Program-made: the position numbers and the translations under genes | Shown here: positions 1 to 64,000 of the stretch, one piece after another | Position numbering within the stretch: position 1 is the first letter of the stretch | Layout: each line of letters begins with the position of its first letter | The notes under the pieces: generated by a model | What the model saw: only the letters and a program-made list of their open reading frames with translations | What the model was told of the DNA's origin: nothing | The model's database searches: none | NCBI RefSeq assembly: GCF_013141825.1 | Contig: NZ_RZNH01000013.1 | Location: 48,106-112,105, forward strand | Direction: 5' to 3' | Origin: Marinifilum caeruleilacunae | GTDB taxonomy: Bacteria > Bacteroidota > Bacteroidia > Bacteroidales > Marinifilaceae | DNA length: 64,000 bases

Positions 1-135
1 CTCTATCAATCGAGAGGATTGGAAATGATCAACAAAAAGATAGAGATATTAAATGACCTGGATTACCAGATTAGTATAGATTACCGTGATTCGGCAGAGG
101 GGACAGAGGTAAGAGTAAAATTTACAAACGAATAG
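1..135 (+). CDS. Sensor histidine kinase, C-terminal end (partial)
   Basis: The window opens inside this gene. Only the last 44 codons are present, in frame 1, ending at the TAG at 133-135. The visible peptide starts LYQSRGLEMINKKIEILN and ends VRVKFTNE. It has the G-L-x-M-I/N-x-K/R-I ATP-lid and closing beta-strand pattern of LytS-type (His_kinase/HATPase_c) sensor kinases. The next gene, four bases downstream, is a LytTR response regulator, which is the usual partner of this kinase family. The membrane sensor part and the phosphorylated histidine lie outside the window, so the stimulus cannot be judged. Confidence 0.75.
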   Translation, partial: LYQSRGLEMINKKIEILNDLDYQISIDYRDSAEGTEVRVKFTNE

Positions 136-139
136 GATT

Positions 140-979
140 ATGCAAGAAGTATACAGCGCATTGGTAGTTGAGGATGTAAAAGATACATCAAACTATATCC
201 GACAGAGAATAGAAAAACTGTGTCCTGCCATTAAGGAGATTCAGCAGGCTTTTAGTATTGATGAGGCCTACGATAAAATCAGGAATGAGCATTTCGATAT
301 CATTTTTCTGGATATTCAATTGCCAAAAGGAACAGGTTTCGATCTCTTACGAAGATTATCGGATGAAGGAAAAATAGACTTTGAGATCATCTTTATTACC
401 GGCGAAAGTGCAAAGGAGTTTACCTTGCGAGCCATTAAATATTCTGCTCTCGATTTTTTGTACAAACCCTTAGATGATGCAGACCTGATTCATGCGGTGA
501 ATAAGGCAACCGATAAATTGAAAACCCAGTATTTCAACCGACAAATAAAATTGTTGCTCGATCGTGTTGGTGGCGATAATCTGGGTAAAACCAATAAGAT
601 TGCCCTGCATCTGCACAATGGCATTGTTGAGTTTGTAAATGTCGACGAAATAAAATACCTCGAAGCCGATGGTGTGGTTGCCTATGTTTATTTGAGCAAT
701 GGCGACAGGCTTACCACAACTCGCAATTTGGGATATTACAAAGAGATGCTGATGATGGATTATAACTTTTACCCAATCAGCAATAGCTTGTTAATTAACC
801 AGGAATATATTTTAAGGTACAACCACAAGGAGTTGCAACTTACCTTAAACGATGGCACTGTTCTTTTTGCATCCAAACGATTTGGCAAAAGCTTTAAGGA
901 TACTTTTGCAAATCAGAATCAGAACAGGCCAAAGGTTTTTAAGAGTATTGCCCAGATTTGGCGACGAATTCTGGATTAG
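140..979 (+). CDS. LytTR-family two-component response regulator
   Basis: A receiver domain (about residues 6-125) is followed by a LytTR DNA-binding domain (about 150-260), as in AgrA/LytR/BtsR regulators. The receiver has the acidic pair E11/D12, phospho-acceptor D58 (FLDIQLP), T87 and K109 in the YKP motif, so it looks competent for phosphorylation. Its start lies 4 bases after the stop of the LytS-type kinase, so the two are co-transcribed and presumably form one signalling pair. The gene ends convergently with the next minus-strand gene; the two stops overlap by 4 bases. Target genes are unknown; LytTR proteins usually bind paired 9-bp direct repeats. Confidence 0.93.
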   Translation: MQEVYSALVVEDVKDTSNYIRQRIEKLCPAIKEIQQAFSIDEAYDKIRNEHFDIIFLDIQLPKGTGFDLLRRLSDEGKIDFEIIFITGESAKEFTLRAIKYSALDFLYKPLDDADLIHAVNKATDKLKTQYFNRQIKLLLDRVGGDNLGKTNKIALHLHNGIVEFVNVDEIKYLEADGVVAYVYLSNGDRLTTTRNLGYYKEMLMMDYNFYPISNSLLINQEYILRYNHKELQLTLNDGTVLFASKRFGKSFKDTFANQNQNRPKVFKSIAQIWRRILD

Positions 980-1563
980 TTGGGCTTTTCCACAGCATCT
1001 TTAATGGATACGCCATCTATCATTACATCTTTTAGCGTGGCTAGGCCATTCTTAAGATTTACCAAAGCATAAGTTTGAGATAATGTATCAGATGTTGATT
1101 TACGATAAAGGTCTTCTGCCGCTTTGGCTTTCGATTCCTCCATGTAAAAACGATTAAAGGGGTACTGAAGTCGAATCTCAATTCTGCTGATGTTATTATT
1201 CTCGTCGAAAGTGGTTTTCACACTTCGAATTGTAGCCTTACAATAATGCTTATGTTCTTCGGGAGCTGTTTTTGTGGCATAGCTAATTGTGGCAAAACCC
1301 TTTTCATTTTCATCAATGTGTACAAAAACTTCCTCTCCCTTGGTCCATTTTTCGTAAGGAGCTACGCCAATCGAGTTTTCTTTAAAGCGAAGCACTACAT
1401 ATTTTCCCCGAAACGGATCGTTGGGATCAACAGGTGCAGTCTGAAATTTGAATTCTTTACCATTGGCAAGAACATCTTCCTGCTCGTAAATACTTTTTAC
1501 AGGAACAGCCAATTGAATAACTGCAATAAGTATAAATGCTATGAATAGGAACTTTTTATGCAT
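976..1563 (-). CDS. GDYXXLXY-type membrane-anchored protein
   Basis: 195 residues with an N-terminal hydrophobic signal or anchor (about residues 4-22) and then a soluble extracytoplasmic domain. The segment DPFRGKYVVLRF (about residues 50-60) corresponds to the G-D/K-Y-x-x-L-x-Y signature that names the GDYXXLXY family. Such genes are commonly paired with DUF2157 membrane proteins, and here the start overlaps the end of the DUF2157 gene by 8 bases, so translational coupling is likely. The biochemical role of the pair is not known to me. The envelope location is inferred from the signal segment. Confidence 0.82.
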   Translation of the reverse strand: MHKKFLFIAFILIAVIQLAVPVKSIYEQEDVLANGKEFKFQTAPVDPNDPFRGKYVVLRFKENSIGVAPYEKWTKGEEVFVHIDENEKGFATISYATKTAPEEHKHYCKATIRSVKTTFDENNNISRIEIRLQYPFNRFYMEESKAKAAEDLYRKSTSDTLSQTYALVNLKNGLATLKDVMIDGVSIKDAVEKPN

Positions 1564-2830
1564 GGTGTTTTCTCTTTTTTAGTAATTGATAATTGGCGAT
1601 AAAGAATCCAAACCCAATCGATAGAAATAGAATTCCCCTTAGCACAAAACTTAAATCGGTATCGAAAAATCGACAAATAATTAATGCGGTAATAATGACT
1701 AAACCCGAATTTAAAATGCCTAAATTCTGTTCGCGGTTTCCCGATACAATGGTTACTATACCAAAAGCAAATACCAATAAATTTACCAGGATATAAGCAA
1801 AAGAAGTGTGAGAAGCCGTAATGTATATCAGTAACAAAACAAAGAAAAGGCTCTCACTAAATCCAGCTTTGCTTTTTGTCCAATTGATTTTTGCCAGAAT
1901 GAGTGCAATTGTTGTTAATAGAATGGTAGCATAAACTTCCGTTGATTGTAAAAGCGTCGGGAACTCATAAGAATTTCTTCTGATATCAATCCAAACGGCA
2001 TCGAAGCTAAGTATTAACAAGACAATGATACTTCCTAACCAGGCAATAATTTTGAAACCATTGCTGGCAGGAGTAAGTTGACTGAAAGAGACCTGTTTTC
2101 CAATTGATGCAAACACCCCAAACAAACTCATATAAGCCAGGAACATGATCTCCTCATGGTTTTTGGAAAATGCTCTCAGGCAAATGGTAATCGATAAAGG
2201 AATTAACCAGCTATGAATGGCAACACTATTGCCAGCAGGATTTTCTTTTTTCTGAATTAGATAAAAAAGAATGCTGGCAGCTATGAATAAAATATACCAG
2301 TAAGGTATTGTATTAGGATATTCCCAGTAACCAATATTCAAAGCATAAAATAAACTGCCCACAATAAATAAAATAGACCCAACCGAAGATCTCATTAGGA
2401 AAGGAATTGGCAGGTACAAAATCATCCAGATAAAAAGAAAGGAACCCAACTGGCCAGGAATGTTGTAAATCTGACTAATTAATGAAATGCATGAGCCTAT
2501 GGCAAAAAACAGGAATGCAGAACTTGCTTCTCTCCAGCTTTGAGAGGTTTGCTTTCTAAGAAGGGTAAATCCGCAAGCAAACTGTCCAATCACAAGAGGC
2601 AATATTGCAAAAGTGGCCTTAATCGACCTTGGAAACTGATCCCAGTTGTGAGCAATAATCAAAATAATGCCTAAGCCAACCATAATTGCACCCAAAGTAC
2701 CGAATATGGATAAAAGTCTATTCTGAGTGGGTTGTTTTTGATTTGCGTAATAAGTAAGAATGTCATCTGCAGTACTCTGTGAAATGACCTTTGCTTCCAC
2801 AAGTTTGGGAATCTCTTTTTGAATACTCAT
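1556..2830 (-). CDS. DUF2157 domain integral membrane protein
   Basis: 424 residues. A short soluble N-terminus (about 1-45: a helical segment of the IPKLVEAKVISQ type, then YYANQKQ) precedes roughly ten hydrophobic helices that fill the rest. The N-terminal segment followed by a glycine-rich first helix (IFGTLGAIMVGLGIILIIAHNWD) is the DUF2157 pattern. It is the first gene of a two-gene unit with the overlapping GDYXXLXY protein downstream. A conserved H-N-W-D at the end of the first helix is visible. No catalytic or transport motif is recognised, so the function is unknown. Confidence 0.85.
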   Translation of the reverse strand: MSIQKEIPKLVEAKVISQSTADDILTYYANQKQPTQNRLLSIFGTLGAIMVGLGIILIIAHNWDQFPRSIKATFAILPLVIGQFACGFTLLRKQTSQSWREASSAFLFFAIGSCISLISQIYNIPGQLGSFLFIWMILYLPIPFLMRSSVGSILFIVGSLFYALNIGYWEYPNTIPYWYILFIAASILFYLIQKKENPAGNSVAIHSWLIPLSITICLRAFSKNHEEIMFLAYMSLFGVFASIGKQVSFSQLTPASNGFKIIAWLGSIIVLLILSFDAVWIDIRRNSYEFPTLLQSTEVYATILLTTIALILAKINWTKSKAGFSESLFFVLLLIYITASHTSFAYILVNLLVFAFGIVTIVSGNREQNLGILNSGLVIITALIICRFFDTDLSFVLRGILFLSIGFGFFIANYQLLKKRKHHA

Positions 2831-3175
2831 AAATATCGTGCTTGGATTTCATTATAAATCTAATAATATTATGAGTTAAATTGAACAGATTAAATAAAAA
2901 ACCGAAAATCGCAGCGCCCCTATGCTTTGCAATTCTCGGTTTTATTTCGCCTGTTTCGTAAAATAGAAGAGAAGGGAGAAACAGGCTCTTCCAAACAGAA
3001 TTTGGAAGGGGGTATGTGAATGTTGTTTGTGTTAAAACGAGGACAAAGCTCAATTCATTTGAGGTGAAATGAGAAGTATTGAGCTCTGCCTCATATATTG
3101 TTAATCGTAATTATGATTTCCCGAAAGCACAATTAAAAATTCGATGTGCTTTACGGGATATCATGACTACACAGA
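2831..3175. other. Gene-free spacer with five consecutive stem-loops
   Basis: This 345-base gap between two minus-strand genes holds no convincing ORF. It is packed with self-complementary segments: 2898-2905 with 2936-2943; 2949-2957 with 2978-2986 (9 perfect pairs); 2988-2995 with 3001-3008 (8 perfect pairs, 5-base loop); 3047-3054 with 3078-3085, extended by 3055-3060 with 3067-3072 across a small bulge (14 pairs); and 3120-3131 with 3145-3157 (12 pairs, one bulged A). The leftmost can act as the terminator of the protease gene. The others are unexplained and could be a 3' UTR structure, a small RNA or a palindromic repeat cluster. Confidence 0.6.
2888..2943 (-). terminator. Probable intrinsic terminator downstream of the tricorn-like protease
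   Basis: Read on the minus strand, an 8-bp stem (2936-2943 with 2898-2905) with extra inner pairing is followed by a T-rich run (TTTTTTATTT). It lies about 230 bases past the protease stop, after four other hairpins, and about 70 bases before the DUF2157 start. Confidence 0.5.
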
Positions 3176-6100
3176 CTAATTCTTAATTTCTTCCAGCAAG
3201 TGCTTAACAGCTTCTTCCAACTGCTGATCTTTACCGGTAATTACCATTTCGTAATCGTTACGAACTTTAATATCTGGTTCAACCTGCTGGTTTTCGATAT
3301 AATTTCCTTTCATGTCTTTCACACCAACCATCGGCATGCCAAAGTACAAGCTTCTGTCTTGCAGTGTTTCCCACCAAACAGCAGTCATGGTTCCCGGAAC
3401 AGGCATACCAATTAGTTTACCAATTTTAAGAGTTTGGTAAGCGTAAGGGAAAGCACAGGCATCCGAATAGTTTCCTTCTCCAATTAGCACGGCCGAAGGC
3501 TTTTTCCATTTAAACATTGGCTCTGTACCAAAGTCTTGTCCGCGAGGCGATAAGGTTGAGTAAATTTCACCACTTAATAAGGTAACAAGGTCGTCGTGAA
3601 GCCAGCCACCACCATTAAATCTTGTATCCACGATAATGGCATCGCAGGTACCGTATTTACCTAACATTTCAGAATATATCTTTCTGTAACTTGGCGAGTT
3701 CATGCCTTTAACATGCACGTAACCAATCTTACCATCCGAAAGGCGTTTTACTTCTTCCTGTCTACTCTTCACCCAACGTTCGTACAATAAAGTATTAATG
3801 CTTGAAACTGGTTTAACAACTTCTTCCCAGCGTTCTTTTGTATACGGACTGTATAGGCTCAATAATACCTTTTTGCCTGCCTTATGGTTAAGCATTGGGT
3901 AATGACTCTTGTCGTTGCTGATTGTTTCACCATCAATCTTTTCGATAATTACACCAGCTTTAATTTTTGAATCTGCCTGGTTCAAAGGACCTTTTTCAAG
4001 AATTTCAGCAATTCTTAGTCCATCACCTTCGTAGTTCCAATCGTAGAATGCACCTAGCTTGGCAGTTCTATCCGCATTTTTTGCTCTGTGACGATATCCC
4101 GAACCTGTGTGCGATGCGTTTAACTCACCCAACAATTCGCTCAACATTTCAGCAAAGTCGTAGTTGTTGTTGATATGAGGTAAAAACTTTTTGTATTCAG
4201 CCTTGTAAAAATCCCAGTCAAGCTGATGCATTTCAGGATCGTAGAATTTTTTCTTCATGGTTGTCCAAACATGCTCAAACATGTATTCTCTTTCCTTTGC
4301 TTTGTCAAGATACATTTCTGCAGCATAGCTAATGTTTTTGCGCTTGTTCGATGCAACATCAACTTTAATAATGCTTCTTCCCGACATTAGGAACAGGTTC
4401 TTGGCATCCTTATCGAACTGCATGGCACCACCGCCACCTTTTAAATCCAATACTTTTTTGGTCGATTTCTTTTCCAAATCGTTCACCCAAAGGTCATAAC
4501 CATCTTCAAATTTGCTTAGGTAGAACAACTTCTTTCCATCAGGAGTTAAGATTGCATCCGACAGGTTCGAAGGATTAATGGTCAAACAAATCTGGCGATC
4601 TTCCATACCAGTGAATTCAATATTCAATGGTTTATCTTCATCCTTCTTGTCTTTTTTATCCTTTTTATCTTTCTTCTTGTCTTTCTTTTCTTCTTCGTCC
4701 TCTTTCTTGTTTGCTTTCTTCGCTTTCTCTTCCTCTTTTACCAATTCTCTTTCTTCTTTCGATAATTTAAAATCATCCAAAGCCTTTTGGTTGAAGAACT
4801 GAACGTACACATCTCCTTGAGAACCCCAGCTACCGTGAGAACGATATCCGCGACGGTCGGTAAACCAAATCATGGCATTTCCCTTTAAAGACCATTTGGC
4901 ATTTGAGTCATTGTAACCACTCTCTGTCAGGTTAATCATTTTGCCATTTCCTTGAGCATCTACTAATGCTACATCAGACATAAAAATGGTGTGAGGATAA
5001 AAATCAACAAGGAACCATTTTCCGTCATTCGACCAATCGTAATGCTGATCGCCATCGGAATAAGAATAGTTGTATTCTTTACCTAAAATTTTACGAACTT
5101 CCTTTGTTTTAAGATTGATCACTTTAAGGATTACTCTTTCTTCAAGGAAGGCAACCTCTTTACCATCAGGAGAAAATTTAGGTTGGAATGTTGCTTCAGG
5201 TGTTTCTAAAACTACCTCTTCTTTTAATGAAGTGGCATTTGAGAATTGAGTTTCGCCTTCGCGTACCAATTTGGTTTGATATAAGTTCCAGCTTCCTTTT
5301 CGTTCCGAAGCGTATAGTAATGCTTTTCCATCAGGGCTAAAGCTAACCGAACGTTCTTGTTCTGGTGTGTTGGTAATTCTTTTTGTAGTTCCGTATTCTA
5401 CCGAAGTAACAAATACTTCTCCACGTACAATAAATGCAACTTCTTTTCCATTTGGCGATACAGCCATTTCACCTGCACCACTGCTTAATCTTTCAAAACT
5501 TACCGCATTTTCTTTGTTGTCAACAGCCAAAGTAACCTGAAGTTTTACCGGATCTTTCCCTTTTTCCTGGGTGTAAATTTCACCATTGTACGAGTAACAA
5601 AGTTTATCATCGTTCGAAATGCTTAAGAATCGAACCGGGTGTTTGTCGAAGTTTGAAACCTGGCTAAGTTTAGATTTATCAGCAACAGGAGCTTTCCAAA
5701 CATTAAAACTTCCCGATTTTTCCGATAGATAGTATATTTCACTATTGTCAGCACTAAATACAGGATATAAATCTTCTCCCTCAAAAGTAGAGAACATGCT
5801 GTGCTTTTTGTTTTTAGTATCGTACAACCAAATGTCTCTGGTTACTGCCGATGTATGGTGCTTTCTCCAGTGGTCTTCATAACCCTTGCTATCGCGATAA
5901 AGGATGTATTCCATATTATTGCTGTAGCGGGCATCAAGAGCCGGAGTGGTTAACACCTGTGAAATTTTTCCTCCTTCGCTAGGAACACTGTACAATTCCG
6001 AAAGCGCACCAGAAGGGAACATCACATTCTTGGTGTCATCGCTAATCAAAGCAGAAAATAAGATGTGTTTTCCATCAGGTGTAAAGGAAGATGGTGATTC

Positions 6101-6433
6101 TCCTCCCGAATAAAAAGTTAACCTTTCAGGAGTTCCGCCTTTTGCACCAACTTTAAAGATGTCAAAATTCCCAAATCGATCGGAAGCAAAAGCAATGCTC
6201 GATCCGTCAGGCGACCATACTGGTTTGTAATCGTATGCTTTATTGGTAGTAAGTGGATATGCTACACCACCTTCAGACGAAACAGTGAATAAATCGCCAC
6301 CATATTCGAATACAATGGTTTCACCATTTGGAGAGATTGCCGGATACCTTAACCATAAAGGGGCATCCATTGCTAGTAAACTTTTTGCGAGTGCAATTAA
6401 AAATGTAGTAAGGAAAAAAAGTTTTTTAATCAT
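3176..6433 (-). CDS. Tricorn-like S41 family protease
   Basis: 1085 residues with a signal peptide (about 1-21). Two beta-propeller regions with TolB/WD-like repeats follow (about 25-540, and again about 610-700; repeats such as SPDGSSIAFASDR), then a tricorn core, a PDZ-like domain (about 795-870) and an S41 C-terminal protease domain. The tricorn catalytic residues are all visible: S774-H775 (ASHTGSG), nucleophile S990-D991 (NYSDACAF) and E1022. Tricorn proteases trim peptides. The signal peptide places this one outside the cytoplasm, unlike archaeal tricorn. An oddity is a Lys/Glu/Asp-rich linker at about residues 555-605 between propeller and core. Monocistronic, with five stem-loops downstream. 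Confidence 0.93.
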   Translation of the reverse strand: MIKKLFFLTTFLIALAKSLLAMDAPLWLRYPAISPNGETIVFEYGGDLFTVSSEGGVAYPLTTNKAYDYKPVWSPDGSSIAFASDRFGNFDIFKVGAKGGTPERLTFYSGGESPSSFTPDGKHILFSALISDDTKNVMFPSGALSELYSVPSEGGKISQVLTTPALDARYSNNMEYILYRDSKGYEDHWRKHHTSAVTRDIWLYDTKNKKHSMFSTFEGEDLYPVFSADNSEIYYLSEKSGSFNVWKAPVADKSKLSQVSNFDKHPVRFLSISNDDKLCYSYNGEIYTQEKGKDPVKLQVTLAVDNKENAVSFERLSSGAGEMAVSPNGKEVAFIVRGEVFVTSVEYGTTKRITNTPEQERSVSFSPDGKALLYASERKGSWNLYQTKLVREGETQFSNATSLKEEVVLETPEATFQPKFSPDGKEVAFLEERVILKVINLKTKEVRKILGKEYNYSYSDGDQHYDWSNDGKWFLVDFYPHTIFMSDVALVDAQGNGKMINLTESGYNDSNAKWSLKGNAMIWFTDRRGYRSHGSWGSQGDVYVQFFNQKALDDFKLSKEERELVKEEEKAKKANKKEDEEEKKDKKKDKKDKKDKKDEDKPLNIEFTGMEDRQICLTINPSNLSDAILTPDGKKLFYLSKFEDGYDLWVNDLEKKSTKKVLDLKGGGGAMQFDKDAKNLFLMSGRSIIKVDVASNKRKNISYAAEMYLDKAKEREYMFEHVWTTMKKKFYDPEMHQLDWDFYKAEYKKFLPHINNNYDFAEMLSELLGELNASHTGSGYRHRAKNADRTAKLGAFYDWNYEGDGLRIAEILEKGPLNQADSKIKAGVIIEKIDGETISNDKSHYPMLNHKAGKKVLLSLYSPYTKERWEEVVKPVSSINTLLYERWVKSRQEEVKRLSDGKIGYVHVKGMNSPSYRKIYSEMLGKYGTCDAIIVDTRFNGGGWLHDDLVTLLSGEIYSTLSPRGQDFGTEPMFKWKKPSAVLIGEGNYSDACAFPYAYQTLKIGKLIGMPVPGTMTAVWWETLQDRSLYFGMPMVGVKDMKGNYIENQQVEPDIKVRNDYEMVITGKDQQLEEAVKHLLEEIKN

Positions 6434-6724
6434 AACGAATTGGTCTAGTATGAAAAAATCTAATTTGTGATTTGATTATTTTTTGACTAGTCATTCATAT
6501 CAGATACTATACCAAAATGCGTAAGGTTAACATTATTAGATTGTTTGATTCATTTTTTCACTGATTTAAAAAAAAAGTTGTTCGAATGTGAACAAAATCA
6601 TGTTCGTTATCGTACTGTAGTAATTGAATCGGATCAACTTTAAATAAGAGGTTTAAGCTTGATTTTTAAAGAATTTCCGTTTTCTTTGTTTTGTACTATA
6701 TCGCTAAAAATCAATTAGAATTGT

Positions 6725-7036
6725 ATGTTAAATTTTCGGATACAAGAACAATCTGTTATCGCATCTTTAGAAGGAACACGCAGAATTAATGGTATGATTT
6801 CGGAAATGGTGAAGAGTGAAATCATTGATTTTATTGAGAAATCTGGAAAGCAAGTTGTGCTGGACCTGAATGGTGTTAGTTTCGTCGACACCCAGGGTTT
6901 TTCTGCATTAAAGGCAATTGCAGAGTTGGCTAAAGCCAATGAACGACTGTTTTCTTTAGCCAATTGCTCGGATGATGTGCTCGAGCTGGTGGAACTTGTA
7001 GAGATGAGAGAATCCTTCTCTATTGGTAAGAACTAG
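6725..7036 (+). CDS. STAS domain protein (anti-sigma factor antagonist-like)
   Basis: 103 residues forming one complete STAS fold with the usual LDLNGVSFVDTQGF core. In SpoIIAA/RsbV proteins the core reads D-S-S-G, and the second serine is phosphorylated by the cognate anti-sigma kinase. Here it reads D55-T56-Q57-G58, so the phosphosite position is Gln. The protein may be a non-phosphorylatable, constitutively binding version, or may use T56. No anti-sigma kinase, phosphatase or sigma factor lies nearby. It is flanked by a divergent protease gene and a convergent GNAT gene, so it is probably transcribed alone. Confidence 0.85.
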   Translation: MLNFRIQEQSVIASLEGTRRINGMISEMVKSEIIDFIEKSGKQVVLDLNGVSFVDTQGFSALKAIAELAKANERLFSLANCSDDVLELVELVEMRESFSIGKN

Positions 7037-7042
7037 AAATTC

Positions 7043-7561
7043 TTACACTTCGTTAAATTCTTTTGGATACTCAATGGTTCCTTCAACTGTTGAGAGTGAG
7101 TCTTTGACCAATTCCAGAGCCATAAAACTATTTTCAGGAACATCGAATGGAGCTGAAATTTGGTAGCTGCCAGCAGTTTTGAAACCAAATTTGGGATAAA
7201 ACCCTTCGTGTCCCAAAACGATTACCGATTCATGTCCTAGTTTCTTAGCTTTTGCCAGGCCTTTTTGTACCAGTTGGCTGCCTATTCCCAGGCCTTGTAA
7301 TTCGGGAATTACCGACATAGGCGCAAGAGCCAGAGTTTTAAAAGTTTTTTCTTTGCTTTTAATGTTTACCGGAAAGAATAAAATGTGCCCTACAATTTCG
7401 TTTCCCAAACAGGCAACCAGCGATAACTCTTTGATAAAGCTTTTATTCTTTCGCAGCTTCTCAATTAATAATCCTTCATTTTCCTGACCAAAGGCCATAT
7501 CATTTATCATTGAGATGATGGGGTAATCATTTTTGTTTTCTGGTCGGATGGAAACTTTCAT
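7043..7561 (-). CDS. GNAT family N-acetyltransferase (YhbS-like)
   Basis: 172 residues, a single GNAT domain. The acetyl-CoA binding signature Q/R-x-x-G-x-G/A is visible as LQGLGIGSQLV (about residues 90-100), followed by the helix that contacts the pantetheine. The sequence H-E-G-F-Y-P-K-F-G-F (about 118-127) is characteristic of the YhbS-like subgroup. The acceptor substrate cannot be deduced. The gene follows miaB on the same strand, but a terminator hairpin lies in the 68-base gap, so expression may be partly independent. Confidence 0.88.
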   Translation of the reverse strand: MKVSIRPENKNDYPIISMINDMAFGQENEGLLIEKLRKNKSFIKELSLVACLGNEIVGHILFFPVNIKSKEKTFKTLALAPMSVIPELQGLGIGSQLVQKGLAKAKKLGHESVIVLGHEGFYPKFGFKTAGSYQISAPFDVPENSFMALELVKDSLSTVEGTIEYPKEFNEV

Positions 7562-7585
7562 AGGTCTTATTAATTAAAATAATTG

Positions 7586-7622
7586 TGGAAAAAAGAAAAG
7601 AGCCATGCTTTAGACATGGCTC
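7586..7622 (-). terminator. Intrinsic terminator of miaB
   Basis: On the minus strand an 8-bp perfect stem (7615-7622 with 7600-7607, loop 7 nt) is followed by TTTTCTTTTTTCC. It sits 7 bases after the miaB stop. Confidence 0.8.
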
Positions 7623-7628
7623 AATGTT

Positions 7629-8960
7629 TTATACTGATTCTCCTCTTAGTGTAGCTTGTGTGCAATCGGTCACTTTTACCTGTACCAAATCGCCAACCTG
7701 ATAATCTTTGCGAGGGAAAACGATTACCTTATTTTGAGAGCTTCTTCCGAATAATTCCTGGTCGGATTTCTTCGAAACACCTTCAACCAACACCTCAAAT
7801 ACCTGTCCGATATCTCTTTGGTTGCTTTCCAGCGATAACTGATTCTGAAGTTCGATCATCTGGGTTAGACGTTCGCTTTTCACCTCTTCAGGAATGTTAT
7901 CGTCCAGGTTTTTATAGGCAAATGTTCCTGGTCTTTCCGAATATTTGAACATGAAGGCCAAATCGTATTTTGCCCATTTCATCAAGTCTAAAGTTTGTTT
8001 GAAATCTTCTTCGCTTTCGTTGTGAAAACCACAGAAAATATCGGTAGAAATACCACAGTTAGGCACAATTTCACGAATGGCTTCAATTCTGTTCATGTAC
8101 CACTCGCGAGTATATTTTCTACGCATATCTTTTAAGACAGAATCGCTTCCCGACTGCACTGGCAGGTGAATGTGCTTGCAGATGTTTGGATATTTAGCGA
8201 TTACTCGTAGCGTATCATCACTCATATCTTTAGGATGCGAGGTGGCAAAACGAATTCTCATGTTTGGTTCAGCCTTGGCAACCATTTCCAATAGCTCTGG
8301 GAAGCTGATTTCAGAAACTGAGTTTTTAAATTTGAATGAGTTTACATTTTGTCCCAATAAGGTAACTTCTTTGTAGCCTTTTTCGGCCAAATCTCTCACC
8401 TCTTTAATAATGCTTTCCGGATTACGGCTTCTTTCTCTACCTCTTGTATATGGTACAATACAGTAAGTGCAGAAATTGTTACATCCTCGCATAATGGAAA
8501 CAAATCCTGAAATGGCAGTTTCATCTATTCTCGACGGGCAAATGTCTTTGTAGGTTTCTGTAAGCGATAATTCAATATTAATGGCTTTTTCACCCTTTTC
8601 GGCTTTCTGAACAAGCATTGGTAAATCCATATAAGCATCAGGTCCTACAACGATGTTAACGTTTTTCTCCTGTTCGAAAAGTTTATCGCCTAATCGTTCT
8701 GCCATACAGCCAATTACACCAACCAAGAGTTTCGGATTCTTTTTCTTTAGTTCAGAAAAACCCTGAACACGTCCTCTCACTCTTTGTTCTGCATTTTCGC
8801 GAACAGAACATGTATTTACTAAAATAACATCTGCTTCTTCTCTTGTTTTGGTTATCTCAAACCCATCGTGTTGCATAATGGCTGCAACTACTTCACTATC
8901 TGCCACATTCATTTGGCAGCCGTAAGTCTCCAAAAACAATTTCTTGCTCATTTCGCTCAT
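7629..8960 (-). CDS. miaB: tRNA-2-methylthio-N6-dimethylallyladenosine synthase MiaB
   Basis: 443 residues, the usual MiaB length. This radical-SAM methylthiotransferase converts i6A37 to ms2i6A37 in tRNAs reading UNN codons. Domains in order: UPF0004 N-terminal domain with three cluster cysteines (YGCQMN, NTCSVREN, IGCMAER); radical SAM domain with C-x3-C-x2-C in MRGCNNFCTYCIVP and the following RGRERSR; C-terminal TRAM domain (about 375-443). A second in-frame ATG lies three codons downstream (MSEMSKK), so either start is possible. The TAACTTTG -7 element about 30 bases upstream fits both. Confidence 0.96.
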   Translation of the reverse strand: MSEMSKKLFLETYGCQMNVADSEVVAAIMQHDGFEITKTREEADVILVNTCSVRENAEQRVRGRVQGFSELKKKNPKLLVGVIGCMAERLGDKLFEQEKNVNIVVGPDAYMDLPMLVQKAEKGEKAINIELSLTETYKDICPSRIDETAISGFVSIMRGCNNFCTYCIVPYTRGRERSRNPESIIKEVRDLAEKGYKEVTLLGQNVNSFKFKNSVSEISFPELLEMVAKAEPNMRIRFATSHPKDMSDDTLRVIAKYPNICKHIHLPVQSGSDSVLKDMRRKYTREWYMNRIEAIREIVPNCGISTDIFCGFHNESEEDFKQTLDLMKWAKYDLAFMFKYSERPGTFAYKNLDDNIPEEVKSERLTQMIELQNQLSLESNQRDIGQVFEVLVEGVSKKSDQELFGRSSQNKVIVFPRKDYQVGDLVQVKVTDCTQATLRGESV

Positions 8961-8988
8961 TCTGATATCCTCAGTTTAAAATTTCGGG

Positions 8989-9018
8989 CAAAGTTACATT
9001 ATCTCAATGGATTGGCAA
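8989..9018 (-). promoter_or_regulatory. Bacteroidota-type promoter for miaB
   Basis: On the minus strand TAACTTTG (8989-8996) matches the TAnnTTTG -7 consensus exactly. A TTG (9016-9018) lies 19 nt upstream, as expected for the -33 element. The predicted transcription start lies about 25 bases before the miaB start codon. Confidence 0.65.
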
Positions 9019-9358
9019 GGAAGAGAATGGTCATTTAGAATTGTTATAAAAACTTTAACAATTCAAACTAAGGATAAAAATAGATCGATAGAGTTAAATG
9101 ATAAATTCGTAAATTTAATTGTTAAGCTTTATTTTTTGAGCACACTCAGGTTTCAATGATTAAGATCGTTTTTGGGGAGAAAATAGTGTTTGTTGCTAAA
9201 TAATTTTGTGTATTTTTATCCCGCAAATTCAGCTTTTTGAAAAGCCTTGATTTTGAGTGAGTTTAGAAATGAATTCTCTCCCTGTTGCCAATTTTGTTTA
9301 TGTAATATTGAAATTGGGAACTGTTTTTGTATCACAGATAAATGAAAAACTTAACAAG
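9019..9358. other. Divergent intergenic region
   Basis: Between miaB (minus) and the universal stress gene (plus). AT-rich, with no credible ORF and no strong hairpin. Apart from the miaB promoter at its left edge, only a TAATTTTG box at 9201-9208 stands out. Confidence 0.6.
9201..9208 (+). promoter_or_regulatory. Putative -7 element upstream of the universal stress gene
   Basis: TAATTTTG matches TAnnTTTG. The nearest TTTG upstream (9171-9174) is 26 nt away, further than the usual 19-21, so only the -7 half is well supported. It would give a 5' UTR of about 145 nt. Confidence 0.4.
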
Positions 9359-10195
9359 ATGAAACGTATTTTGGTTCCTGTAGATTTTTCCGGTGATTCG
9401 CTCAAGGCTCTCAAGTTTGCGCTAAACTTGGCAAACAATCTCGGTACTGATTTGAGAATGATTCATGTGAAAAAATCAAAGAAATTTGAAATTCCTTTTC
9501 ACTTTAATGAATTAGAGGATCAAATTGTGCATACCGTTCAAGATTATTTTGAAAAGCTGATAGAACTTCATTCGCCTGCTTATAATGTAGAGAATGGAGT
9601 TTTTGATTTTAAAATAAGAACTGGTTCTGTGTATCGCGAGATTGTAAATCAAGCGAAATATGGAGATTCTTATTTGATCGTAATGGGTGCATATGGAGCT
9701 TCGGGCTTTGAAGAATTTTTTATTGGCAGTAACGCGGTTAAGGTGGTGAGCAACGCCAATTGTCCTGTTGTTACGGTTCGTGAGGAGCTTTTGGCTGGCA
9801 ATGTAAAAACCATTCTAATGCCATTGGATGCTACCAACGAAACCAGGAAAAAAATTCCATATGTTAGCGAACTGGCCGAAGCTTGTGCTGCAAAAGTGCA
9901 TGTTCTGGGTGTGCATGAGTCAGCCGACTCAGCGATCGTTGGAAAAATTGAGCACTACATGAGGCAGGCCGAAGAATACTTAACAGATAAAAATATTGAG
10001 GTGGTAAAGAGTATTCGACAAGGAGAAAATAATACCACCACAGCTCTTGAATACGCAAGGGAAATTAAGGCCGATTTAATTGCCATTATGACCGAACAAG
10101 CAGAGACTTCCTTTAGCATGTTTTTTGGTTCATATGCAGAGCAAATGGTGAATAAATCGGAAATTCCAATTCTTTCTGTTCCGAATTGGAAGTAA
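9359..10195 (+). CDS. Tandem-domain universal stress protein (UspA family)
   Basis: 278 residues from the ATG at 9359, chosen because MKRILVPVDFSGDS is the canonical Usp N-terminus. An in-frame ATG-less extension to 9257 is unlikely to be coding. Two Usp domains follow each other (about 1-140 and 145-278). The first has the nucleotide-binding pattern G-2x-G-9x-G-S (GAYGASGFEEFFIGS). In the second this region is degenerate (TEQAETSFSMFFGS), so probably only the first half binds ATP. Such proteins respond to starvation and stress. Nothing nearby indicates a specific partner. Confidence 0.9.
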   Translation: MKRILVPVDFSGDSLKALKFALNLANNLGTDLRMIHVKKSKKFEIPFHFNELEDQIVHTVQDYFEKLIELHSPAYNVENGVFDFKIRTGSVYREIVNQAKYGDSYLIVMGAYGASGFEEFFIGSNAVKVVSNANCPVVTVREELLAGNVKTILMPLDATNETRKKIPYVSELAEACAAKVHVLGVHESADSAIVGKIEHYMRQAEEYLTDKNIEVVKSIRQGENNTTTALEYAREIKADLIAIMTEQAETSFSMFFGSYAEQMVNKSEIPILSVPNWK

Positions 10196-10244
10196 GAAAT
10201 GGACAATTGGTTTGAAGCTATTTTTAAATTTTAAATAAATAGAT

Positions 10245-10727
10245 ATGCAGTATTATTGGTTGATAGCAGTTTTCGTTTTCATGACCTTTGGGAAGGTGTT
10301 ACAAGCTCAATCTTATGTTGTTGAGGAGAGAGAAAAAGATTCGCTTGGTGTCGTGAATATTATTCAGGATGAAAGAATAAATCAATTGCTTAATACCGAT
10401 AGCATTATCAACTCGCAGAAACAAAGTTTTACAGGTTACAGAATTCAGATATTCTTTGGAGGAAGCACCGATAGAGAAAGAGCATTTGAAATTAAAGAAG
10501 AGTTTTTGGAACTCTTCCCTGAAGAAAGAGCTTATGTAGTGTACACAGCTCCTGATTTTAGGGTTCGTGTTGGTAATTTTAGAACCAAACTCGAATGCAT
10601 CGAACTTTACAAAGCTTGTACAAAGTATTACCCGAATTGTTATCCGGTAAAAACCGAAATCATGTTTTCTGATTTGGTTCCATTAGAGAAAGAGTCTGAG
10701 GAACTGATTGTTGATGAGGAGATGTAA
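10245..10727 (+). CDS. Secreted SPOR domain protein
   Basis: 160 residues with an N-terminal signal segment (about 1-20, ending near FGKVLQAQS). A short linker is followed by a SPOR-like domain at about residues 65-140 (FTGYRIQIFFGGSTDRERAF ... DFRVRVGNFRTKLEC). SPOR domains bind glycan strands stripped of stem peptides, at division sites or other places of amidase activity, so a periplasmic or envelope location is expected. It lies 49 bases after the stress protein and 42 before the PurF-like gene on the same strand, so co-transcription is possible. The partner protein is unknown. Confidence 0.78.
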   Translation: MQYYWLIAVFVFMTFGKVLQAQSYVVEEREKDSLGVVNIIQDERINQLLNTDSIINSQKQSFTGYRIQIFFGGSTDRERAFEIKEEFLELFPEERAYVVYTAPDFRVRVGNFRTKLECIELYKACTKYYPNCYPVKTEIMFSDLVPLEKESEELIVDEEM

Positions 10728-10769
10728 AGTAGCAAAATACAAACTAAATAACCATTTAAGAAAGAAAGA

Positions 10770-12671
10770 ATGAGTGACCAATTAAAGCATGAGTGCGGAA
10801 TAGCAATGATTCGATTGCTTAAACCTCTCGAATACTATCAGGAGAAATACGGATCCTGGCACTATGGTATTCAAAAGCTCTATTTGTTGATGGAAAAACA
10901 GCACAATAGAGGTCAGGAAGGTGCAGGTGCAGTTGGAGTAAAGTTAGATCAAAAGCCAGGTGAGAAATACATTCACCGTCACAGATCTAACAGCAATCAG
11001 CCAATTAAGGATGTGTTTGATAAGATTTACAAAGATCTTAGAGCAGTAGAGGCGAAAGAACCTGAAAATTTTAATGATCCGGTTTGGGCTAAAAAAAATC
11101 TGCCATTTGCAGGTGAATTGTATTTAGGCCATTTGAGATATGGAACTTTTGGACGAAACAGTATCGATTATGTACATCCGGTGATGAGAGAGAATAACTG
11201 GAGGTCCAGAAATCTTGCTTTAGCTGGTAATTTTAACCTTACCAATGTTGACGAATTGTTCAATCTTTTGGTTGATCTTGGGCAGCATCCTAAGGATTAT
11301 ACCGATACGGTAACGATTCTTGAAAAAGTTGGTCATTACCTTGATGAAGAGAATCAGCTACTATTCCGTCAATATAAAAACGATGGATATTCGAACCAGG
11401 AAATTTCGCCATTAATCGAAAAGAACCTGGACATTCAAAAAATCTTGTCATCGGCAAGTAGAACCTGGGATGGTGGATATGCAGTTGGCGGACTTTTCGG
11501 ACATGGAGATGCTTTTGTAATGAGAGATCCATGGGGAATTCGTCCGGCATTTTACTACCAGGATGATGAAGTGGTTGTAATTACCTCGGAACGACCAGTG
11601 ATTCAAACGACTTTTAATGTAAGAGCAAATGCCATTAAAGAAATTGCTCCAGGTAATGCTGTGGTAATTAAGAAAGATGGTAAAGTGGAAGAAGTACCGG
11701 TTCGTGTTCCTCAAAAAAGAAGATCTTGTTCTTTCGAGAGAATCTATTTCTCGAGAGGTAGCGATAAAGATATCTACATGGAGAGAAAGCGTTTGGGACA
11801 ATTGCTAACGCCAGCTATTCTCGATTCAGTAGATCATGATATTGCCAATACCGTATTCTCTTTTATTCCTAACACTGCCGAAACTGCATTTTATGGTATG
11901 ATGGAAGGGGTTCGTCAGAAATTGATGGAGGAGAAGAAAGAGCAAATTCACGACTTAAATGGCAGTTGGACCGAGGAAAAACTACAAGAGATTATTTCTG
12001 TGGAACCTCGTGTTGAGAAAATTGCAATTAAGGATGTGAAACTTCGAACTTTTATTACCAACGATGAAGGTAGAGATGATCTGGTAGGCCATGTTTACGA
12101 TGTGACATATGGTGTAGTTAAAAATCAGGAAGATAACCTTGTTGTTATTGATGATTCGATTGTTCGCGGTACAACGCTTAAGAGAAGTATCCTTAGAATT
12201 TTGGATAGACTTCACCCTAAAAAGATTGTAATTGTATCGTCAGCTCCACAAATTCGTTACCCGGATTGTTATGGAATCGATATGACCAGAATGGGCGAAT
12301 TTATTGCATTTAATGCTACCATTGCAATGCTTAAGGAGCGTGGAATGGAACATGTAATTGAAGAAACTTACCAGAAATGTAAGGCACAGCAGAATCTTCC
12401 GAAAGAAGAGATTGTGAATTACGTGAAAGAGATTTACAAGCCATTTACAGCAGAGGAGATTTCAGGTAAGATTGCAGAGCTTCTTACTCCGGAAGGAATG
12501 GAGGCAGAAGTGCAGATTGTTTATCAATCTATCGAGAATCTTCATGAAGCTTGCCCTGAAAACAATGGGGATTGGTATTTCACTGGAAACTACCCAACTC
12601 CTGGCGGAAACAAGGTGGTGAATACTTCATTCATCAACTATGTTGAAGGAAACGATAAGAGATCTTACTAA
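10770..12671 (+). CDS. Amidophosphoribosyltransferase, long Bacteroidota form (PurF-like)
   Basis: 633 residues, longer than the usual 470-510 of PurF. The N-terminal class II glutamine amidotransferase domain has Cys9 in HECGIAMIR; normally the preceding residues are removed to expose the catalytic Cys. RGQEG and LGHLRYGTFG are glutamine-site motifs. The phosphoribosyltransferase half has the PRPP signature VVIDDSIVRGTT (residues 458-469). The expected reaction is PRPP plus glutamine to 5-phosphoribosylamine, the first step of purine synthesis. The extra length lies mainly between the two catalytic parts and at the C-terminus. Bacteroidota often also carry a standard-length PurF, so this may be a paralog with a related role. 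Confidence 0.88.
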   Translation: MSDQLKHECGIAMIRLLKPLEYYQEKYGSWHYGIQKLYLLMEKQHNRGQEGAGAVGVKLDQKPGEKYIHRHRSNSNQPIKDVFDKIYKDLRAVEAKEPENFNDPVWAKKNLPFAGELYLGHLRYGTFGRNSIDYVHPVMRENNWRSRNLALAGNFNLTNVDELFNLLVDLGQHPKDYTDTVTILEKVGHYLDEENQLLFRQYKNDGYSNQEISPLIEKNLDIQKILSSASRTWDGGYAVGGLFGHGDAFVMRDPWGIRPAFYYQDDEVVVITSERPVIQTTFNVRANAIKEIAPGNAVVIKKDGKVEEVPVRVPQKRRSCSFERIYFSRGSDKDIYMERKRLGQLLTPAILDSVDHDIANTVFSFIPNTAETAFYGMMEGVRQKLMEEKKEQIHDLNGSWTEEKLQEIISVEPRVEKIAIKDVKLRTFITNDEGRDDLVGHVYDVTYGVVKNQEDNLVVIDDSIVRGTTLKRSILRILDRLHPKKIVIVSSAPQIRYPDCYGIDMTRMGEFIAFNATIAMLKERGMEHVIEETYQKCKAQQNLPKEEIVNYVKEIYKPFTAEEISGKIAELLTPEGMEAEVQIVYQSIENLHEACPENNGDWYFTGNYPTPGGNKVVNTSFINYVEGNDKRSY

Positions 12672-12689
12672 TAGATTTTAGCATATAAC

Positions 12690-12719
12690 AAGAAAGCCGA
12701 TCATTTGATCGGCTTTCTT
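12690..12719. terminator. Bidirectional terminator between the purF-like gene and glsB
   Basis: A 14-bp perfect inverted repeat (12690-12703 with 12706-12719) sits between two convergent genes. The stem ends in TTTCTT on either strand. Confidence 0.8.
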
Positions 12720-12741
12720 GTTGTATATCAGTTATTTTTGA

Positions 12742-13722
12742 TTATTTCTTCTTAAAAATGCCAAGATTTGGTTTTTTAGGCAATTTGATTTTTAGGAACG
12801 ATAGGTATGAAGAGGTGTGTCTGTCAATCTTCTGATCGTAAACATCACTAATGGTAATCATGATTCCTGTTTCTTCAACATCACCGAAATGTTTGTTTAC
12901 AGCTGTACCAAAGCATTTCATAGTAGGAGAAAGTCCCATGTAAGCATTAATCAGCGGAGGGATATTTTCACCGTTGCTACGCACGTTTTGCGATAATACT
13001 TTGTAGTTCTCTTCAAAAGTATCGTGGCAAAAATCCTTAGCCAACTTTTCTTCATCCATATTAGTCACCAATGGAGTGGTTGGTGTAGCAAGATTGTCAG
13101 GGTCGTTAAACATCTTATCCATGAAATACAGAATGTGATTTCTCGCATCTCTGTTGTAATCAGGATACATGGTTACCTTACCAAAAAAGTATTTAATTTC
13201 AGGATAGTCAATGATTAATGATCCCAATCCATCCCATAAATTATCCAAAGCATATAAGCTCTTTCTGCCTTTTTTAATTGACTGATAGTCAGGCTGAACA
13301 AATGAACGACCTAGCTCAATTGTATGAGGCATGTAATTCTTTTTAAAATCTTCCGAGAATTCAAATAATCTTGAAGTGGCAAGGTATGTGTCTCCATTTT
13401 CATCAACAGGTGCATCTTTACAAAGAATATACCTGTATCCACCTAAAATTTCCCTTGCTTTTGGATCCCAAACAATCAGTTGGTGATATGGTTTTTCGTC
13501 GATATCAAATTTATCGATATCAATTTCTTTTCCTGTTCCTCCACCAGCTTTTCGAAAGGTGATTTCTCTCAAACGACCCACTTCGCGCATTAGGTTTGGA
13601 GAATCGTGATGAGTGAAACTGTAAATTTCATTAGACCCCTTGTTGGTCTTTCTCACAAATCTCTCTTCTGTTAGCTCTTTTTCAAGCTCTTCTCTTGGTA
13701 CAGGGGGTATAATCTCTTTCAT
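12742..13722 (-). CDS. glsB: Glycine N-acyltransferase GlsB (OlsB/hemolysin-like GNAT)
   Basis: 326 residues related to OlsB/GlsB N-acyltransferases of the GNAT superfamily. Recognisable segments are LREITFRKAGGGTG (about 52-65), YHQLIVWD, EILGGYRYI, TIELGRSFVQPDYQ and ALDNLWDGLG. In Bacteroides, GlsB puts a 3-hydroxy fatty acid on the amino group of glycine to give commendamide, and GlsA adds a second acyl chain to make glycine lipid. Here the O-acyltransferase gene lies directly upstream on the same strand. The assignment rests on sequence pattern plus this pairing; an ornithine-lipid product is the main alternative. Confidence 0.8.
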   Translation of the reverse strand: MKEIIPPVPREELEKELTEERFVRKTNKGSNEIYSFTHHDSPNLMREVGRLREITFRKAGGGTGKEIDIDKFDIDEKPYHQLIVWDPKAREILGGYRYILCKDAPVDENGDTYLATSRLFEFSEDFKKNYMPHTIELGRSFVQPDYQSIKKGRKSLYALDNLWDGLGSLIIDYPEIKYFFGKVTMYPDYNRDARNHILYFMDKMFNDPDNLATPTTPLVTNMDEEKLAKDFCHDTFEENYKVLSQNVRSNGENIPPLINAYMGLSPTMKCFGTAVNKHFGDVEETGIMITISDVYDQKIDRHTSSYLSFLKIKLPKKPNLGIFKKK

Positions 13723-13846
13723 TGTAAAGTGGTGTTAATCCTCAGAGGATGATTTTATTTTTGGTTTAATAACAGATGAAAATAATTACTTATTCAGACA
13801 AATAATACTAATATTATTTAATTTTTGATAAACGTAATTTTTGTGT

Positions 13847-14677
13847 TTAGGAGTCTGCAAGTTTGTAAGTTTCTCTTTTCATTTTTTCAGCCCATTTATC
13901 ATACGATAAGCTCTTGTCAAAAGTTTTGTAAGAAACAGGTTTTCCAATTCTAACGGTAAAGGTTTTTCCTCTTTGCTTAAATAGCTCGTTTGGCAAATAT
14001 AACATTTCCAAATTAGATTTTAATCCCAGGAACTTTCTAAGATTGGCTAAATTGTAGAAAAAGTTGGAGTTTCTGCCATCCATATGAATGGGAACAATGT
14101 CTCTTTTGTGCTTTATCGATTTGGCAATAAAACTCTTTTTCCAATCCAGATCCTCGATCTTGCCTTTCTGTTTTCGTGAAACCAAACCGGCAGGGAAGGT
14201 AAGGATTGTAGCATCCGATTTGTATGCATTTTCAAGTAATAGCGCAGCGGCTTTAGCTTGTCCACCATGTTTGTTAATCGGAATAAAAACATCAGATAGG
14301 TTTTTGATATTCATTAGGATATCGTTTACCAAAAACTTAATATCGCCAAACTCTTTTCCGAAAATACTGATTAGGATAATGCCATCAGGTCCACCCAGCG
14401 GATGGTTGGATGCAAATAAGTATCTGCCATTTTTATCCAGATTTTCCAAACCTTCAATTTTGAAAGTAATATCAAGCTCCTCTAAAACGCTGTCGGCAAA
14501 TTCAATCCCCTGTTTTTGATGATTTCTAGACAGGAAGTCGTTGATTTCTTCCTGGTGGACAATGCGTTTTAGATATCGGATAATAAAGCCGGGAAGCAGC
14601 TTGGCAAGTTTTTCACTTTTGCTTGCAAATACTTTCTCGACATCAATTTTCAAATAGTTATTTGAATTACTTTCCAT
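13847..14677 (-). CDS. glsA: Lysophosphatidate-type O-acyltransferase GlsA
   Basis: 276 residues from the ATG at 14677. A longer reading from 14740 is possible, but a TAAATTTG promoter element at 14716-14723 would then fall inside the gene. PlsC-family acyltransferase: the catalytic histidine motif appears as ASNHPLGGPDG, with five rather than four residues between His and Asp, as in the OlsA/GlsA/hemolysin group. TFPAGLVSRK corresponds to the phosphate-binding block. It probably adds the second acyl chain to the 3-hydroxyl of the N-acylglycine made by the adjacent glsB, giving the glycine lipids needed for stress fitness in Bacteroides. Peripheral inner-membrane location expected. Confidence 0.8.
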   Translation of the reverse strand: MESNSNNYLKIDVEKVFASKSEKLAKLLPGFIIRYLKRIVHQEEINDFLSRNHQKQGIEFADSVLEELDITFKIEGLENLDKNGRYLFASNHPLGGPDGIILISIFGKEFGDIKFLVNDILMNIKNLSDVFIPINKHGGQAKAAALLLENAYKSDATILTFPAGLVSRKQKGKIEDLDWKKSFIAKSIKHKRDIVPIHMDGRNSNFFYNLANLRKFLGLKSNLEMLYLPNELFKQRGKTFTVRIGKPVSYKTFDKSLSYDKWAEKMKRETYKLADS

Positions 14678-14715
14678 AAAAGTTTTAACTAGGTTTATTT
14701 GGCTAGCAAATATCG

Positions 14716-14723
14716 CAAATTTA
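14716..14723 (-). promoter_or_regulatory. -7 promoter element for glsA-glsB
   Basis: On the minus strand TAAATTTG is an exact TAnnTTTG match, 39 bases before the glsA ATG at 14677. No clear TTTG lies at the right distance for a -33 box. Confidence 0.45.
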
Positions 14724-14814
14724 TTGCTTTGTTGGCTCAATTTTCAGGACATAATCAAACATGTTGAAGAATAATTATTTGTCTTGCCTTAGAAAAGTTA
14801 TCAACAATGACATA

Positions 14815-14844
14815 AAAGTGGGAGTAAGTGGTTGAAAGTGGGAG
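14815..14844 (+). promoter_or_regulatory. MraZ-binding boxes (three 10-bp-phased direct repeats)
   Basis: Three direct repeats with exactly 10-bp period: AAAGTGGGAG (14815-14824), TAAGTGGTTG (14825-14834), AAAGTGGGAG (14835-14844). MraZ is a ring-shaped regulator that binds GTGGG-type repeats, one per helical turn, upstream of its own gene. The repeats cover the predicted -33 region of the mraZ promoter, which fits autorepression. Confidence 0.8.
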
Positions 14845-14862
14845 TTTTTTTCTCTAATTTTA
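14832..14862 (+). promoter_or_regulatory. Promoter of the dcw cluster
   Basis: TTG (14832-14834) and TAATTTTA (14855-14862, one mismatch to TAnnTTTG) are 20 nt apart. The predicted start near 14868 gives a 5' UTR of about 17 nt before mraZ. The -33 half lies inside the MraZ boxes. Confidence 0.55.
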
Positions 14863-14884
14863 CAAATGTAAATCGATTTTTTTA

Positions 14885-15349
14885 ATGCAAACATTCATAG
14901 GCGATTATCAATGCAAATTAGACGCAAAGGGGCGTGTTCTGCTGCCTTCGGCGTTTCGGAAACTCCTAAATGGAGATTCTGAGAATCGTTGTGTGCTTCG
15001 AAAAAATCTTCATGATAAATGTCTCGATTTGTATCCAATGAAAGAATGGGAGCGACAAATTGAGATGGTAAGAGCCAGGGTGAATACTTTCAATAAAAGG
15101 CATGCGGCCTTCCTGCGTGAGTTCTATCGGGGAACTGCCGAGGTGCAAATAGACAGTAATGGAAGAATATTGATTCCAAAAAAGTTTTTCGAGTTTGCAG
15201 GTTTTAAAAAAGACATCACACTAGCAGGGCAGGACGATAAAATAGAAATTTGGGATAGCGAAAGCTATGAGAAACCTGCATTATCAGATGAAGATTTTAG
15301 CAGTTTGGCTAATGAGATTTTAGGAGGTGATATTCATCCCGAATTGTAG
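14885..15349 (+). CDS. mraZ: Transcriptional regulator MraZ
   Basis: 154 residues with two SpoVT/AbrB-like MraZ repeats (about 1-75 and 78-140), each with the D-x-K/N-G-R-hydrophobic-x-hydrophobic-P signature: DAKGRVLLPSAFR and DSNGRILIPKKFF. MraZ forms a ring-shaped oligomer that binds phased repeats at the start of the division and cell wall cluster and usually represses it. Matching 10-bp-phased boxes lie 41-70 bases upstream. First gene of the cluster; rsmH follows after 63 bases. The repeats and both signature motifs make the call secure. Confidence 0.96.
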   Translation: MQTFIGDYQCKLDAKGRVLLPSAFRKLLNGDSENRCVLRKNLHDKCLDLYPMKEWERQIEMVRARVNTFNKRHAAFLREFYRGTAEVQIDSNGRILIPKKFFEFAGFKKDITLAGQDDKIEIWDSESYEKPALSDEDFSSLANEILGGDIHPEL

Positions 15350-15412
15350 TTGATTTTGGGAAAATATTGGTTTCTTCGCACTTGAATTGTTGAAGTGATT
15401 AAAAGGTTAAAA

Positions 15413-16318
15413 ATGAGTGAATATCATATACCAGTTTTGTTGGATGAGTGTATCGAAGGATTGCAGATTAATCCTGAAGGAATTTATGTGGATTTAACTT
15501 TCGGAGGAGGGGGGCATTCGCGTGAAATTTTAAAGCATTTGACCACAGGAAAGCTGATTGGATTTGATCAGGACGAAGATGCAGAAGCCAATGTTCCAGA
15601 TGATGATCGTTTTATTTTTGTAAGACACAATTTTAGGTATTTCAAAAATTTCGTGAAGTACCTGGGCTACGATAAAATTGATGGGATTCTTGCCGACTTG
15701 GGCGTTTCTTCGCATGAGTTTGATGTTGCCGAACGCGGATTTTCATTTCGATTTGATGGCGATCTGGACATGAGAATGAATCAAAGTTCAGATTTTACTG
15801 CTGCCGACATCCTAAACGATTATGAGGTGGAAGATTTATTTAAAATCTTTAAGATGTATGGTGAGGTGAAGAATCCTGGTAAATTGGTGAAATTGATCGA
15901 GAATTACCGTAAGGAGAACAATTTTGAAACCATTCAGCAGTTTAAAGAGGTGATTGCTCCATGCGTACCAAAATTTAAAGATCACAAATATTTGGCCCAG
16001 GTTTTTCAGGCACTTAGAATTGAGGTGAACAAAGAAATGGATGTTCTGAAAGAAATGCTGGAGCAATGTGCCGATGTGTTGAAGCCAGAAGGTCGTTTGG
16101 TTGTGATTACTTATCACTCATTAGAGGATCGATTGGTGAAGAATTACATTCGAGATGGAAAGTTTGAGGGTGGAGCCGAGAAAGATTTCTTTGGAAATGT
16201 TCAGACTCCGCTAGCAAGTGTGAATCGAAAAGTAATTCTTCCAACAGAAGAAGAAATTGAAAGAAATGGTCGTGCAAGAAGTGCAAAGCTTAGAATTGCA
16301 AAACCAAATTTGAGATAA
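15413..16318 (+). CDS. rsmH: 16S rRNA (cytosine1402-N4)-methyltransferase RsmH
   Basis: 301 residues from the ATG at 15413 (MSEYHIPVLLDECIEGL). An in-frame GTG at 15395 would add six residues not expected in the family. RsmH (MraW) uses SAM to N4-methylate C1402 in the decoding centre of 16S rRNA. Typical motifs are present: YHIPVLLDE at the N-terminus, DLTFGGGGHSREIL as SAM-binding motif I, GILADLGVSSHEFD and RGFSFRFDGDLDMRM. Second gene of the dcw cluster, as in most bacteria. Two bases separate it from the FtsL-like gene. Confidence 0.97.
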   Translation: MSEYHIPVLLDECIEGLQINPEGIYVDLTFGGGGHSREILKHLTTGKLIGFDQDEDAEANVPDDDRFIFVRHNFRYFKNFVKYLGYDKIDGILADLGVSSHEFDVAERGFSFRFDGDLDMRMNQSSDFTAADILNDYEVEDLFKIFKMYGEVKNPGKLVKLIENYRKENNFETIQQFKEVIAPCVPKFKDHKYLAQVFQALRIEVNKEMDVLKEMLEQCADVLKPEGRLVVITYHSLEDRLVKNYIRDGKFEGGAEKDFFGNVQTPLASVNRKVILPTEEEIERNGRARSAKLRIAKPNLR

Positions 16319-16319
16319 G

Positions 16320-16700
16320 ATGTTCAGATTTAGAAAAAAATACAACGATTTTGTAAGTCCTACAAAGGAGCAGAAAGAGATTTCGAGCGCTTCGGTGAAG
16401 GATTTTATTGATGGGAGTATTTTGACTAAATCGGCGGTTGTTCAGCAATTGCCATTTGTGCTTTTCCTGGTTGTCTTAGGGATATTTTATATCAGCAATC
16501 GCTATAAATCTGAAAAGGTATATAGAGATATGGTAAGCCTGGAAAAAGAGCTGAAAGATTTGCGTTTCGAGTCGATCACAACGGCCTCGGATTTAATGTA
16601 TATGAGTAAGCAGTCGGAAGTTTTGAAACGAGTTCAAAGGGAAGGTTTGGAATTGAAAGAATCAACCGAACCGCCTGTAAAAATTTACATCGATAAATAG
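16320..16700 (+). CDS. ftsL: FtsL-like division protein
   Basis: 126 residues: a cytoplasmic N-terminus of about 45 residues, one transmembrane helix (about 47-65, PFVLFLVVLGIFYIS) and a periplasmic segment with heptad-like leucine/lysine spacing (MVSLEKELKDLRFE) that should form a coiled coil. This architecture and the position between rsmH and the division PBP identify the FtsL slot, although FtsL sequences are poorly conserved. FtsL acts in the FtsQLB complex that activates FtsWI septal synthesis. The stop codon overlaps the GTG start of ftsI by one base, so translational coupling is likely. Confidence 0.85.
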   Translation: MFRFRKKYNDFVSPTKEQKEISSASVKDFIDGSILTKSAVVQQLPFVLFLVVLGIFYISNRYKSEKVYRDMVSLEKELKDLRFESITTASDLMYMSKQSEVLKRVQREGLELKESTEPPVKIYIDK

Positions 16701-18817
16701 TGCCAATAAAAAAAGATATCATATGGCGAGTTGGTTTGGTGTATGCAGTTGTAATGTTTTTTGCATTAATGATTGTAGGACGCGTTGTGACCTTACAACT
16801 CTTCGAAGGTGATTACTGGAGAGGAAAGGCACAAAAAATATCCCAGCGCGATGTAACCGTTCATGCAAATCGGGGTGATATCTGTGCCGAAGATGGACGT
16901 TTGTTGGCTACCTCATTGCCCTACTATCAGATACGAATGGACTTTAGAGCTTCGGGTTTAAGCGATGAAGTTTTTAAATCGAAAGTTGATTCTTTGGCTT
17001 TATGCCTGTCGAAATTTTTCGGAGATAAATCGAAAAGTGAGTATCGTCGCTTGTTGTGGAATTCCAAATACAAGAAGAAATCGAATCGATATGTTCTGAT
17101 CAATCGCCGTAAGGTGAATTATAACGAGCTAAAAATTTTAAAAACTTTTCCGCTTTTCCGCCTGGGTAAGAACAAAGGTGGATTAATTTGCGAACAAGAG
17201 AACATCAGAAGACAACCTCACAGAAATCTTGCCACCAGAACCATTGGTTATCTGAATAAGGAAGATAACGACGAATTGGTTGGTAGAGTTGGAATGGAAG
17301 GAGCCTTTGAAAGTGAATTGAAAGGGGTTGATGGTGTGAGTGTCATGCAAAAAATGTCGGGCCGATGGTTGCCAGTGAATATGGTAGAACCAAAAGATGG
17401 CAACGACTTGATTACGACCATTGATGTCAATTATCAGGATGTGGCTGAAACAGCCTTGTATCATCAGCTGGTGAAATATAATGCGCATCACGGATCGGCC
17501 ATTTTGATGGAAGTGAAAACCGGGGCCATTAAGGCCATTGCCAATATAGGTTACGACGAGAAGAAAAAAATCTATCGGGAAATGTACAACTATGCCATTG
17601 GTGAGGCAACCGAGCCAGGTTCCACCTTTAAGCTGGCATCGATGATGGCTCTGCTCGAAGATGGTTATGTTGGGCCTATGGATTCAGTAGATACAGGCAA
17701 TGGTGTTTATCGTTTCTACAATGCCAGGATGAGAGATTCACACCATGGTGGATATGGAAAGATTACCGTTCAGGATGCTTTTGAAAAATCATCCAATGTT
17801 GGAATTTCACGTTTGGTGGATGAACATTACAAAAACAAACCACGATCATTCATTCAGCGCTTGTACAGTTTCCGATTGAATGAGCCACTTGGAATAGAAA
17901 TCAAAGGAGAAGGAATCCCAAAAATTAAATACCCGGATGATCCAACCTGGTCGGGAATTTCATTGCCATGGATGTCGATTGGGTATTCGGTTCATCAAAC
18001 TCCTTTGCAGACTTTGACTTTTTACAATGCCATTGCAAATGATGGTAAAATGATGAAGCCGAAATTTGTCAAGGAAATCAAGTATCATGGAGAAGTACTC
18101 TCTAGTTTTGATGAGGAAGTTTTGGAATCGTCGATTTGTTCCAATCAGACATTGGAAACGGTACAGAATATGCTAGAAGGCGTGGTGCTTAGGGGAACTG
18201 CCAGGAATTTAAGAAACTCAAACTACAAAATTGCCGGAAAAACCGGAACCGCTCAAATTGCAGATGGAAAGAAAGGATACGGACATAAGGTATACCAGGC
18301 ATCATTCGTAGGGTATTTTCCTGCTGATGATCCGATGTACTCTTGCATTGTGGTAATTAATCGACCGAATAAGACCAAAGGATTTTACGGAAACCAGGTT
18401 GCTGGTCCGGTTTTTAAAACCATTGCCGATAAGGTGTATGCCATGAGTTACTCTATGCACCCCGAAAAGGAAAATGAGGAGGAAGAAGGTCCAAAGGTTC
18501 CGGTTTCTCTTAATGGAAGCAAAGACGATTTGGATGTGGTTTTTGATGATCTGAATATTGAAATTACAAATCAGGAAATACAAACGGAATGGGTTGTTAC
18601 CTCGCGTAAAGACTCGGTGATTGAATACAAATACCGGAGGGTGAAAGACTTTTTGGTGCCAAATGTGAAAGGAATGGGTTTACAAGATGCATTGTACATT
18701 TTAGAGAATGTAGGCTTGCAGGTAAATGTTCGTGGAGTTGGATCTGTTTCAAAACAATCCTTACGACCAGGTTCTAACTTTCGTTCCGGAGATAGAATAA
18801 CAATTGATTTATCTTAA
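16700..18817 (+). CDS. ftsI: Division-specific transpeptidase FtsI (class B PBP with PASTA domain)
   Basis: 705 residues from a GTG start that overlaps the ftsL stop. One N-terminal membrane helix (about 10-29), a PBP dimerisation domain, a transpeptidase domain and one C-terminal PASTA domain (about 645-705, beginning DFLVPNVKGM). Active-site motifs are complete: S308-T-F-K311, SSN in FEKSSNVGIS and KTG at 514-516. It cross-links septal peptidoglycan with FtsW. The PASTA tail resembles SpoVD/PBP2x more than E. coli FtsI and is common in Bacteroidota. Ten bases precede murE. Confidence 0.96.
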   Translation: MPIKKDIIWRVGLVYAVVMFFALMIVGRVVTLQLFEGDYWRGKAQKISQRDVTVHANRGDICAEDGRLLATSLPYYQIRMDFRASGLSDEVFKSKVDSLALCLSKFFGDKSKSEYRRLLWNSKYKKKSNRYVLINRRKVNYNELKILKTFPLFRLGKNKGGLICEQENIRRQPHRNLATRTIGYLNKEDNDELVGRVGMEGAFESELKGVDGVSVMQKMSGRWLPVNMVEPKDGNDLITTIDVNYQDVAETALYHQLVKYNAHHGSAILMEVKTGAIKAIANIGYDEKKKIYREMYNYAIGEATEPGSTFKLASMMALLEDGYVGPMDSVDTGNGVYRFYNARMRDSHHGGYGKITVQDAFEKSSNVGISRLVDEHYKNKPRSFIQRLYSFRLNEPLGIEIKGEGIPKIKYPDDPTWSGISLPWMSIGYSVHQTPLQTLTFYNAIANDGKMMKPKFVKEIKYHGEVLSSFDEEVLESSICSNQTLETVQNMLEGVVLRGTARNLRNSNYKIAGKTGTAQIADGKKGYGHKVYQASFVGYFPADDPMYSCIVVINRPNKTKGFYGNQVAGPVFKTIADKVYAMSYSMHPEKENEEEEGPKVPVSLNGSKDDLDVVFDDLNIEITNQEIQTEWVVTSRKDSVIEYKYRRVKDFLVPNVKGMGLQDALYILENVGLQVNVRGVGSVSKQSLRPGSNFRSGDRITIDLS

Positions 18818-18827
18818 AGACTAAGAT

Positions 18828-20285
18828 ATGAGTATGAATTTAAATGAACTTTTTAGTTCGGTTAAAATAGGAAGCCTAAAAGGGAAAAGTGATGTTGAGA
18901 TTAACAGCATACAATTTGATTCCCGAAAGGTTGAGGAGGGAGATTTATTTGTAGCCTGCAGGGGTACAATTAGTGATGGACATCAGTTTATTGGAAAAGC
19001 TGAAAGTAAAGGAGCCAAGGTAATTGTTTGTGAAGAGTTGCCAGAGGTTACCAATTCAGAAATTACCTATGTTATTGTTGAAGATTCCTTAGCCGTTTTA
19101 TCGGTATTGGCACACAATTACTATGGAAAACCAACAGAAGGAATTCAGTTGGTTGGTGTAACAGGTACGAATGGAAAAACTACAATTGCAACTTTGTTGT
19201 ACCGACTTTTTAAGAAGCTGGGTTACAAGGTTGGATTGCTTTCAACCGTAAGAAACTACGTTAATGAGAAAGAGATTGTGGCCACTCATACAACACCTGA
19301 TCCTTTGCAACTGAATGCTTTGCTGGCCGATATGATTGAGGAGGGCTGTGAATTTTGCTTTATGGAAGTGAGCTCGCATGCTATCGATCAGAAACGTGTA
19401 GGTGCATTGCAATTTAAAGGTGGAATTTTTACCAACATCACTCACGATCATCTGGATTACCACAAAACGTTTGATGCTTACTTAAAAGTAAAAAAACGCT
19501 TTTTCGATGATTTGGATAAAACTTCTTTTGCCATTAGCAATGCCGATGATAAAAACGGAAAACTGATGCTGCAGAATACCAAAGCTCATAAGTTTTTGTA
19601 TTCATCAAGATCTTTTGCAGATTTTCGATGCAGAATTTTGGAAAAACATTTTACCGGGATGCTTCTGGAAATTGATGGCGTAGAAACCTGGACCAATTTT
19701 ATTGGCGATTTTAATGCCCATAACCTCTTGGCAGTGTATGCAGCAGCGCGTTTGCTTAACCAGGATAAGGAGGAAGTTCTTCGTGGAATTAGCGAATTGA
19801 CTTCGGTAGATGGACGATTTGAGAGCATCATATCACCGGAAGGGGTAATGGCAATTGTAGATTATGCTCATACACCTGACGCCTTGAAGAATGTTCTTGA
19901 AACCATAGAAGCATTACGAACAAGAAATGAACAGGTAATTACCGTTGTGGGTTGTGGAGGCGATCGTGATAAAACCAAACGACCAACAATGGCAAAAATC
20001 AGTGCCAACTTAAGCGATAAGGTGATTTTAACCTCCGATAATCCAAGATCAGAAGATCCTGACCAGATTATTTCGGATATGAAGGTAGGTGTTGATGCCA
20101 GCAATCTTCGAAAAGTATTGGCAATTACGGATAGAAAAGAAGCCATTCGTACAGCATGTATGTTGGCTCAAAAAGGAGATATTATCCTTGTGGCTGGAAA
20201 AGGGCATGAAGATTACCAGGAAATTAAAGGAGTGAAACATCATTTTGATGATAAAGAAGTAATACAAGAAATTTTTAAACTGTAA
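18828..20285 (+). CDS. murE: UDP-MurNAc-tripeptide synthetase MurE (meso-DAP adding)
   Basis: 485 residues, standard length. Adds the third residue to UDP-MurNAc-L-Ala-D-Glu using ATP. The ATP loop [10 protein letters not shown] lies at about 110-119. The DNPRSEDP motif (D404-N-P-R407) is the signature of enzymes that choose meso-diaminopimelate rather than lysine, so the peptidoglycan is predicted to be of the mDAP type. Mur ligase N-terminal, central and C-terminal domains are all present. Located between ftsI and mraY, two bases before mraY, which is the normal order. Confidence 0.97.
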
Positions 20286-20287
20286 GT

Positions 20288-21541
20288 ATGTTTTATTATT
20301 TGTTCAGATATCTAAATCAGTTAGATTTTCCGGGAGCGGGAATGTTCGATTACATTTCATTTCGTGCTGCCATGGCAATCATGTTGTCACTGTTTATTTC
20401 GACAGTGTTCGGGAAGAAAATCATTTTATTACTTCAAAAGCAACAAATTGGCGAAATCGTTCGTGATTTAGGCCTTGCAGGTCAGCTAGAGAAAAAAGGA
20501 ACTCCAACCATGGGTGGAATCATTATCATTATCTCCATTCTGATTCCTGTACTGCTTTTCGCCAAATTGGAAAATACTTACATCATACTCATGGTGATTA
20601 CCACTGTATGGCTTGGCTTTATTGGTTTTGTTGATGATTACATAAAAGTTTTCAAGAAAGATAAAGAAGGCTTAAAAGGAAGATTTAAAGTTGCCGGTCA
20701 AATTGGACTGGGATTAATTGTTGGGTTGACGCTTTACTTAAGCGACGATGTAGTGATACGTGAGAAAGCTGATATCGACGAAATTGGCGTGCAGACAGAA
20801 TTGGTTGACGAAGGATTTACTTCTGAACAGCCAGGTACAACCCGATTAACAACCGATGTAAAGTCGACCAAAACAACCATACCATTCTTTAAAAACAATG
20901 AGTTTGATTATGAATACCTGGTAAGTTTTGCGGGAGAGCATTCTCCGAAACTGGCCTGGTTGGTGTTCATCATTATCACCATATTTATTGTTACGGCAGT
21001 ATCGAATGGTGCAAATATTACCGATGGTTTGGATGGATTGGCAACCGGATCGTCAGCCATTATCGGAGCAACCCTGGGAATTTTGGCCTATGTATCGGGT
21101 CACGTGGTGTATGCCGACTATTTAAATATCATGTACATTCCAAACTCGGGCGAATTGGTGGTGTTTATCGCAGCATTTATTGGTGCTACCATTGGATTTA
21201 TGTGGTACAATTCATTTCCGGCTCAGGTTTTCATGGGCGATACCGGAAGTTTATCCTTAGGAGGAATTATTGCAGTCTTTGCAATCATCATACATAAAGA
21301 ATTGTTGATTCCTATTTTGTGTGGAATCTTTTTAGTTGAGAATATTTCAGTAATGATGCAAGTTTCATGGTTCAAGTATACCAGGAAGAAATACGGAGAA
21401 GGCCGAAGAATTTTTAGAATGGCGCCATTGCATCATCACTATCAGATGAAAGGATATCCTGAACCAAAAATTGTAACTCGTTTTTGGATCATTGGAATTT
21501 TCCTTGCGGTAATCACAATTGTAACTCTTAAGATTCGCTAA
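20288..21541 (+). CDS. mraY: Phospho-MurNAc-pentapeptide transferase MraY
   Basis: 417 residues, about 55 more than E. coli MraY. Multi-pass membrane enzyme that transfers phospho-MurNAc-pentapeptide to undecaprenyl phosphate, making lipid I. Catalytic-region motifs visible: [47 protein letters not shown] and the histidine-rich [11 protein letters not shown]. The extra length is a charged stretch at about residues 155-205 between two helices (an acidic segment beginning [16 protein letters not shown]), probably a periplasmic loop; longer MraY forms are usual in Bacteroidota. Followed after 5 bases by murD. Confidence 0.97.
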
Positions 21542-21546
21542 GCGAT

Positions 21547-22884
21547 ATGGCAAATAGAATTGTGATACTTGGAGGAGGAGAAAGTGGGGTTGGAGCGGCA
21601 GTTCTTGCTCAGGCTAAAGGTTTTGAGGTGTTTGTTTCTGATTTGGGGAAAATCAGCGCCAAATACCGAACTGCACTACAGGAGTACAAAATCGACTTTG
21701 AAGAAGAAAAACACAGTAAAGAGCTTATCCTTTCGGCCCATGAAGTGATCAAGAGTCCCGGGATACCCGATAAGGCACCACTGATTGTGGAGCTTAAAAA
21801 CAAAGGAATACCTGTAATTTCGGAAATCGAATTTGCAGGAAGATATACAAAAGCCAAAATGATATGCATAACAGGAAGTAATGGGAAAACCACAACCACC
21901 TTAATGCTATATCACATGTTGAAAAAAGCCGGACTAAATGTGGGTTTGGCTGGCAATGTTGGCAATAGCCTTGCCTGGCAGGTGGCTGAAAAAAACTTCG
22001 ATCACTATGTGGTTGAATTGAGCAGTTTTCAGCTGGATGGAATGTACCAGTTCAAAGCTGATATTGCCATACTATTGAATATTACGCCCGATCATTTGGA
22101 TCGGTACGATTATAAAATGCAGAACTATGTCGATTCGAAATTTCGAATTACACAAAACCTTACAGAAAATGATGCTTTTGTGTATTGCTCCGATGATGAA
22201 ATCATTGGCAAAGAGATGGAGAATTGGAACTCTAGGGCTCAGTTGTTCCCATTTTCGGTAAATGAAGAACTGAAAAATGGCGGATATCTCGAGAACGAAT
22301 TGTTAACAATTGATTGTAACGAATACAAAATATCTATGGATAAAAAGGATTTATCATTACCAGGAATACACAATGTTTATAACTCACTGGCATCGGGAAT
22401 TGCAGGAAGTGTCCTGCGAATCAGAAAAGATGTGATTCGTGAGAGCTTAAGCGACTTTCAAGGTGTAAACCACCGATTGGAAAAAGTTGTGAAAGTTCGT
22501 GGTATTCAATTTATCAACGACTCAAAAGCCACAAATATCAATTCAACCTGGTATGCTTTGGAAAGCATGGAAGAACCTGTAGTTTGGATTGTTGGCGGGG
22601 TTGATAAAGGAAATGATTATTCTGTCCTTTTTGATTTGGTAGATGAAAAAGTAAAAGGAATTGTGTGTTTGGGTATCGATAACACCAAGATTCATGAAGC
22701 TTTTGACGGTAAGGTTGAAACCATTGTGGATGCCGACTCTATGGAAAAAGCAGTAAAACTATCTTACGAGATAGCAAATAAAGATGAGGTTGTGTTGTTA
22801 TCGCCTGCATGTGCAAGTTTCGATCTGTTTCAATCGTACGAAGATCGTGGCGATCAATTTAAGGAAGAAGTAAGAAACTTATAA
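21547..22884 (+). CDS. murD: UDP-MurNAc-L-alanine:D-glutamate ligase MurD
   Basis: 445 residues. ATP-dependent ligase adding D-Glu to UDP-MurNAc-L-Ala. An N-terminal Rossmann-like UDP-binding domain begins MANRIVILGGGESGVG. The ATP loop ICITGSNGKTTTT lies at about 108-120. Central motifs LNITPDHLDRYD and NDSKATN follow. This last motif, with its DSKATN sequence, distinguishes MurD from the other Mur ligases. Cytoplasmic, acting just before murE in the pathway although encoded after it. Ten bases separate it from ftsW. Confidence 0.96.
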   Translation: MANRIVILGGGESGVGAAVLAQAKGFEVFVSDLGKISAKYRTALQEYKIDFEEEKHSKELILSAHEVIKSPGIPDKAPLIVELKNKGIPVISEIEFAGRYTKAKMICITGSNGKTTTTLMLYHMLKKAGLNVGLAGNVGNSLAWQVAEKNFDHYVVELSSFQLDGMYQFKADIAILLNITPDHLDRYDYKMQNYVDSKFRITQNLTENDAFVYCSDDEIIGKEMENWNSRAQLFPFSVNEELKNGGYLENELLTIDCNEYKISMDKKDLSLPGIHNVYNSLASGIAGSVLRIRKDVIRESLSDFQGVNHRLEKVVKVRGIQFINDSKATNINSTWYALESMEEPVVWIVGGVDKGNDYSVLFDLVDEKVKGIVCLGIDNTKIHEAFDGKVETIVDADSMEKAVKLSYEIANKDEVVLLSPACASFDLFQSYEDRGDQFKEEVRNL

Positions 22885-22894
22885 TATAAGCTAG

Positions 22895-24085
22895 ATGGAG
22901 AGCTGGTTATCAAGGATAATAAATTGGATAAGAAACCCCAGGTTAAGAGGTGATAAGGTGATTTGGATTATCATTTTGCTTCTATCTTTGGTTTCCCTAC
23001 TTGTGGTGTACAGTTCTACCGGAACTCTTGCATACAAAGTAAGAGGAGGCAATACTTCCTACTTCCTGATTAAACAGCTGGTTCTTCTGGGAGGGTGTTT
23101 CTTTATCATGTACATTGTGCATGCCATGCCACACCGCTACTATTCCAGTTTTGCGAATATTGTGCTGATAATTTCCATCGGAATGCTCATACTCGCCAAG
23201 CTTATTGGTACTAACCTGAACGATGCTTCGCGTTGGATCACAATTCCTGGGATCGGATTTAATTTTCAACCCTCCGAATTGGCAAAACTTGCGTTGATAT
23301 TGCATGTTTCGAGGACCTTATCCCGCTTTCAGGGAAAACTAGGCTGCAGCAAAGATGCTTTTATCCGTTTAATTGTACCCATAGGTGTTGTTTGTTTACT
23401 GATATTCTTAGATGACTTTTCAACCTCGGTATTGTTGGGTGGAATTTGCTATATACTAATGTTTATTGGTAGAGTTGCCTATAAGTATTTACTGGGAAGC
23501 ATCGCCGCGGTTTTGTTGGTTTTGGTGCTACTTATCGCATTGGCTCCGGTAATTCCAAGTTTAGGGCGTGTGCAAACGGTTCGTAGTCGTATCGAGAACT
23601 TTTTCAACGAAGAAAGAAGCATAAACAACAACCAAAACTACCAGGTAGAACAAGCAAAAATTGCTGTTGTTTCCGGTGGAATTTTTGGAAAAATGCCTGG
23701 CAACAGTACACAGCGAAACTTTTTACCACATCCATATTCCGATTTTATTTATGCCATTATTCTGGAAGAAATGGGATGGATTGGTGGATTTGGGATTCTT
23801 GCTCTCTACCTATTTCTGCTCTATCGGGCAGGAATTATCGTTCGGAAATGTAGTAGGACATTCCCCGCATTTCTGGTCATCGGCTTAACCCTGAGTATTG
23901 TATTTCAGGCTCTGACCAATATGGCAGTTTCGGTAAATTTAATTCCTGTAACAGGACAGCCGTTGCCATTGGTAAGTATGGGAGGAACATCGCTGATATT
24001 TACCAGTGCTGCCTTTGGAATGATATTAAGTGTGAGCAATTGGGCAAACGAAGAAGAAAAAAGATTGAATGAAGCAGAAAGTTAA
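22895..24085 (+). CDS. ftsW: Septal peptidoglycan polymerase FtsW (SEDS family)
   Basis: 396 residues with about ten membrane helices. SEDS-family glycosyltransferase that polymerises lipid II at the septum together with the FtsI encoded upstream. Family features: the first helix region with VVYSSTGTLAY, the large loop with RWITIPGIGFNFQPSELAKL (the conserved RWI...QPSE segment), and the C-terminal LPLVSMGGTSL. It overlaps the start of murG by 17 bases, so the two are translationally linked. The call over the elongation homolog RodA rests on its place in the dcw cluster. Confidence 0.95.
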   Translation: MESWLSRIINWIRNPRLRGDKVIWIIILLLSLVSLLVVYSSTGTLAYKVRGGNTSYFLIKQLVLLGGCFFIMYIVHAMPHRYYSSFANIVLIISIGMLILAKLIGTNLNDASRWITIPGIGFNFQPSELAKLALILHVSRTLSRFQGKLGCSKDAFIRLIVPIGVVCLLIFLDDFSTSVLLGGICYILMFIGRVAYKYLLGSIAAVLLVLVLLIALAPVIPSLGRVQTVRSRIENFFNEERSINNNQNYQVEQAKIAVVSGGIFGKMPGNSTQRNFLPHPYSDFIYAIILEEMGWIGGFGILALYLFLLYRAGIIVRKCSRTFPAFLVIGLTLSIVFQALTNMAVSVNLIPVTGQPLPLVSMGGTSLIFTSAAFGMILSVSNWANEEEKRLNEAES

Positions 24086-25169
24086 AATAATAGTTAGCGG
24101 TGGAGGAACGGGTGGACATATCTATCCGGCAATTTCTATTGCCAATGCCTTAAAACAAAAGCATAGCGATTGCGAAATACTATTCGTTGGTGCCGAAGGT
24201 AAAATGGAAATGGAAAAAGTTCCTGCTGCTGGATACGATATAGTTGGATTGCCGATTAGAGGCCTACAGAGAAGTTTTTCAAAAGAGAACTTAAAGTTTT
24301 TCTCGCGCTTGTTGAAAAGCATTTGGCAGGCAAAGGCTATTGTAAAAGGTTTTCAGCCCGATGCAGTAGTTGGAGTTGGTGGTTATGCCAGTGGTCCGTT
24401 ATTGCATGTGGCCGCTAAGTTAGGAGTTCCGGCCTTAATACAGGAACAAAACTCATATGCAGGAATCACCAATAAACTATTGGCTAAAAAGGCCAAAAAG
24501 ATATGTGTTGCCTATGAAGGAATGGAACGCTTTTTTCCCAAAGAAAAAATTGTAATGACAGGGAATCCTGTTCGCAAAGACTTACTGGAAATTGAATCGA
24601 AAAAAGCAGAAGCATTAGAATATTTCAATCTGGAAAAAGATAAGAAAACAATATTGATTGTAGGAGGCAGCCTTGGAGCAAGAACCATAAACAATAGTGT
24701 GCTGAAATCATTGGAGACCATTTCGAAATCGAGCGTGCAGATTATATGGCAAACCGGGAAATTCTACATTGAGAAGGTGAAAAAGGAGCTTGAAAATTGG
24801 GATTTACCTGATGTGAAAGTTAGCGATTTCCTAAGTAGAATGGACCTGGCTTATGCTGCCGCGGATATTGTAATTTCAAGAGCTGGAGCGGGAACCATTT
24901 CTGAACTTTGCCTGGTTGAAAAGGCCTGTATTTTAGTACCATCACCTAATGTTTCGGAAGATCACCAAACCAAAAATGCAATGGCCCTGGTAAATAAGGA
25001 TGCAGCAATAATGGTTAAAGATATAGAAGCCGAAGAGATGTTAATACCACAGGCTTTAGAATTGATAAAAAATGAAGAAAAATGTGCAGTGCTGGCTAAA
25101 AACTGTAAGTTGTTGGCTAAGCCAGATGCAGCAGATGATATAGCAGAACACATTCTAGCAATGATTTAA
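24069..25169 (+). CDS. murG: Lipid II-forming GlcNAc transferase MurG
   Basis: 366 residues. Adds GlcNAc from UDP-GlcNAc to lipid I at the inner face of the membrane. GT-B fold with the glycine-rich loops that define MurG: VSGGGTGGHIYPA near the N-terminus (first G loop), VGVGGYASGP (second) and IVGGSLGART (third). The donor-binding block SRAGAGTISELCLVEKACILVP is also clear. The start codon lies 17 bases inside ftsW, and murC follows after one base. Confidence 0.97.
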   Translation: MKQKVKIIVSGGGTGGHIYPAISIANALKQKHSDCEILFVGAEGKMEMEKVPAAGYDIVGLPIRGLQRSFSKENLKFFSRLLKSIWQAKAIVKGFQPDAVVGVGGYASGPLLHVAAKLGVPALIQEQNSYAGITNKLLAKKAKKICVAYEGMERFFPKEKIVMTGNPVRKDLLEIESKKAEALEYFNLEKDKKTILIVGGSLGARTINNSVLKSLETISKSSVQIIWQTGKFYIEKVKKELENWDLPDVKVSDFLSRMDLAYAAADIVISRAGAGTISELCLVEKACILVPSPNVSEDHQTKNAMALVNKDAAIMVKDIEAEEMLIPQALELIKNEEKCAVLAKNCKLLAKPDAADDIAEHILAMI

Positions 25170-25170
25170 T

Positions 25171-26541
25171 ATGAAGTTAGAAGATTTTAAAAATATTTAT
25201 TTCGTTGGCATCGGTGGAATTGGAATGAGTGCAATTGCACGATACTTTCATTCTATCGAAAAGAATGTATATGGATATGATCGAACATCTACCAAATTAA
25301 CTGGTGAGTTAATTGAGGAAGGAATTCAGATTACCTTCGAGGATGATTTGGATACCATTCCAAATCAATATCTGAATAAAGAGAATACTTTGGTGGTATT
25401 TACTCCTGCCATTCCAAAGGATCATCAGCAATTAAGCTACTTTAGACTCAATGGTTTCACCATCATGAAACGTTCACAAGTTTTAGGCTTACTATCCGAC
25501 GATTTGAATGGAGTAGGAATTGCAGGAACGCATGGGAAAACTACGGTTTCAACCATTACAGCTCACATTTTTAAAACTTCCCAAATGGGATGCAATGCCT
25601 TTTTGGGAGGCATATCCAGAAACTATCAATCGAATCTGTTATTGACAAAGGAAAGCCCTTGGGTAATTTTGGAGGCCGATGAGTTCGACAGATCATTTTT
25701 ACAGCTTCACCCAAAAATTGCCCTGATTACCTCAATGGATGCGGATCATCTCGACATTTATGGCGATAAATCTGAATTGGAGAAAAGTTTCCATGAGTAT
25801 GCCGGGCAGATTAAGAAGGATGGAATTTTAGTCCATAAAAAAGGACTTGATCTCAAAAATATAGAAGTAGAAAAGTATACTTATTCTCTACACGATACGG
25901 CAGATTATTATGCTCAAAATCTGACTTTGGTTGAAGGCTTCTATGAGTTTGACCTGGTACATCCGAAAGGAGTATTTGAGAAACTACAATTCTCATATCC
26001 TGGAAAAATTAATGTTGAAAATGCCATTGGAGCTTGTAGTGTAGCCATTCTTGCCGGGGTAAAGGAAGAGGAAATAAGAGCTGCTTTATCATCTTTTAAA
26101 GGAGTACGGAGAAGATTTGATTATCAAATTAGAGAAGATAACCTGGTATTTATTGATGATTATGCCCATCATCCAAAGGAATTAAAAGAGAGCATTTCGT
26201 CGGTACGCGATATCTATCCGAACAAGAAAATTAGTGGAATTTTTCAACCACATCTTTATACCAGGACACGAGATTTTGCTGAAGGATTTGCTGAGAGTTT
26301 AAGTTTGCTGGATGAGGTGATTCTTCTGGATATTTATCCGGCAAGGGAATTGCCAATTGAGGGTGTCGATTCAAAAATGATCATGAAAAACATTAGTGTA
26401 CCGGTTAGTCTGTGCGCAAAGGATGATCTGCTGGATTTGTTAAAAGAAAAAAAACTTGAGGTACTCCTGACATTGGGAGCAGGAGATATAGATAAATTGG
26501 TTGAACCAATTAAAAATATGTTGATAGAAAAAGATGCTTAG
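25171..26541 (+). CDS. murC: UDP-N-acetylmuramate:L-alanine ligase MurC
   Basis: 456 residues. ATP-dependent addition of L-Ala to UDP-MurNAc, the first peptide step. N-terminal dinucleotide-type fold FVGIGGIGMSAIARYF, ATP loop GIAGTHGKTTVST (about 110-122; the H in GTHGKT is typical of MurC and Mpl), EADEFDRSF and the late motif FIDDYAHHPKELK. In Bacteroidota MurC and Mpl look alike; position between murG and ftsQ supports MurC. It overlaps the ftsQ start by 8 bases. Confidence 0.95.
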   Translation: MKLEDFKNIYFVGIGGIGMSAIARYFHSIEKNVYGYDRTSTKLTGELIEEGIQITFEDDLDTIPNQYLNKENTLVVFTPAIPKDHQQLSYFRLNGFTIMKRSQVLGLLSDDLNGVGIAGTHGKTTVSTITAHIFKTSQMGCNAFLGGISRNYQSNLLLTKESPWVILEADEFDRSFLQLHPKIALITSMDADHLDIYGDKSELEKSFHEYAGQIKKDGILVHKKGLDLKNIEVEKYTYSLHDTADYYAQNLTLVEGFYEFDLVHPKGVFEKLQFSYPGKINVENAIGACSVAILAGVKEEEIRAALSSFKGVRRRFDYQIREDNLVFIDDYAHHPKELKESISSVRDIYPNKKISGIFQPHLYTRTRDFAEGFAESLSLLDEVILLDIYPARELPIEGVDSKMIMKNISVPVSLCAKDDLLDLLKEKKLEVLLTLGAGDIDKLVEPIKNMLIEKDA

Positions 26542-27265
26542 AAAAATTACTGTCATATTAATTTGGATATCATTGCTTGGCTATTTGCTGGTGAGCTTTT
26601 CATTTGTAAATGAGAAGAAAGATGCCATTGTTCTGCATGATATAAAAGTGAAGATTAAGGACAGTATCGACAGTGGATTTGTAAGCAATAAGGATGTTGA
26701 GAAAATTGTTAAAAAGCAATATCCCGATTGGGAAGGAAATTCGGTATACGCTATCAATAAAGAAATATTAGAAGAAAAGATTAACCAGGTGCCGTACGTA
26801 AAGAAATCGGAAGTGTATAGTTCTTTAACCGGAAATTTAGTCGTTGAAATACACCAAAGAAACCCTATAGTCCGAGTTTTGCATGGTCGTGGATATTATA
26901 TTGATGAGGAAGGTAAGAAAATGCCATTGTCCAGGAAATTTACATCAAGGGTTTTGGTGGTTTCGGGGGCAGTAAATGAGCAATTGATAAAAGAAGAGCT
27001 TTTCGATTTGGTAAAATTTATTACAAATGATGAATTTTGGAGGTCGCAAATCACTCAAATCTATGTTACCAGTGGGAAAGAGTATATTTTGGTTCCCCGG
27101 GTTGGTGCACATAAAATTGAGTTGGGACGAATAGATAATTACCAAAAGAAATTCAAGAAGTTGTATGCCTTGTACACCGATGGTTTTACAAAAACCGGGT
27201 GGAACAAATACAAAAGAATCAATCTGAAATACGAAAATCAGGTGGTTTGTACAAAAAAGAACTAG
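26534..27265 (+). CDS. ftsQ: Cell division protein FtsQ/DivIB-like
   Basis: 243 residues: a short cytoplasmic tail, one membrane helix (about 5-25, KITVILIWISLLGYLLVSF) and a periplasmic region. That region begins with a POTRA-like part (about 38-105) containing V-K-K-S-E-V and the strand pair LVVEIHQRNPIVRV, which is well conserved in FtsQ. It links with FtsL and FtsB to control septal synthesis by FtsWI. Start overlaps murC by 8 bases, and one base separates the stop from ftsA, so the whole block is tightly coupled. Confidence 0.92.
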   Translation: MLRKITVILIWISLLGYLLVSFSFVNEKKDAIVLHDIKVKIKDSIDSGFVSNKDVEKIVKKQYPDWEGNSVYAINKEILEEKINQVPYVKKSEVYSSLTGNLVVEIHQRNPIVRVLHGRGYYIDEEGKKMPLSRKFTSRVLVVSGAVNEQLIKEELFDLVKFITNDEFWRSQITQIYVTSGKEYILVPRVGAHKIELGRIDNYQKKFKKLYALYTDGFTKTGWNKYKRINLKYENQVVCTKKN

Positions 27266-27266
27266 A

Positions 27267-28529
27267 ATGATAGGGAATAATAATATAGTAGCTGCAATTG
27301 ATATAGGAACAACGAAAATTGTTGCCATACTTGGAGAATTTACACCCGATGGGAAGCTAAATATTCTGGGAATGGAAAAAACTGTTTCGAAAGGCGTTAA
27401 GAGAGGGGTAATTCATGATATTGAACTTACAATTGAGGCTATTAATGATGCTGTAGCTCGTTTAAAGGCAAAAACGAATCAGGAAATTTCTAAGGTTTAT
27501 GTAGGAATTGCCGGTCAGCATATTCGCATCGTTAAAGAGAGAAAATTTAAGTACATAGAGAATTCCATTGAGGAAATTACGAAGGAGGATATCGAACAAA
27601 TCACAAACGAGAATTACAAACATCCGGTTGAGATTGGTGAGCAAATTTTACATGTTATCCCTCAGGAATTTGTAGTCGATAAAGAGGTTGGAATTAAGAA
27701 CCCATTAGGAATGGCTGGTCGCCGTTTGGATGGACATTTTAACATTATTATTGGCAGAACTGCATCGGCCCGAAACATTGAGAAATGTGTAAAGGAGGTA
27801 GGCTTAGAAGTGGAAGAACTGGTACTGGAACCTTTGGCATCGTCCCTGGCGGTTTTAACCAGGGAAGAGAAAGAAGCAGGTGTTGTATTGGTTGATATAG
27901 GAGGAGGTACTACCGATGTTACCGTATATTTCGATGGCGTGTTAAAACACACCTCGGTAATTCCATTTGGTGGCGATAACGTTACTCGCGATATTAAAGA
28001 AGCATGCTCGGTTTTATTGCGACAAGCCGAAGCATTAAAAATACAATTTGGTGAAGCCGTTTCCGATTTGGCTTCAGATGATAAAGTAGTAAGTATTCCG
28101 GCAACTGGCGGTTGGGACGAAAAGGACATCTCCTTTAAATTCATTGCCCAAATTATACAGTGCAGAATGGAAGAAATTATCGATTCGGTTAAGTTGCAAG
28201 TGGAATCAACCGGTTTGAAAGATAAAATTGGAGCCGGAATTGTCTTAACCGGAGGGGGCTCTTTGCTAACTAACCTTGATTTATTAACTGAGCAAAGAAC
28301 AGAACTTGATGTGAGAATCGGTTTTCCAAGAAATTTAAGAGTAAACCTTGATGAGAATTTAGATCATCCGATGTACTCAACCTCTATTGGTCTTTTGTTG
28401 AAGGGAATGGAAAAACCCAAGCCAAAACCTGAAGAAAGCACCGATGTAAATGGACATAAACCTAAAAAGAAAAGAGGGATCGCAGCATTCCTTGGCTCTT
28501 TATTTGACACCCATGATGTGGATATGTAA
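27267..28529 (+). CDS. ftsA: Cell division protein FtsA
   Basis: 420 residues. Actin-like ATPase that attaches FtsZ filaments to the membrane and recruits later division proteins. Phosphate 1 loop VAAIDIGTTKIVAI near the N-terminus, a 1C (SHS2) insertion, phosphate 2 loop VLVDIGGGTTDVTVY (about 209-223) and adenosine motif VLTGGGSLL. The basic C-terminus (PKKKRGIAAFLGSLFD) forms a short amphipathic membrane-targeting helix like that of E. coli FtsA, followed by a short tail. It precedes two ftsZ genes, so it may have to distinguish between two tubulin partners. Confidence 0.96.
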   Translation: MIGNNNIVAAIDIGTTKIVAILGEFTPDGKLNILGMEKTVSKGVKRGVIHDIELTIEAINDAVARLKAKTNQEISKVYVGIAGQHIRIVKERKFKYIENSIEEITKEDIEQITNENYKHPVEIGEQILHVIPQEFVVDKEVGIKNPLGMAGRRLDGHFNIIIGRTASARNIEKCVKEVGLEVEELVLEPLASSLAVLTREEKEAGVVLVDIGGGTTDVTVYFDGVLKHTSVIPFGGDNVTRDIKEACSVLLRQAEALKIQFGEAVSDLASDDKVVSIPATGGWDEKDISFKFIAQIIQCRMEEIIDSVKLQVESTGLKDKIGAGIVLTGGGSLLTNLDLLTEQRTELDVRIGFPRNLRVNLDENLDHPMYSTSIGLLLKGMEKPKPKPEESTDVNGHKPKKKRGIAAFLGSLFDTHDVDM

Positions 28530-28561
28530 AAAAAGACTTTTAACCCTAATACTGTGAGATC

Positions 28562-29875
28562 ATGATTGACGAATTGTTACCGGTTGATTTTGAACCAAAA
28601 GAAAAATCTATTATAAAAGTAATTGGTGTTGGAGGCGGTGGAGGAAACGCTGTTAATCACATGTTACGAGAAGGAATTACCGGGGTTGATTTTGTAATAT
28701 GCAACACTGATTCACAAGCACTCGAAAATAGCCCTGTACCCATAAAAGTGCAATTGGGTAAATCGCTGACCGAAGGAAGAGGAGCAGGAAATAAACCCGA
28801 ACGAGGCAGAGAATCCGCCATTGAGAGTTTAGATGATATCAATAAGGTTTTGAGCGAAAAAACCAAAATGGTATTTGTAACTGCTGGTATGGGTGGTGGA
28901 ACCGGAACAGGTGCCGCTCCAATTATTGCAGAAGCAGCTCGCCAGCAAGATGTATTAACAGTAGGGATTGTAACCATACCTTTCAGATTTGAAGGGAAAA
29001 AAAGAATACAGCAGGCTCTTGAAGGAATCGAAAACCTTGAAAAGCATGTAGATGCATTGTTGATTATTAACAATGAGAAACTGAGATTGATGTACGGCGA
29101 TTTGAAACTTTCCGATGCTTTTGCCGAAGCCGATAGTGTACTTTCGGTAGCCGCAAAAAGTATTGCCGAAATTATTACCGTTGCCGGATATGTAAATGTC
29201 GACTTTGCCGATGTTGAAACAGTAATGAGAAACAGTGGTGTTGCGGTTATGGGATCGGCATCAGCTTCAGGGCCTGATCGCTCAATTCGTGCAATCGAAG
29301 AAGCTTTAACCTCGCCATTGCTTAATAGCAACAACATTGTAGGAGCTCGAAATATTCTTTTAAATATTATTTCGGGTAGCGAAGAGGTTACTATGCAGGA
29401 GGTAAGTCAGATTACAGATTACGTGCAGGATGTTGTAGGTGATGATGTAAGTGTAATTTGGGGGAATGGATACAACGAAAAAATGGGCGATGAATTAAGT
29501 GTTACCATTATTGCGACTGGATTCTCCGAAAATCCGATTCCTGAATTGATGATTGAACCTCGAAAAAGAGAAGATGATGCTCCCAAATTGGAGTTGATTA
29601 TCGAGAATCCTGCTGAAGAGGAAGAAAAAGCAGCAGCTAAACGTCGCGAAGAAATTCAACGACGTGAAGAATTGATGCGAAAGCGATCGGAAGAACAGGA
29701 AGAAGAACAAGAGGAAGAAATTTTTGAGGTGAAGAGCAAAGTTGAACCAAAAGTGAGTCAAAAGCCTAAAACAGAGCAACCAAAAGCCGAGGAAGAAAAA
29801 GAAGGAGAGACGATCAACAATTGGTTTAAAGATCAGTTTACAAAGATTTTTGATGGTGGCGACACTTCAATGTAA
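28562..29875 (+). CDS. ftsZ: Cell division protein FtsZ, first tandem copy
   Basis: 437 residues. Tubulin-like GTPase. The GTP-binding G-box GGGTGTG lies at about 110-116 and the catalytic T7 loop NVDFADV keeps both aspartates, so it should hydrolyse GTP as a polymer. After the core (ends about 325) comes a charged Glu/Lys/Arg-rich linker (about 325-415) and an unusual end (INNWFKDQFTKIFDGGDTSM). The usual C-terminal conserved peptide of the D/E-IPAF/Y-x-R type, which binds FtsA and other partners, is absent. The end could instead form an amphipathic helix. The second ftsZ starts 25 bases downstream. Confidence 0.93.
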   Translation: MIDELLPVDFEPKEKSIIKVIGVGGGGGNAVNHMLREGITGVDFVICNTDSQALENSPVPIKVQLGKSLTEGRGAGNKPERGRESAIESLDDINKVLSEKTKMVFVTAGMGGGTGTGAAPIIAEAARQQDVLTVGIVTIPFRFEGKKRIQQALEGIENLEKHVDALLIINNEKLRLMYGDLKLSDAFAEADSVLSVAAKSIAEIITVAGYVNVDFADVETVMRNSGVAVMGSASASGPDRSIRAIEEALTSPLLNSNNIVGARNILLNIISGSEEVTMQEVSQITDYVQDVVGDDVSVIWGNGYNEKMGDELSVTIIATGFSENPIPELMIEPRKREDDAPKLELIIENPAEEEEKAAAKRREEIQRREELMRKRSEEQEEEQEEEIFEVKSKVEPKVSQKPKTEQPKAEEEKEGETINNWFKDQFTKIFDGGDTSM

Positions 29876-29900
29876 TTTGAGATAATAGAATTAATAAATA

Positions 29901-31127
29901 ATGGCAGAAGATTTAATAGATTTTAGCTTACCCGAGAATGAATCATCAATTATCAAAGTAATTGGTGTTGGAGGAGGTGGTGGTAATGCTGTCAATTACA
30001 TGTTCCAGCAAGGCATAAAGGATGTAGATTTTGTGATCTGCAATACCGATGCACAGGCACTGGAGAATAGTCAAATCCCTGTAAAGATTCAATTGGGTGA
30101 GTCTTTAACAGAGGGGCGCGGAGCAGGTAACAAACCTGAGCGTGGAGCTCAATCGGCGATTGAAAACATTGAAGATGTGAACGAGGTTTTGGCCGATAAC
30201 ACCAAAATGGTATTTATTACTGCTGGTATGGGTGGAGGAACCGGAACTGGTGCTGCACCCGTAATTGCAAAAGCGGCAAAAGAACAAGGAATATTAACAG
30301 TTGGAATTGTTACCATTCCCTTCCGTTTCGAAGGTCGTCAAAGATTAAACCAGGCAATCGAAGGAATCAACAAACTAAAAGAGAATGTTGACTCTTTACT
30401 GGTGATTAACAATGAGAAATTAAGTGAAATTTACGGTGATTTAAAGCTTTCTACGGCTTTTGCCAAGGCAGATGATGTTTTGGCAACTGCAGCCAAAGGA
30501 ATTGCCGAAATTATTACCCTTCACGGATATATAAACGTCGACTTCGAAGATGTAAAAACCGTAATGACTGATAGTGGAGTTGCGGTAATGGGATCGGCAT
30601 CGGCCGAAGGGGAAGACCGATCGGTAAATGCAATCCGAGAAGCTTTAACTTCTCCATTACTAAATAGCAATGATGTTCGTGGAGCTCGAAATATTCTTCT
30701 GAACATTAGCTCTGGCGAGGAAGAGGTAACCATGGACGAGGTAGGCGAAATAACCGACTATGTGCAGGAAGCAGTTGGCGATAGTGCCTCAATTATATGG
30801 GGAACTGGTCAGGATTTGGCCCTTGGAAACAAAGTTTCGGTTACCATTATTGCTACAGGATTCGAAAATGGTGGAATTACCGAAGAGGTTGAAAAACCGA
30901 AGACAAGCGCTTTCAGAGGAGGACGTGGAACTGCCCAGCAAACCAGGATGCCTTTAGATGAGGATATCCCTGAAGTTGAAGAGAAGAAAACGGTTTTAAC
31001 CGATCTTAAGGATGCGGAAATCGACGAGTTGGAGAATATTCCGGCTTATAAAAGAAAGCAAAAGAAGCTTGAACAAAAACGCTATCATTCAGGAAATGTA
31101 ATTAAATTTACATTGGATGACGAATAA
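29901..31127 (+). CDS. ftsZ: Cell division protein FtsZ, second tandem copy
   Basis: 408 residues. The GTPase core is very similar to the copy just upstream (for example [48 protein letters not shown] are shared). The T7 loop reads NVDFEDV with both catalytic aspartates. Unlike the first copy, its tail contains [11 protein letters not shown] (about residues 372-382), close to the IPAFLRKQ peptide by which E. coli FtsZ binds FtsA and ZipA, followed by about 25 more residues. It therefore looks like the canonical ring former. The pair is a tandem duplication that has diverged mainly in linker and tail. Confidence 0.93.
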
Positions 31128-31172
31128 GCTGGACCGATCAGCGAAAGCGATAAAATATTAAAAAAATACAAT

Positions 31173-31619
31173 ATGAGCTTACTGGAACAAATTAATGCAG
31201 ATATGAAGTCTGCAATGAAAGCGAAAGAAAAAGATAAATTACAGGCCATAAGATCTGCCAAAACAGCCTTTACACTTGAAATGACCAAGACAGGCGCATC
31301 GGAAATTGAAGATGCTGCAGCGGTTAAAATTATCCAAAAATTGGTGAAGCAACGTAAAGATGCTGCAGATACGTATAAAGCAGGAGGCAGAGAAGATTTG
31401 GCAGAGAAGGAATTGCTTGAAATGAGCTTCCTTGAAGTGTATTTACCTGCTCAAATGAGCGACGAAGAGCTAACTGCAGCTGTCCAAAAGATTATTGAAG
31501 ATACTGGAGCTTCTTCGATGAAAGAAATGGGAAAAGTAATGGGAATTGCCTCGAAACAGTTGGCTGGTAAAGCCGATGGAAAAGCTGTTGCTGATAAAGT
31601 AAAAGCTTTACTTTCGTAG
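31173..31619 (+). CDS. GatB/YqeY domain protein
   Basis: 148 residues, a single YqeY domain related to the tail domain of the amidotransferase subunit GatB. Sequence features: an N-terminal helix with MKSAMKAKEKDKLQAIR, the central D-A-A-x-Y-K-A-G-G-R-x-D-L-x-x-K-E block and the C-terminal G-K-A-D-G-K/A-x-V segment. It may bind tRNA or nucleic acid, but the cellular job is unclear. It closes the dcw cluster 45 bases after the second ftsZ and is followed by a terminator. Confidence 0.92.
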   Translation: MSLLEQINADMKSAMKAKEKDKLQAIRSAKTAFTLEMTKTGASEIEDAAAVKIIQKLVKQRKDAADTYKAGGREDLAEKELLEMSFLEVYLPAQMSDEELTAAVQKIIEDTGASSMKEMGKVMGIASKQLAGKADGKAVADKVKALLS

Positions 31620-31641
31620 ATTTCTGAAGCGATAAAATATG

Positions 31642-31675
31642 AAAGAGTTGTCATTTTTTGGCAGCTCTTTTTTTT
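31642..31675 (+). terminator. Intrinsic terminator of the dcw cluster
   Basis: An 11-bp stem (31642-31652 with 31660-31670, two G-T pairs), a 7-nt loop and an uninterrupted T run to 31675. Located 23 bases after the GatB/YqeY stop. Confidence 0.85.
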
Positions 31676-31832
31676 ACTTCAGACTTTGTTATCCTCACTC
31701 ATGTGAGATTGCTTGTTGATAATCCACATCAAAATTGGGAATAGTAAGGTGGATTTATTCAAAGAATATAGAGAATTCTCAAACCATATCAGCAATAATT
31801 ATATTCTTCATAAAAATCAGCGATCAATAAAT

Positions 31833-31864
31833 AAAAAAAGCGAGATGAATAATCACCTCGCTTT
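31833..31864 (-). terminator. Intrinsic terminator of ppiD
   Basis: On the minus strand an 8-bp stem (31857-31864 with 31837-31844) is followed by TTTTATTTATT. It lies 20 bases past the ppiD stop. Confidence 0.75.
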
Positions 31865-31883
31865 CTTTGTGTCTCACTATTTT

Positions 31884-34007
31884 CTAGTAAAACTTATATC
31901 TTTTATCAACAACATTAGCATTGTCTCTTAATGCCTGGAATGCCTGATAGTTTGTACGGTACTGATATCCTTGCTCTAATCTTGCTTTGAAAGCTTCAAC
32001 TGTAGCATCAGTTACTTCGTCGGTAGTTTCGTTGGTAACCAATACCATGTAAACTCCCTGGTTGCCTTCAATTGGAGCAGAAATTTTTCCTTTTTCAAGA
32101 AGTGCAGCAGTACTAATTACATTTGGCTCAATACCTGCACCAGGAATCTGGAAGGATGAGAAGCTAACACCAGTAGCATTCTTCACTTCAAGATTTTCTT
32201 TTTGTGCAACCGATAGAAGACTCTGTGCTCCCTGGCTGTTCTTATTGAACTCAGCAATCATTTGCTCAGCTTTCTTCTCTTTTCTGATTTCACGTCTGAT
32301 TGTAGATGCAACATCATTTACCAATGCAAAACCTTCCTCTTTGATATCAGAAAGAACTGCAACAACAAACTTGTCACCAAATTCGAATACTGCCGACTGA
32401 TCGTTGTTCATCAAAACAGATTCCATATCGTCAGTTTGGTATGCTGCTCTAACCAATTCTCTTGAGTTTTCAAGACCAGGAATGTTCTTGGTATCTCTTC
32501 TTAGGTTAGCAGTTCTTCTTTGTAGGTTTTGTTCCGATACAGCTTTTAAGAAAGCATCTTTGCTTAGGTTGTTACCAGCAAATGTACGTGCTTTTGCATA
32601 AGCAGCCTGAATGGTTTTGTTGCTTGCTTCTACTTTACGGTCAACTACTGCCAACTGTACTTTCTTAACAGCTTTTCCTTTGTTGGTTACTTGTAAAACG
32701 TGAGCTCCAAATTGAGTCAGAACAACTTTAATTTCGTTTCTTTTTGAATCGAAAGCCGCTTCGCTAAATGGAAGAACCATTTTTCCTTGTGTGAACCAAC
32801 CAAGATCACCACCATTTACAGCAGATCCCTGATCATCAGAATTCGCTTTTGCCAAATCATCGAAACGAGCTCCTTTATCCAATAAAGCTTTTAAGCTATC
32901 CGCTTTAGCTTGAGCAGAAGCGTAATCACCGTTTACCGGGCGAATTAAGATATGACGAGCCTTAACCGAGTCAGGCAACATTTTAACTTCATTGATTTTT
33001 GCTAGCTTGTACGAATCACCTTCTGAGTATACATCAGTAACATCACCTTTGTTTCCAGAGAAAGCAAATTCTGCTAAATCAGCATTGGTGATATCTTCTT
33101 TCTTAAAGTAGAAAGGATTGAAATCTGTATCAGCGTTTAACTCAACGAACTGTACGTTGTTGGTTTCTGCAGCAAAATCAGCTTTAAGCTCAGCAAGCCA
33201 TTGTTCAGTTGCTTTGTAATCTTCAGTTGAAGGCTCTACAAGGAAAGGAACGTAATCAATTCTTCTCGACTCTGTTTGCTCAAACAAATCTTTGTGCTCG
33301 TTATAGTACTCTTTGATTTCAGCATCGCTTACAGTGATTGTACTGTCTGGAATCAGGTTGTAGTTTTTAACGATATAGTTGATATCTACTTTTTTGCTTC
33401 CTTTGGTAGCAAGATCTTTCACCATTGCATCTGGCATGTACAAACCTTTTTGAATTAATGAGTTGTACTTGGTTAAAGTTCTTTGAGTAGTCATTGCATT
33501 TTCGATGTTCAGCCAGTAATTTTTTTGTGGCGTTCCTTTAGGAGCGTTAATTAACTGTTGAAGAGTTGCAACTACCTGATCTTTGTTGAAAGTTCCGTCA
33601 GGACCCTGGAACATTTGACGAATTGTAGGATCGATATTTCTACCTTGAACCATGTCGAATAATTCATCAGAAGTTACTGAAATTCCCAGTTCTTCATATT
33701 CAACATTCATTACCATTTCCTGAACCATTTGCTGCCAGGTTTGCTCTCTTAGTCTATCCATCTGTTCTGAAGGAATAGAAGATTGACCAGACATCATTTT
33801 AGCTACTTCAATATTATGGTTGAATCGATTCTGGAAATCACGAATATTTACTGATTCACCTGCAATTTCTGCCATTTCATTTCGTGAATTCGTCAATAAG
33901 GAACCACCCGATTTTAGAGCGTCACCAGCAATAAATGCGAACAAAGCTCCCCCAATGATGATCCCAATAAACACACCACGGTTTCTTATTTTCTGTAATG
34001 TTGCCAT
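31884..34007 (-). CDS. ppiD: PpiD-like periplasmic peptidyl-prolyl isomerase (SurA_N/parvulin)
   Basis: 707 residues. One N-terminal membrane helix (about 11-30, GVFIGIIIGGALFAFIAG) anchors a large periplasmic chaperone. A SurA_N-type helical domain follows, then a parvulin (rotamase) domain at about 345-450 (KARHILIRPVNG ... GGDLGWFTQGKMVLPF), then a further parvulin-like or helical C-terminal part. PpiD helps newly translocated envelope proteins fold. It is last in a minus-strand envelope gene group (coaX, TPR, lptC, CNNM), a gene order I recognise from other Bacteroidota, but 235 bases separate it from the CNNM gene, so it may have its own promoter. Confidence 0.92.
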   Translation of the reverse strand: MATLQKIRNRGVFIGIIIGGALFAFIAGDALKSGGSLLTNSRNEMAEIAGESVNIRDFQNRFNHNIEVAKMMSGQSSIPSEQMDRLREQTWQQMVQEMVMNVEYEELGISVTSDELFDMVQGRNIDPTIRQMFQGPDGTFNKDQVVATLQQLINAPKGTPQKNYWLNIENAMTTQRTLTKYNSLIQKGLYMPDAMVKDLATKGSKKVDINYIVKNYNLIPDSTITVSDAEIKEYYNEHKDLFEQTESRRIDYVPFLVEPSTEDYKATEQWLAELKADFAAETNNVQFVELNADTDFNPFYFKKEDITNADLAEFAFSGNKGDVTDVYSEGDSYKLAKINEVKMLPDSVKARHILIRPVNGDYASAQAKADSLKALLDKGARFDDLAKANSDDQGSAVNGGDLGWFTQGKMVLPFSEAAFDSKRNEIKVVLTQFGAHVLQVTNKGKAVKKVQLAVVDRKVEASNKTIQAAYAKARTFAGNNLSKDAFLKAVSEQNLQRRTANLRRDTKNIPGLENSRELVRAAYQTDDMESVLMNNDQSAVFEFGDKFVVAVLSDIKEEGFALVNDVASTIRREIRKEKKAEQMIAEFNKNSQGAQSLLSVAQKENLEVKNATGVSFSSFQIPGAGIEPNVISTAALLEKGKISAPIEGNQGVYMVLVTNETTDEVTDATVEAFKARLEQGYQYRTNYQAFQALRDNANVVDKRYKFY

Positions 34008-34242
34008 CGAAAAAGATTTAAATATTTCTTAATTAGGCTACGAATATACAAAAAAATGGGAAATGATTGCCTTTTCTGCCAATCAGTTTGGCCTCTTTTA
34101 TAGTAAAGTAAAATTTACTTGATGAATGGATAAAAAATGATGGCATATTGAGCTGAAATCTACCCAATATTTGCAGGAAAACATTAATATGCAAATGTGT
34201 TTTTAATTGCTTCTAATGTTCAGTAAATGAGTTGTAAAAAAC

Positions 34243-35502
34243 CTAGTTAATAATGGTTAGTTTTATTTTCTCTACGCGGGTATTACTAACTTCAACAATT
34301 TTAAAATTGAAGTTCTCAATTCGGATGGTTTCGTTGTATTTTGGTATACTTTCGTGATTAAATAGAATGAATCCATTCAAGGTTTCGAAGTCTTCCGACT
34401 CTGGCAGGTTCAATTCATATTTATCATTGAGATAATCAATTTCCAATCTTCCCGAAAACAAGTACTCATTTTCTGAAATTACCTCTTCTTCAAAATCGAT
34501 ATTGTCATGCTCGTCCTCAATCTCTCCGAATATTTCTTCCATGATATCCTCAATGGTTACCATTCCGGCGGTACCACCAAATTCATCAACAACAACTGCA
34601 ATGCTCTTTTGTTCTTTGGTAAACAGGTTAAGCAATTTGTGCGCTGCCATGGTTTCAGGAACAAAAATAATTCGGCTTAAAGCAGATTTGATACTTTGCG
34701 GTTTCTTAAAGATTACCGATGAGTGAACGTATCCAATAATGTTATCGATAGATTCTTTGTAAATCAGAATTCTTGAATAGCCTGTTTCAATAAAACGCTG
34801 TGTAATATCTTCAAGTTCGCCATTGAGTTCCATGGCTTCAATTTCGTTTCGCGGAACAATACATTCTCGAAGTTTTACCTTCGAAAAGTCTAGCGCATTT
34901 CTAAAAATTTTAATGTCGTGCATTTCATCTTCAGCAATGGCTTGTGTGTCCTGTCCTTCTTGTACCAAATGATCCAAGTCTACTTTACCAAAGGCTTGTG
35001 TTTCTGCATCCTCTGTAATTTCAGTTTTGAACAACCTGTGAATGATATTTTTGGATAACATCATGGTAATAATGGTAACCGGGTAGAAGATAATGTAAAA
35101 GAACATTACCGGCAGTGCAAAAAAGTTGAGAGCGAAATTGGGATTCAGCCTGAACAAGGTTTTTGGAATAAACTCGGCTGTTACCAATATCAGTATGGTT
35201 GAAATAATGGTTTGAATGGTAAGAACCAATGATTCCGAATCGACCCATAATTCGATACTCGGTTCCAGCATTTTGGCCATTACAATACCATATACTACAA
35301 GCGCAATGTTGTTACCCACCAACATGGTGCTAATGTAATGACCTGGATATCTCGAAAAAATAGATATGATTCTTGAAGAAACCGTATTCTTATTTCGATC
35401 CAGCTCCATGCGTAATTTATTGGCAGCAATAAAAGCAATTTCCATGCCTGAGAAAAAGGCGGAAAGAGCGAGCATGGCAAAAATGATGATCAGATCATTC
35501 AT
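34243..35502 (-). CDS. CNNM/CorC-family membrane protein (DUF21-CBS-CorC_HlyC, hemolysin-like)
   Basis: 419 residues. An N-terminal DUF21 transmembrane domain of three to four helices (about 1-190, starting [18 protein letters not shown]), two CBS domains (about 205-325, with VPRNEIEAM and [26 protein letters not shown]) and a C-terminal CorC_HlyC domain (about 335-415). Proteins of this build (CNNM, CorC, YhdP/PaeA, GldE) are implicated in magnesium or metal efflux, and in Bacteroidota one relative, GldE, belongs to the gliding genes. The tail motif VDEFGGTAG is typical. Start is directly adjacent to the stop of the small membrane protein upstream. Confidence 0.88.
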
Positions 35503-35706
35503 TTACTTCTGGGATTGGTTTTTCTCTCGGGTTCTTCGAAGATATCGGCGCGAAGTGTACATTAAAGCTGCTAAAATGGCGATAATGTATAGTAAAATGT
35601 TTTCGCTAAAGTTGGTTTGCATGGTTCTGTATACGGCAAGCGAGGCACTGCCAATCATTACAATCAGCCAAACAATTTCTAATACAAATGGAAGTTTTTG
35701 ATTCAC
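35503..35706 (-). CDS. Small two-helix membrane protein
   Basis: 67 residues. Two hydrophobic segments (about 7-25, LEIVWLIVMIGSASLAVY, and about 35-50, ENILLYIIAILAALMYTSR) are joined by a short polar turn. The C-terminus is strongly basic (RRYLRRTREKNQSQK), so both ends should face the cytoplasm. No family recognised. Its stop codon is immediately followed by the start of the CNNM gene, and it lies 40 bases after lptC, so it is embedded in the operon. Tight spacing and absence of a competing ORF support that it is a real gene; it may assist its CNNM or LPS-export neighbour. Confidence 0.75.
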   Translation of the reverse strand: MNQKLPFVLEIVWLIVMIGSASLAVYRTMQTNFSENILLYIIAILAALMYTSRRYLRRTREKNQSQK

Positions 35707-35746
35707 TTTATTCAGGTTTTGTATGCAAGATAATAAGCTTTATTGA

Positions 35747-36331
35747 TTATTGCTTGTTTTTATCCTCTAAATAAACTTCTCCCGAAACATTTTTAAGGCG
35801 GAACTCATTCATATCTTCATCGGCAGAGAAGTTCGTTCCTTCCAATACTTGTCCGTCTTCTGTTATGATTCTGGTGTACTGATCTGAATAAATGAGCTTC
35901 TTTTTGTGATCCCAAAACATGAGCTCAGAATTAATTTTCGTACCATCTGCCCTGGTCGCTTGTACATCATTTCTAAGTTCCCAAAGTTCATCTTTTGGAT
36001 AATGTTTGGCGTAATTCGCTTTAATTTCCCAGGCCGTCTTCTCATCCTCGTCGTAGGAAATAATTTTTCCCCCTTTGGGAAATTCACGAAGCATTCCTTC
36101 TTCTTCCGAATTGGTTTCAACAAATTCAACGGCAAAAGCACGATATTGAATTTTAGTTGAATCGGTATAAATAAATTCAACTTCCTTGCCTTGCTGAACC
36201 GGAAGATTTTGGTTGGTTGTAAGACTCTGCACTTCTTTCATGCTGTTCTCACAAGACAAAAGCATCGCAATCCCCGAAAGGATTACAATGCTTTTGATAA
36301 TATTGTATTTACTTTTTGGCGTACTATTCAT
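35747..36331 (-). CDS. lptC: LPS export protein LptC (lipoprotein form)
   Basis: 194 residues. The N-terminus has a lipoprotein signal with lipobox IAMLLSC (Cys about 27) instead of the plain membrane helix of E. coli LptC. The rest is the beta-jellyroll OstA-like fold: YRAFAVEFVE, GGKIISYDEDEKTAWEIKANYAKHY, then ELRNDVQATRADGTKINSE with the typical N-D-V-x-x-x-x-x-D-G-x-x-x-x-S/T-E pattern. It passes lipopolysaccharide from the LptBFG exporter to the periplasmic bridge. Its start overlaps the TPR gene by 8 bases. The other lpt genes are not in the window. Confidence 0.9.
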   Translation of the reverse strand: MNSTPKSKYNIIKSIVILSGIAMLLSCENSMKEVQSLTTNQNLPVQQGKEVEFIYTDSTKIQYRAFAVEFVETNSEEEGMLREFPKGGKIISYDEDEKTAWEIKANYAKHYPKDELWELRNDVQATRADGTKINSELMFWDHKKKLIYSDQYTRIITEDGQVLEGTNFSADEDMNEFRLKNVSGEVYLEDKNKQ

Positions 36332-37661
36332 TCAGTCTAGCCTTTGTAGTTTCGTTAATCCAATCACCTACTTTAATTACATCACCGTCTTTAATTCCTT
36401 CAAAGAAAGCATTTTCTTTATTCGGGAAGTGTTTCGAGTAAGTTCTGATCTGATTGTTTGCTTCTTCAGCACACTCAGAATCCACAGCTTTTGCTTTTTT
36501 GAATTTGTCAACAGCTACCCAATACACATATTTTTTCTCGATTGGCTTTGTTCCATATTTAGGAGCGTAAGCAGCATAAGCTTTACCAATTAAGATATAA
36601 GGCTCACCCCAACCTGATCTTAGTTGAGCTGCTTTCAATGCATTAGATCTTGCTGCGCTTAATTTACTCTGACTTAATTGAATATAAGCTAACTTGTAAT
36701 GTAGGTCAGCTTTAATGTCAGCATCTTCTTCCAATTCAATAGCTTGCTCCAAATAACCAATACTCTTGCCAAACTCTTTTTTCTTGATAAACATTTTAGC
36801 AAGGTTATGAGCAGCATCAGCATTAGGCTCTAACTCATACTTTCTTTCAGCAACTTTAGCATACAAAGCACCATCTTCACACTCCTGACGGTTCAACATG
36901 CGAAGGATTTTGTTGATCAATACGATATCGTCTTTGTTTGCTTCGAATTTAGGAGTAAAGATATTGCTCAAAGTTTCACAGTCAGCAACACCAGCCTTGA
37001 AGAAAATTCTTTCCACATTCAAACGAGCATTTTCGATATTGTCAATTTTTGCTTGTTTGGTTTCAGCTTTCTTCTGCTTTTCAGCCATATCCATAAAAAG
37101 AAGGTAGTTGTCGATTACTTCTTCCGGCTCAATTTCTCCAGCTTTTACCAAAATACCAGAAGCTTCCATAGTATAGTTAATTACTTTTGCTTCCGATTTT
37201 AATTGCTGCATTTCGATTGATTTTTTCAAAATGCCATAAGCTTCTTTTACCGAAGGAATGTGCTTTCTCTTGTAGTTAAACAAGTCACCACCTTTACGAC
37301 CCAAAATCCATCCTTCAGGATATTTACGGTCTTTTCCAAAATACTTAATACGCTGATCGTAAACCATCATCAAAGTATCAACATACTTTGGGTTTTTGGT
37401 TTTGCGAAGCATACCACGCATAATGCTTACACCTTTGATATAAGTCGTTTTTTGGAAAGCTGGAGCATTTTGGAATACATATCTCCAACCCGGTAGGGCT
37501 TCTTCATAATTTTTTTGCTTCACCATTTCTACATATAGAGAAGCGTTCAATACAGTCTGAGCACTATCCAATCCATATTTTGATTCCAAAGTTTGTGCCT
37601 TTACGGTAAACATACTTGAAAGCAAAAGAACCACAGTTACGATTGTAAATCTTGTCTTCAT
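36324..37661 (-). CDS. Secreted TPR-repeat protein
   Basis: 445 residues with a signal peptide (about 1-22, ending TVKA). The body is helical with several tetratricopeptide repeats, clearest at about 270-390 (for example DAAHNLAKMFIKKKEFGKSIGYLEQAIEL and KADLHYKLAYIQLSQSKLSAARSNALKAAQL). TPR proteins act as protein-binding scaffolds. Such a periplasmic TPR protein between coaX and lptC recurs in Bacteroidota, so it may serve envelope assembly. No enzymatic motif is seen. Its stop overlaps the lptC start by 8 bases. A tandem pair of promoter-like boxes lies upstream. Confidence 0.85.
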   Translation of the reverse strand: MKTRFTIVTVVLLLSSMFTVKAQTLESKYGLDSAQTVLNASLYVEMVKQKNYEEALPGWRYVFQNAPAFQKTTYIKGVSIMRGMLRKTKNPKYVDTLMMVYDQRIKYFGKDRKYPEGWILGRKGGDLFNYKRKHIPSVKEAYGILKKSIEMQQLKSEAKVINYTMEASGILVKAGEIEPEEVIDNYLLFMDMAEKQKKAETKQAKIDNIENARLNVERIFFKAGVADCETLSNIFTPKFEANKDDIVLINKILRMLNRQECEDGALYAKVAERKYELEPNADAAHNLAKMFIKKKEFGKSIGYLEQAIELEEDADIKADLHYKLAYIQLSQSKLSAARSNALKAAQLRSGWGEPYILIGKAYAAYAPKYGTKPIEKKYVYWVAVDKFKKAKAVDSECAEEANNQIRTYSKHFPNKENAFFEGIKDGDVIKVGDWINETTKARLNE

Positions 37662-37877
37662 GTTACTAAATTTTTTATAATCAAGTTTATTTGTTGCAAA
37701 ACTATAAAAATGGTACTTAGGATATCCTGAAAAATGTCATATCTATTCAGTCGAAATAAATATAACGAAAGTTTTAGTTTTGTTGGAACTAAAACTGCAA
37801 AACTCATACCAAAAATTCAGTATAAGTTTTGAATTCGTTCTAAATAACCATTTTAAAGCTCTAAAATTAGCTTCTTG

Positions 37878-37908
37878 CAAAACTATAAATAAATTGGAAA
37901 TCAACAAA
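37878..37908 (-). promoter_or_regulatory. Promoter upstream of the TPR-lptC-CNNM genes
   Basis: On the minus strand TTTG (37905-37908), 19 nt, then TAGTTTTG (37878-37885), an exact TAnnTTTG match. It lies just past the coaX stop and gives a 5' UTR of about 210 nt. A second TAGTTTTG, in the same 15-base context, lies at 37697-37704 nearer the gene but lacks a clear -33 box. Confidence 0.6.
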
Positions 37909-37915
37909 AACTTTG

Positions 37916-38656
37916 TTAGTTATTAGCGCTTTCCGAAGCGTTAAATTCCAGAATATGATGTAAACCTATGGCCAAAATGTTTGGTTCATAATCAGAATTG
38001 TTTACAATATGCTGATGTAAAAAAGAAGCATCTCCACCTGTTAATACCACCTTAAGGTCGGCATATTCTTCTTTTAGCTTGGCGATGTATGAATCCACTT
38101 CGAACACAATACCATTTTGTACGCCACCTGTAATTGCCTCATTGGTATTTTTTCCGATTAAATAAAAATCATCCTGTTGCGAAAGTTGGGGCAGCTTTTT
38201 TGTAAAATGATGCAATGCTTTATAACGCATACTTAAACCAGGAGAAATACATCCGCCAAGGTATTGACCTTTATTATTGATAAAATCGAAGGTGATTGCA
38301 GTTCCGGCATCAATAACAAGAATGTTTTGCCCAGGATTTTTTGCATAAGCTCCTATGCAGGCAGCAAGACGGTCGTAGCCTAAGGTGTTTTTCGATTCGT
38401 ATAAATTTTCGATTGGCACCGGTAGTTGAGCATCGAAAAAGAAAACTTTCTCAATTTTCGATGTTAGCAGCCGCATTAATTCTTCTGGAAACTCTCTTAC
38501 CGAAGAAACAATGGCATGTTCAATTGTGAAATCTGCCAAAATATCCAGGGCAAAATCGGTATCTGTTTGCTCAGAAGTTTTGGTGTCGATCAATTTCCCG
38601 TCGCGAAAAAGACTGGCTTTAATTTTTGTATTGCCTATATCAATAATAAGATTCAA
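37916..38656 (-). CDS. coaX: Type III pantothenate kinase CoaX
   Basis: 246 residues. ATP-dependent phosphorylation of pantothenate, the first step to coenzyme A, by the acetate/sugar kinase/actin-fold type III enzyme. Phosphate loop MNLIIDIGNTKIKASLF at the N-terminus, GYDRLAACIGAYAK (about 95-108, the GxDR motif), LVIDAGTAITFDF (about 115-127) and the C-terminal VVLTGGDASFL. The GGCISPGLSMRYKALHHFTKKLP segment is typical for CoaX. It heads the minus-strand group that continues with the TPR protein and lptC, but a promoter after its stop suggests partial independence. Confidence 0.95.
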   Translation of the reverse strand: MNLIIDIGNTKIKASLFRDGKLIDTKTSEQTDTDFALDILADFTIEHAIVSSVREFPEELMRLLTSKIEKVFFFDAQLPVPIENLYESKNTLGYDRLAACIGAYAKNPGQNILVIDAGTAITFDFINNKGQYLGGCISPGLSMRYKALHHFTKKLPQLSQQDDFYLIGKNTNEAITGGVQNGIVFEVDSYIAKLKEEYADLKVVLTGGDASFLHQHIVNNSDYEPNILAIGLHHILEFNASESANN

Positions 38657-38864
38657 GAGAATAGATTTGATACGTAAATTATTATAAATAGCTTGTAAAA
38701 TCGCATAAAATTAGTAAACTTTAGGCATATTAAATAAAGTGACCCACAGCTTTTTTCCTCATAAATTTAGAAGAAAGTAATACTTCGATTAATTTAGAAG
38801 AGAATAAGCCAAGCTCTAGGTATTAAATTGTACTGGTATCGATCAAATATTCAATTACTGCTTA

Positions 38865-40331
38865 ATGAAAAAAAAGATTTTAATCGTTGAGGACGATAAC
38901 CTTATTTCGACCATTTTTAGAATGTTTTTAAAGGAATTGGGTTATGATTTGCTGGGAATAGTTGAGGATGGAAAAGAAGCCATTCGTTTGTGCGAAAAAC
39001 TAAATCCGGATATTGTTTTAATGGATGTTCATTTGGGTGGCGACCTGGATGGTATTCAGACCACCGAACTGATTAAATCGAAATTCGATATTCCGGTAAT
39101 ATTCCTTTCCAGCGATACGGAAGAGTCTACCATTCAGCGTGTAATTAATACTCATTCTTATGGATACCTGGTAAAACCAATTGATAAAAAGGAGTTGGGC
39201 ATTTCAATCGAGCTGGCATTTTACAAACATCAGTTCGATTTGGATCAGAAAATGAGAGAAAAACGATTCCGTAATTTCATTACCGATTCGCCCGAAGCCA
39301 TCTTGGTAATTAACGAAGCTGGTGGGATTGAATATTTAAATTGTCTTGGACTTAAATTATTCAAAACGGCATACATCGAAGATCTCATGGGACTTCAGCT
39401 TCTTTCTTTTATTGGAGATGATTACCAGGAAGAATTTAAAGAGAAATTTGAACGCGCCGTGCAAATGGGACAAGGAATTGAATACACCCATTTAAAATTT
39501 AAAACCATACATGGCGATATGTTCGATGTTGGTTTAACTGCTGCCCATATCGAATTCAATGGAAAGAATAATCTTCAATTCATTATTCGCGACGTAACCC
39601 AGGAATACGCTTATCGCGATATGTTGGCCGAAAAGGCTGATATCATTAATCATTTTCACGATGGAGTGGTGACTTTCGATTTAAATGGAATGGTGAAGTC
39701 ATGGAACAAGGGTTGTGAAAGAATATTTGGGATTAACGAAGCCGATATGATTGGCAAACCATATAGCGATTTGTCATTATCGGGCAGAGAAAAATCATTT
39801 GCCGAAGATTTACTGATTCCAACCGAAAAAAATAGCAATTACGAAGTAGAACTCTTATTCGACATAGATGGAAAAGAGACTTACCTAAAGCTCTATTCGT
39901 CGATGCTGAAAAACGAAAAGGGAGTTGATAAAGGAATTGTATGCTATGTGCGGGATGTAACAGTTCGACGAAAAAGTCAGATCTTACTGGAAGAGAGTGA
40001 GCAACGAAATAAAGATCTGATTAATGCAATTCCTGATCTGATTTTTGTAGTGAATAAAGATGGAATTTTTGAAGATTACAAATTGGATGATGATTCAGCC
40101 CTGGCATTGCCAAAAAATACAATTGTAGGATCGCATTTAAACAAAGTATTTACTGGCGATTCCTTAGCCAAGGTGGAAGATAAAATTGAGAAAGTATTAA
40201 GCGTTGGCTTTATGGAGAAATTCAAGTACGAAATGGAAACTGGCAAAGGCAAGAGTTGGTTCGAAGCACGAATTACAAATTTAGGAAACGATAAAGTATT
40301 GGTTTTGGTAAGAGAGATGCACGAGAGCTAA
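38865..40331 (+). CDS. Response regulator with three PAS domains (REC-PAS-PAS-PAS)
   Basis: 488 residues. Receiver domain at about 1-120 with D10/D11, phospho-acceptor D54 (VLMDVHLGG), S/T in FLSSD and K in YLVKPID. Three PAS domains follow (about 130-245, 255-370 and 375-485); the second is followed by a PAC-like VRDVTVRRK. There is no kinase, GGDEF, EAL or DNA-binding domain, so output must be by protein contact or by sensing alone. Such single-protein REC-PAS regulators often work with orphan kinases. Monocistronic, with a bidirectional terminator after it shared with mfd. Confidence 0.88.
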   Translation: MKKKILIVEDDNLISTIFRMFLKELGYDLLGIVEDGKEAIRLCEKLNPDIVLMDVHLGGDLDGIQTTELIKSKFDIPVIFLSSDTEESTIQRVINTHSYGYLVKPIDKKELGISIELAFYKHQFDLDQKMREKRFRNFITDSPEAILVINEAGGIEYLNCLGLKLFKTAYIEDLMGLQLLSFIGDDYQEEFKEKFERAVQMGQGIEYTHLKFKTIHGDMFDVGLTAAHIEFNGKNNLQFIIRDVTQEYAYRDMLAEKADIINHFHDGVVTFDLNGMVKSWNKGCERIFGINEADMIGKPYSDLSLSGREKSFAEDLLIPTEKNSNYEVELLFDIDGKETYLKLYSSMLKNEKGVDKGIVCYVRDVTVRRKSQILLEESEQRNKDLINAIPDLIFVVNKDGIFEDYKLDDDSALALPKNTIVGSHLNKVFTGDSLAKVEDKIEKVLSVGFMEKFKYEMETGKGKSWFEARITNLGNDKVLVLVREMHES

Positions 40332-40360
40332 TTTCTGATCAGGCCTGCACAGATAAAAAG

Positions 40361-40394
40361 AAGATCGCAAAAGTTCAATTTTGCGATCTTTTCT
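40361..40394. terminator. Bidirectional terminator between the REC-PAS gene and mfd
   Basis: A 12-bp perfect stem (40361-40372 with 40379-40390), a 6-nt loop and T-rich flanks on both strands (TTTTCTT). Located in the 66-base gap between two convergent genes. Confidence 0.85.
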
Positions 40395-40397
40395 TAT

Positions 40398-43300
40398 TTA
40401 GTCTTTCTTGATTTGTTGTAAAATTTCGCTTGCTGCCAAAATATTTGATACATTTTCGAAGCTTAAGCTCAACCTGTTTTTTGCCTCTTTCATTTTACAT
40501 GGCACCGTTTGGGACTGTAAGAATTGTAAAACCATGCTAAACTGTGGCGATTGATAAAAAGGAGAATCCTGATCGGAAATAAAGTAAAGCACCAATTTGT
40601 TGCTTTTCAGGATCAGCTTTTCAATGCCCAAATCCAGTGCCAACCACCTTAATCGAACCACATTCAACAATTCGATACTTGGTTCAGGCAAATCTCCAAA
40701 TCGGTCTTTCAACTGACTCTCAAATTTTTCGATTTCTTCTTCGCTTTGGATGTTATCCAGTTCTCGATACAAACGAACCCTCTCAGAAATACTTTCCACA
40801 TATTCTTCAGGGAATAAGATCTCAAGATCGGTGTCAATCTGGCAATCGTTAATAAATCGGATAATCTCTTTTTCTTCCTCCTTCTTTTCATCGGCAAAGA
40901 CATCCTTGAATTCGTTCTCTTTGAGTTCAAGCATGGCTTCATTCAGTATTCGCTGATAAGTTTCGTATCCTATATCAGTAATAAAACCACTCTGTTCGCC
41001 ACCCAAAAGATTTCCGGCACCGCGAATATCCAAATCCTGCATTGCAATATTGAAACCACTTCCCAGTTCTGAGAAGTTTTCGATGGCCTGAAGTCTTTGT
41101 CTGGCTTCCTGGGTCATCGATTCCATTGGAGGTGTCAGCAGGTAACAAAATGCTTTTTTATTGGAACGGCCCACCCTGCCTCTTAATTGGTGAAGTTCAC
41201 TCAATCCAAAGTTTTGGCCATTGTTAATAATAATGGTGTTGGCATTCGGAATATCCAAACCCGATTCAATAATGGTGGTAGCAATCAGTACATCATAATC
41301 GCCGCGAATAAATTCGAGCATGATTTTCTCCAGTTTTGGTCCATCCATCTGTCCATGTGCCACAACTGTTGAAACTCCAGGAACTGTTCTGTGTATCATA
41401 TCCTGAACCTCTTTAATGTTCTGAACACGATTGTGAATAAAGAAAACCTGGCCGTTTCGCTCCACTTCGTACGTAATGGCTTCACGAATAATATCTTCGT
41501 TAAAATTGTGTACTTCGGTTACAATTGGATATCGGTTGGGAGGTGGCGTGTTGATAATTGATAAATCGCGTGCTCCCATTAAAGAGAATTGTAAAGTTCT
41601 TGGAATTGGCGTTGCAGTAAGAGTTAATGTATCAACATTTACTTTCATCTGCTTTAGTTTTTCCTTTACGGATACACCAAATTTTTGCTCTTCATCAACA
41701 ATCAGTAATCCCAAATCTTTAAAGTCGATATCTTTTCCAATAATTCGGTGCGTACCAATTAATATATCAATCTGACCTGCTTTAAGGTCTTTTAGAATTT
41801 CTTTCTGGTCTTTGGCTTTTCGCATTCGACTGATATAATCAACCCGGCAAGGGAAGTTCTTTAGTCGTTCGCTAAAAGTTTTGAAATGCTGGAATGCCAG
41901 GATGGTGGTTGGAACTAAAACAGCAACCTGCTTATTATCAGCAACAGCTTTAAAGGCTGCTCGAATGGCAATTTCGGTTTTCCCGAATCCTACATCTCCA
42001 CAAACCAGTCTATCCATTGGGAATGGCGACTCCATTCCTTCCTTTGTAGCAACTGTAGCCTTTACCTGGTCTGGAGTATCTTCATAAATAAAGGAAGCTT
42101 CTAATTCTTGCTGCATATACGAATCAGGACTAAACTGAAATCCTCGTTCGGCTTTACGTTTGGCATAAAGGGCAATCAATTCTTTGGCAATGTCTTTTAC
42201 CTTGCTTTTGGTTTTTTCCTTTAGTTTTTGCCATGCTCCAGTTCCAAGTTTGTAAATTTTTGGAGCCGATCCGTCTTTGCCTTTGTATTTCGATATTTTA
42301 TGCAGAGAATGTAAGCTAACAAACAGAATGTCATTGTCTTTGTATACCAGGCGAATTGCTTCCTGGTCTTTGCCATTTACATCAATTTTCTGCAAACCTC
42401 CGAATCGGCCAATTCCATGATCGGCATGTACAATATAATCGCCCGGATGAAGTCGATTGATCTCTTTAAGAGTAACCGATTCTTTTGCTTTGTGAACCGT
42501 AGCCGTTTTTAATCTGAATTTGTGGTAACGGTCAAAAATCTGGTGATCGGTAAAGACAGAAATTTGTGCATCTCGGTCTGAGAAACCTTCGTGCAAAGTT
42601 TGATCTATGCTTTGGAATTCAATCTCAATGCCTTTGTCATCGAAAATGTTTTGTATTCTTTCTATCTGCTTGGCATTATCAGACAAAATATAATTACTTT
42701 CGGCTCTGGCATTGTTGTTCAGCAGATGCTCTCCCAACAAATCGAAATTCTTATTAAATGCTGGTTGCGGCGCCTGGTTGAACTGAATTTCGTTTTTGGT
42801 AGGGAAAAAGAATTTCTGACCAAATTCAATGCAAGAATATTGGTTAAGCTGATCGATAAAATCTAAACCTTTAATGAGGTAATCTTTTGTTGATACGGTA
42901 TCATCTCCCAGCTCCAGGGTTGGGACTTTTTCTATAGTGTTTTCATAGATTGCCTGTATTCTATCGCTGATAAATTGTACGTTTTTGCACCAAAATACTG
43001 AATTTTCAGGGGCAAAATCCAAAAAGGAAATCCTTGAGTTTTTTAGGAGGTTTTCCTGTATGTTTGGAATGATATCAACCGTTTCAAGCTTTTTAATGGA
43101 AAGTTGGTTTTCTACATCAAATACACGAATCGACTCCACTTCTTCTCCAAAAAAGTCAATTCTGTATGGATGTTCATCCGAAAAGGAGAAGATATCGATA
43201 ATGCTTCCACGAATGGAAAACTGACCAGGCTCCACAACAAAATCGGCACGTTCGAACTCATAATCAACTAAAACTTCCTCAACAAACTCAGGAGATAGCT

Positions 43301-43748
43301 TTTCTCCAACTTTAATTTTTAATGTGTTTTCGCTAAGCTGATCCTGGCTGATTACCTTTTCGACAATTGCCTCTGGAAATGTGACGATGAAAGTTGGATG
43401 GTGCTTTGAATTTAACCTGTTTAAGGTTTCGGCACGCAGGATGATATTAGAGTTATCAGTTTTTTCATACTGAACCGATCGTTTGTATGATGATGGAAAG
43501 AAAAAAACCGAACTATCATCAATCAAATTGCATAAATCATTATAAAAATAGGCAGCTTCTTCCTTATCATTTAAAATAAACAATTGTGGTTTTGCCTGGT
43601 TGTTTATAGAAGAAACAAGCAATGGCAGTGCAGAACCAACCAATCCACGCAAGTGCAAGTGAAAGTTGGTATTGCTTTGTAAATGATTATCGATGCTAAA
43701 TCGTGCAGGATGTTCTGCAAATATCCGTATAAGTTCTTTTAATTCCAA
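40398..43748 (-). CDS. mfd: Transcription-repair coupling factor Mfd
   Basis: About 1116 residues. Removes RNA polymerase stalled at DNA lesions and recruits UvrA. Order: UvrB-like N-terminal modules, RNA polymerase-interacting CarD-like domain (about 445-540; LHPGDYIVHADHGIGRF), helicase with Walker A CGDVGFGKTE and DEEQ box (VDEEQKFG), the translocation motif region QLRGRVGRSNKKAFCYLL and a C-terminal TRCF domain. The reading frame is open to a TTG at 43778, but a TAAATTTG promoter box covers that position. The TTG at 43748 (translated MELKELIRIFAEHP) gives the N-terminus expected for this family in Bacteroidota, so I prefer it. Confidence 0.95.
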   Translation of the reverse strand: MELKELIRIFAEHPARFSIDNHLQSNTNFHLHLRGLVGSALPLLVSSINNQAKPQLFILNDKEEAAYFYNDLCNLIDDSSVFFFPSSYKRSVQYEKTDNSNIILRAETLNRLNSKHHPTFIVTFPEAIVEKVISQDQLSENTLKIKVGEKLSPEFVEEVLVDYEFERADFVVEPGQFSIRGSIIDIFSFSDEHPYRIDFFGEEVESIRVFDVENQLSIKKLETVDIIPNIQENLLKNSRISFLDFAPENSVFWCKNVQFISDRIQAIYENTIEKVPTLELGDDTVSTKDYLIKGLDFIDQLNQYSCIEFGQKFFFPTKNEIQFNQAPQPAFNKNFDLLGEHLLNNNARAESNYILSDNAKQIERIQNIFDDKGIEIEFQSIDQTLHEGFSDRDAQISVFTDHQIFDRYHKFRLKTATVHKAKESVTLKEINRLHPGDYIVHADHGIGRFGGLQKIDVNGKDQEAIRLVYKDNDILFVSLHSLHKISKYKGKDGSAPKIYKLGTGAWQKLKEKTKSKVKDIAKELIALYAKRKAERGFQFSPDSYMQQELEASFIYEDTPDQVKATVATKEGMESPFPMDRLVCGDVGFGKTEIAIRAAFKAVADNKQVAVLVPTTILAFQHFKTFSERLKNFPCRVDYISRMRKAKDQKEILKDLKAGQIDILIGTHRIIGKDIDFKDLGLLIVDEEQKFGVSVKEKLKQMKVNVDTLTLTATPIPRTLQFSLMGARDLSIINTPPPNRYPIVTEVHNFNEDIIREAITYEVERNGQVFFIHNRVQNIKEVQDMIHRTVPGVSTVVAHGQMDGPKLEKIMLEFIRGDYDVLIATTIIESGLDIPNANTIIINNGQNFGLSELHQLRGRVGRSNKKAFCYLLTPPMESMTQEARQRLQAIENFSELGSGFNIAMQDLDIRGAGNLLGGEQSGFITDIGYETYQRILNEAMLELKENEFKDVFADEKKEEEKEIIRFINDCQIDTDLEILFPEEYVESISERVRLYRELDNIQSEEEIEKFESQLKDRFGDLPEPSIELLNVVRLRWLALDLGIEKLILKSNKLVLYFISDQDSPFYQSPQFSMVLQFLQSQTVPCKMKEAKNRLSLSFENVSNILAASEILQQIKKD

Positions 43749-43775
43749 TGAATGCCTTTTTAATTGATTGAAAGG

Positions 43776-43783
43776 CAAATTTA
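43776..43783 (-). promoter_or_regulatory. -7 promoter element of mfd
   Basis: Minus-strand TAAATTTG, an exact TAnnTTTG match, 28 bases before the preferred TTG start at 43748. No clear -33 box. Confidence 0.4.
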
Positions 43784-43869
43784 GGGAAAAGTTTTAATCT
43801 CGATAAAGATATACATCAAAACCCAAATTGTGAGCGTAAAATTTACAAGGATTCAGCAGATCAATTTAT

Positions 43870-44442
43870 TCAGAATCCATACCCAACAGGTCCATGACCG
43901 GGAACGCTAACATAGCCCCTGGTGTTGCCCTGGTCATAATTGCCGGCACTAAATCGGGTAGACCAAAAATTATCGCCGCCACTTCCCTGGCCGCTATAGC
44001 CATTTTGCTGGGCAGCAAGATACAAATTGACTGTAGGGATTGGATTGCCAACGTAACCAGCATTTCCCAAATGATCGAACCAATAGTTTCCTGGTTGGAT
44101 ATAATAGCCCAGCACATAACTCCAAACCAGCCATTCGTTTTGTGGTAGCTCTCTGCCGTTAACAATTACATTGGTTTGTCCGTTCGAGGCATTTCTTTTG
44201 ATATTGCCAAAATCGTGATTGGGAAGCATAAAGCCAAAAGAAGCATAGCCAACAACTCCATATAACCCACTGGTTTTATCGTACCAATAGTTTCCTGGAA
44301 GAGGTTTTGCACCATAATATTTCTCAAACTCCTCAATTTGTGATGGTTTTAACTCGATATCGTTGATTATGATTTTCTCTTCCTGCGTTTGCGCTTCGAG
44401 CATGCAAAACAACAACATGCATAGTATTGTTATCCATTTCAT
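43870..44442 (-). CDS. Secreted protein with two PGNYW repeats
   Basis: 190 residues with a signal peptide (about 1-19, ending MLEAQTQ). Two copies of an aromatic motif are seen: LPGNYWYDKTSGLYGVVG (about 48-65) and QPGNYWFDHLGNAGYVG (about 117-133). The C-terminal third is rich in Gly, Asn, Ser and Tyr (NGYSGQGSGGDNFWSTRF). The first half has a short helical segment (LKPSQIEEFEKYYGAKPLPGNYWYD). Proteins with repeated G-x-Y-W-Y-D-x-x-S/T-G-x-x-G units occur in many bacteria, but I know no function. Monocistronic between mfd and fbp; location outside the cytoplasm is inferred. Confidence 0.75.
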   Translation of the reverse strand: MKWITILCMLLFCMLEAQTQEEKIIINDIELKPSQIEEFEKYYGAKPLPGNYWYDKTSGLYGVVGYASFGFMLPNHDFGNIKRNASNGQTNVIVNGRELPQNEWLVWSYVLGYYIQPGNYWFDHLGNAGYVGNPIPTVNLYLAAQQNGYSGQGSGGDNFWSTRFSAGNYDQGNTRGYVSVPGHGPVGYGF

Positions 44443-44541
44443 TTTTAAAGGTTTTAATTGTGAATGAAGAATGTGAAGAGGCAGATTAGGATTGGCAAAG
44501 TAAATTTACGATAAAGAGAAAGGGAAGTCAAGTTAAAAAAT

Positions 44542-44573
44542 CAAAGCCACTTCTCATTCAAGAAGTGGCTTTG
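44542..44573 (-). terminator. Intrinsic terminator of fbp
   Basis: A 13-bp perfect stem (44542-44554 with 44561-44573), loop 6 nt, followed on the minus strand by ATTTTTTAAC. Located 24 bases after the fbp stop. Confidence 0.85.
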
Positions 44574-44596
44574 CATTTTGGGTTCTGGTTAGGAAA

Positions 44597-45619
44597 TCAA
44601 ATATTGTTGAAGAAGTGTAAAAACTCTTCTGTTTTTTTCACCATATTGGTCGATCCGGTGTAGAATGGAACTCGTTGATGAATCGAATCGGGTTTAATTT
44701 CCAAAATTCTGATATCACCATTGGTCGCCATACCGCCAGCTTGTTCGGCAATAAATGCCACAGGGTTACATTCGTAGGTTAAGCGCAATTTACCATCAGG
44801 ATTTTTATTGGTTTGTGGGTAAATAAAAATACCTCCTTTTAGCAGGTTTCGATGGAAATCGGCTACCAAAGATCCAATGTATCTAGAGGTAAAAGGTCTC
44901 TTGCTACGTGCATCTTTCTCCTGGCAGTACTTAATGTATTTCTTTACTCCTTGAGGGAAATTAATATAGTTTCCTTCGTTAATAGAGTAAATGGTTCCCG
45001 ATTTAGGTGTCTTAATGTTTGGATGAGACAAACAGAATTCACCAATGGAAGGATCAAGTGTAAAACCATTCACACCATTTCCTGTGGTATATACCAACAT
45101 GGTAGATGATCCGTAAATTACATATCCTGCAGCAACTTGCTTGGTTCCTTCTTGCAAGAAATCTTCCATAGTTGCAACCTGGCCACGTGGAGTTACACGC
45201 TCAAAAATGGAGAAAATTGTTCCAATCGATACATTTACATCGATGTTCGAAGAGCCGTCTAATGGATCCATGCAAAAAACGTACTTTGCATTTTTTGCCA
45301 TTTCGTCTTCGAAAATAATGATGTCCTCGTTTTCCTCCGAAGCCACAGCAGCACATTCGCCACTGGCTTTAAGGGCATCAATAAAGTGTGTGTCGGCAAA
45401 AACATCTAGCTTTTGCTGATCTTCCCCCTGTACATTCTGATCGCCATGCTCGCCAAGAATATCTACCAAACCAGCTTTATTAACAGCTCGGTTTACAATT
45501 TTGGCAGCAATTCCTACATGATGAAGCAAACGAGATAACTCTCCTTTAGCTCCCGGATGATCAGACTGACGCTCAATAATAAATTGATTGAGGGTTTGAA
45601 CATTATTGTGTTCAGTCAT
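44597..45619 (-). CDS. fbp: Class 1 fructose-1,6-bisphosphatase
   Basis: 340 residues, standard for class 1 FBPase. Hydrolyses fructose-1,6-bisphosphate to fructose-6-phosphate in gluconeogenesis. The metal-binding site [19 protein letters not shown] (about 111-129) is complete, preceded by SEENEDI (E about 90). The substrate-binding region with [22 protein letters not shown] and the C-terminal [12 protein letters not shown] block are also present. Alone on the minus strand, with a terminator after it; the next gene starts divergently. Confidence 0.97.
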
Positions 45620-45818
45620 TTTAAAAAGGCTTTTGGTTTACATTCATTTGGTGGCATAAAGTTATGCTTTTTTATTTAATGCCAAACCCTTATTTCAAAC
45701 GTTGACAGAAAAGTTTTTCTCTTTCCATAAAAGTTTTATTTACGGTTAAATCGATTTAAATGGAGGATGCAAAGGATTTTTATCTTAAAAATTGTGAAAA
45801 AAGTAAAATGTTGAAAAA

Positions 45819-45826
45819 TATTTTTG
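45819..45826 (+). promoter_or_regulatory. -7 promoter element of the first aspartate kinase
   Basis: TATTTTTG matches TAnnTTTG, 82 bases before the ATG at 45908. The nearest upstream TTG (45792-45794) is 24 nt away, slightly too far. Confidence 0.4.
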
Positions 45827-45907
45827 TTTTACACAAGCTTTATTTAGTACCTTCAATTTTTGAAAAAATGGTGTGAGCCTAAATCAATAAAACTTAAGCA
45901 ATTTTCC

Positions 45908-47164
45908 ATGAACATATTTAAATTTGGTGGCGCTTCGGTGAACAGTGCCGAAGGGGTCAAAAATTTTGTAAAGATTGTTCAATCTTATAAGGATGAAACC
46001 ATAATTGTGCTTTCTGCAATGGGCAAAACAACCAATGCACTGGAAGAGATTACGGATCAGTTTTGTGCTAAATCCGATTTGGTGGAAACTAAATTTCAAG
46101 AGGTAAAATCCTTTCACTTAAATATCATAAACGAACTTTTTACCAATAAAGAAGATGCAGTTTATGAAAAGGTAAATCGATTATTCGATCAGTTGCATGC
46201 CTATTTGCAAAGAGAGCCAACTTTAGATTACGATTTTGATTATGATCAGATTGTTTGCTTTGGGGAATTGGTGTCTACAACAATTGTTTCAGAATATCTG
46301 CGCTTAAGCGGATCTCCAAATAAATGGATCGATATCAGAACCTGTTTAAAAACAGATAATACTTATCGTGAAGGAAAAGTGGATTGGGAACTCTCACAAA
46401 AACTGGTACCACAAGCCTTTAGTTTCGACAGTACATTTGTATATGTCACCCAAGGATTTTTGGGAGGTACAACAACCAATCAATCTACCACTTTAGGGCG
46501 TGAAGGATCGGATTATACCGCTGCAATTTTATCTTATATTCTCGATGTAGATAAATTAAGCATTTGGAAAGATGTTCCTGGAATTATGAATGCTGATCCG
46601 AAATGGTTGGAAGACGCCGAGAAATTGGATCGGATTTCTTATCAGGAAGCCATTGAGCTTGCATTTTACGGTGCAAAGGTGATTCACCCAAAAACCATTC
46701 AACCAATTAAACGAAAGAAGATTCCTTTGCAGGTAAGATCATTTATTGACTATAGCGAATCAGGCACTTTGATCAGTACAGCTTCAAAACAGATGGAGAA
46801 GCAGTTGCCGGTTTATATTCGAAAACAAAACCAGGTGTTGATCTCCATTCGTCCAAGCGATTTTTCATTCATTCTGGAGGAAAATTTAAGTTCGCTATTT
46901 GCCCTTTTTGCAAAGCATCGCATGAAGGTAAATTTAACCCAAAATTCAGCAATTAGTTTTTCGGTTTGTGTGGATAAATCGGAAAGAAGATTGAAGAATT
47001 TACTGGATGAAATTTCCCAGGATTTCGAAGTAAAATACAATGATGATGTGGAGTTGATTACAATTCGTCATCATGATGATGATGCGGTTGAGCGCATGAC
47101 TGCAGGCAGAGATATTTTATTGGAACAACGAAGCAGAGATACAGCGCAATTTGTGATTATTTGA
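45908..47164 (+). CDS. lysC: Monofunctional aspartate kinase, stand-alone copy
   Basis: 418 residues from the ATG at 45908 (MNIFKFGGASVNSAEGV); the frame is open 16 codons upstream but that part is not family-like. Phosphorylates aspartate, the first step to lysine, threonine and methionine. Kinase domain motifs: KFGGASV, DFDYDQIVCFGELVS, LGREGSDYTAAIL, WKDVPGIMNADPKW and YGAKVIHPKTI. An ACT-type regulatory region follows (about 305-418), so feedback inhibition is likely. It has its own terminator and lies outside the SAM-riboswitch operon, which carries a second aspartate kinase. This copy may supply the lysine/threonine branch. Confidence 0.92.
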   Translation: MNIFKFGGASVNSAEGVKNFVKIVQSYKDETIIVLSAMGKTTNALEEITDQFCAKSDLVETKFQEVKSFHLNIINELFTNKEDAVYEKVNRLFDQLHAYLQREPTLDYDFDYDQIVCFGELVSTTIVSEYLRLSGSPNKWIDIRTCLKTDNTYREGKVDWELSQKLVPQAFSFDSTFVYVTQGFLGGTTTNQSTTLGREGSDYTAAILSYILDVDKLSIWKDVPGIMNADPKWLEDAEKLDRISYQEAIELAFYGAKVIHPKTIQPIKRKKIPLQVRSFIDYSESGTLISTASKQMEKQLPVYIRKQNQVLISIRPSDFSFILEENLSSLFALFAKHRMKVNLTQNSAISFSVCVDKSERRLKNLLDEISQDFEVKYNDDVELITIRHHDDDAVERMTAGRDILLEQRSRDTAQFVII

Positions 47165-47200
47165 GATTCATTTTTGTCAAAGCGTGCATAAAATAATTTG

Positions 47201-47238
47201 AAAAAACACAAAGTCAAAAAACTGGCTTTGTGTTTTTT
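47201..47238 (+). terminator. Intrinsic terminator of the first aspartate kinase
   Basis: A 13-bp perfect stem (47201-47213 with 47226-47238) whose 3' arm ends in TTTTTT. Located 37 bases past the stop; it isolates this gene from the methionine operon. Confidence 0.85.
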
Positions 47239-47411
47239 GTTTTTCATTATAAGGTTCTCATTTTTTCATGATAAACCAGTTGTACGAATCACTTTTGTAA
47301 GATTCCGATTTATTTTTTCAAAAAAAAATATGCTCCAAAATCACTTTTGTATATATAAGGTATAGTTTGCACATTATCAACGAATAAAATTTAAGACTGC
47401 TGCATCTTTTA

Positions 47412-47442
47412 TTTGGAGATTAAAAAATCATGCCTATATTTG
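47412..47442 (+). promoter_or_regulatory. Promoter of the methionine operon
   Basis: TTTG (47412-47415), exactly 19 nt, TATATTTG (47435-47442). Both boxes match the Bacteroidota -33/-7 consensus perfectly. Transcription should start near 47448, about 33 nt before the SAM riboswitch. Confidence 0.8.
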
Positions 47443-47480
47443 TTGCAGATATTTAAGGTAATACTCGCAGGAGGATATCA

Positions 47481-47596
47481 TTAATTTATACAGAAGAAGT
47501 GAGAGAACAGGCTCGATGACCTTCTGACAACCCCGGCAAAACCAAAAGCTGAAAGGTGTCAAATCCTGACCATTTAATTTGGTGAATATAAATTAA
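47481..47596 (+). promoter_or_regulatory. SAM-I (S-box) riboswitch
   Basis: All parts of the aptamer can be placed. P1: 47481-47490 with 47587-47596 (10 perfect pairs). P2: 47492-47496 with 47521-47525, enclosing the conserved GAGAGAACAGGCTCGATGAC kink-turn and pseudoknot region. P3: GAC-a-ACC (47526-47532) with GGTGTC (47555-47560), followed by the conserved AAATCC. P4: 47569-47572 with 47580-47583. It binds S-adenosylmethionine and turns off methionine synthesis genes when SAM is plentiful, which fits the six met-pathway genes downstream. No U-tract terminator follows, so SAM probably acts on translation of the leader ORF that starts 7 bases after P1. Confidence 0.92.
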
Positions 47597-47602
47597 AAGA
47601 TC

Positions 47603-47722
47603 ATGAAGAAGACAGAAATTCACAATTTAAAGCAGGCTCAACCAGAGCAAAACATTCAGTTGCAATCTTTGGCATCTATTACCACTATGATGCGAATGCA
47701 GCGAATGATGCGTATGCTGTAA
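47603..47722 (+). CDS. Methionine-rich leader peptide (39 residues)
   Basis: An ATG 6 bases after the SAM aptamer opens a 39-codon ORF. The first 28 residues contain no Met after the initiator. The last 11 read M-M-R-M-Q-R-M-M-R-M-L, six Met codons (ATG) plus three Arg codons before the TAA. Such clustering just before a stop is the hallmark of attenuation leader peptides that sense the matching charged tRNA. The position between a SAM riboswitch and metY makes a Met-tRNA sensor likely. A hairpin overlaps the last Met codons and the stop. It is too short for default ORF callers. Alternative: a ribosome-arrest or functional Met-rich micropeptide. Confidence 0.7.
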   Translation: MKKTEIHNLKQAQPEQNIQLQSLASITTMMRMQRMMRML

Positions 47723-49376
<1,654 letters not shown>

Positions 49377-49389
49377 TTCTTATAGCAAT

Positions 49390-49428
49390 CCCACACGGAA
49401 TTGAATTTTTGTGGAAGTTCTGTGTGGG
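49390..49428 (+). promoter_or_regulatory. Intercistronic hairpin between metY and metX
   Basis: An 11-bp stem (49390-49400 with 49418-49428, one G-T pair) with a 17-nt loop. No T run follows, so it is more likely a processing or stability element than a terminator. Confidence 0.55.
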
Positions 49429-49499
49429 AAACTCTAACTATCCTTAATACAAGGGATTGAATTATCAAATCAAAAAGCAATAATCAAAATTTTTAACCA

Positions 49500-50534
49500 G
49501 TGAATCCAAATTGTTACATCCATAAAGAAGGTCTTCAGCTTGAATCGGGCGAACGTCTGCAAGAGTTGACTATCGCTTATCACACCTATGGGGAGTACGA
49601 TCCATCGCGCAATAATGTGATTTGGGTTTGTCATGCTCTCACTGCCAATTCTGATGTTTTCGATTGGTGGGCAGGACTTTTTGGAGAGAAGGACTTTTTT
49701 AATCCTAAGGATTATTTTATCGTTTGTGCCAATTTTCTTGGCTCGTGTTACGGTACCACAGGACCTCTTTCCCAAAATCCGGAAAACGGACAAGCTTATT
49801 ACCACGATTTTCCGCAATTGACAGTACGCGACTTGGTGGCAGCACACGAAATTTTAAGAAAACATTTAAATATTCATCGCATTCATATGATGATTGGTAG
49901 CTCACTGGGAGGCATGCAAGCCTTGGAGTGGGCTTACTTGTTGAATGGAAAGTTGGATCATTTGGTGGTGTTGGCTTCCAATGCCAAGCATTCACCCTGG
50001 GGAATTGCATTCAACGAATCGCAAAGAATGTCGATCGAGGTTGATCCAAGCTGGAAAGAATCGAATGATGAAGCAGGTTTGGAAGGTATGATAGTGGCAA
50101 GGTCTATCGCGCTTTTAAGCTATAGGACCTATGCAACTTACGACCATTCGCAGCAAGAGAATGAAAAAGACAAGGTGGATGATTATCGCGCAAGCTCTTA
50201 TCAAAGATACCAGGGGGAAAAATTAGCCCGACGATTTAATGCCTATTCATACTGGCACTTGTCAAAAATCATGGACAGTCACGATATGGGTAGAAAGAGG
50301 GGAGGATTAATTTCTGCTCTGAATGAAATTAAATCAAGAACACTTGTTATTGGAGTGGATTCAGATCAGATTTTCCCAATAAACGAACAAAAATTCATAG
50401 CGGATCATATTCCGCAAGCTCAATATCTGGAAATTCATTCGCTTTATGGACACGATGGATTTCTCCTAGAACAAGAACAATTAACTAAAGTACTACAATC
50501 ATTTTTAATCGAAAACAAAATCAATGAGCAATAA
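49500..50534 (+). CDS. metX: Homoserine O-acetyltransferase MetX
   Basis: 344 residues from a GTG at 49500. Alpha/beta hydrolase that acetylates homoserine with acetyl-CoA, giving the substrate of MetY. Nucleophile elbow GSSLGGMQALEWAY (Ser about 140), LTANSDVFDWWAGLFG, NFLGSCYGTTGP, and the late acid and histidine in GVDSDQIFP and YGHDGFLLE complete a Ser-Asp-His triad. The N-terminal reading (NPNCYIHKEGLQLESGERL) matches the family, which supports the GTG start. It overlaps hom by 11 bases. The short loop between the lid helices is the usual MetX form; acetyl versus succinyl specificity was not tested. Confidence 0.93.
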   Translation: MNPNCYIHKEGLQLESGERLQELTIAYHTYGEYDPSRNNVIWVCHALTANSDVFDWWAGLFGEKDFFNPKDYFIVCANFLGSCYGTTGPLSQNPENGQAYYHDFPQLTVRDLVAAHEILRKHLNIHRIHMMIGSSLGGMQALEWAYLLNGKLDHLVVLASNAKHSPWGIAFNESQRMSIEVDPSWKESNDEAGLEGMIVARSIALLSYRTYATYDHSQQENEKDKVDDYRASSYQRYQGEKLARRFNAYSYWHLSKIMDSHDMGRKRGGLISALNEIKSRTLVIGVDSDQIFPINEQKFIADHIPQAQYLEIHSLYGHDGFLLEQEQLTKVLQSFLIENKINEQ

Positions 50535-51714
50535 ACTTAAAATAGGTGTATTCGGATACGGAGTTGTTGGTTCCGGATTGGCCCACGTTCTGAAAAATAG
50601 CAAAGGCTTGGATGCCTCTATTGTAAAGGTATGTGTAAGAGATGGTGAAAAGGAGAGAGAGTTAGATTCAGCAGTTTTAACCACAAAGCCTGATGATATT
50701 TTAAGCGATCCTGAAATTAATGTTGTTGCTGAATTGATTGATGATGCAGATGCAGCTTACCAGATTGTAAAAACTGCACTTCAAAATGGGAAACATGTGG
50801 TTTCGGCCAATAAAAAAATGTTGGCCTACCATATCGAGGAGCTCATTCAATTGCAATGGCAGCACAAAGTGTCATTTGTATATGAAGCTTCGGCTTGTGG
50901 AAGTATTCCAATCATCAGAAATTTGGAAGAATACTACGATAATGACTTGTTACAATCGGTGAGCGGTATATTGAATGGTTCGTCGAATTACATTCTTACC
51001 AAGATTTTTAACGACAATTTAGATTACGATGTAGCCTTAAAACAGGCGCAGGATCTAGGATTTGCAGAGAGCGACCCGACATCTGATGTTGATGGTTTCG
51101 ACACATTGTACAAGTTGATTATTCTTACGGTTCACGGATTCGGATTATTTGTCCATCCCGACCAGGTATTCAACTTTGGGATTTCAAATCTATCGCCGAA
51201 AGATATCGAGCTGGCATCGCAAAAAGGATATAAAATCAGATTGCTTGGAAAAGTGACAAAGGTAAATGGAAATCATGTGAACCTTTTGGTTGCGCCAAAA
51301 TTTGTGAAGCCCGAAGAGCACGCTTTTACTGTCGAAAGTCATTACAATGGTGTACTGATACAGGGAAATTTCTACGATAACCAGTTCATGTATGGAAAAG
51401 GAGCGGGAGCTCACCCAACGGGTTCTGCCGTATTGTCGGATATCACAGCATTGGCCTACGATTACAAGTATGAGTACAAAAAATTGAAATACTATGGTGG
51501 TTTGCAATACACCAACGATATGGAGGTGGAAGTTTACCTGAGATACACAAATAAAGACGATTTGGCTCTCTTTAATTTTTCAGATATCAAGGAATCTCTA
51601 ACAGGGAAAGATTTCAATTATGTAATTGGGACATTGAACCTTTCGGATTTGATAAAAATTCGCCAGCAAATTCAAGGAAGAGATGTTTTCCTTGCCTACC
51701 TGGGAGATGAATAA
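50524..51714 (+). CDS. hom: Homoserine dehydrogenase
   Basis: 396 residues. NAD(P)H-dependent reduction of aspartate semialdehyde to homoserine. Rossmann start KIGVFGYGVVGSGLAHVL, SANKKMLAYH (catalytic Lys region), EASACGSIPIIRNLEEYY, GILNGSSNYILTKI and ESDPTSDVDGFD, in which the acidic and lysine (LYKLIIL) residues of the active site lie. There is no C-terminal ACT domain of the threonine-inhibited type; the last 60 residues are short and unlike ACT. Together with the riboswitch this suggests control by SAM rather than by threonine. Overlaps metX by 11 bases, 36 bases before lysC. Confidence 0.92.
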   Translation: MSNKLKIGVFGYGVVGSGLAHVLKNSKGLDASIVKVCVRDGEKERELDSAVLTTKPDDILSDPEINVVAELIDDADAAYQIVKTALQNGKHVVSANKKMLAYHIEELIQLQWQHKVSFVYEASACGSIPIIRNLEEYYDNDLLQSVSGILNGSSNYILTKIFNDNLDYDVALKQAQDLGFAESDPTSDVDGFDTLYKLIILTVHGFGLFVHPDQVFNFGISNLSPKDIELASQKGYKIRLLGKVTKVNGNHVNLLVAPKFVKPEEHAFTVESHYNGVLIQGNFYDNQFMYGKGAGAHPTGSAVLSDITALAYDYKYEYKKLKYYGGLQYTNDMEVEVYLRYTNKDDLALFNFSDIKESLTGKDFNYVIGTLNLSDLIKIRQQIQGRDVFLAYLGDE

Positions 51715-51750
51715 TTTGTTGGAAAATCACAACTAAGATCAAAAAGAAAA

Positions 51751-53010
51751 ATGATAATATACAAATTCGGTGGCGTATCGGTGAAAGATGCGGCTGCCAT
51801 ACGAAACATCTGCCAGATTATAGCTAAGGTGAAGCGACCCCTTACTGTGGTAATTTCAGCAATAGGTTCAACCACAAACCTGCTGGAAGAACTGGTAGAT
51901 GCATATTTTTCGGGAAAGGATAGCTTATGGAATCACTTCGAGACACTGAAACGAAACCACATTTCAGTGCTCAACGATTTATTCGAAGAAGTGCCTGAGC
52001 ATGTTGCCTCGGAAGTAAACGCTCTTTTCGTCGAGCTGGAAACCAAAATTTCAAAACCATCATCTGATCAGTTCAACTTCGAATACGATCAGGTGATTGG
52101 TTTTGGCGAGTTGCTTTCAACCACAATGATTTCGGCATATCTAAATCAAACAGGTCAGAAAAATCAATGGATTGATATCAGAACCTGCCTTGATTCGGAT
52201 GACAATTATGTAGATGCCAACATCAACTGGGAAACGTCGAAAGAGAAAGTGAATGCAAAATTTGTTGATGATTCGCAGGCTTTGTATATCACCCAAGGAT
52301 TTATTGCCCGCGACGATAAAGGTTTTACAACTTCGCTGGGACGAGAAGGATCGGATTATACTGCGGCCATTTTGGCTCATTTGCTTGGCGCTGATAAAAT
52401 GATCATTTGGAAAGATGTGCTGGGCATCTTAAATGCCGATCCCGATTATTTCGAAACCACAACCAAACTGGATTTGATTCCCTATCACGAAGCCATCGAG
52501 CTATCGTATTATGGGGCAAGGGTAATTCATCCAAAAACCATAAAGCCCTTGCAGGCAAAACAGATTCCTCTTTGGGTAAAATCTTTTATCGATCCGGCCC
52601 AAAAAGGAACATTAATTACAAAGGGAGAACAACCGCAACCTATGTTGCCAAACTATATTGTGAAGAAAAAACAGGTGATGGTGAATTTGAAACCCTTAAA
52701 TTTTTCATTTATAGGTGAAAAAGATCTGGTTTTTATCTTTTCACTCGTGACAAAGTTTAGAATTAAGCTTAATTTTACTCAAAACACCGCTGTTAGTTTT
52801 GCATTTTGTGCCAACAGTTCGGCCCGAAATATCAAGGAACTAATTGATGAGCTGAGTAAAAAATATGAAGTAGACCTGAGCGATGATCTGGAATTGATTA
52901 CAGTTCGACACTATACGCCAGCTACCATTGAAGAAATTCAAAACAAACATCATGTGCTGGTGGAACAGAAGAATACCAATACTGCAATCTACCTGACCGT
53001 GGCAAATTAA
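51751..53010 (+). CDS. lysC: Monofunctional aspartate kinase, methionine-operon copy
   Basis: 419 residues, similar throughout to the stand-alone copy at 45908 (shared WIDIRTCL, LGREGSDYTAAIL, WKDV-G-I-NADP, YGA-VIHPKTI). Motif KFGGVSVKDAA replaces the other copy's KFGGASVNSAE. The ACT-like C-terminus (about 300-419) is present but diverged (VMVNLKPLNFSFIG). Placement in the SAM-controlled operon means that supply of aspartyl phosphate for methionine can be tuned apart from the lysine/threonine route. The pair arose by duplication and both look catalytically complete. Confidence 0.92.
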   Translation: MIIYKFGGVSVKDAAAIRNICQIIAKVKRPLTVVISAIGSTTNLLEELVDAYFSGKDSLWNHFETLKRNHISVLNDLFEEVPEHVASEVNALFVELETKISKPSSDQFNFEYDQVIGFGELLSTTMISAYLNQTGQKNQWIDIRTCLDSDDNYVDANINWETSKEKVNAKFVDDSQALYITQGFIARDDKGFTTSLGREGSDYTAAILAHLLGADKMIIWKDVLGILNADPDYFETTTKLDLIPYHEAIELSYYGARVIHPKTIKPLQAKQIPLWVKSFIDPAQKGTLITKGEQPQPMLPNYIVKKKQVMVNLKPLNFSFIGEKDLVFIFSLVTKFRIKLNFTQNTAVSFAFCANSSARNIKELIDELSKKYEVDLSDDLELITVRHYTPATIEEIQNKHHVLVEQKNTNTAIYLTVAN

Positions 53011-53057
53011 TTTGCCGATTGATAAAATAAAAAGAATAGCCAATAGCTGAATAGAAT

Positions 53058-56000
53058 ATGGAGCAAAAGTTTACAATTAAAGAAGCATTACAAAATCAGA
53101 TTTTGGTTCTCGATGGAGCTATGGGAACCATGATTCAATCGCACGGATTGGGCGAATCGGATTTTAGAGGCAAACGTTTTGCCAATATTTCCGCCGATCA
53201 GAAAGGGCACAACGATTTGTTAACGCTTACCCAGCCTGATATTATAAAGAACATTCACCTGGAATTTTTAAAAGCAGGTGCACATATCATCGAAACCAAT
53301 ACTTTTAATGCAAATGCAATTTCATTGATTGATTATCAATTGGAAGAACTTGCTTATGAGTTGAATGTTGAAGCGGTGAAAAATGCTCGCAGAGCTATTG
53401 ATGAAATACAAAAAACCGATCCTCATACCCCAAGATGGATTGCCGGAGCCATTGGTCCAACCAATAAAACAACATCGATGTCGCCTAAAGTGGAAGACCC
53501 AGGTTTCAGAGATGTGAGTTTCGACGATTTGGTAGAAATTTATTCCGAACAGGTGAGAGGTTTGCTGGATGGTGGAGTGGATGCATTACTGATTGAGACA
53601 ATTTTCGATACCCTAAATGCAAAGGCAGCTGTTTATGCGGCCGATCAGCTTTTGGAAGAGAGAGGTTTGGATTTGCCAATCATGATTTCGGGGACCATTA
53701 CCGATAATAGTGGAAGAACTTTATCGGGTCAGACGCTGGAAGCCTTTGTAACATCGATGAAGTGCGACAGGTTGTTGAGTATTGGACTGAATTGTGCCTT
53801 TGGGGCAAAAGATTTGATTCCATTTATTCAACAGTTGGATACATTATTGCCGGCATACGTAAGTGTATATCCGAATGCAGGTTTACCAAACGAATTGGGC
53901 GAATACGATGAAACACCTGGCACAATGGTGGGTGACCTGAAGGAATTGCTCGATAACAAAAAGGTTAATATTGTAGGAGGATGTTGTGGAACAAGACCCG
54001 ATCATATTGCTGCAATAGCAAAGGCTGTAAAAGATGCTAAGCCAAGAGAAATACCTTTCGTAGAAAGCGAAACCCGCTTAAGCGGATTGGAGATGTTGCG
54101 AATCAATTCACTCAGCAACTTTGTAAATATTGGTGAGAGAACCAATGTTGCCGGGTCTCGAAAATTTGCAAGATTAATTCGCGAGGAAAAATACGAGGAA
54201 GCATTGTCAATTGCCCGATCGCAAGTTGAAAATGGTGCTCAAATTATCGATGTGAACATGGATGATGCCATGTTGGATGCCGAAAAAGAAATGGATGTAT
54301 TCCTGAAGCTTTTGGTTTCGGAACCAGAAATTTCCCGCGTTCCTGTTATGATCGACTCTTCGAAATGGTCTGTTTTGGAAGCTGGTTTAAAATGTGTGCA
54401 AGGAAAATCGGTGGTAAATTCCATATCATTGAAAGAGGGTGAAGAAGAATTTATTAAAACTGCTACCCAAATTAAGAGATATGGAGCCGCTGCAGTTGTA
54501 ATGGCTTTCGATGAAAAAGGTCAGGCCGATACTTACGAAAGAAGAATTGAAATTTGTGGAAGAGCCTATAAAATTTTAACAGAAAAAGTAGGTTTTCCAC
54601 CAGAAGACATCATCTTCGACCCAAATGTACTGGCAATCGCTACCGGAATAGAGGAACACAATAATTATGCGGTCGATTTTATTAAAACCGTAAAATGGAT
54701 CAAAGCAAATCTTCCGCATGCAAAAATTAGTGGGGGAATCAGTAATCTCTCTTTTTCGTTCCGTGGAAACAATGTTGTACGGGAAGCAATGCACTCGGTA
54801 TTCTTATACCATGCCATAAAAGAAGGATTGGATATGGGAATTGTAAATCCGGGAATGTTGCAGATTTATGATGAAATTGAGCCTGAACTCTTAGAAAAGG
54901 TAGAAGATGTAGTGCTGAACAGAAAGCCCGATGCTACCGAGATTTTAATAGAATTCGCTGAAGGATTGAAATCGGCTGGAACAAGCCAGGTGAAAACAGA
55001 TTTGTGGAGAGAAAAATCGGTGAATGAGAGGTTGTCGTACTCGCTGGTGAAAGGAATTACCGACTATATAGAAGAGGATGCAGAAGAAGCACGTCAGAAC
55101 TATCCGAAGGCATTGGAGGTAATCGAAAAACCATTAATGGATGGCATGAATGTAGTAGGAGAGCTGTTTGGAGATGGAAAAATGTTCCTTCCCCAGGTGG
55201 TGAAATCTGCAAGGGTGATGAAAAAAGCTGTTGCTTATCTTCAACCATTTATCGAAGAAGAAAAAGGCAATGCGGCCGATGCTAAAAATGCTGGAAAAAT
55301 ATTAATGGCAACCGTAAAAGGTGATGTTCACGATATCGGGAAAAATATTGTGGATGTAGTTTTGGGTTGTAATAATTTCGAGGTAATCGATTTGGGTGTA
55401 ATGGTTCCATGCTCAAAGGTTCTGGAAGTGGCCAAACAAGAAAAGGTTGATGCCATTGGTTTGAGCGGATTAATTACCCCATCGCTTGAAGAAATGTGCT
55501 TTGTTGCCGAAGAAATGCAACGAGAAGGATTCGATATTCCTTTGGTGGTGGGAGGAGCCACAACATCAGAATTGCATACAGCAGTGAAGATTGAACCCAA
55601 CTATAAGAATGGCGTGGTGCACGTGAGCGATGCTTCTCAGTCGGTAGGGATTTTCAAGAAACTTTGCGACAAAAGCAAGCGCAGCGAATATTTGGCGGGT
55701 GTGAAAGAGCAGTATCAGCAGGTAAGAGCGGATCATTCTAAGCAGAAATCGGCAGAATATTACTCTTTGGAGGAAGCCAGGGCAAATGCAGAAGCAATTG
55801 ATTGGGAAAAATCGCCAATTTACAAGCCAAAGAAAACAGGATTGCAGGTACAGAAAAATTTCTCCATCAAAGAAATCAGAAAATATATCGATTGGACCTT
55901 CTTTTTTGTGGCCTGGGAGTTGAAATGCATGTATCCTGAAATTATGGAAGATCCGGATTACAAGGATGAGGCCAAAAAACTTTTCGACGACGCCAATAAA

Positions 56001-56726
56001 ATGCTGGACAAGATCGAGAAAGAGAATCTTCTGGAAGCAAGTGCTGTGTATGGATTGTTCCCGGCAAATGCTGTGGGCGACGATATTGTGATCTATTCCG
56101 ATGAAGAGAGAAGTTCTGAGCTAAAGCGATTCACTCAAATTCGCCAGCAGGAAAAATTCTCGAAAGGATTAAGCAATTTGTGTTTGAGCGATTTTGTGGC
56201 TCCAATTGAGTCGGGTAGAATCGATTATGTAGGTGCATTTGTTGTGACAGCAGGTCTTGGAATTGAAGCAAGTTTGCAAAAATATACCGAGAATAACGAT
56301 GATTACAACAGTATCATGATAAAAATTTTGGCAGACAGATTGGCTGAAGCTTATACTGAATTGTTACACGAGCAAATCCGTAAAGAAGATTGGGCCTATG
56401 CCAATGGTGAAAACCTGAGCATTGAAGAAATGTTACGCGAAAAGTACCAGGGAATTCGTCCGGCTTTTGGTTATCCATCATTGCCCGAACATTCCGAAAA
56501 AAAGGTACTTTGGGATTTCTTGCAGGTTGAGGAAAGTATTGGAGCAACATTAACCGAAAATTATGCCATGTATCCGGCAGCTTCGGTAAGCGGATTGGTG
56601 CTATCACATCCCGATGCCATTTATTTTTCTATCGATAAAATCAAGGATGATCAGGTACAAGATTATGCCAAGCGAAAAGGAATATCGGAGAATGAAGCCA
56701 GTAAATTACTAACGGCTATTATATAG
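53058..56726 (+). CDS. metH: Cobalamin-dependent methionine synthase MetH
   Basis: 1222 residues, full length. Transfers a methyl group from 5-methyl-THF via cobalamin to homocysteine. Domains: homocysteine-binding (about 1-325, zinc cysteines in GLNCAFG and VGGCCGTRP), pterin-binding (about 340-620, with [11 protein letters not shown]), cobalamin cap (about 630-740), B12-binding (about 740-880, D756-V-H758-D-I-G with H758 as the lower axial ligand), and the SAM-binding reactivation domain (about 890-1220, [15 protein letters not shown]). The cell must have or import B12. Starts 47 bases after lysC. Confidence 0.97.
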
Positions 56727-56792
56727 AAACATCAAATTAATAGAATACAATTTTTGAGATCTCCATTAGGATGTCTTATCTAAAATTAACCA

Positions 56793-57752
56793 ATGAAAGT
56801 AATCGAACATTTAAACCAGGCAATCGAGAATAAAACCACACATTTCTCTTTTGAACTTTTACCTCCTTTAAGGGGTAATAGTATATATAAGGTATTCAAC
56901 ACCATTGAAAAACTTCGCGATTTCGATCCGAAGTATATTAATATTACCGCTCACCGCGATGAGGTTGTCTTTGTAGAATCGCCCAATGGAGGATTCGAAA
57001 AAAAGATTACCCGTAAGCGTCCGGGAACGGTTGCTGTGGCGGCTGCCATTCAAAATAAATACAAACTTACAGTTGTTCCGCATGTAATCTGTAGCGGATT
57101 TACACCCGAAGAAACAGAAAATGCTCTTTTAGATTTAAATTTCCTGGGAATTCATGATCTCTTGTTGTTGAAAGGTGATTCCTCACCGCGCCACGATTTT
57201 ATTCCATCCGAAGGAGAACACAAATATGCCATCGACCTGATTGGACAGGTGAATGATATTAACAAAGGAACCTTTTTGGACGGAACCCATGTGGAGCCTT
57301 TTGAAACTCCCTTTTCCTTTGGAACTGCCGGATATCCTGAGAAACACGAAGAAGCTCCAAATATGGAGTCGGATTTGTACTGGCTAAAGAAAAAGGTGGA
57401 TGCAGGAGCAGATTATATCGTAACGCAAATGTTTTTCGACAACCAGAAATTCTTCGAATTCGAGAAAAAAGTTCGCGAAGCTGGCATTACAGTTCCTATT
57501 GTTCCTGGAATTAAACCAATTTCTGCTTTGTCTCAACTTAATGTGCTTCCGCAGATATTTAAAACAGAAATTCCCGAAGCCCTGGCAGCGGAAGTGCGTA
57601 AATGCAAAAGCAATGATGAGGTGAAACAAGTTGGAGTAGAGTGGGGAATAGAGCAAAGCAAAGAGCTGATTCAACACGGTGTACCGTCACTGCATTTCTA
57701 CACTCTTATGGCATCCAATTGTGTGAGAGATATTGCAAAGGCAATATATTAA
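56793..57752 (+). CDS. metF: Methylenetetrahydrofolate reductase MetF
   Basis: 319 residues. FAD-dependent reduction of 5,10-methylene-THF to 5-methyl-THF, the methyl donor for the MetH encoded directly upstream. TIM-barrel features: THFSFELLPPLRG (catalytic Glu), NITAHRDEV, TVVPHVICSGFTPEE, DLLLLKGDSS and KVDAGADYIVTQMFFDNQKF. C-terminal PSLHFYTLMAS is typical. Last gene of the operon, with a strong terminator 20 bases later. The 66-base gap after metH contains no promoter match that I can see. Confidence 0.95.
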   Translation: MKVIEHLNQAIENKTTHFSFELLPPLRGNSIYKVFNTIEKLRDFDPKYINITAHRDEVVFVESPNGGFEKKITRKRPGTVAVAAAIQNKYKLTVVPHVICSGFTPEETENALLDLNFLGIHDLLLLKGDSSPRHDFIPSEGEHKYAIDLIGQVNDINKGTFLDGTHVEPFETPFSFGTAGYPEKHEEAPNMESDLYWLKKKVDAGADYIVTQMFFDNQKFFEFEKKVREAGITVPIVPGIKPISALSQLNVLPQIFKTEIPEALAAEVRKCKSNDEVKQVGVEWGIEQSKELIQHGVPSLHFYTLMASNCVRDIAKAIY

Positions 57753-57772
57753 GGAAATTAACAAGGAGAACC

Positions 57773-57805
57773 AATCCCTTTTCAAAACTGAAGAGGGATT
57801 TTTTT
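57773..57805 (+). terminator. Intrinsic terminator of the methionine operon
   Basis: A 12-bp stem (57773-57784 with 57789-57800, one G-T pair), a 4-nt loop and a T run through 57805. It closes the transcript about 10.4 kb after the promoter. Confidence 0.9.
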
Positions 57806-57871
57806 ATGCAAAAACAGCAATAAATACAGGCCATTATCAGTTAAAAAATAGAATTGATAATTAATGAACAA

Positions 57872-58411
57872 ATGAGAAAGACAATTATTTTATTGCTCTT
57901 AATGAGTGGCGCTTTTTTATCAAAGGCGCAAGTTTTTAATACTTCAGGAATACTTAAAGGAGGCGAGGCAGCTGTTGGTTTTGAACCATCCTTGTTGGTG
58001 TACGATGGCGATACCGATTTTATGATGTTTTTTCATGCAGGGGTTGGTTTGGGAAGAAATCTAGATCTTGGAGCAAAGTTTGGAGTATTTGGAGATGAAA
58101 ACTATTACGGCGGAGATGTAGAGTTTGGCATAAGCAAGACCCTATCCTTATCGGCAGGGATGCATCATTTTCATGATTTTGGATTAGATGGAACCGCAAA
58201 TGTAAGTGTTCCATTGGCCAGGGGAACAAAGCTGATAACAGGTTTGGATATGGATATTATATTCGGCGATGAAACCAAAATTCCCTTGTGGCTACCTTTC
58301 GGGATAAGGGTTTCGGTGGGCAATGGTTGGTCGCTCATCATGGAAACAGAAATTGAGTTAACCGATGAGGCCTATCACTATTTTGGTATCGGAATGGCTT
58401 ACGGATTTTAA
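57872..58411 (+). CDS. Predicted outer-membrane beta-barrel protein
   Basis: 179 residues from the ATG at 57872. A signal peptide (about 1-19, LLLLMSGAFLSKAQ) is followed by a short mature protein with alternating hydrophobic and polar residues and many Gly/Asp turns (for example DLGAKFGVFGDENYYGGDVEFGIS). It ends in ...GIGMAYGF, a C-terminal Phe as in barrels inserted by BamA. Roughly eight strands could be formed. No family recognised. Monocistronic after the metF terminator. The role is unknown. Confidence 0.7.
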   Translation: MRKTIILLLLMSGAFLSKAQVFNTSGILKGGEAAVGFEPSLLVYDGDTDFMMFFHAGVGLGRNLDLGAKFGVFGDENYYGGDVEFGISKTLSLSAGMHHFHDFGLDGTANVSVPLARGTKLITGLDMDIIFGDETKIPLWLPFGIRVSVGNGWSLIMETEIELTDEAYHYFGIGMAYGF

Positions 58412-58542
58412 ATGATGATAAGATGTGAAATGGTGCTTTTAAAGTTTCTAACAGTCTGTTAATAATGTATTTTGATTCTATTGGGAAATTGACGTATATT
58501 ATTAATCTGATAAACTTGAATCTTTAAAACCACCACTACCAC

Positions 58543-59181
58543 ATGGAAAAACGGAAATCTGCAATCCAAAAATTGAAAGATTTTGCCGATAGAACGCATC
58601 GTAAAATCGATTTTAACGAAAAAGCTTTTCCCTCTAATGCGATTCACCCGCTAACTTACTATCGAAGATATGTAAGCATACCCGAGAATGATTACAATCA
58701 AATTTTTTATGTCTGTTTTGGAGATTCTCGCAAATTAGATAACTATTCTACTTTTAGTGGCGTTTTTTTTCCTCTCGATCTTGCCGGTGAAACACAAATT
58801 TGTGTTCGAAAAAAGCAGATCATGGATAAAATGAGCTTGTTCGGGAAGAAGAAATCATATAAAACCGGTATCGATTCTTTCGATTCACAGGTAGTGTTTG
58901 AGGAGTTTACAGCCATCGCGACCAATAAAATTTTTACCAATCTCAAAATTCAGGAGCTCATTCTAAAGGCTTTCGATTTTGATATGCGATTAAGAGTTGG
59001 TGTTAATATGTTGAATCTCGATTTTATTCCAGAATTAAAGGGGAGAACCTACATTGGAATTTATTCTACTCAAAACTGGTATACAAATTTATCCGAAATA
59101 GAGATTTTATTTAGTTTGGCCGAACAGCTAAAAGGCTGGGCCGATTTTATAAAAGAACCAGATTTAGTAGGACAACTTTAA
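58543..59181 (+). CDS. Hypothetical soluble protein
   Basis: 212 residues, no signal peptide and no membrane segment. The N-terminus is basic (MEKRKSAIQKLKDFADRTHRK). Middle parts have YYRRYVSIPENDYNQIFYVCFGD and DSFDSQVVFEEFTAIAT. The C-terminal half looks alpha/beta (LKIQELILKAFDFDMRLRVGVN, LDFIPELKGRTYIGIYS). I recognise no family, motif or catalytic site. Codon use resembles its neighbours, there is no overlap with other genes, and a bidirectional terminator follows 17 bases after the stop, all of which support a real gene. Confidence 0.75.
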   Translation: MEKRKSAIQKLKDFADRTHRKIDFNEKAFPSNAIHPLTYYRRYVSIPENDYNQIFYVCFGDSRKLDNYSTFSGVFFPLDLAGETQICVRKKQIMDKMSLFGKKKSYKTGIDSFDSQVVFEEFTAIATNKIFTNLKIQELILKAFDFDMRLRVGVNMLNLDFIPELKGRTYIGIYSTQNWYTNLSEIEILFSLAEQLKGWADFIKEPDLVGQL

Positions 59182-59197
59182 TCTGAAAAGAATTTAA

Positions 59198-59230
59198 AAA
59201 AGCCTCAAATCTAAAAAACTTGAGGCTTTT
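59198..59230. terminator. Bidirectional terminator
   Basis: An 11-bp perfect stem (59198-59208 with 59220-59230), an 11-nt loop, A-rich on the left and T-rich on the right. It lies between the convergent hypothetical gene and the hydroxyacid dehydrogenase. Confidence 0.85.
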
Positions 59231-59234
59231 GTAT

Positions 59235-60176
59235 TTATTGAGCAAATTCATCAATAATTTTCTGTGCGGTAACTTCCGAGAGTTTAATGTTCGATTCATG
59301 TGTCCAGCCACCAACATGAGGACTCAATAACACATTTTCAGCTTCAATTAAATATTGAAATTCAGCTGGAAGCTCCGATGCATGCAAATCTTCGAAAGAA
59401 GTTTTTTCATATTCCAAAACATCCAGACAGGCGCCTTTCACTTGTCCCGATTTCAGGTTTTTCACCAAATCAGCAATACGAACTACTTTTCCCCTTGCAG
59501 TATTTATTAAATAAATAGGTTTTTTAAACTGATTCAAAAACTCATCGTTCACCATAAACATGGTTTCATCTGTTTGTGGCACATGCAAACTTAAAATGTC
59601 ACACTGCTCAAACAAATCTTCCATTTGTTTTTCGCTACAATACTCATCGCTATAATCAAACTTGTATTTGTCGTAAGCAATCACATTGCAGCCAAAGCCT
59701 TGCAGCCTGCGGGCAAAAGCACCTCCCATATTGCCATAGCCAATAATGCCTACGGTTTTGCCCATTATTTCGATGCCTCTATTTTCTTCTCGTCTCCACA
59801 TTCCGTTGCGAACCTCCCAGTTACAGCGACACAAATTATTAAAAAGAGTTAAAAGCATACCAACAGCATGTTCGCCAACCGCATCGCGATTTCCTTCTGG
59901 AGCATTAAAACATCTTATGCCTTTGGCTTCGGCATATTCCACATCAATATTCTCCAAACCGGCACCCACTCTTCCAATAAACTTCAGATTAGAAGCAATA
60001 TCAAGTTCGTTTTTGGTCAGCTTAAACTTACTCCTAATAATAAAGCCGTCGTACTCCGGAAAAATCTCCAATAACTCTTCCTTGTTCTTTTCAGGAGCAT
60101 AGGTACATTCGAAACCTGCATTTTGCAACATTTCCAATAAACGAGGGTGAGTAGAATCTATAAATAGAACTTTCAT
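59235..60176 (-). CDS. D-isomer 2-hydroxyacid dehydrogenase (SerA-like)
   Basis: 313 residues from the ATG at 60176 (MKVLFIDSTHPRLLEML); the frame opens 12 codons earlier but that part is unlike the family. NAD-dependent oxidoreductase. Rossmann loop VGIIGYGNMGGAFARRL (about 145-161), catalytic Arg in INTARGKVVR, Glu in DVLEYEKTS and His in LLSPHVGGWTHES. The sequence is closest in pattern to phosphoglycerate dehydrogenase-like enzymes but lacks the ACT domain, so 3-phosphoglycerate as substrate is uncertain. Monocistronic, with a TAAATTTG box at 60238-60245 upstream. Confidence 0.85.
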   Translation of the reverse strand: MKVLFIDSTHPRLLEMLQNAGFECTYAPEKNKEELLEIFPEYDGFIIRSKFKLTKNELDIASNLKFIGRVGAGLENIDVEYAEAKGIRCFNAPEGNRDAVGEHAVGMLLTLFNNLCRCNWEVRNGMWRREENRGIEIMGKTVGIIGYGNMGGAFARRLQGFGCNVIAYDKYKFDYSDEYCSEKQMEDLFEQCDILSLHVPQTDETMFMVNDEFLNQFKKPIYLINTARGKVVRIADLVKNLKSGQVKGACLDVLEYEKTSFEDLHASELPAEFQYLIEAENVLLSPHVGGWTHESNIKLSEVTAQKIIDEFAQ

Positions 60177-60237
60177 TTTTTTTACTTTCAGGTTATAAAT
60201 ATCAGGATTCAAGACTGTCCCGATGTTTAAATTGGTG

Positions 60238-60245
60238 CAAATTTA
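60238..60245 (-). promoter_or_regulatory. -7 promoter element of the hydroxyacid dehydrogenase
   Basis: Minus-strand TAAATTTG, an exact TAnnTTTG match, 62 bases before the ATG at 60176. No good -33 box. Confidence 0.4.
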
Positions 60246-60285
60246 GACAGATTTTCCTCATTTACACCATGGGTGTATGCCACTA

Positions 60286-60774
60286 TTACTTTTCCAAATC
60301 AATTACAAAACTTGCTTTGTAGCCTCTCAGTTTTCCGGTGGCATCGAAAATTTCAAAGCCAAACATTATTTTACGTACTTCTTTTCTCAGCTTTAAAGCT
60401 TCTTTGTCCCAATACCAGTTTTCTTCAAACTGAATTTTCCCGGTTCGTCCATTCAAATCATTGTCATTAATAATTTGCTCTATTTCACGTACCGATAATT
60501 CACGATTGTCGTAATAATCATAGGCATTCAAATTGCCTGCACGTACCTCTTTCAAAACTTGCTTTACCAGGTAAGAGCTTTTCGTATTTCCAAGGCATTC
60601 GTTCAGCCATTCATCATCTTCATTGGGTGCTTTTACAATCACTTCATAAATAATAGGATCGGCAATAAGTTCACCTTCTGTTTTTGCAGGCGTATTTTCT
60701 ACTTTGCTTTGGCAAGAAAACAAAAACAGCCCTGAAAGAATCAGAGCTGTTATTTTATAAGTGTATGGAGTCAT
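60286..60774 (-). CDS. Predicted lipoprotein
   Basis: 162 residues. Lipobox LSGLFLFSC (Cys about 21) after a short hydrophobic stretch predicts a lipid-anchored periplasmic protein. The mature part includes a helical region (LNECLGNTKSSYLVKQVLKEV), and FEENWYWDKEALKLRKEVRKIMFGFEIFD. The latter loosely resembles the GldN-type K-E-D-W-x-F-D-K pattern of gliding/secretion proteins, too weak to name it. No partner in the neighbourhood. The gene is separated from its neighbours by 110 and 290 bases. Confidence 0.72.
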   Translation of the reverse strand: MTPYTYKITALILSGLFLFSCQSKVENTPAKTEGELIADPIIYEVIVKAPNEDDEWLNECLGNTKSSYLVKQVLKEVRAGNLNAYDYYDNRELSVREIEQIINDNDLNGRTGKIQFEENWYWDKEALKLRKEVRKIMFGFEIFDATGKLRGYKASFVIDLEK

Positions 60775-60870
60775 ATGTATAACTTATTACTAACTGATGT
60801 TTTAACGAATTATTCAAATAGTATTTGGGAATATTGCTTTAAATAAAATAGTTGACCCCATGGACATTGG

Positions 60871-60982
60871 AAGGACAAGCTGTTTGGATGTAGAAAACTT
60901 TTAGTAAGTCGGGGAAGCTTCGAAGAATTGAGAAGATCACCCCGCCGCACTTAGAGTTTTCAAGTAGAAGCAGTTTGTCCTT
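60871..60982. repeat. Nested palindromic element
   Basis: One long imperfect inverted structure in the 290-base gap before the end of the dihydroorotase gene. Outer arm 60871-60882 with 60971-60982 (12 pairs, one G-T); then 60893-60899 with 60955-60961 (7), 60905-60909 with 60949-60953 (5) and GGGG 60911-60914 with CCCC 60940-60943. The nested arms form a rod of about 112 bases, as in a MITE or a structured RNA. It lacks coding potential. Similar rods may occur elsewhere in the genome. Confidence 0.6.
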
Positions 60983-61001
60983 ACACGACCTAGATTTTTT
61001 G

Positions 61002-61030
61002 CTGACTTTTTTATCAATGAAAAAAGTCAG
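61002..61030. repeat. Perfect inverted repeat downstream of dihydroorotase
   Basis: CTGACTTTTTT (61002-61012) with AAAAAAGTCAG (61020-61030), 11 pairs and a 7-nt loop. It lies 36 bases past the dihydroorotase stop on the minus strand and could terminate it, since on that strand the 3' arm itself ends in T6 before GTCAG, but no T run follows the stem. It may belong to the palindromic element next to it. Confidence 0.5.
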
Positions 61031-61065
61031 AGCCTTCCGGCTTGAGGGAAAAGCTGTGTATGCGT

Positions 61066-62406
61066 CTATCTCTCAAAACTCAAACGCATCCCTTTTGTGC
61101 TTTCATCAAACTTCCCATTGTCATAAACCAAGTGTCCATTCACAAAAGTCTTTTCAACCATATATTGGAATTTTTCTCCGTCGAAAGGTGTCCAGCCACA
61201 CTTATATAAAGTATTCTCTTTGTTGGCAGTCCAATCTTCTTCCTTTACAAGAACCAAATCGGCAAAATAACCTTTACGAATAAAACCTCTCTTCTCAACC
61301 TGGAAAATCTCAGCAGGAGTATGGCACATTTTCTCAACCACTTTCTCCAAACTAATTTTACCACGTCGTGCTTGTTCAAGCATGGCAATAAGCGAGTGTT
61401 GAACCAATGGACCGCCTCCGGCAGAATTCAAATAATTACCATCTTTCTCCTCCTCGGTATGTGGCGCATGATCAGTAGCAATCACATCCAACCTGTCATC
61501 AAGCAAGGCTTCCCAAAGTTTATCCTGGTCAGCTTTTGTTTTTACAGCCGGATTCCAACGAATTCTCGATTTTTTCGTCAGGTAATCTTTATCATCAAAC
61601 CAAAGGTGATGCACACACACTTCGGTGGTAATTCTTTTGTCCTTAGAAGGAATTGAATTGTCGAATAAATCCATCTCCATTCCTGTGGATAAATGAAGAA
61701 TGTGTAAACGCGTATTGTATTTTTTAGCCAATTCAACAGCCTTCGACGAAGATTTGTAGCAAGCCTCAGCACTTCTAATCACACCATGATACTCCATAGG
61801 AATGTCTTCCCCATATTTCTCCACAAACTCTGCCTGATTTTTCTCAATCATCGGAGTATCCTCACAATGGGTAGCAATCAGCAAAGGTGCTTTTTCAAAA
61901 ATCTGCGAAAGCGTATCAATGTCATCCACCAACATATTCCCGGTCGACGAGCCCATAAAAATCTTTATCCCACAAACCGATTTCGGATCCGTTTGTAAAA
62001 TCTCCTCAAGGTTGTCGTTGGTAGCACCCATGTAAAAAGAGTAGTTTGCCAAAGATTTTTCAGCACCCAATTTATACCTTTCAGCAAGCAATTCCTGTGT
62101 AACAGTTTGTGGCTTCACATTCGGCATATCCATAAAGGAAGTGGTTCCGCCAGCAACGGCAGCTCTCGATTCAGTATACAAATCCCCCTTATGAGGCATT
62201 CCCGGATCACGAAAATGAACCTGATCATCAATCACACCCGGCAAAAGCAATCTGCCACCAGCGTCAATCACTTTCCACGAAGCATCAATCTCCGCAGGAA
62301 CCGATGTGTAAATTTCTTCAATCACCTGATCTTTCACCAGAACACTTCCGGCGAATTTCTTGCCTTCATTAACAATCAAGGCATTTTGAATTAAATAAGT
62401 CGACAT
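61066..62406 (-). CDS. pyrC: Dihydroorotase
   Basis: 446 residues, an amidohydrolase of the DHOase/hydantoinase type. Converts carbamoyl aspartate to dihydroorotate in pyrimidine synthesis. Visible metal-site and loop residues: LLPGVIDDQVHFRDPG (about 53-68), GIKIFMGSSTGNML (Lys), LIATHCEDT and HILHLST (His), and ATDHAPHTEEEK (Asp and loop). The first motif reads Q-V-H where most DHOases have H-x-H, so the first metal histidine is replaced by Gln. Genes for polyprenol-phosphate mannosyltransferase and this enzyme stand together 32 bases apart, an arrangement that recurs in Bacteroidota. Allantoinase-like activity is the alternative. Confidence 0.9.
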   Translation of the reverse strand: MSTYLIQNALIVNEGKKFAGSVLVKDQVIEEIYTSVPAEIDASWKVIDAGGRLLLPGVIDDQVHFRDPGMPHKGDLYTESRAAVAGGTTSFMDMPNVKPQTVTQELLAERYKLGAEKSLANYSFYMGATNDNLEEILQTDPKSVCGIKIFMGSSTGNMLVDDIDTLSQIFEKAPLLIATHCEDTPMIEKNQAEFVEKYGEDIPMEYHGVIRSAEACYKSSSKAVELAKKYNTRLHILHLSTGMEMDLFDNSIPSKDKRITTEVCVHHLWFDDKDYLTKKSRIRWNPAVKTKADQDKLWEALLDDRLDVIATDHAPHTEEEKDGNYLNSAGGGPLVQHSLIAMLEQARRGKISLEKVVEKMCHTPAEIFQVEKRGFIRKGYFADLVLVKEEDWTANKENTLYKCGWTPFDGEKFQYMVEKTFVNGHLVYDNGKFDESTKGMRLSFER

Positions 62407-62438
62407 TTTGGTTGTTTAGTTATAAGTATCCCGATAAT

Positions 62439-63167
62439 CTATCTTTCGTATTTGGTAAAAAAGCTACGCAGTTTCATTTTAATAACACCCCAAACGGCCT
62501 CATTAAAAATACCACCACTCATTTTCGAAGTACCCTGCGTTCTATCCGTAAAAATAATAGGCACCTCAATAATGTTAAAGCCAAATTTCCAACTTGTAAA
62601 TTTCATTTCAATCTGGAAGGCATAACCCTTAAAACGAATTTTATCCAGATCAATAGTTTCCAATACCTTCCTGGTATAGCATTTAAAGCCGGCTGTTGAA
62701 TCATGAATTTTCATTCCGGTAACAATACGCACGTATTTCGATGCAAAATACGACATCAATACCCTGCCCATAGGCCAATTTACAACATTTACACCAGAAA
62801 CATAGCGCGAACCAATGGCCATATCACCACCATCTTTGGCACAAGCCTCATACAAACGGATCAAATCTTCAGGATTGTGCGAAAAATCAGCATCCATCTC
62901 AAAAACATATTCGTAATTGTTTTCAAGTGCCCATTTAAAACCGGTAATATAAGCAGTACCCAAACCAAGCTTACCTTTGCGCTCTATCATGTGAAGTCCA
63001 GAAAACTCCTTTTGCAAAACTTTAACTATGTCAGCAGTTCCATCAGGAGAATTGTCTTCAATTACTAAGATATCAAAAGCCGTTTCCAGCGAAAACACCT
63101 TCCTAACAATGGCTTCAATATTTTCTTTTTCATTGTAAGTCGGGATAATAACAAGTCTATCTGTCAC
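62439..63167 (-). CDS. Polyprenol monophosphomannose synthase (GT2)
   Basis: 242 residues. GT-A glycosyltransferase that moves mannose (or a related sugar) from its nucleotide donor to a polyprenol phosphate. N-terminal VIIPTYNEKENIEAIV, EDNSPDGTADIV, the metal motif DADFSHNPED (DxD type), KIHDSTAGFKCYTRKVLE and FQIEMKFTSWK are hallmarks of the DPM1 group. There is no C-terminal membrane domain, so it is the soluble, peripheral form. The product probably feeds protein or glycan mannosylation. Upstream of and in the same direction as dihydroorotase, 32 bases apart. Confidence 0.93.
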   Translation of the reverse strand: MTDRLVIIPTYNEKENIEAIVRKVFSLETAFDILVIEDNSPDGTADIVKVLQKEFSGLHMIERKGKLGLGTAYITGFKWALENNYEYVFEMDADFSHNPEDLIRLYEACAKDGGDMAIGSRYVSGVNVVNWPMGRVLMSYFASKYVRIVTGMKIHDSTAGFKCYTRKVLETIDLDKIRFKGYAFQIEMKFTSWKFGFNIIEVPIIFTDRTQGTSKMSGGIFNEAVWGVIKMKLRSFFTKYER

Positions 63168-63480
63168 CTTCAGAGAATTAATGTGTAAAACAATTTAATT
63201 AGCACGAAGATAGTATATCTCTAATAAAACCGTCATTTCCATTCGTTAAAAAGAGTGAAAACCCACGATTAATTTTGGCGGCCCCCTTCGGGTCGGGCTA
63301 TCCGCTATATCTTTTTTCTCATACTTCGAAAAAAAGGATGCCGCTCCTATCCCTGCCGCAATATTTCCATTGCCGTTTTGTAAAAATGAGCGAATACAGC
63401 TTCTAAAAGAACAAAAAACACATTCGCCGAAACTTTTTCTAAATTTTTTCCATCGGGATATCAGAGTGTTAGGCATACGG
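63168..63480. other. Gene-free region with a Bacteroidota-type intergenic element
   Basis: No credible ORF; minus-strand open frames here (for example 63246-63476) lack any protein-like features. The stretch 63274-63360 contains CCCCTTCGGG, CGGGCTATCCGCTATATC (63293-63311), a TCTTTTTT/AAAAAAGGA arm pair and GGATGCCGCTCCTATCCC (63336-63353). I have the impression that this composite is a recurrent intergenic sequence in Bacteroidota genomes, but I cannot confirm it. Its role is unknown. Confidence 0.45.
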
Positions 63481-63503
63481 TGGTAAAAAGATTGATTTTT
63501 TCA

Positions 63504-63536
63504 TTTGGAAATAGGAATTATTATCAGTTATCTTTG
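63504..63536 (+). promoter_or_regulatory. Strong promoter 1 of the right-end array
   Basis: TTTG (63504-63507), 21 nt, TATCTTTG (63529-63536) followed by CACCCGC. Exact match to the Bacteroidota consensus. Confidence 0.7.
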
Positions 63537-63660
63537 CACCCGCTTTACAACGGTAAGGCGTTAGAGTAGTTCTGGAGAGAAGAGAGAATGGTGGTTGAAC
63601 CACGATTGCATTTTTAAAGGGATTACGATTTTGAAGTTTTTTAATTTTTTTCAAAAAAGT

Positions 63661-63693
63661 TTTGGATTTGTAAAAATAAAGTGTTTATCTTTG
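63661..63693 (+). promoter_or_regulatory. Strong promoter 2 of the right-end array
   Basis: TTTG (63661-63664), 21 nt, TATCTTTG (63686-63693) followed by CAGCCGCTTTT. Same spacing and downstream context as promoter 1, 157 bases on. Confidence 0.7.
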
Positions 63694-63784
63694 CAGCCGC
63701 TTTTGTAAGAGAGAAGATTCTTTGGAGCACTAGTATCTATGAGGCTTTCGAGGGGATCTAACTTGAAAAAAAAGTTTAAAAACA

Positions 63785-63817
63785 TTTGCAAGTTTAAATT
63801 AAAAGTATTTATCTTTG
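63785..63817 (+). promoter_or_regulatory. Strong promoter 3 of the right-end array
   Basis: TTTG (63785-63788), 21 nt, TATCTTTG (63810-63817) followed by CAGCCGCTTCT. 124 bases after promoter 2. Confidence 0.7.
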
Positions 63818-63924
63818 CAGCCGCTTCTCAAACGAGAGGAGTTTAGAAAAAGTTTTGGGAGTGAGATGACGGTTTAAAGAAATCGCATCGGGTAAAAAAA
63901 ACTTCAAAAATATTTCAAAAAACA

Positions 63925-63957
63925 TTTGGAATTAAAAACAAGTTTTATTTATCTTTG
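63925..63957 (+). promoter_or_regulatory. Strong promoter 4 of the right-end array
   Basis: TTTG (63925-63928), 21 nt, TATCTTTG (63950-63957) followed by CACTCGCTTTT. 140 bases after promoter 3. The transcript would leave the window; no gene begins before 64000. Confidence 0.7.
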
Positions 63958-64000
63958 CACTCGCTTTTCCGCCTGATTTTTCAGGGGATTTAGAAGGAAA

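Follow-up and report, generated by a model that had tools for sequence, protein, structure and literature searches.

A SAM-I riboswitch directly before a methionine-codon leader peptide: a putative two-input regulator of methionine synthesis genes in Bacteroidia

The methionine operon metY-metX-hom-lysC-metH-metF of Marinifilum caeruleilacunae is preceded by a SAM-I riboswitch, and directly behind the aptamer there begins a short open reading frame that ends in a cluster of Met codons. The question raised by this locus is whether the two elements act together on the operon, and if so how. The stretch of DNA analysed, here called the window, is 64,000 nucleotides of contig NZ_RZNH01000013.1 (assembly GCF_013141825.1, positions 48,106 to 112,105 of the forward strand). 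A preliminary description had proposed a two-input gate, in which SAM would control translation of the leader, and the leader, by stalling when Met-tRNA is uncharged, would control the operon. We think it quite probable that this is a composite regulator, in which the output of the SAM-I aptamer would be translation of the leader and the Met/Cys codons of the leader would report charged tRNA and gate the operon. The sequence itself gives the aptamer, the ORF and its position, the codon bias, the conservation and the alternative folds, and it is these that lead us to that reading.

With regard to the aptamer, the match to Rfam RF00162 (SAM-I) is full length, at 70.8 bits against a gathering threshold of 44.4 (E 1.6e-14), with the conserved core and the P1-P4 fold present, and the earlier view that this is a clear SAM-I aptamer is borne out. 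It is the sole SAM-I found in the 5.27 Mb assembly (202 contigs), and its P1 consists of eight A-U pairs and no other pairs. About 40 nt 5' of it is a candidate promoter of Bacteroidota type; 117 of 234 loci have the pattern TTG-N17..23-TAnnTTTG in the upstream 160 nt, and 2 of 234 have it when the sequences are reversed. The leader begins 8 bases after P1 (47594 to the ATG at 47603) and not six as first described, but the ORF is otherwise as reported, with 39 codons and six Met among the final 11; its translation is MKKTEIHNLKQAQPEQNIQLQSLASITTMMRMQRMMRML, followed by the stop. The stop lies 334 nt before metY, and the six operon genes, which had been named correctly, are those found by NCBIfam models, so that genes of Met/SAM metabolism stand directly 3' of the aptamer and leader. 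The window has two Rfam matches at gathering threshold, neither of them to a T-box family, and there is no second known aptamer in the leader, where SAM is the sole Rfam family at that threshold. The features are listed in the table.

Table. Features of the leader region and operon, in window coordinates
Feature	Position	Strand	Basis
Candidate Bacteroidota-type promoter	47412-47442: TTTG 47412-47415, 19 nt, TATATTTG 47435-47442	+	sequence
SAM-I (S-box) aptamer with A/U-only P1	47483-47594; P1 5' arm 47483-47490, 3' arm 47587-47594	+	Rfam
Spacer from P1 3' arm to leader ATG, 8 nt, putative ribosome loading place	47595-47602	+	sequence; similar spacing in relatives
Leader peptide ORF, 39 codons	47603-47722	+	ORF translation; same-place Met/Cys-tailed ORF in relatives
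Control tail MMRMQRMMRML, six Met in final 11 codons	47687-47719	+	translation, tail enrichment, codon table
Region 1, GATGCG, inside Met codons, predicted to pair with region 2	47689-47694	+	fold of 47680-47775
Hairpin H1 (2:3), region 2 (47722-47728) with region 3, GGTGCGT (47762-47768)	47722-47768	+	23-sequence family alignment, folds
Covarying structured region, outer helix and three hairpins	47780-47955	+	shuffles, covariance model
metY, O-acetylhomoserine sulfhydrylase, first operon gene	48057-49376	+	TIGR01326, 650 bits
metX, homoserine O-acetyltransferase	49500-50534	+	TIGR01392, 349 bits, under model's cut-off
hom, homoserine dehydrogenase	50524-51714	+	NF004976, above cut-off
lysC, aspartate kinase	51751-53010	+	TIGR00657, above cut-off
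metH, cobalamin-dependent methionine synthase	53058-56726	+	TIGR02082 / NF007024, above cut-off
metF, methylenetetrahydrofolate reductase	56793-57752	+	TIGR00676, above cut-off

The ending of the leader is unusual: the six frames of the window have 590 ORFs that start with ATG and are 14-60 aa long, and it alone has 5 Met/Cys among the final 10 codons. For comparison of tails with bodies we used 111 non-redundant leaders that were picked without regard to the tail. Met occupies 182/1110 tail positions and 44/2585 body positions (9.6-fold, p 3e-59) and Cys 213/1110 and 74/2585 (6.7-fold, p 2e-58); Arg is enriched 2.8-fold, and for the other 17 amino acids p is below 0.05 for Trp only (9 vs 5, p 0.008). 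At least three Met/Cys are present in the final ten codons of 73 of the 111, and where there are runs of three or more Cys codons, TGT and TGC are mixed in 26 of 31. On this codon composition the Met/Cys tails are taken to be under selection at the level of codons.

The rest of the leader is different in this respect. Length differs by whole codons among relatives while start codon, frame and stop persist, and an alignment of 24 leaders has one invariant column, the start Met, and one nearly so, with a mean column identity of 24%. In the window's clade the body is variable at codon positions 1, 2 and 3 in 23, 25 and 25 of 29 codons, and as the three positions vary equally the body has no coding signature of its own; the corresponding figures for the tail are 5, 5 and 9 of 11 codons. 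RNA pairing also constrains some tails, as we conclude from two observations: the Arg codons are CGN in 113/124 cases in tails and 63/103 in bodies, and the aligned loci of HcyBio type have the tail ATGCGCTGCATGCGCTRA with at most one changed base in 17 of 18. The 18th (L103) has kept the GCGC stem but lost the Cys and Met codons between.

The comparison that the preliminary description had itself named as a possible refutation was whether the ORF and its Met enrichment are present at the same place in related genomes, and both recur in the family, the order and the class. We counted as a leader any short ORF with its ATG 0-20 nt 3' of the aptamer and with Met or Cys at three or more of its final ten codons. 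The set for the family, Marinifilaceae, has 48 SAM-I matches in 43 of 57 genomes, or 47 loci when a 28-bit match that is not SAM-I (L048) is left out, and 43 of the 47 have the leader, with tails that include MMRMQRMMRML, MSMRMRCMR, MDMRCMR and MLCMRMCMC. The proposal of a Met-tRNA sensor is supported and is to be widened from Met to Met and Cys: the tails are conserved, with Met and/or Cys, in those 43 loci, and since many relatives have Cys codons instead of or beside Met, the sensor would read sulfur amino acids and not Met alone.

Beyond the family the leader goes with one type of P1. We sorted the loci by the 5' arm of P1 as TTATA, canonical CTTAT or neither, using an order set of 82 loci and a class set of 75 drawn evenly over the class. 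The leader is present in 22 of 56 TTATA loci in the order set and in 5 of 11 in the class set, at least three of the latter 11 (L328, L329, L332) being CTTATA hybrids, and in 3/14 and 2/10 respectively of those of neither type. It is present in none of the canonical loci of the order (0/12), the class (0/54) or the phylum set (0/29, from the best-scoring 30 loci, of which 29 are canonical), which makes 0/95 over the sets with the phylum represented by those best-scoring 30. Of 392 genomes sampled over the phylum, 312 have a SAM-I. Named genomes were also scanned with a pattern in which only the 5' half of the aptamer is fixed, and among the matches listed the leader is present in 40/76 and 18/37 TTATA loci. 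Over all sets the figure is 128 of 227 TTATA loci (for the pattern set, among the matches listed); on the same basis 99 of the 227 fall short, or 85 if GTG and TTG starts are allowed. Several of the Hymenobacter misses in the pattern set do start with GTG, and with these starts allowed that set gives 49/76 and 22/37 among the matches listed, and the canonical loci 1/95. When the sequences of the non-canonical sets are shuffled with dinucleotides and start codon preserved, 0.6-1.0% satisfy the definition. In the whole class draw only 7 of 75 SAM-I loci have the leader, and the genera with such leaders, among the matches listed, include Sphingobacterium, Pedobacter, Mucilaginibacter, Hymenobacter, Pontibacter, Chryseolinea, Psychroflexus and Ancylomarina.

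These counts leave out L165, which is at a contig end, L168, which lies on the contig of L012, three order places already in the set, four class rows (two below cut-off, a duplicate, and one from the window's own genome) and loci whose downstream sequence is shorter than 220 nt, of which the pattern set had 2 and 2. L009 and L008, from two genera, have 310 identical nt over aptamer, leader and H1 with differing flanks, and because of this shared stretch are not independent; it is either a swapped module or an assembly artefact. Two second SAM-I copies (L033 and L047) have no ATG leader directly 3' of the aptamer, and have ORFs with Cys/Met runs (NNCCCCMYIP and MMCCICCMCCCMR) about 150 and 340 nt downstream, which are possibly displaced or tandem leaders.

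In the case of the SAM side, the distance from aptamer to start codon is informative. The leader ATG is a median of 10 nt 3' of the aptamer in 73 leaders (IQR 8-12), and the first ATG is 7-14 nt 3' in 143 of 198 non-canonical, mostly TTATA, aptamers. At nine non-canonical loci an ORF of enzyme length starts at the leader's spacing, and in seven of these (L059, L070, L074, L076, L089, L099 and L166) it is metH, metY or metX, as read from the first residues, that starts 7-15 nt after the aptamer. In the order and class sets a strong hairpin followed by a U-run lies within 130 nt in 47 of 66 canonical loci, against 3 of 67 TTATA loci. The SAM-I loci of order and class have two main platforms, a CTTAT arm with terminator and a TTATA arm with start codon, and a smaller group is of neither type. 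The enzyme starts at the same spacing and the lack of a nearby terminator lead us to think that the TTATA subtype probably acts at translation initiation, with the leader probably occupying the place of the gated ORF. Sequestration of the ribosome binding site within P1 is described, in the relevant part of PMC2258182, for SAM-I in general. Spacing, enzyme starts and terminator counts all favour the earlier suggestion that SAM gates translation of the leader, which on this anatomy we infer to be so.

The genes that follow are those one would expect of a sensor for sulfur amino acids: in 99 of the 111 leaders the first gene best matches a gene of the methionine, homocysteine or aspartate pathway (metY 53, metX 12, metH 12, lysC 9, metF 1, and the HcyBio homocysteine gene 12, assigned by Pfam PF01837 for L002). 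The remaining 12 comprise five with no gene found and seven before other genes, among them two SusC-type receptors, an NhaC-like antiporter and the dimethylsulfone monooxygenase sfnG. Cys-rich leaders behind SAM-I and before non-methionine genes were seen at L162, L216, L227, L080, L185 and L210, the genes there being SusC/TonB receptors, sfnG, a PBP-like protein, PhyH and a pyridine nucleotide-disulphide reductase.

The leader also occurs without the riboswitch. Seven of 20 metY loci scanned are without SAM-I; three of these (L368, L376 and L378), for which no start was located, were left out of the reading of leaders, and a lax search for SAM-I in the other four (L360, L369, L370 and L375) found none. 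L360, L369 and L370 have a Met/Cys leader before metY and L375 has none, in a 600-nt upstream search that has an appreciable chance rate for weak matches; in L369 and L370 an intrinsic terminator is directly 3' of the leader. As far as can be read from these loci, the Met/Cys leader is a separate module that occurs apart from SAM-I. The genome under study also has, on contig 43 (L356), a His leader, MKFIALHHRHHHFTYQQVS, before hisG, with an intrinsic terminator, AATGCCCGCCTGATTCAGGTGGGCATTTTTTTT, between, and this pair makes it likely that leader-peptide attenuation is in use there. The Met leader has one trait of such attenuators, being a short ORF with the cognate codons near its end that is conserved in relatives.

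Attenuators work by alternative pairings at the leader stop, and here region 2, which overlaps the stop codon, is predicted to pair either with region 1 or with region 3. In folds of 47680-47775 the 1:2 state has -23.1 and the 2:3 state (H1) -20.1 kcal/mol; the two are mutually exclusive, the 1:2 state can form first during RNA synthesis, and H1 is conserved in the 23 family sequences aligned. When a ribosome is represented by masking, H1 is the best fold with the mask over codons 31-36, which include the Met codons 32, 35 and 36; a mask over Met codons 29 and 30 gives the 1:2 fold, and one from codon 37 (with Met codon 38) to the stop gives neither. In a longer segment (-60..+70), H1 is formed even with no ribosome masked in. 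A wider test of the 1:2 and 2:3 pairings gave weak mean z values of -0.32 and -0.17, with one valid control, the other two of three being void as their window ran past short leaders.

From these folds the following sequence of events can be proposed. At high SAM the bound aptamer would have its A/U P1 stabilised, and with the 3' arm closed 8 nt before the leader ATG ribosomes could not load, so that the leader would stay in the 1:2 state and the operon would be off. At low SAM the leader would be translated. With Met-tRNA plentiful the ribosome would reach the stop codon and cover region 2, so that H1 could not form, while with charged Met-tRNA scarce it would wait on the Met codons, and a ribosome waiting from codon 31 onward would cover region 1 and leave region 2 free for region 3, forming H1 and turning the operon on. 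The gate would then be approximately low SAM AND low charged Met/Cys-tRNA. We infer from the layout and folds that the leader is translated, that ribosomes stall on it, what the sign of H1 is, and that there is a last step onto the operon. A difficulty is that Met does not make a convenient signal, charged initiator Met-tRNA being required for initiation as well. On the whole, the two-input gate of the preliminary description is supported by the comparisons made. That such gates are class-wide in Bacteroidia, A/U-P1 SAM-I having lost its terminator platform, come to gate translation and been set before Met/Cys leaders in many lineages, with Met and Cys versions swapped and SAM deciding in an AND gate if the tRNA sensor is read, we also favour, a little less firmly than the composite regulator itself.

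With regard to the last step, no terminator-like site lies between leader and metY in the window. A lax hairpin-plus-U site within 330 nt after the stop is present in only 13 of 110 leaders; pairing of region 2 with the lax site goes beyond background only in L233 of 12 tested; and hairpins of -12 or better are found in 11 of 68 leaders and 16 of 340 shuffles, which is some excess, most of it unconvincing. On these scans, that of the order and class sets given above and that of the window, an intrinsic terminator as general output was rejected, and among the SAM-I leaders only the terminator of L233, from Psychroflexus, is convincing. There a 9-mer, CAGTAGGCT, is present both across the leader stop codon (region 2) and as the terminator 3' arm (region 4), with its complement between the copies, and the 2:3 and 3:4 states have -16.0 and -16.6 kcal/mol. 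In masked folds 3:4 was kept at 13 of 13 ribosome positions and 2:3 never formed, so that antitermination there would need folding during transcription. The last step looks like an intrinsic terminator in L233, while in the window it may be an effect of Rho or on translation.

The region 47780-47955, between H1 and metY, is also structured, with a covariation score reached by none of 500 shuffles, the structure being the window's own fold. A covariance model of it has a single match in each of 23 of the 57 family genomes, which belong to six of 17 genera, 18 of the 23 matching sequences being those from which the model was built; in a search of 50 loci five near relatives matched strongly and seven rows weakly (E 0.005-0.7). 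As it matches no Rfam family at gathering threshold in the window and has matches in six of the 17 family genera, we rejected it as a second aptamer; it may belong to the platform or act as some other sensor.

Other explanations of the locus differ mainly in what they make of the tail. The most serious, which we nevertheless think improbable, is that SAM alone is sensed, the leader being passive, its SAM-set translation merely shielding the transcript from Rho or RNases and its Met/Cys codons sensing nothing. SAM-gated translation is consistent with the spacing and with the lack of a nearby terminator, and the window has no intrinsic terminator. Moreover, 61 of 73 leaders have more C than G in the first 30 nt beyond the stop (C below G in 8), as a Rho loading site might show. 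However this bias is not specific, for it is found as well in the 30 nt before main gene starts (54/63; C below G in 5), and a Rho loading site after the stop was rejected for that reason; the bias is less strong in short ORFs with fewer than two Met/Cys (14/22; C below G in 3). A switch of this kind also leaves unexplained the confinement of Met/Cys enrichment to the last ten or so codons and the Met/Cys leaders that have no SAM-I.

It is also conceivable, and in our judgement distinctly less likely, that the peptide itself has a function, either as a small Met/Cys-rich product or, while still nascent, as a sensor of copper, oxidants or SAM. Metal might be bound by ends such as CCCCCC or MMRMQRMMRML, and the gene behind some Cys-type leaders is one for a SusC/TonB receptor, sfnG or a PBP gene, but it is the composition of the tail alone that is conserved, at the low column identity given above, and methionine, homocysteine or aspartate pathway genes come first after nearly all of the leaders. 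We put only slightly lower the chance that an RNA hairpin is the conserved element, the Met, Arg and Cys codons being a by-product of GCGC/GCAUGC stems: the nearly constant HcyBio-type tails, the GCGC stem kept in L103 and the preference for CGN among the enriched Arg codons would fit, but poly-Cys runs that mix TGT and TGC do not fit a single conserved stem, and start codon, frame and stop are kept while length shifts by whole codons. That the Met cluster arose by chance in a non-coding leader of this genome alone can practically be dismissed; clusters do arise by chance at a low rate, the leader being the one such among the window's short ORFs, but relatives from across the class have such a cluster at this same position, and that refutes it.

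Both halves of the proposed regulator, SAM-I and the leader peptide, are known, and as the preliminary description had supposed, their coupling, or indeed any metabolite aptamer controlling an amino-acid leader peptide, was not found described in the open-licence literature. SAM-I riboswitches in which P1 sequesters the start region have the same aptamer (RF00162), but here the gated ORF would be a short leader peptide with sensing codons and not an enzyme. Attenuators of the his/trp type likewise have a short ORF, cognate codons near its end and a cognate operon, and their alternative pairings at the stop may have a counterpart in the folds predicted here, whereas in the present case a metabolite aptamer would control ribosome loading, the residue putatively sensed is Met and there is no intrinsic terminator in the window. 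The poly-cysteine uORF attenuators of mycobacteria have Cys codons in leaders of sulfur or Cys-tRNA genes, the Salmonella mgtCBR and mgtA leaders sense ions, and the ubiG-mccBA operon of Clostridium acetobutylicum has a Cys T-box. The cysS uORFC-8-2 motif of Rhodobacterales, in the part of PMC8632094 that treats it, again has Cys codons in the leader of sulfur/Cys-tRNA genes; neither this motif nor the mycobacterial uORFs have a SAM aptamer in front, and they are from other phyla. The mgtCBR and mgtA 5' leaders, as the pertinent section of PMC3641672 describes them, have two short ORFs controlling transcription, but no small-molecule aptamer gates a cognate-amino-acid leader. In the C. acetobutylicum sulfur operon SAM sensing is combined with Cys-tRNA sensing for sulfur metabolism, as we propose here, but the T-box reads tRNA, SAM-I acts on antisense RNA (an excerpt of PMC2258182) and there is no leader peptide. 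Sinorhizobium meliloti metA also has a SAM riboswitch before an early AUG1, with a terminator behind, but the riboswitch is SAM-II, AUG1 and AUG2 are in frame with metA starting at AUG2, and no Met-codon tail is described in the portion of PMC9373788 concerned. For Bacteroides and Flavobacterium, leader-peptide-like sORFs or attenuation are mentioned in PMC7366714 and PMC9723704, which in their available text name no SAM or methionine cases, and the available text of PMC11109978 and PMC3766115 does not describe coupling of a SAM aptamer to a leader peptide.

If our reading is correct, this is a compact natural logic gate that combines, within a single transcript, the end-product cofactor and the supply of charged tRNA, and the action of many Bacteroidia SAM-I riboswitches that have no nearby terminator would be explained by it. 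Here and in many relatives it is probable that a single mRNA senses the cofactor as well as how much of the sulfur amino acids is available, ahead of synthesis of the methionine enzymes, and this locus and its relatives would be a place where Met-codon leaders occur. The reading predicts ribosome density in these 5' UTRs, and a Met/Cys response that is lost after recoding of a few codons.

Three further observations concern the surroundings. A second aspartate kinase gene, at 45860-47164, ends just 5' of the SAM-I leader, and 3' of that gene a hairpin with a U-run can be seen by eye at about 47200-47245. Rfam also places a Flavo-1 RNA on the minus strand at 63287-63361 (58.3 bits).
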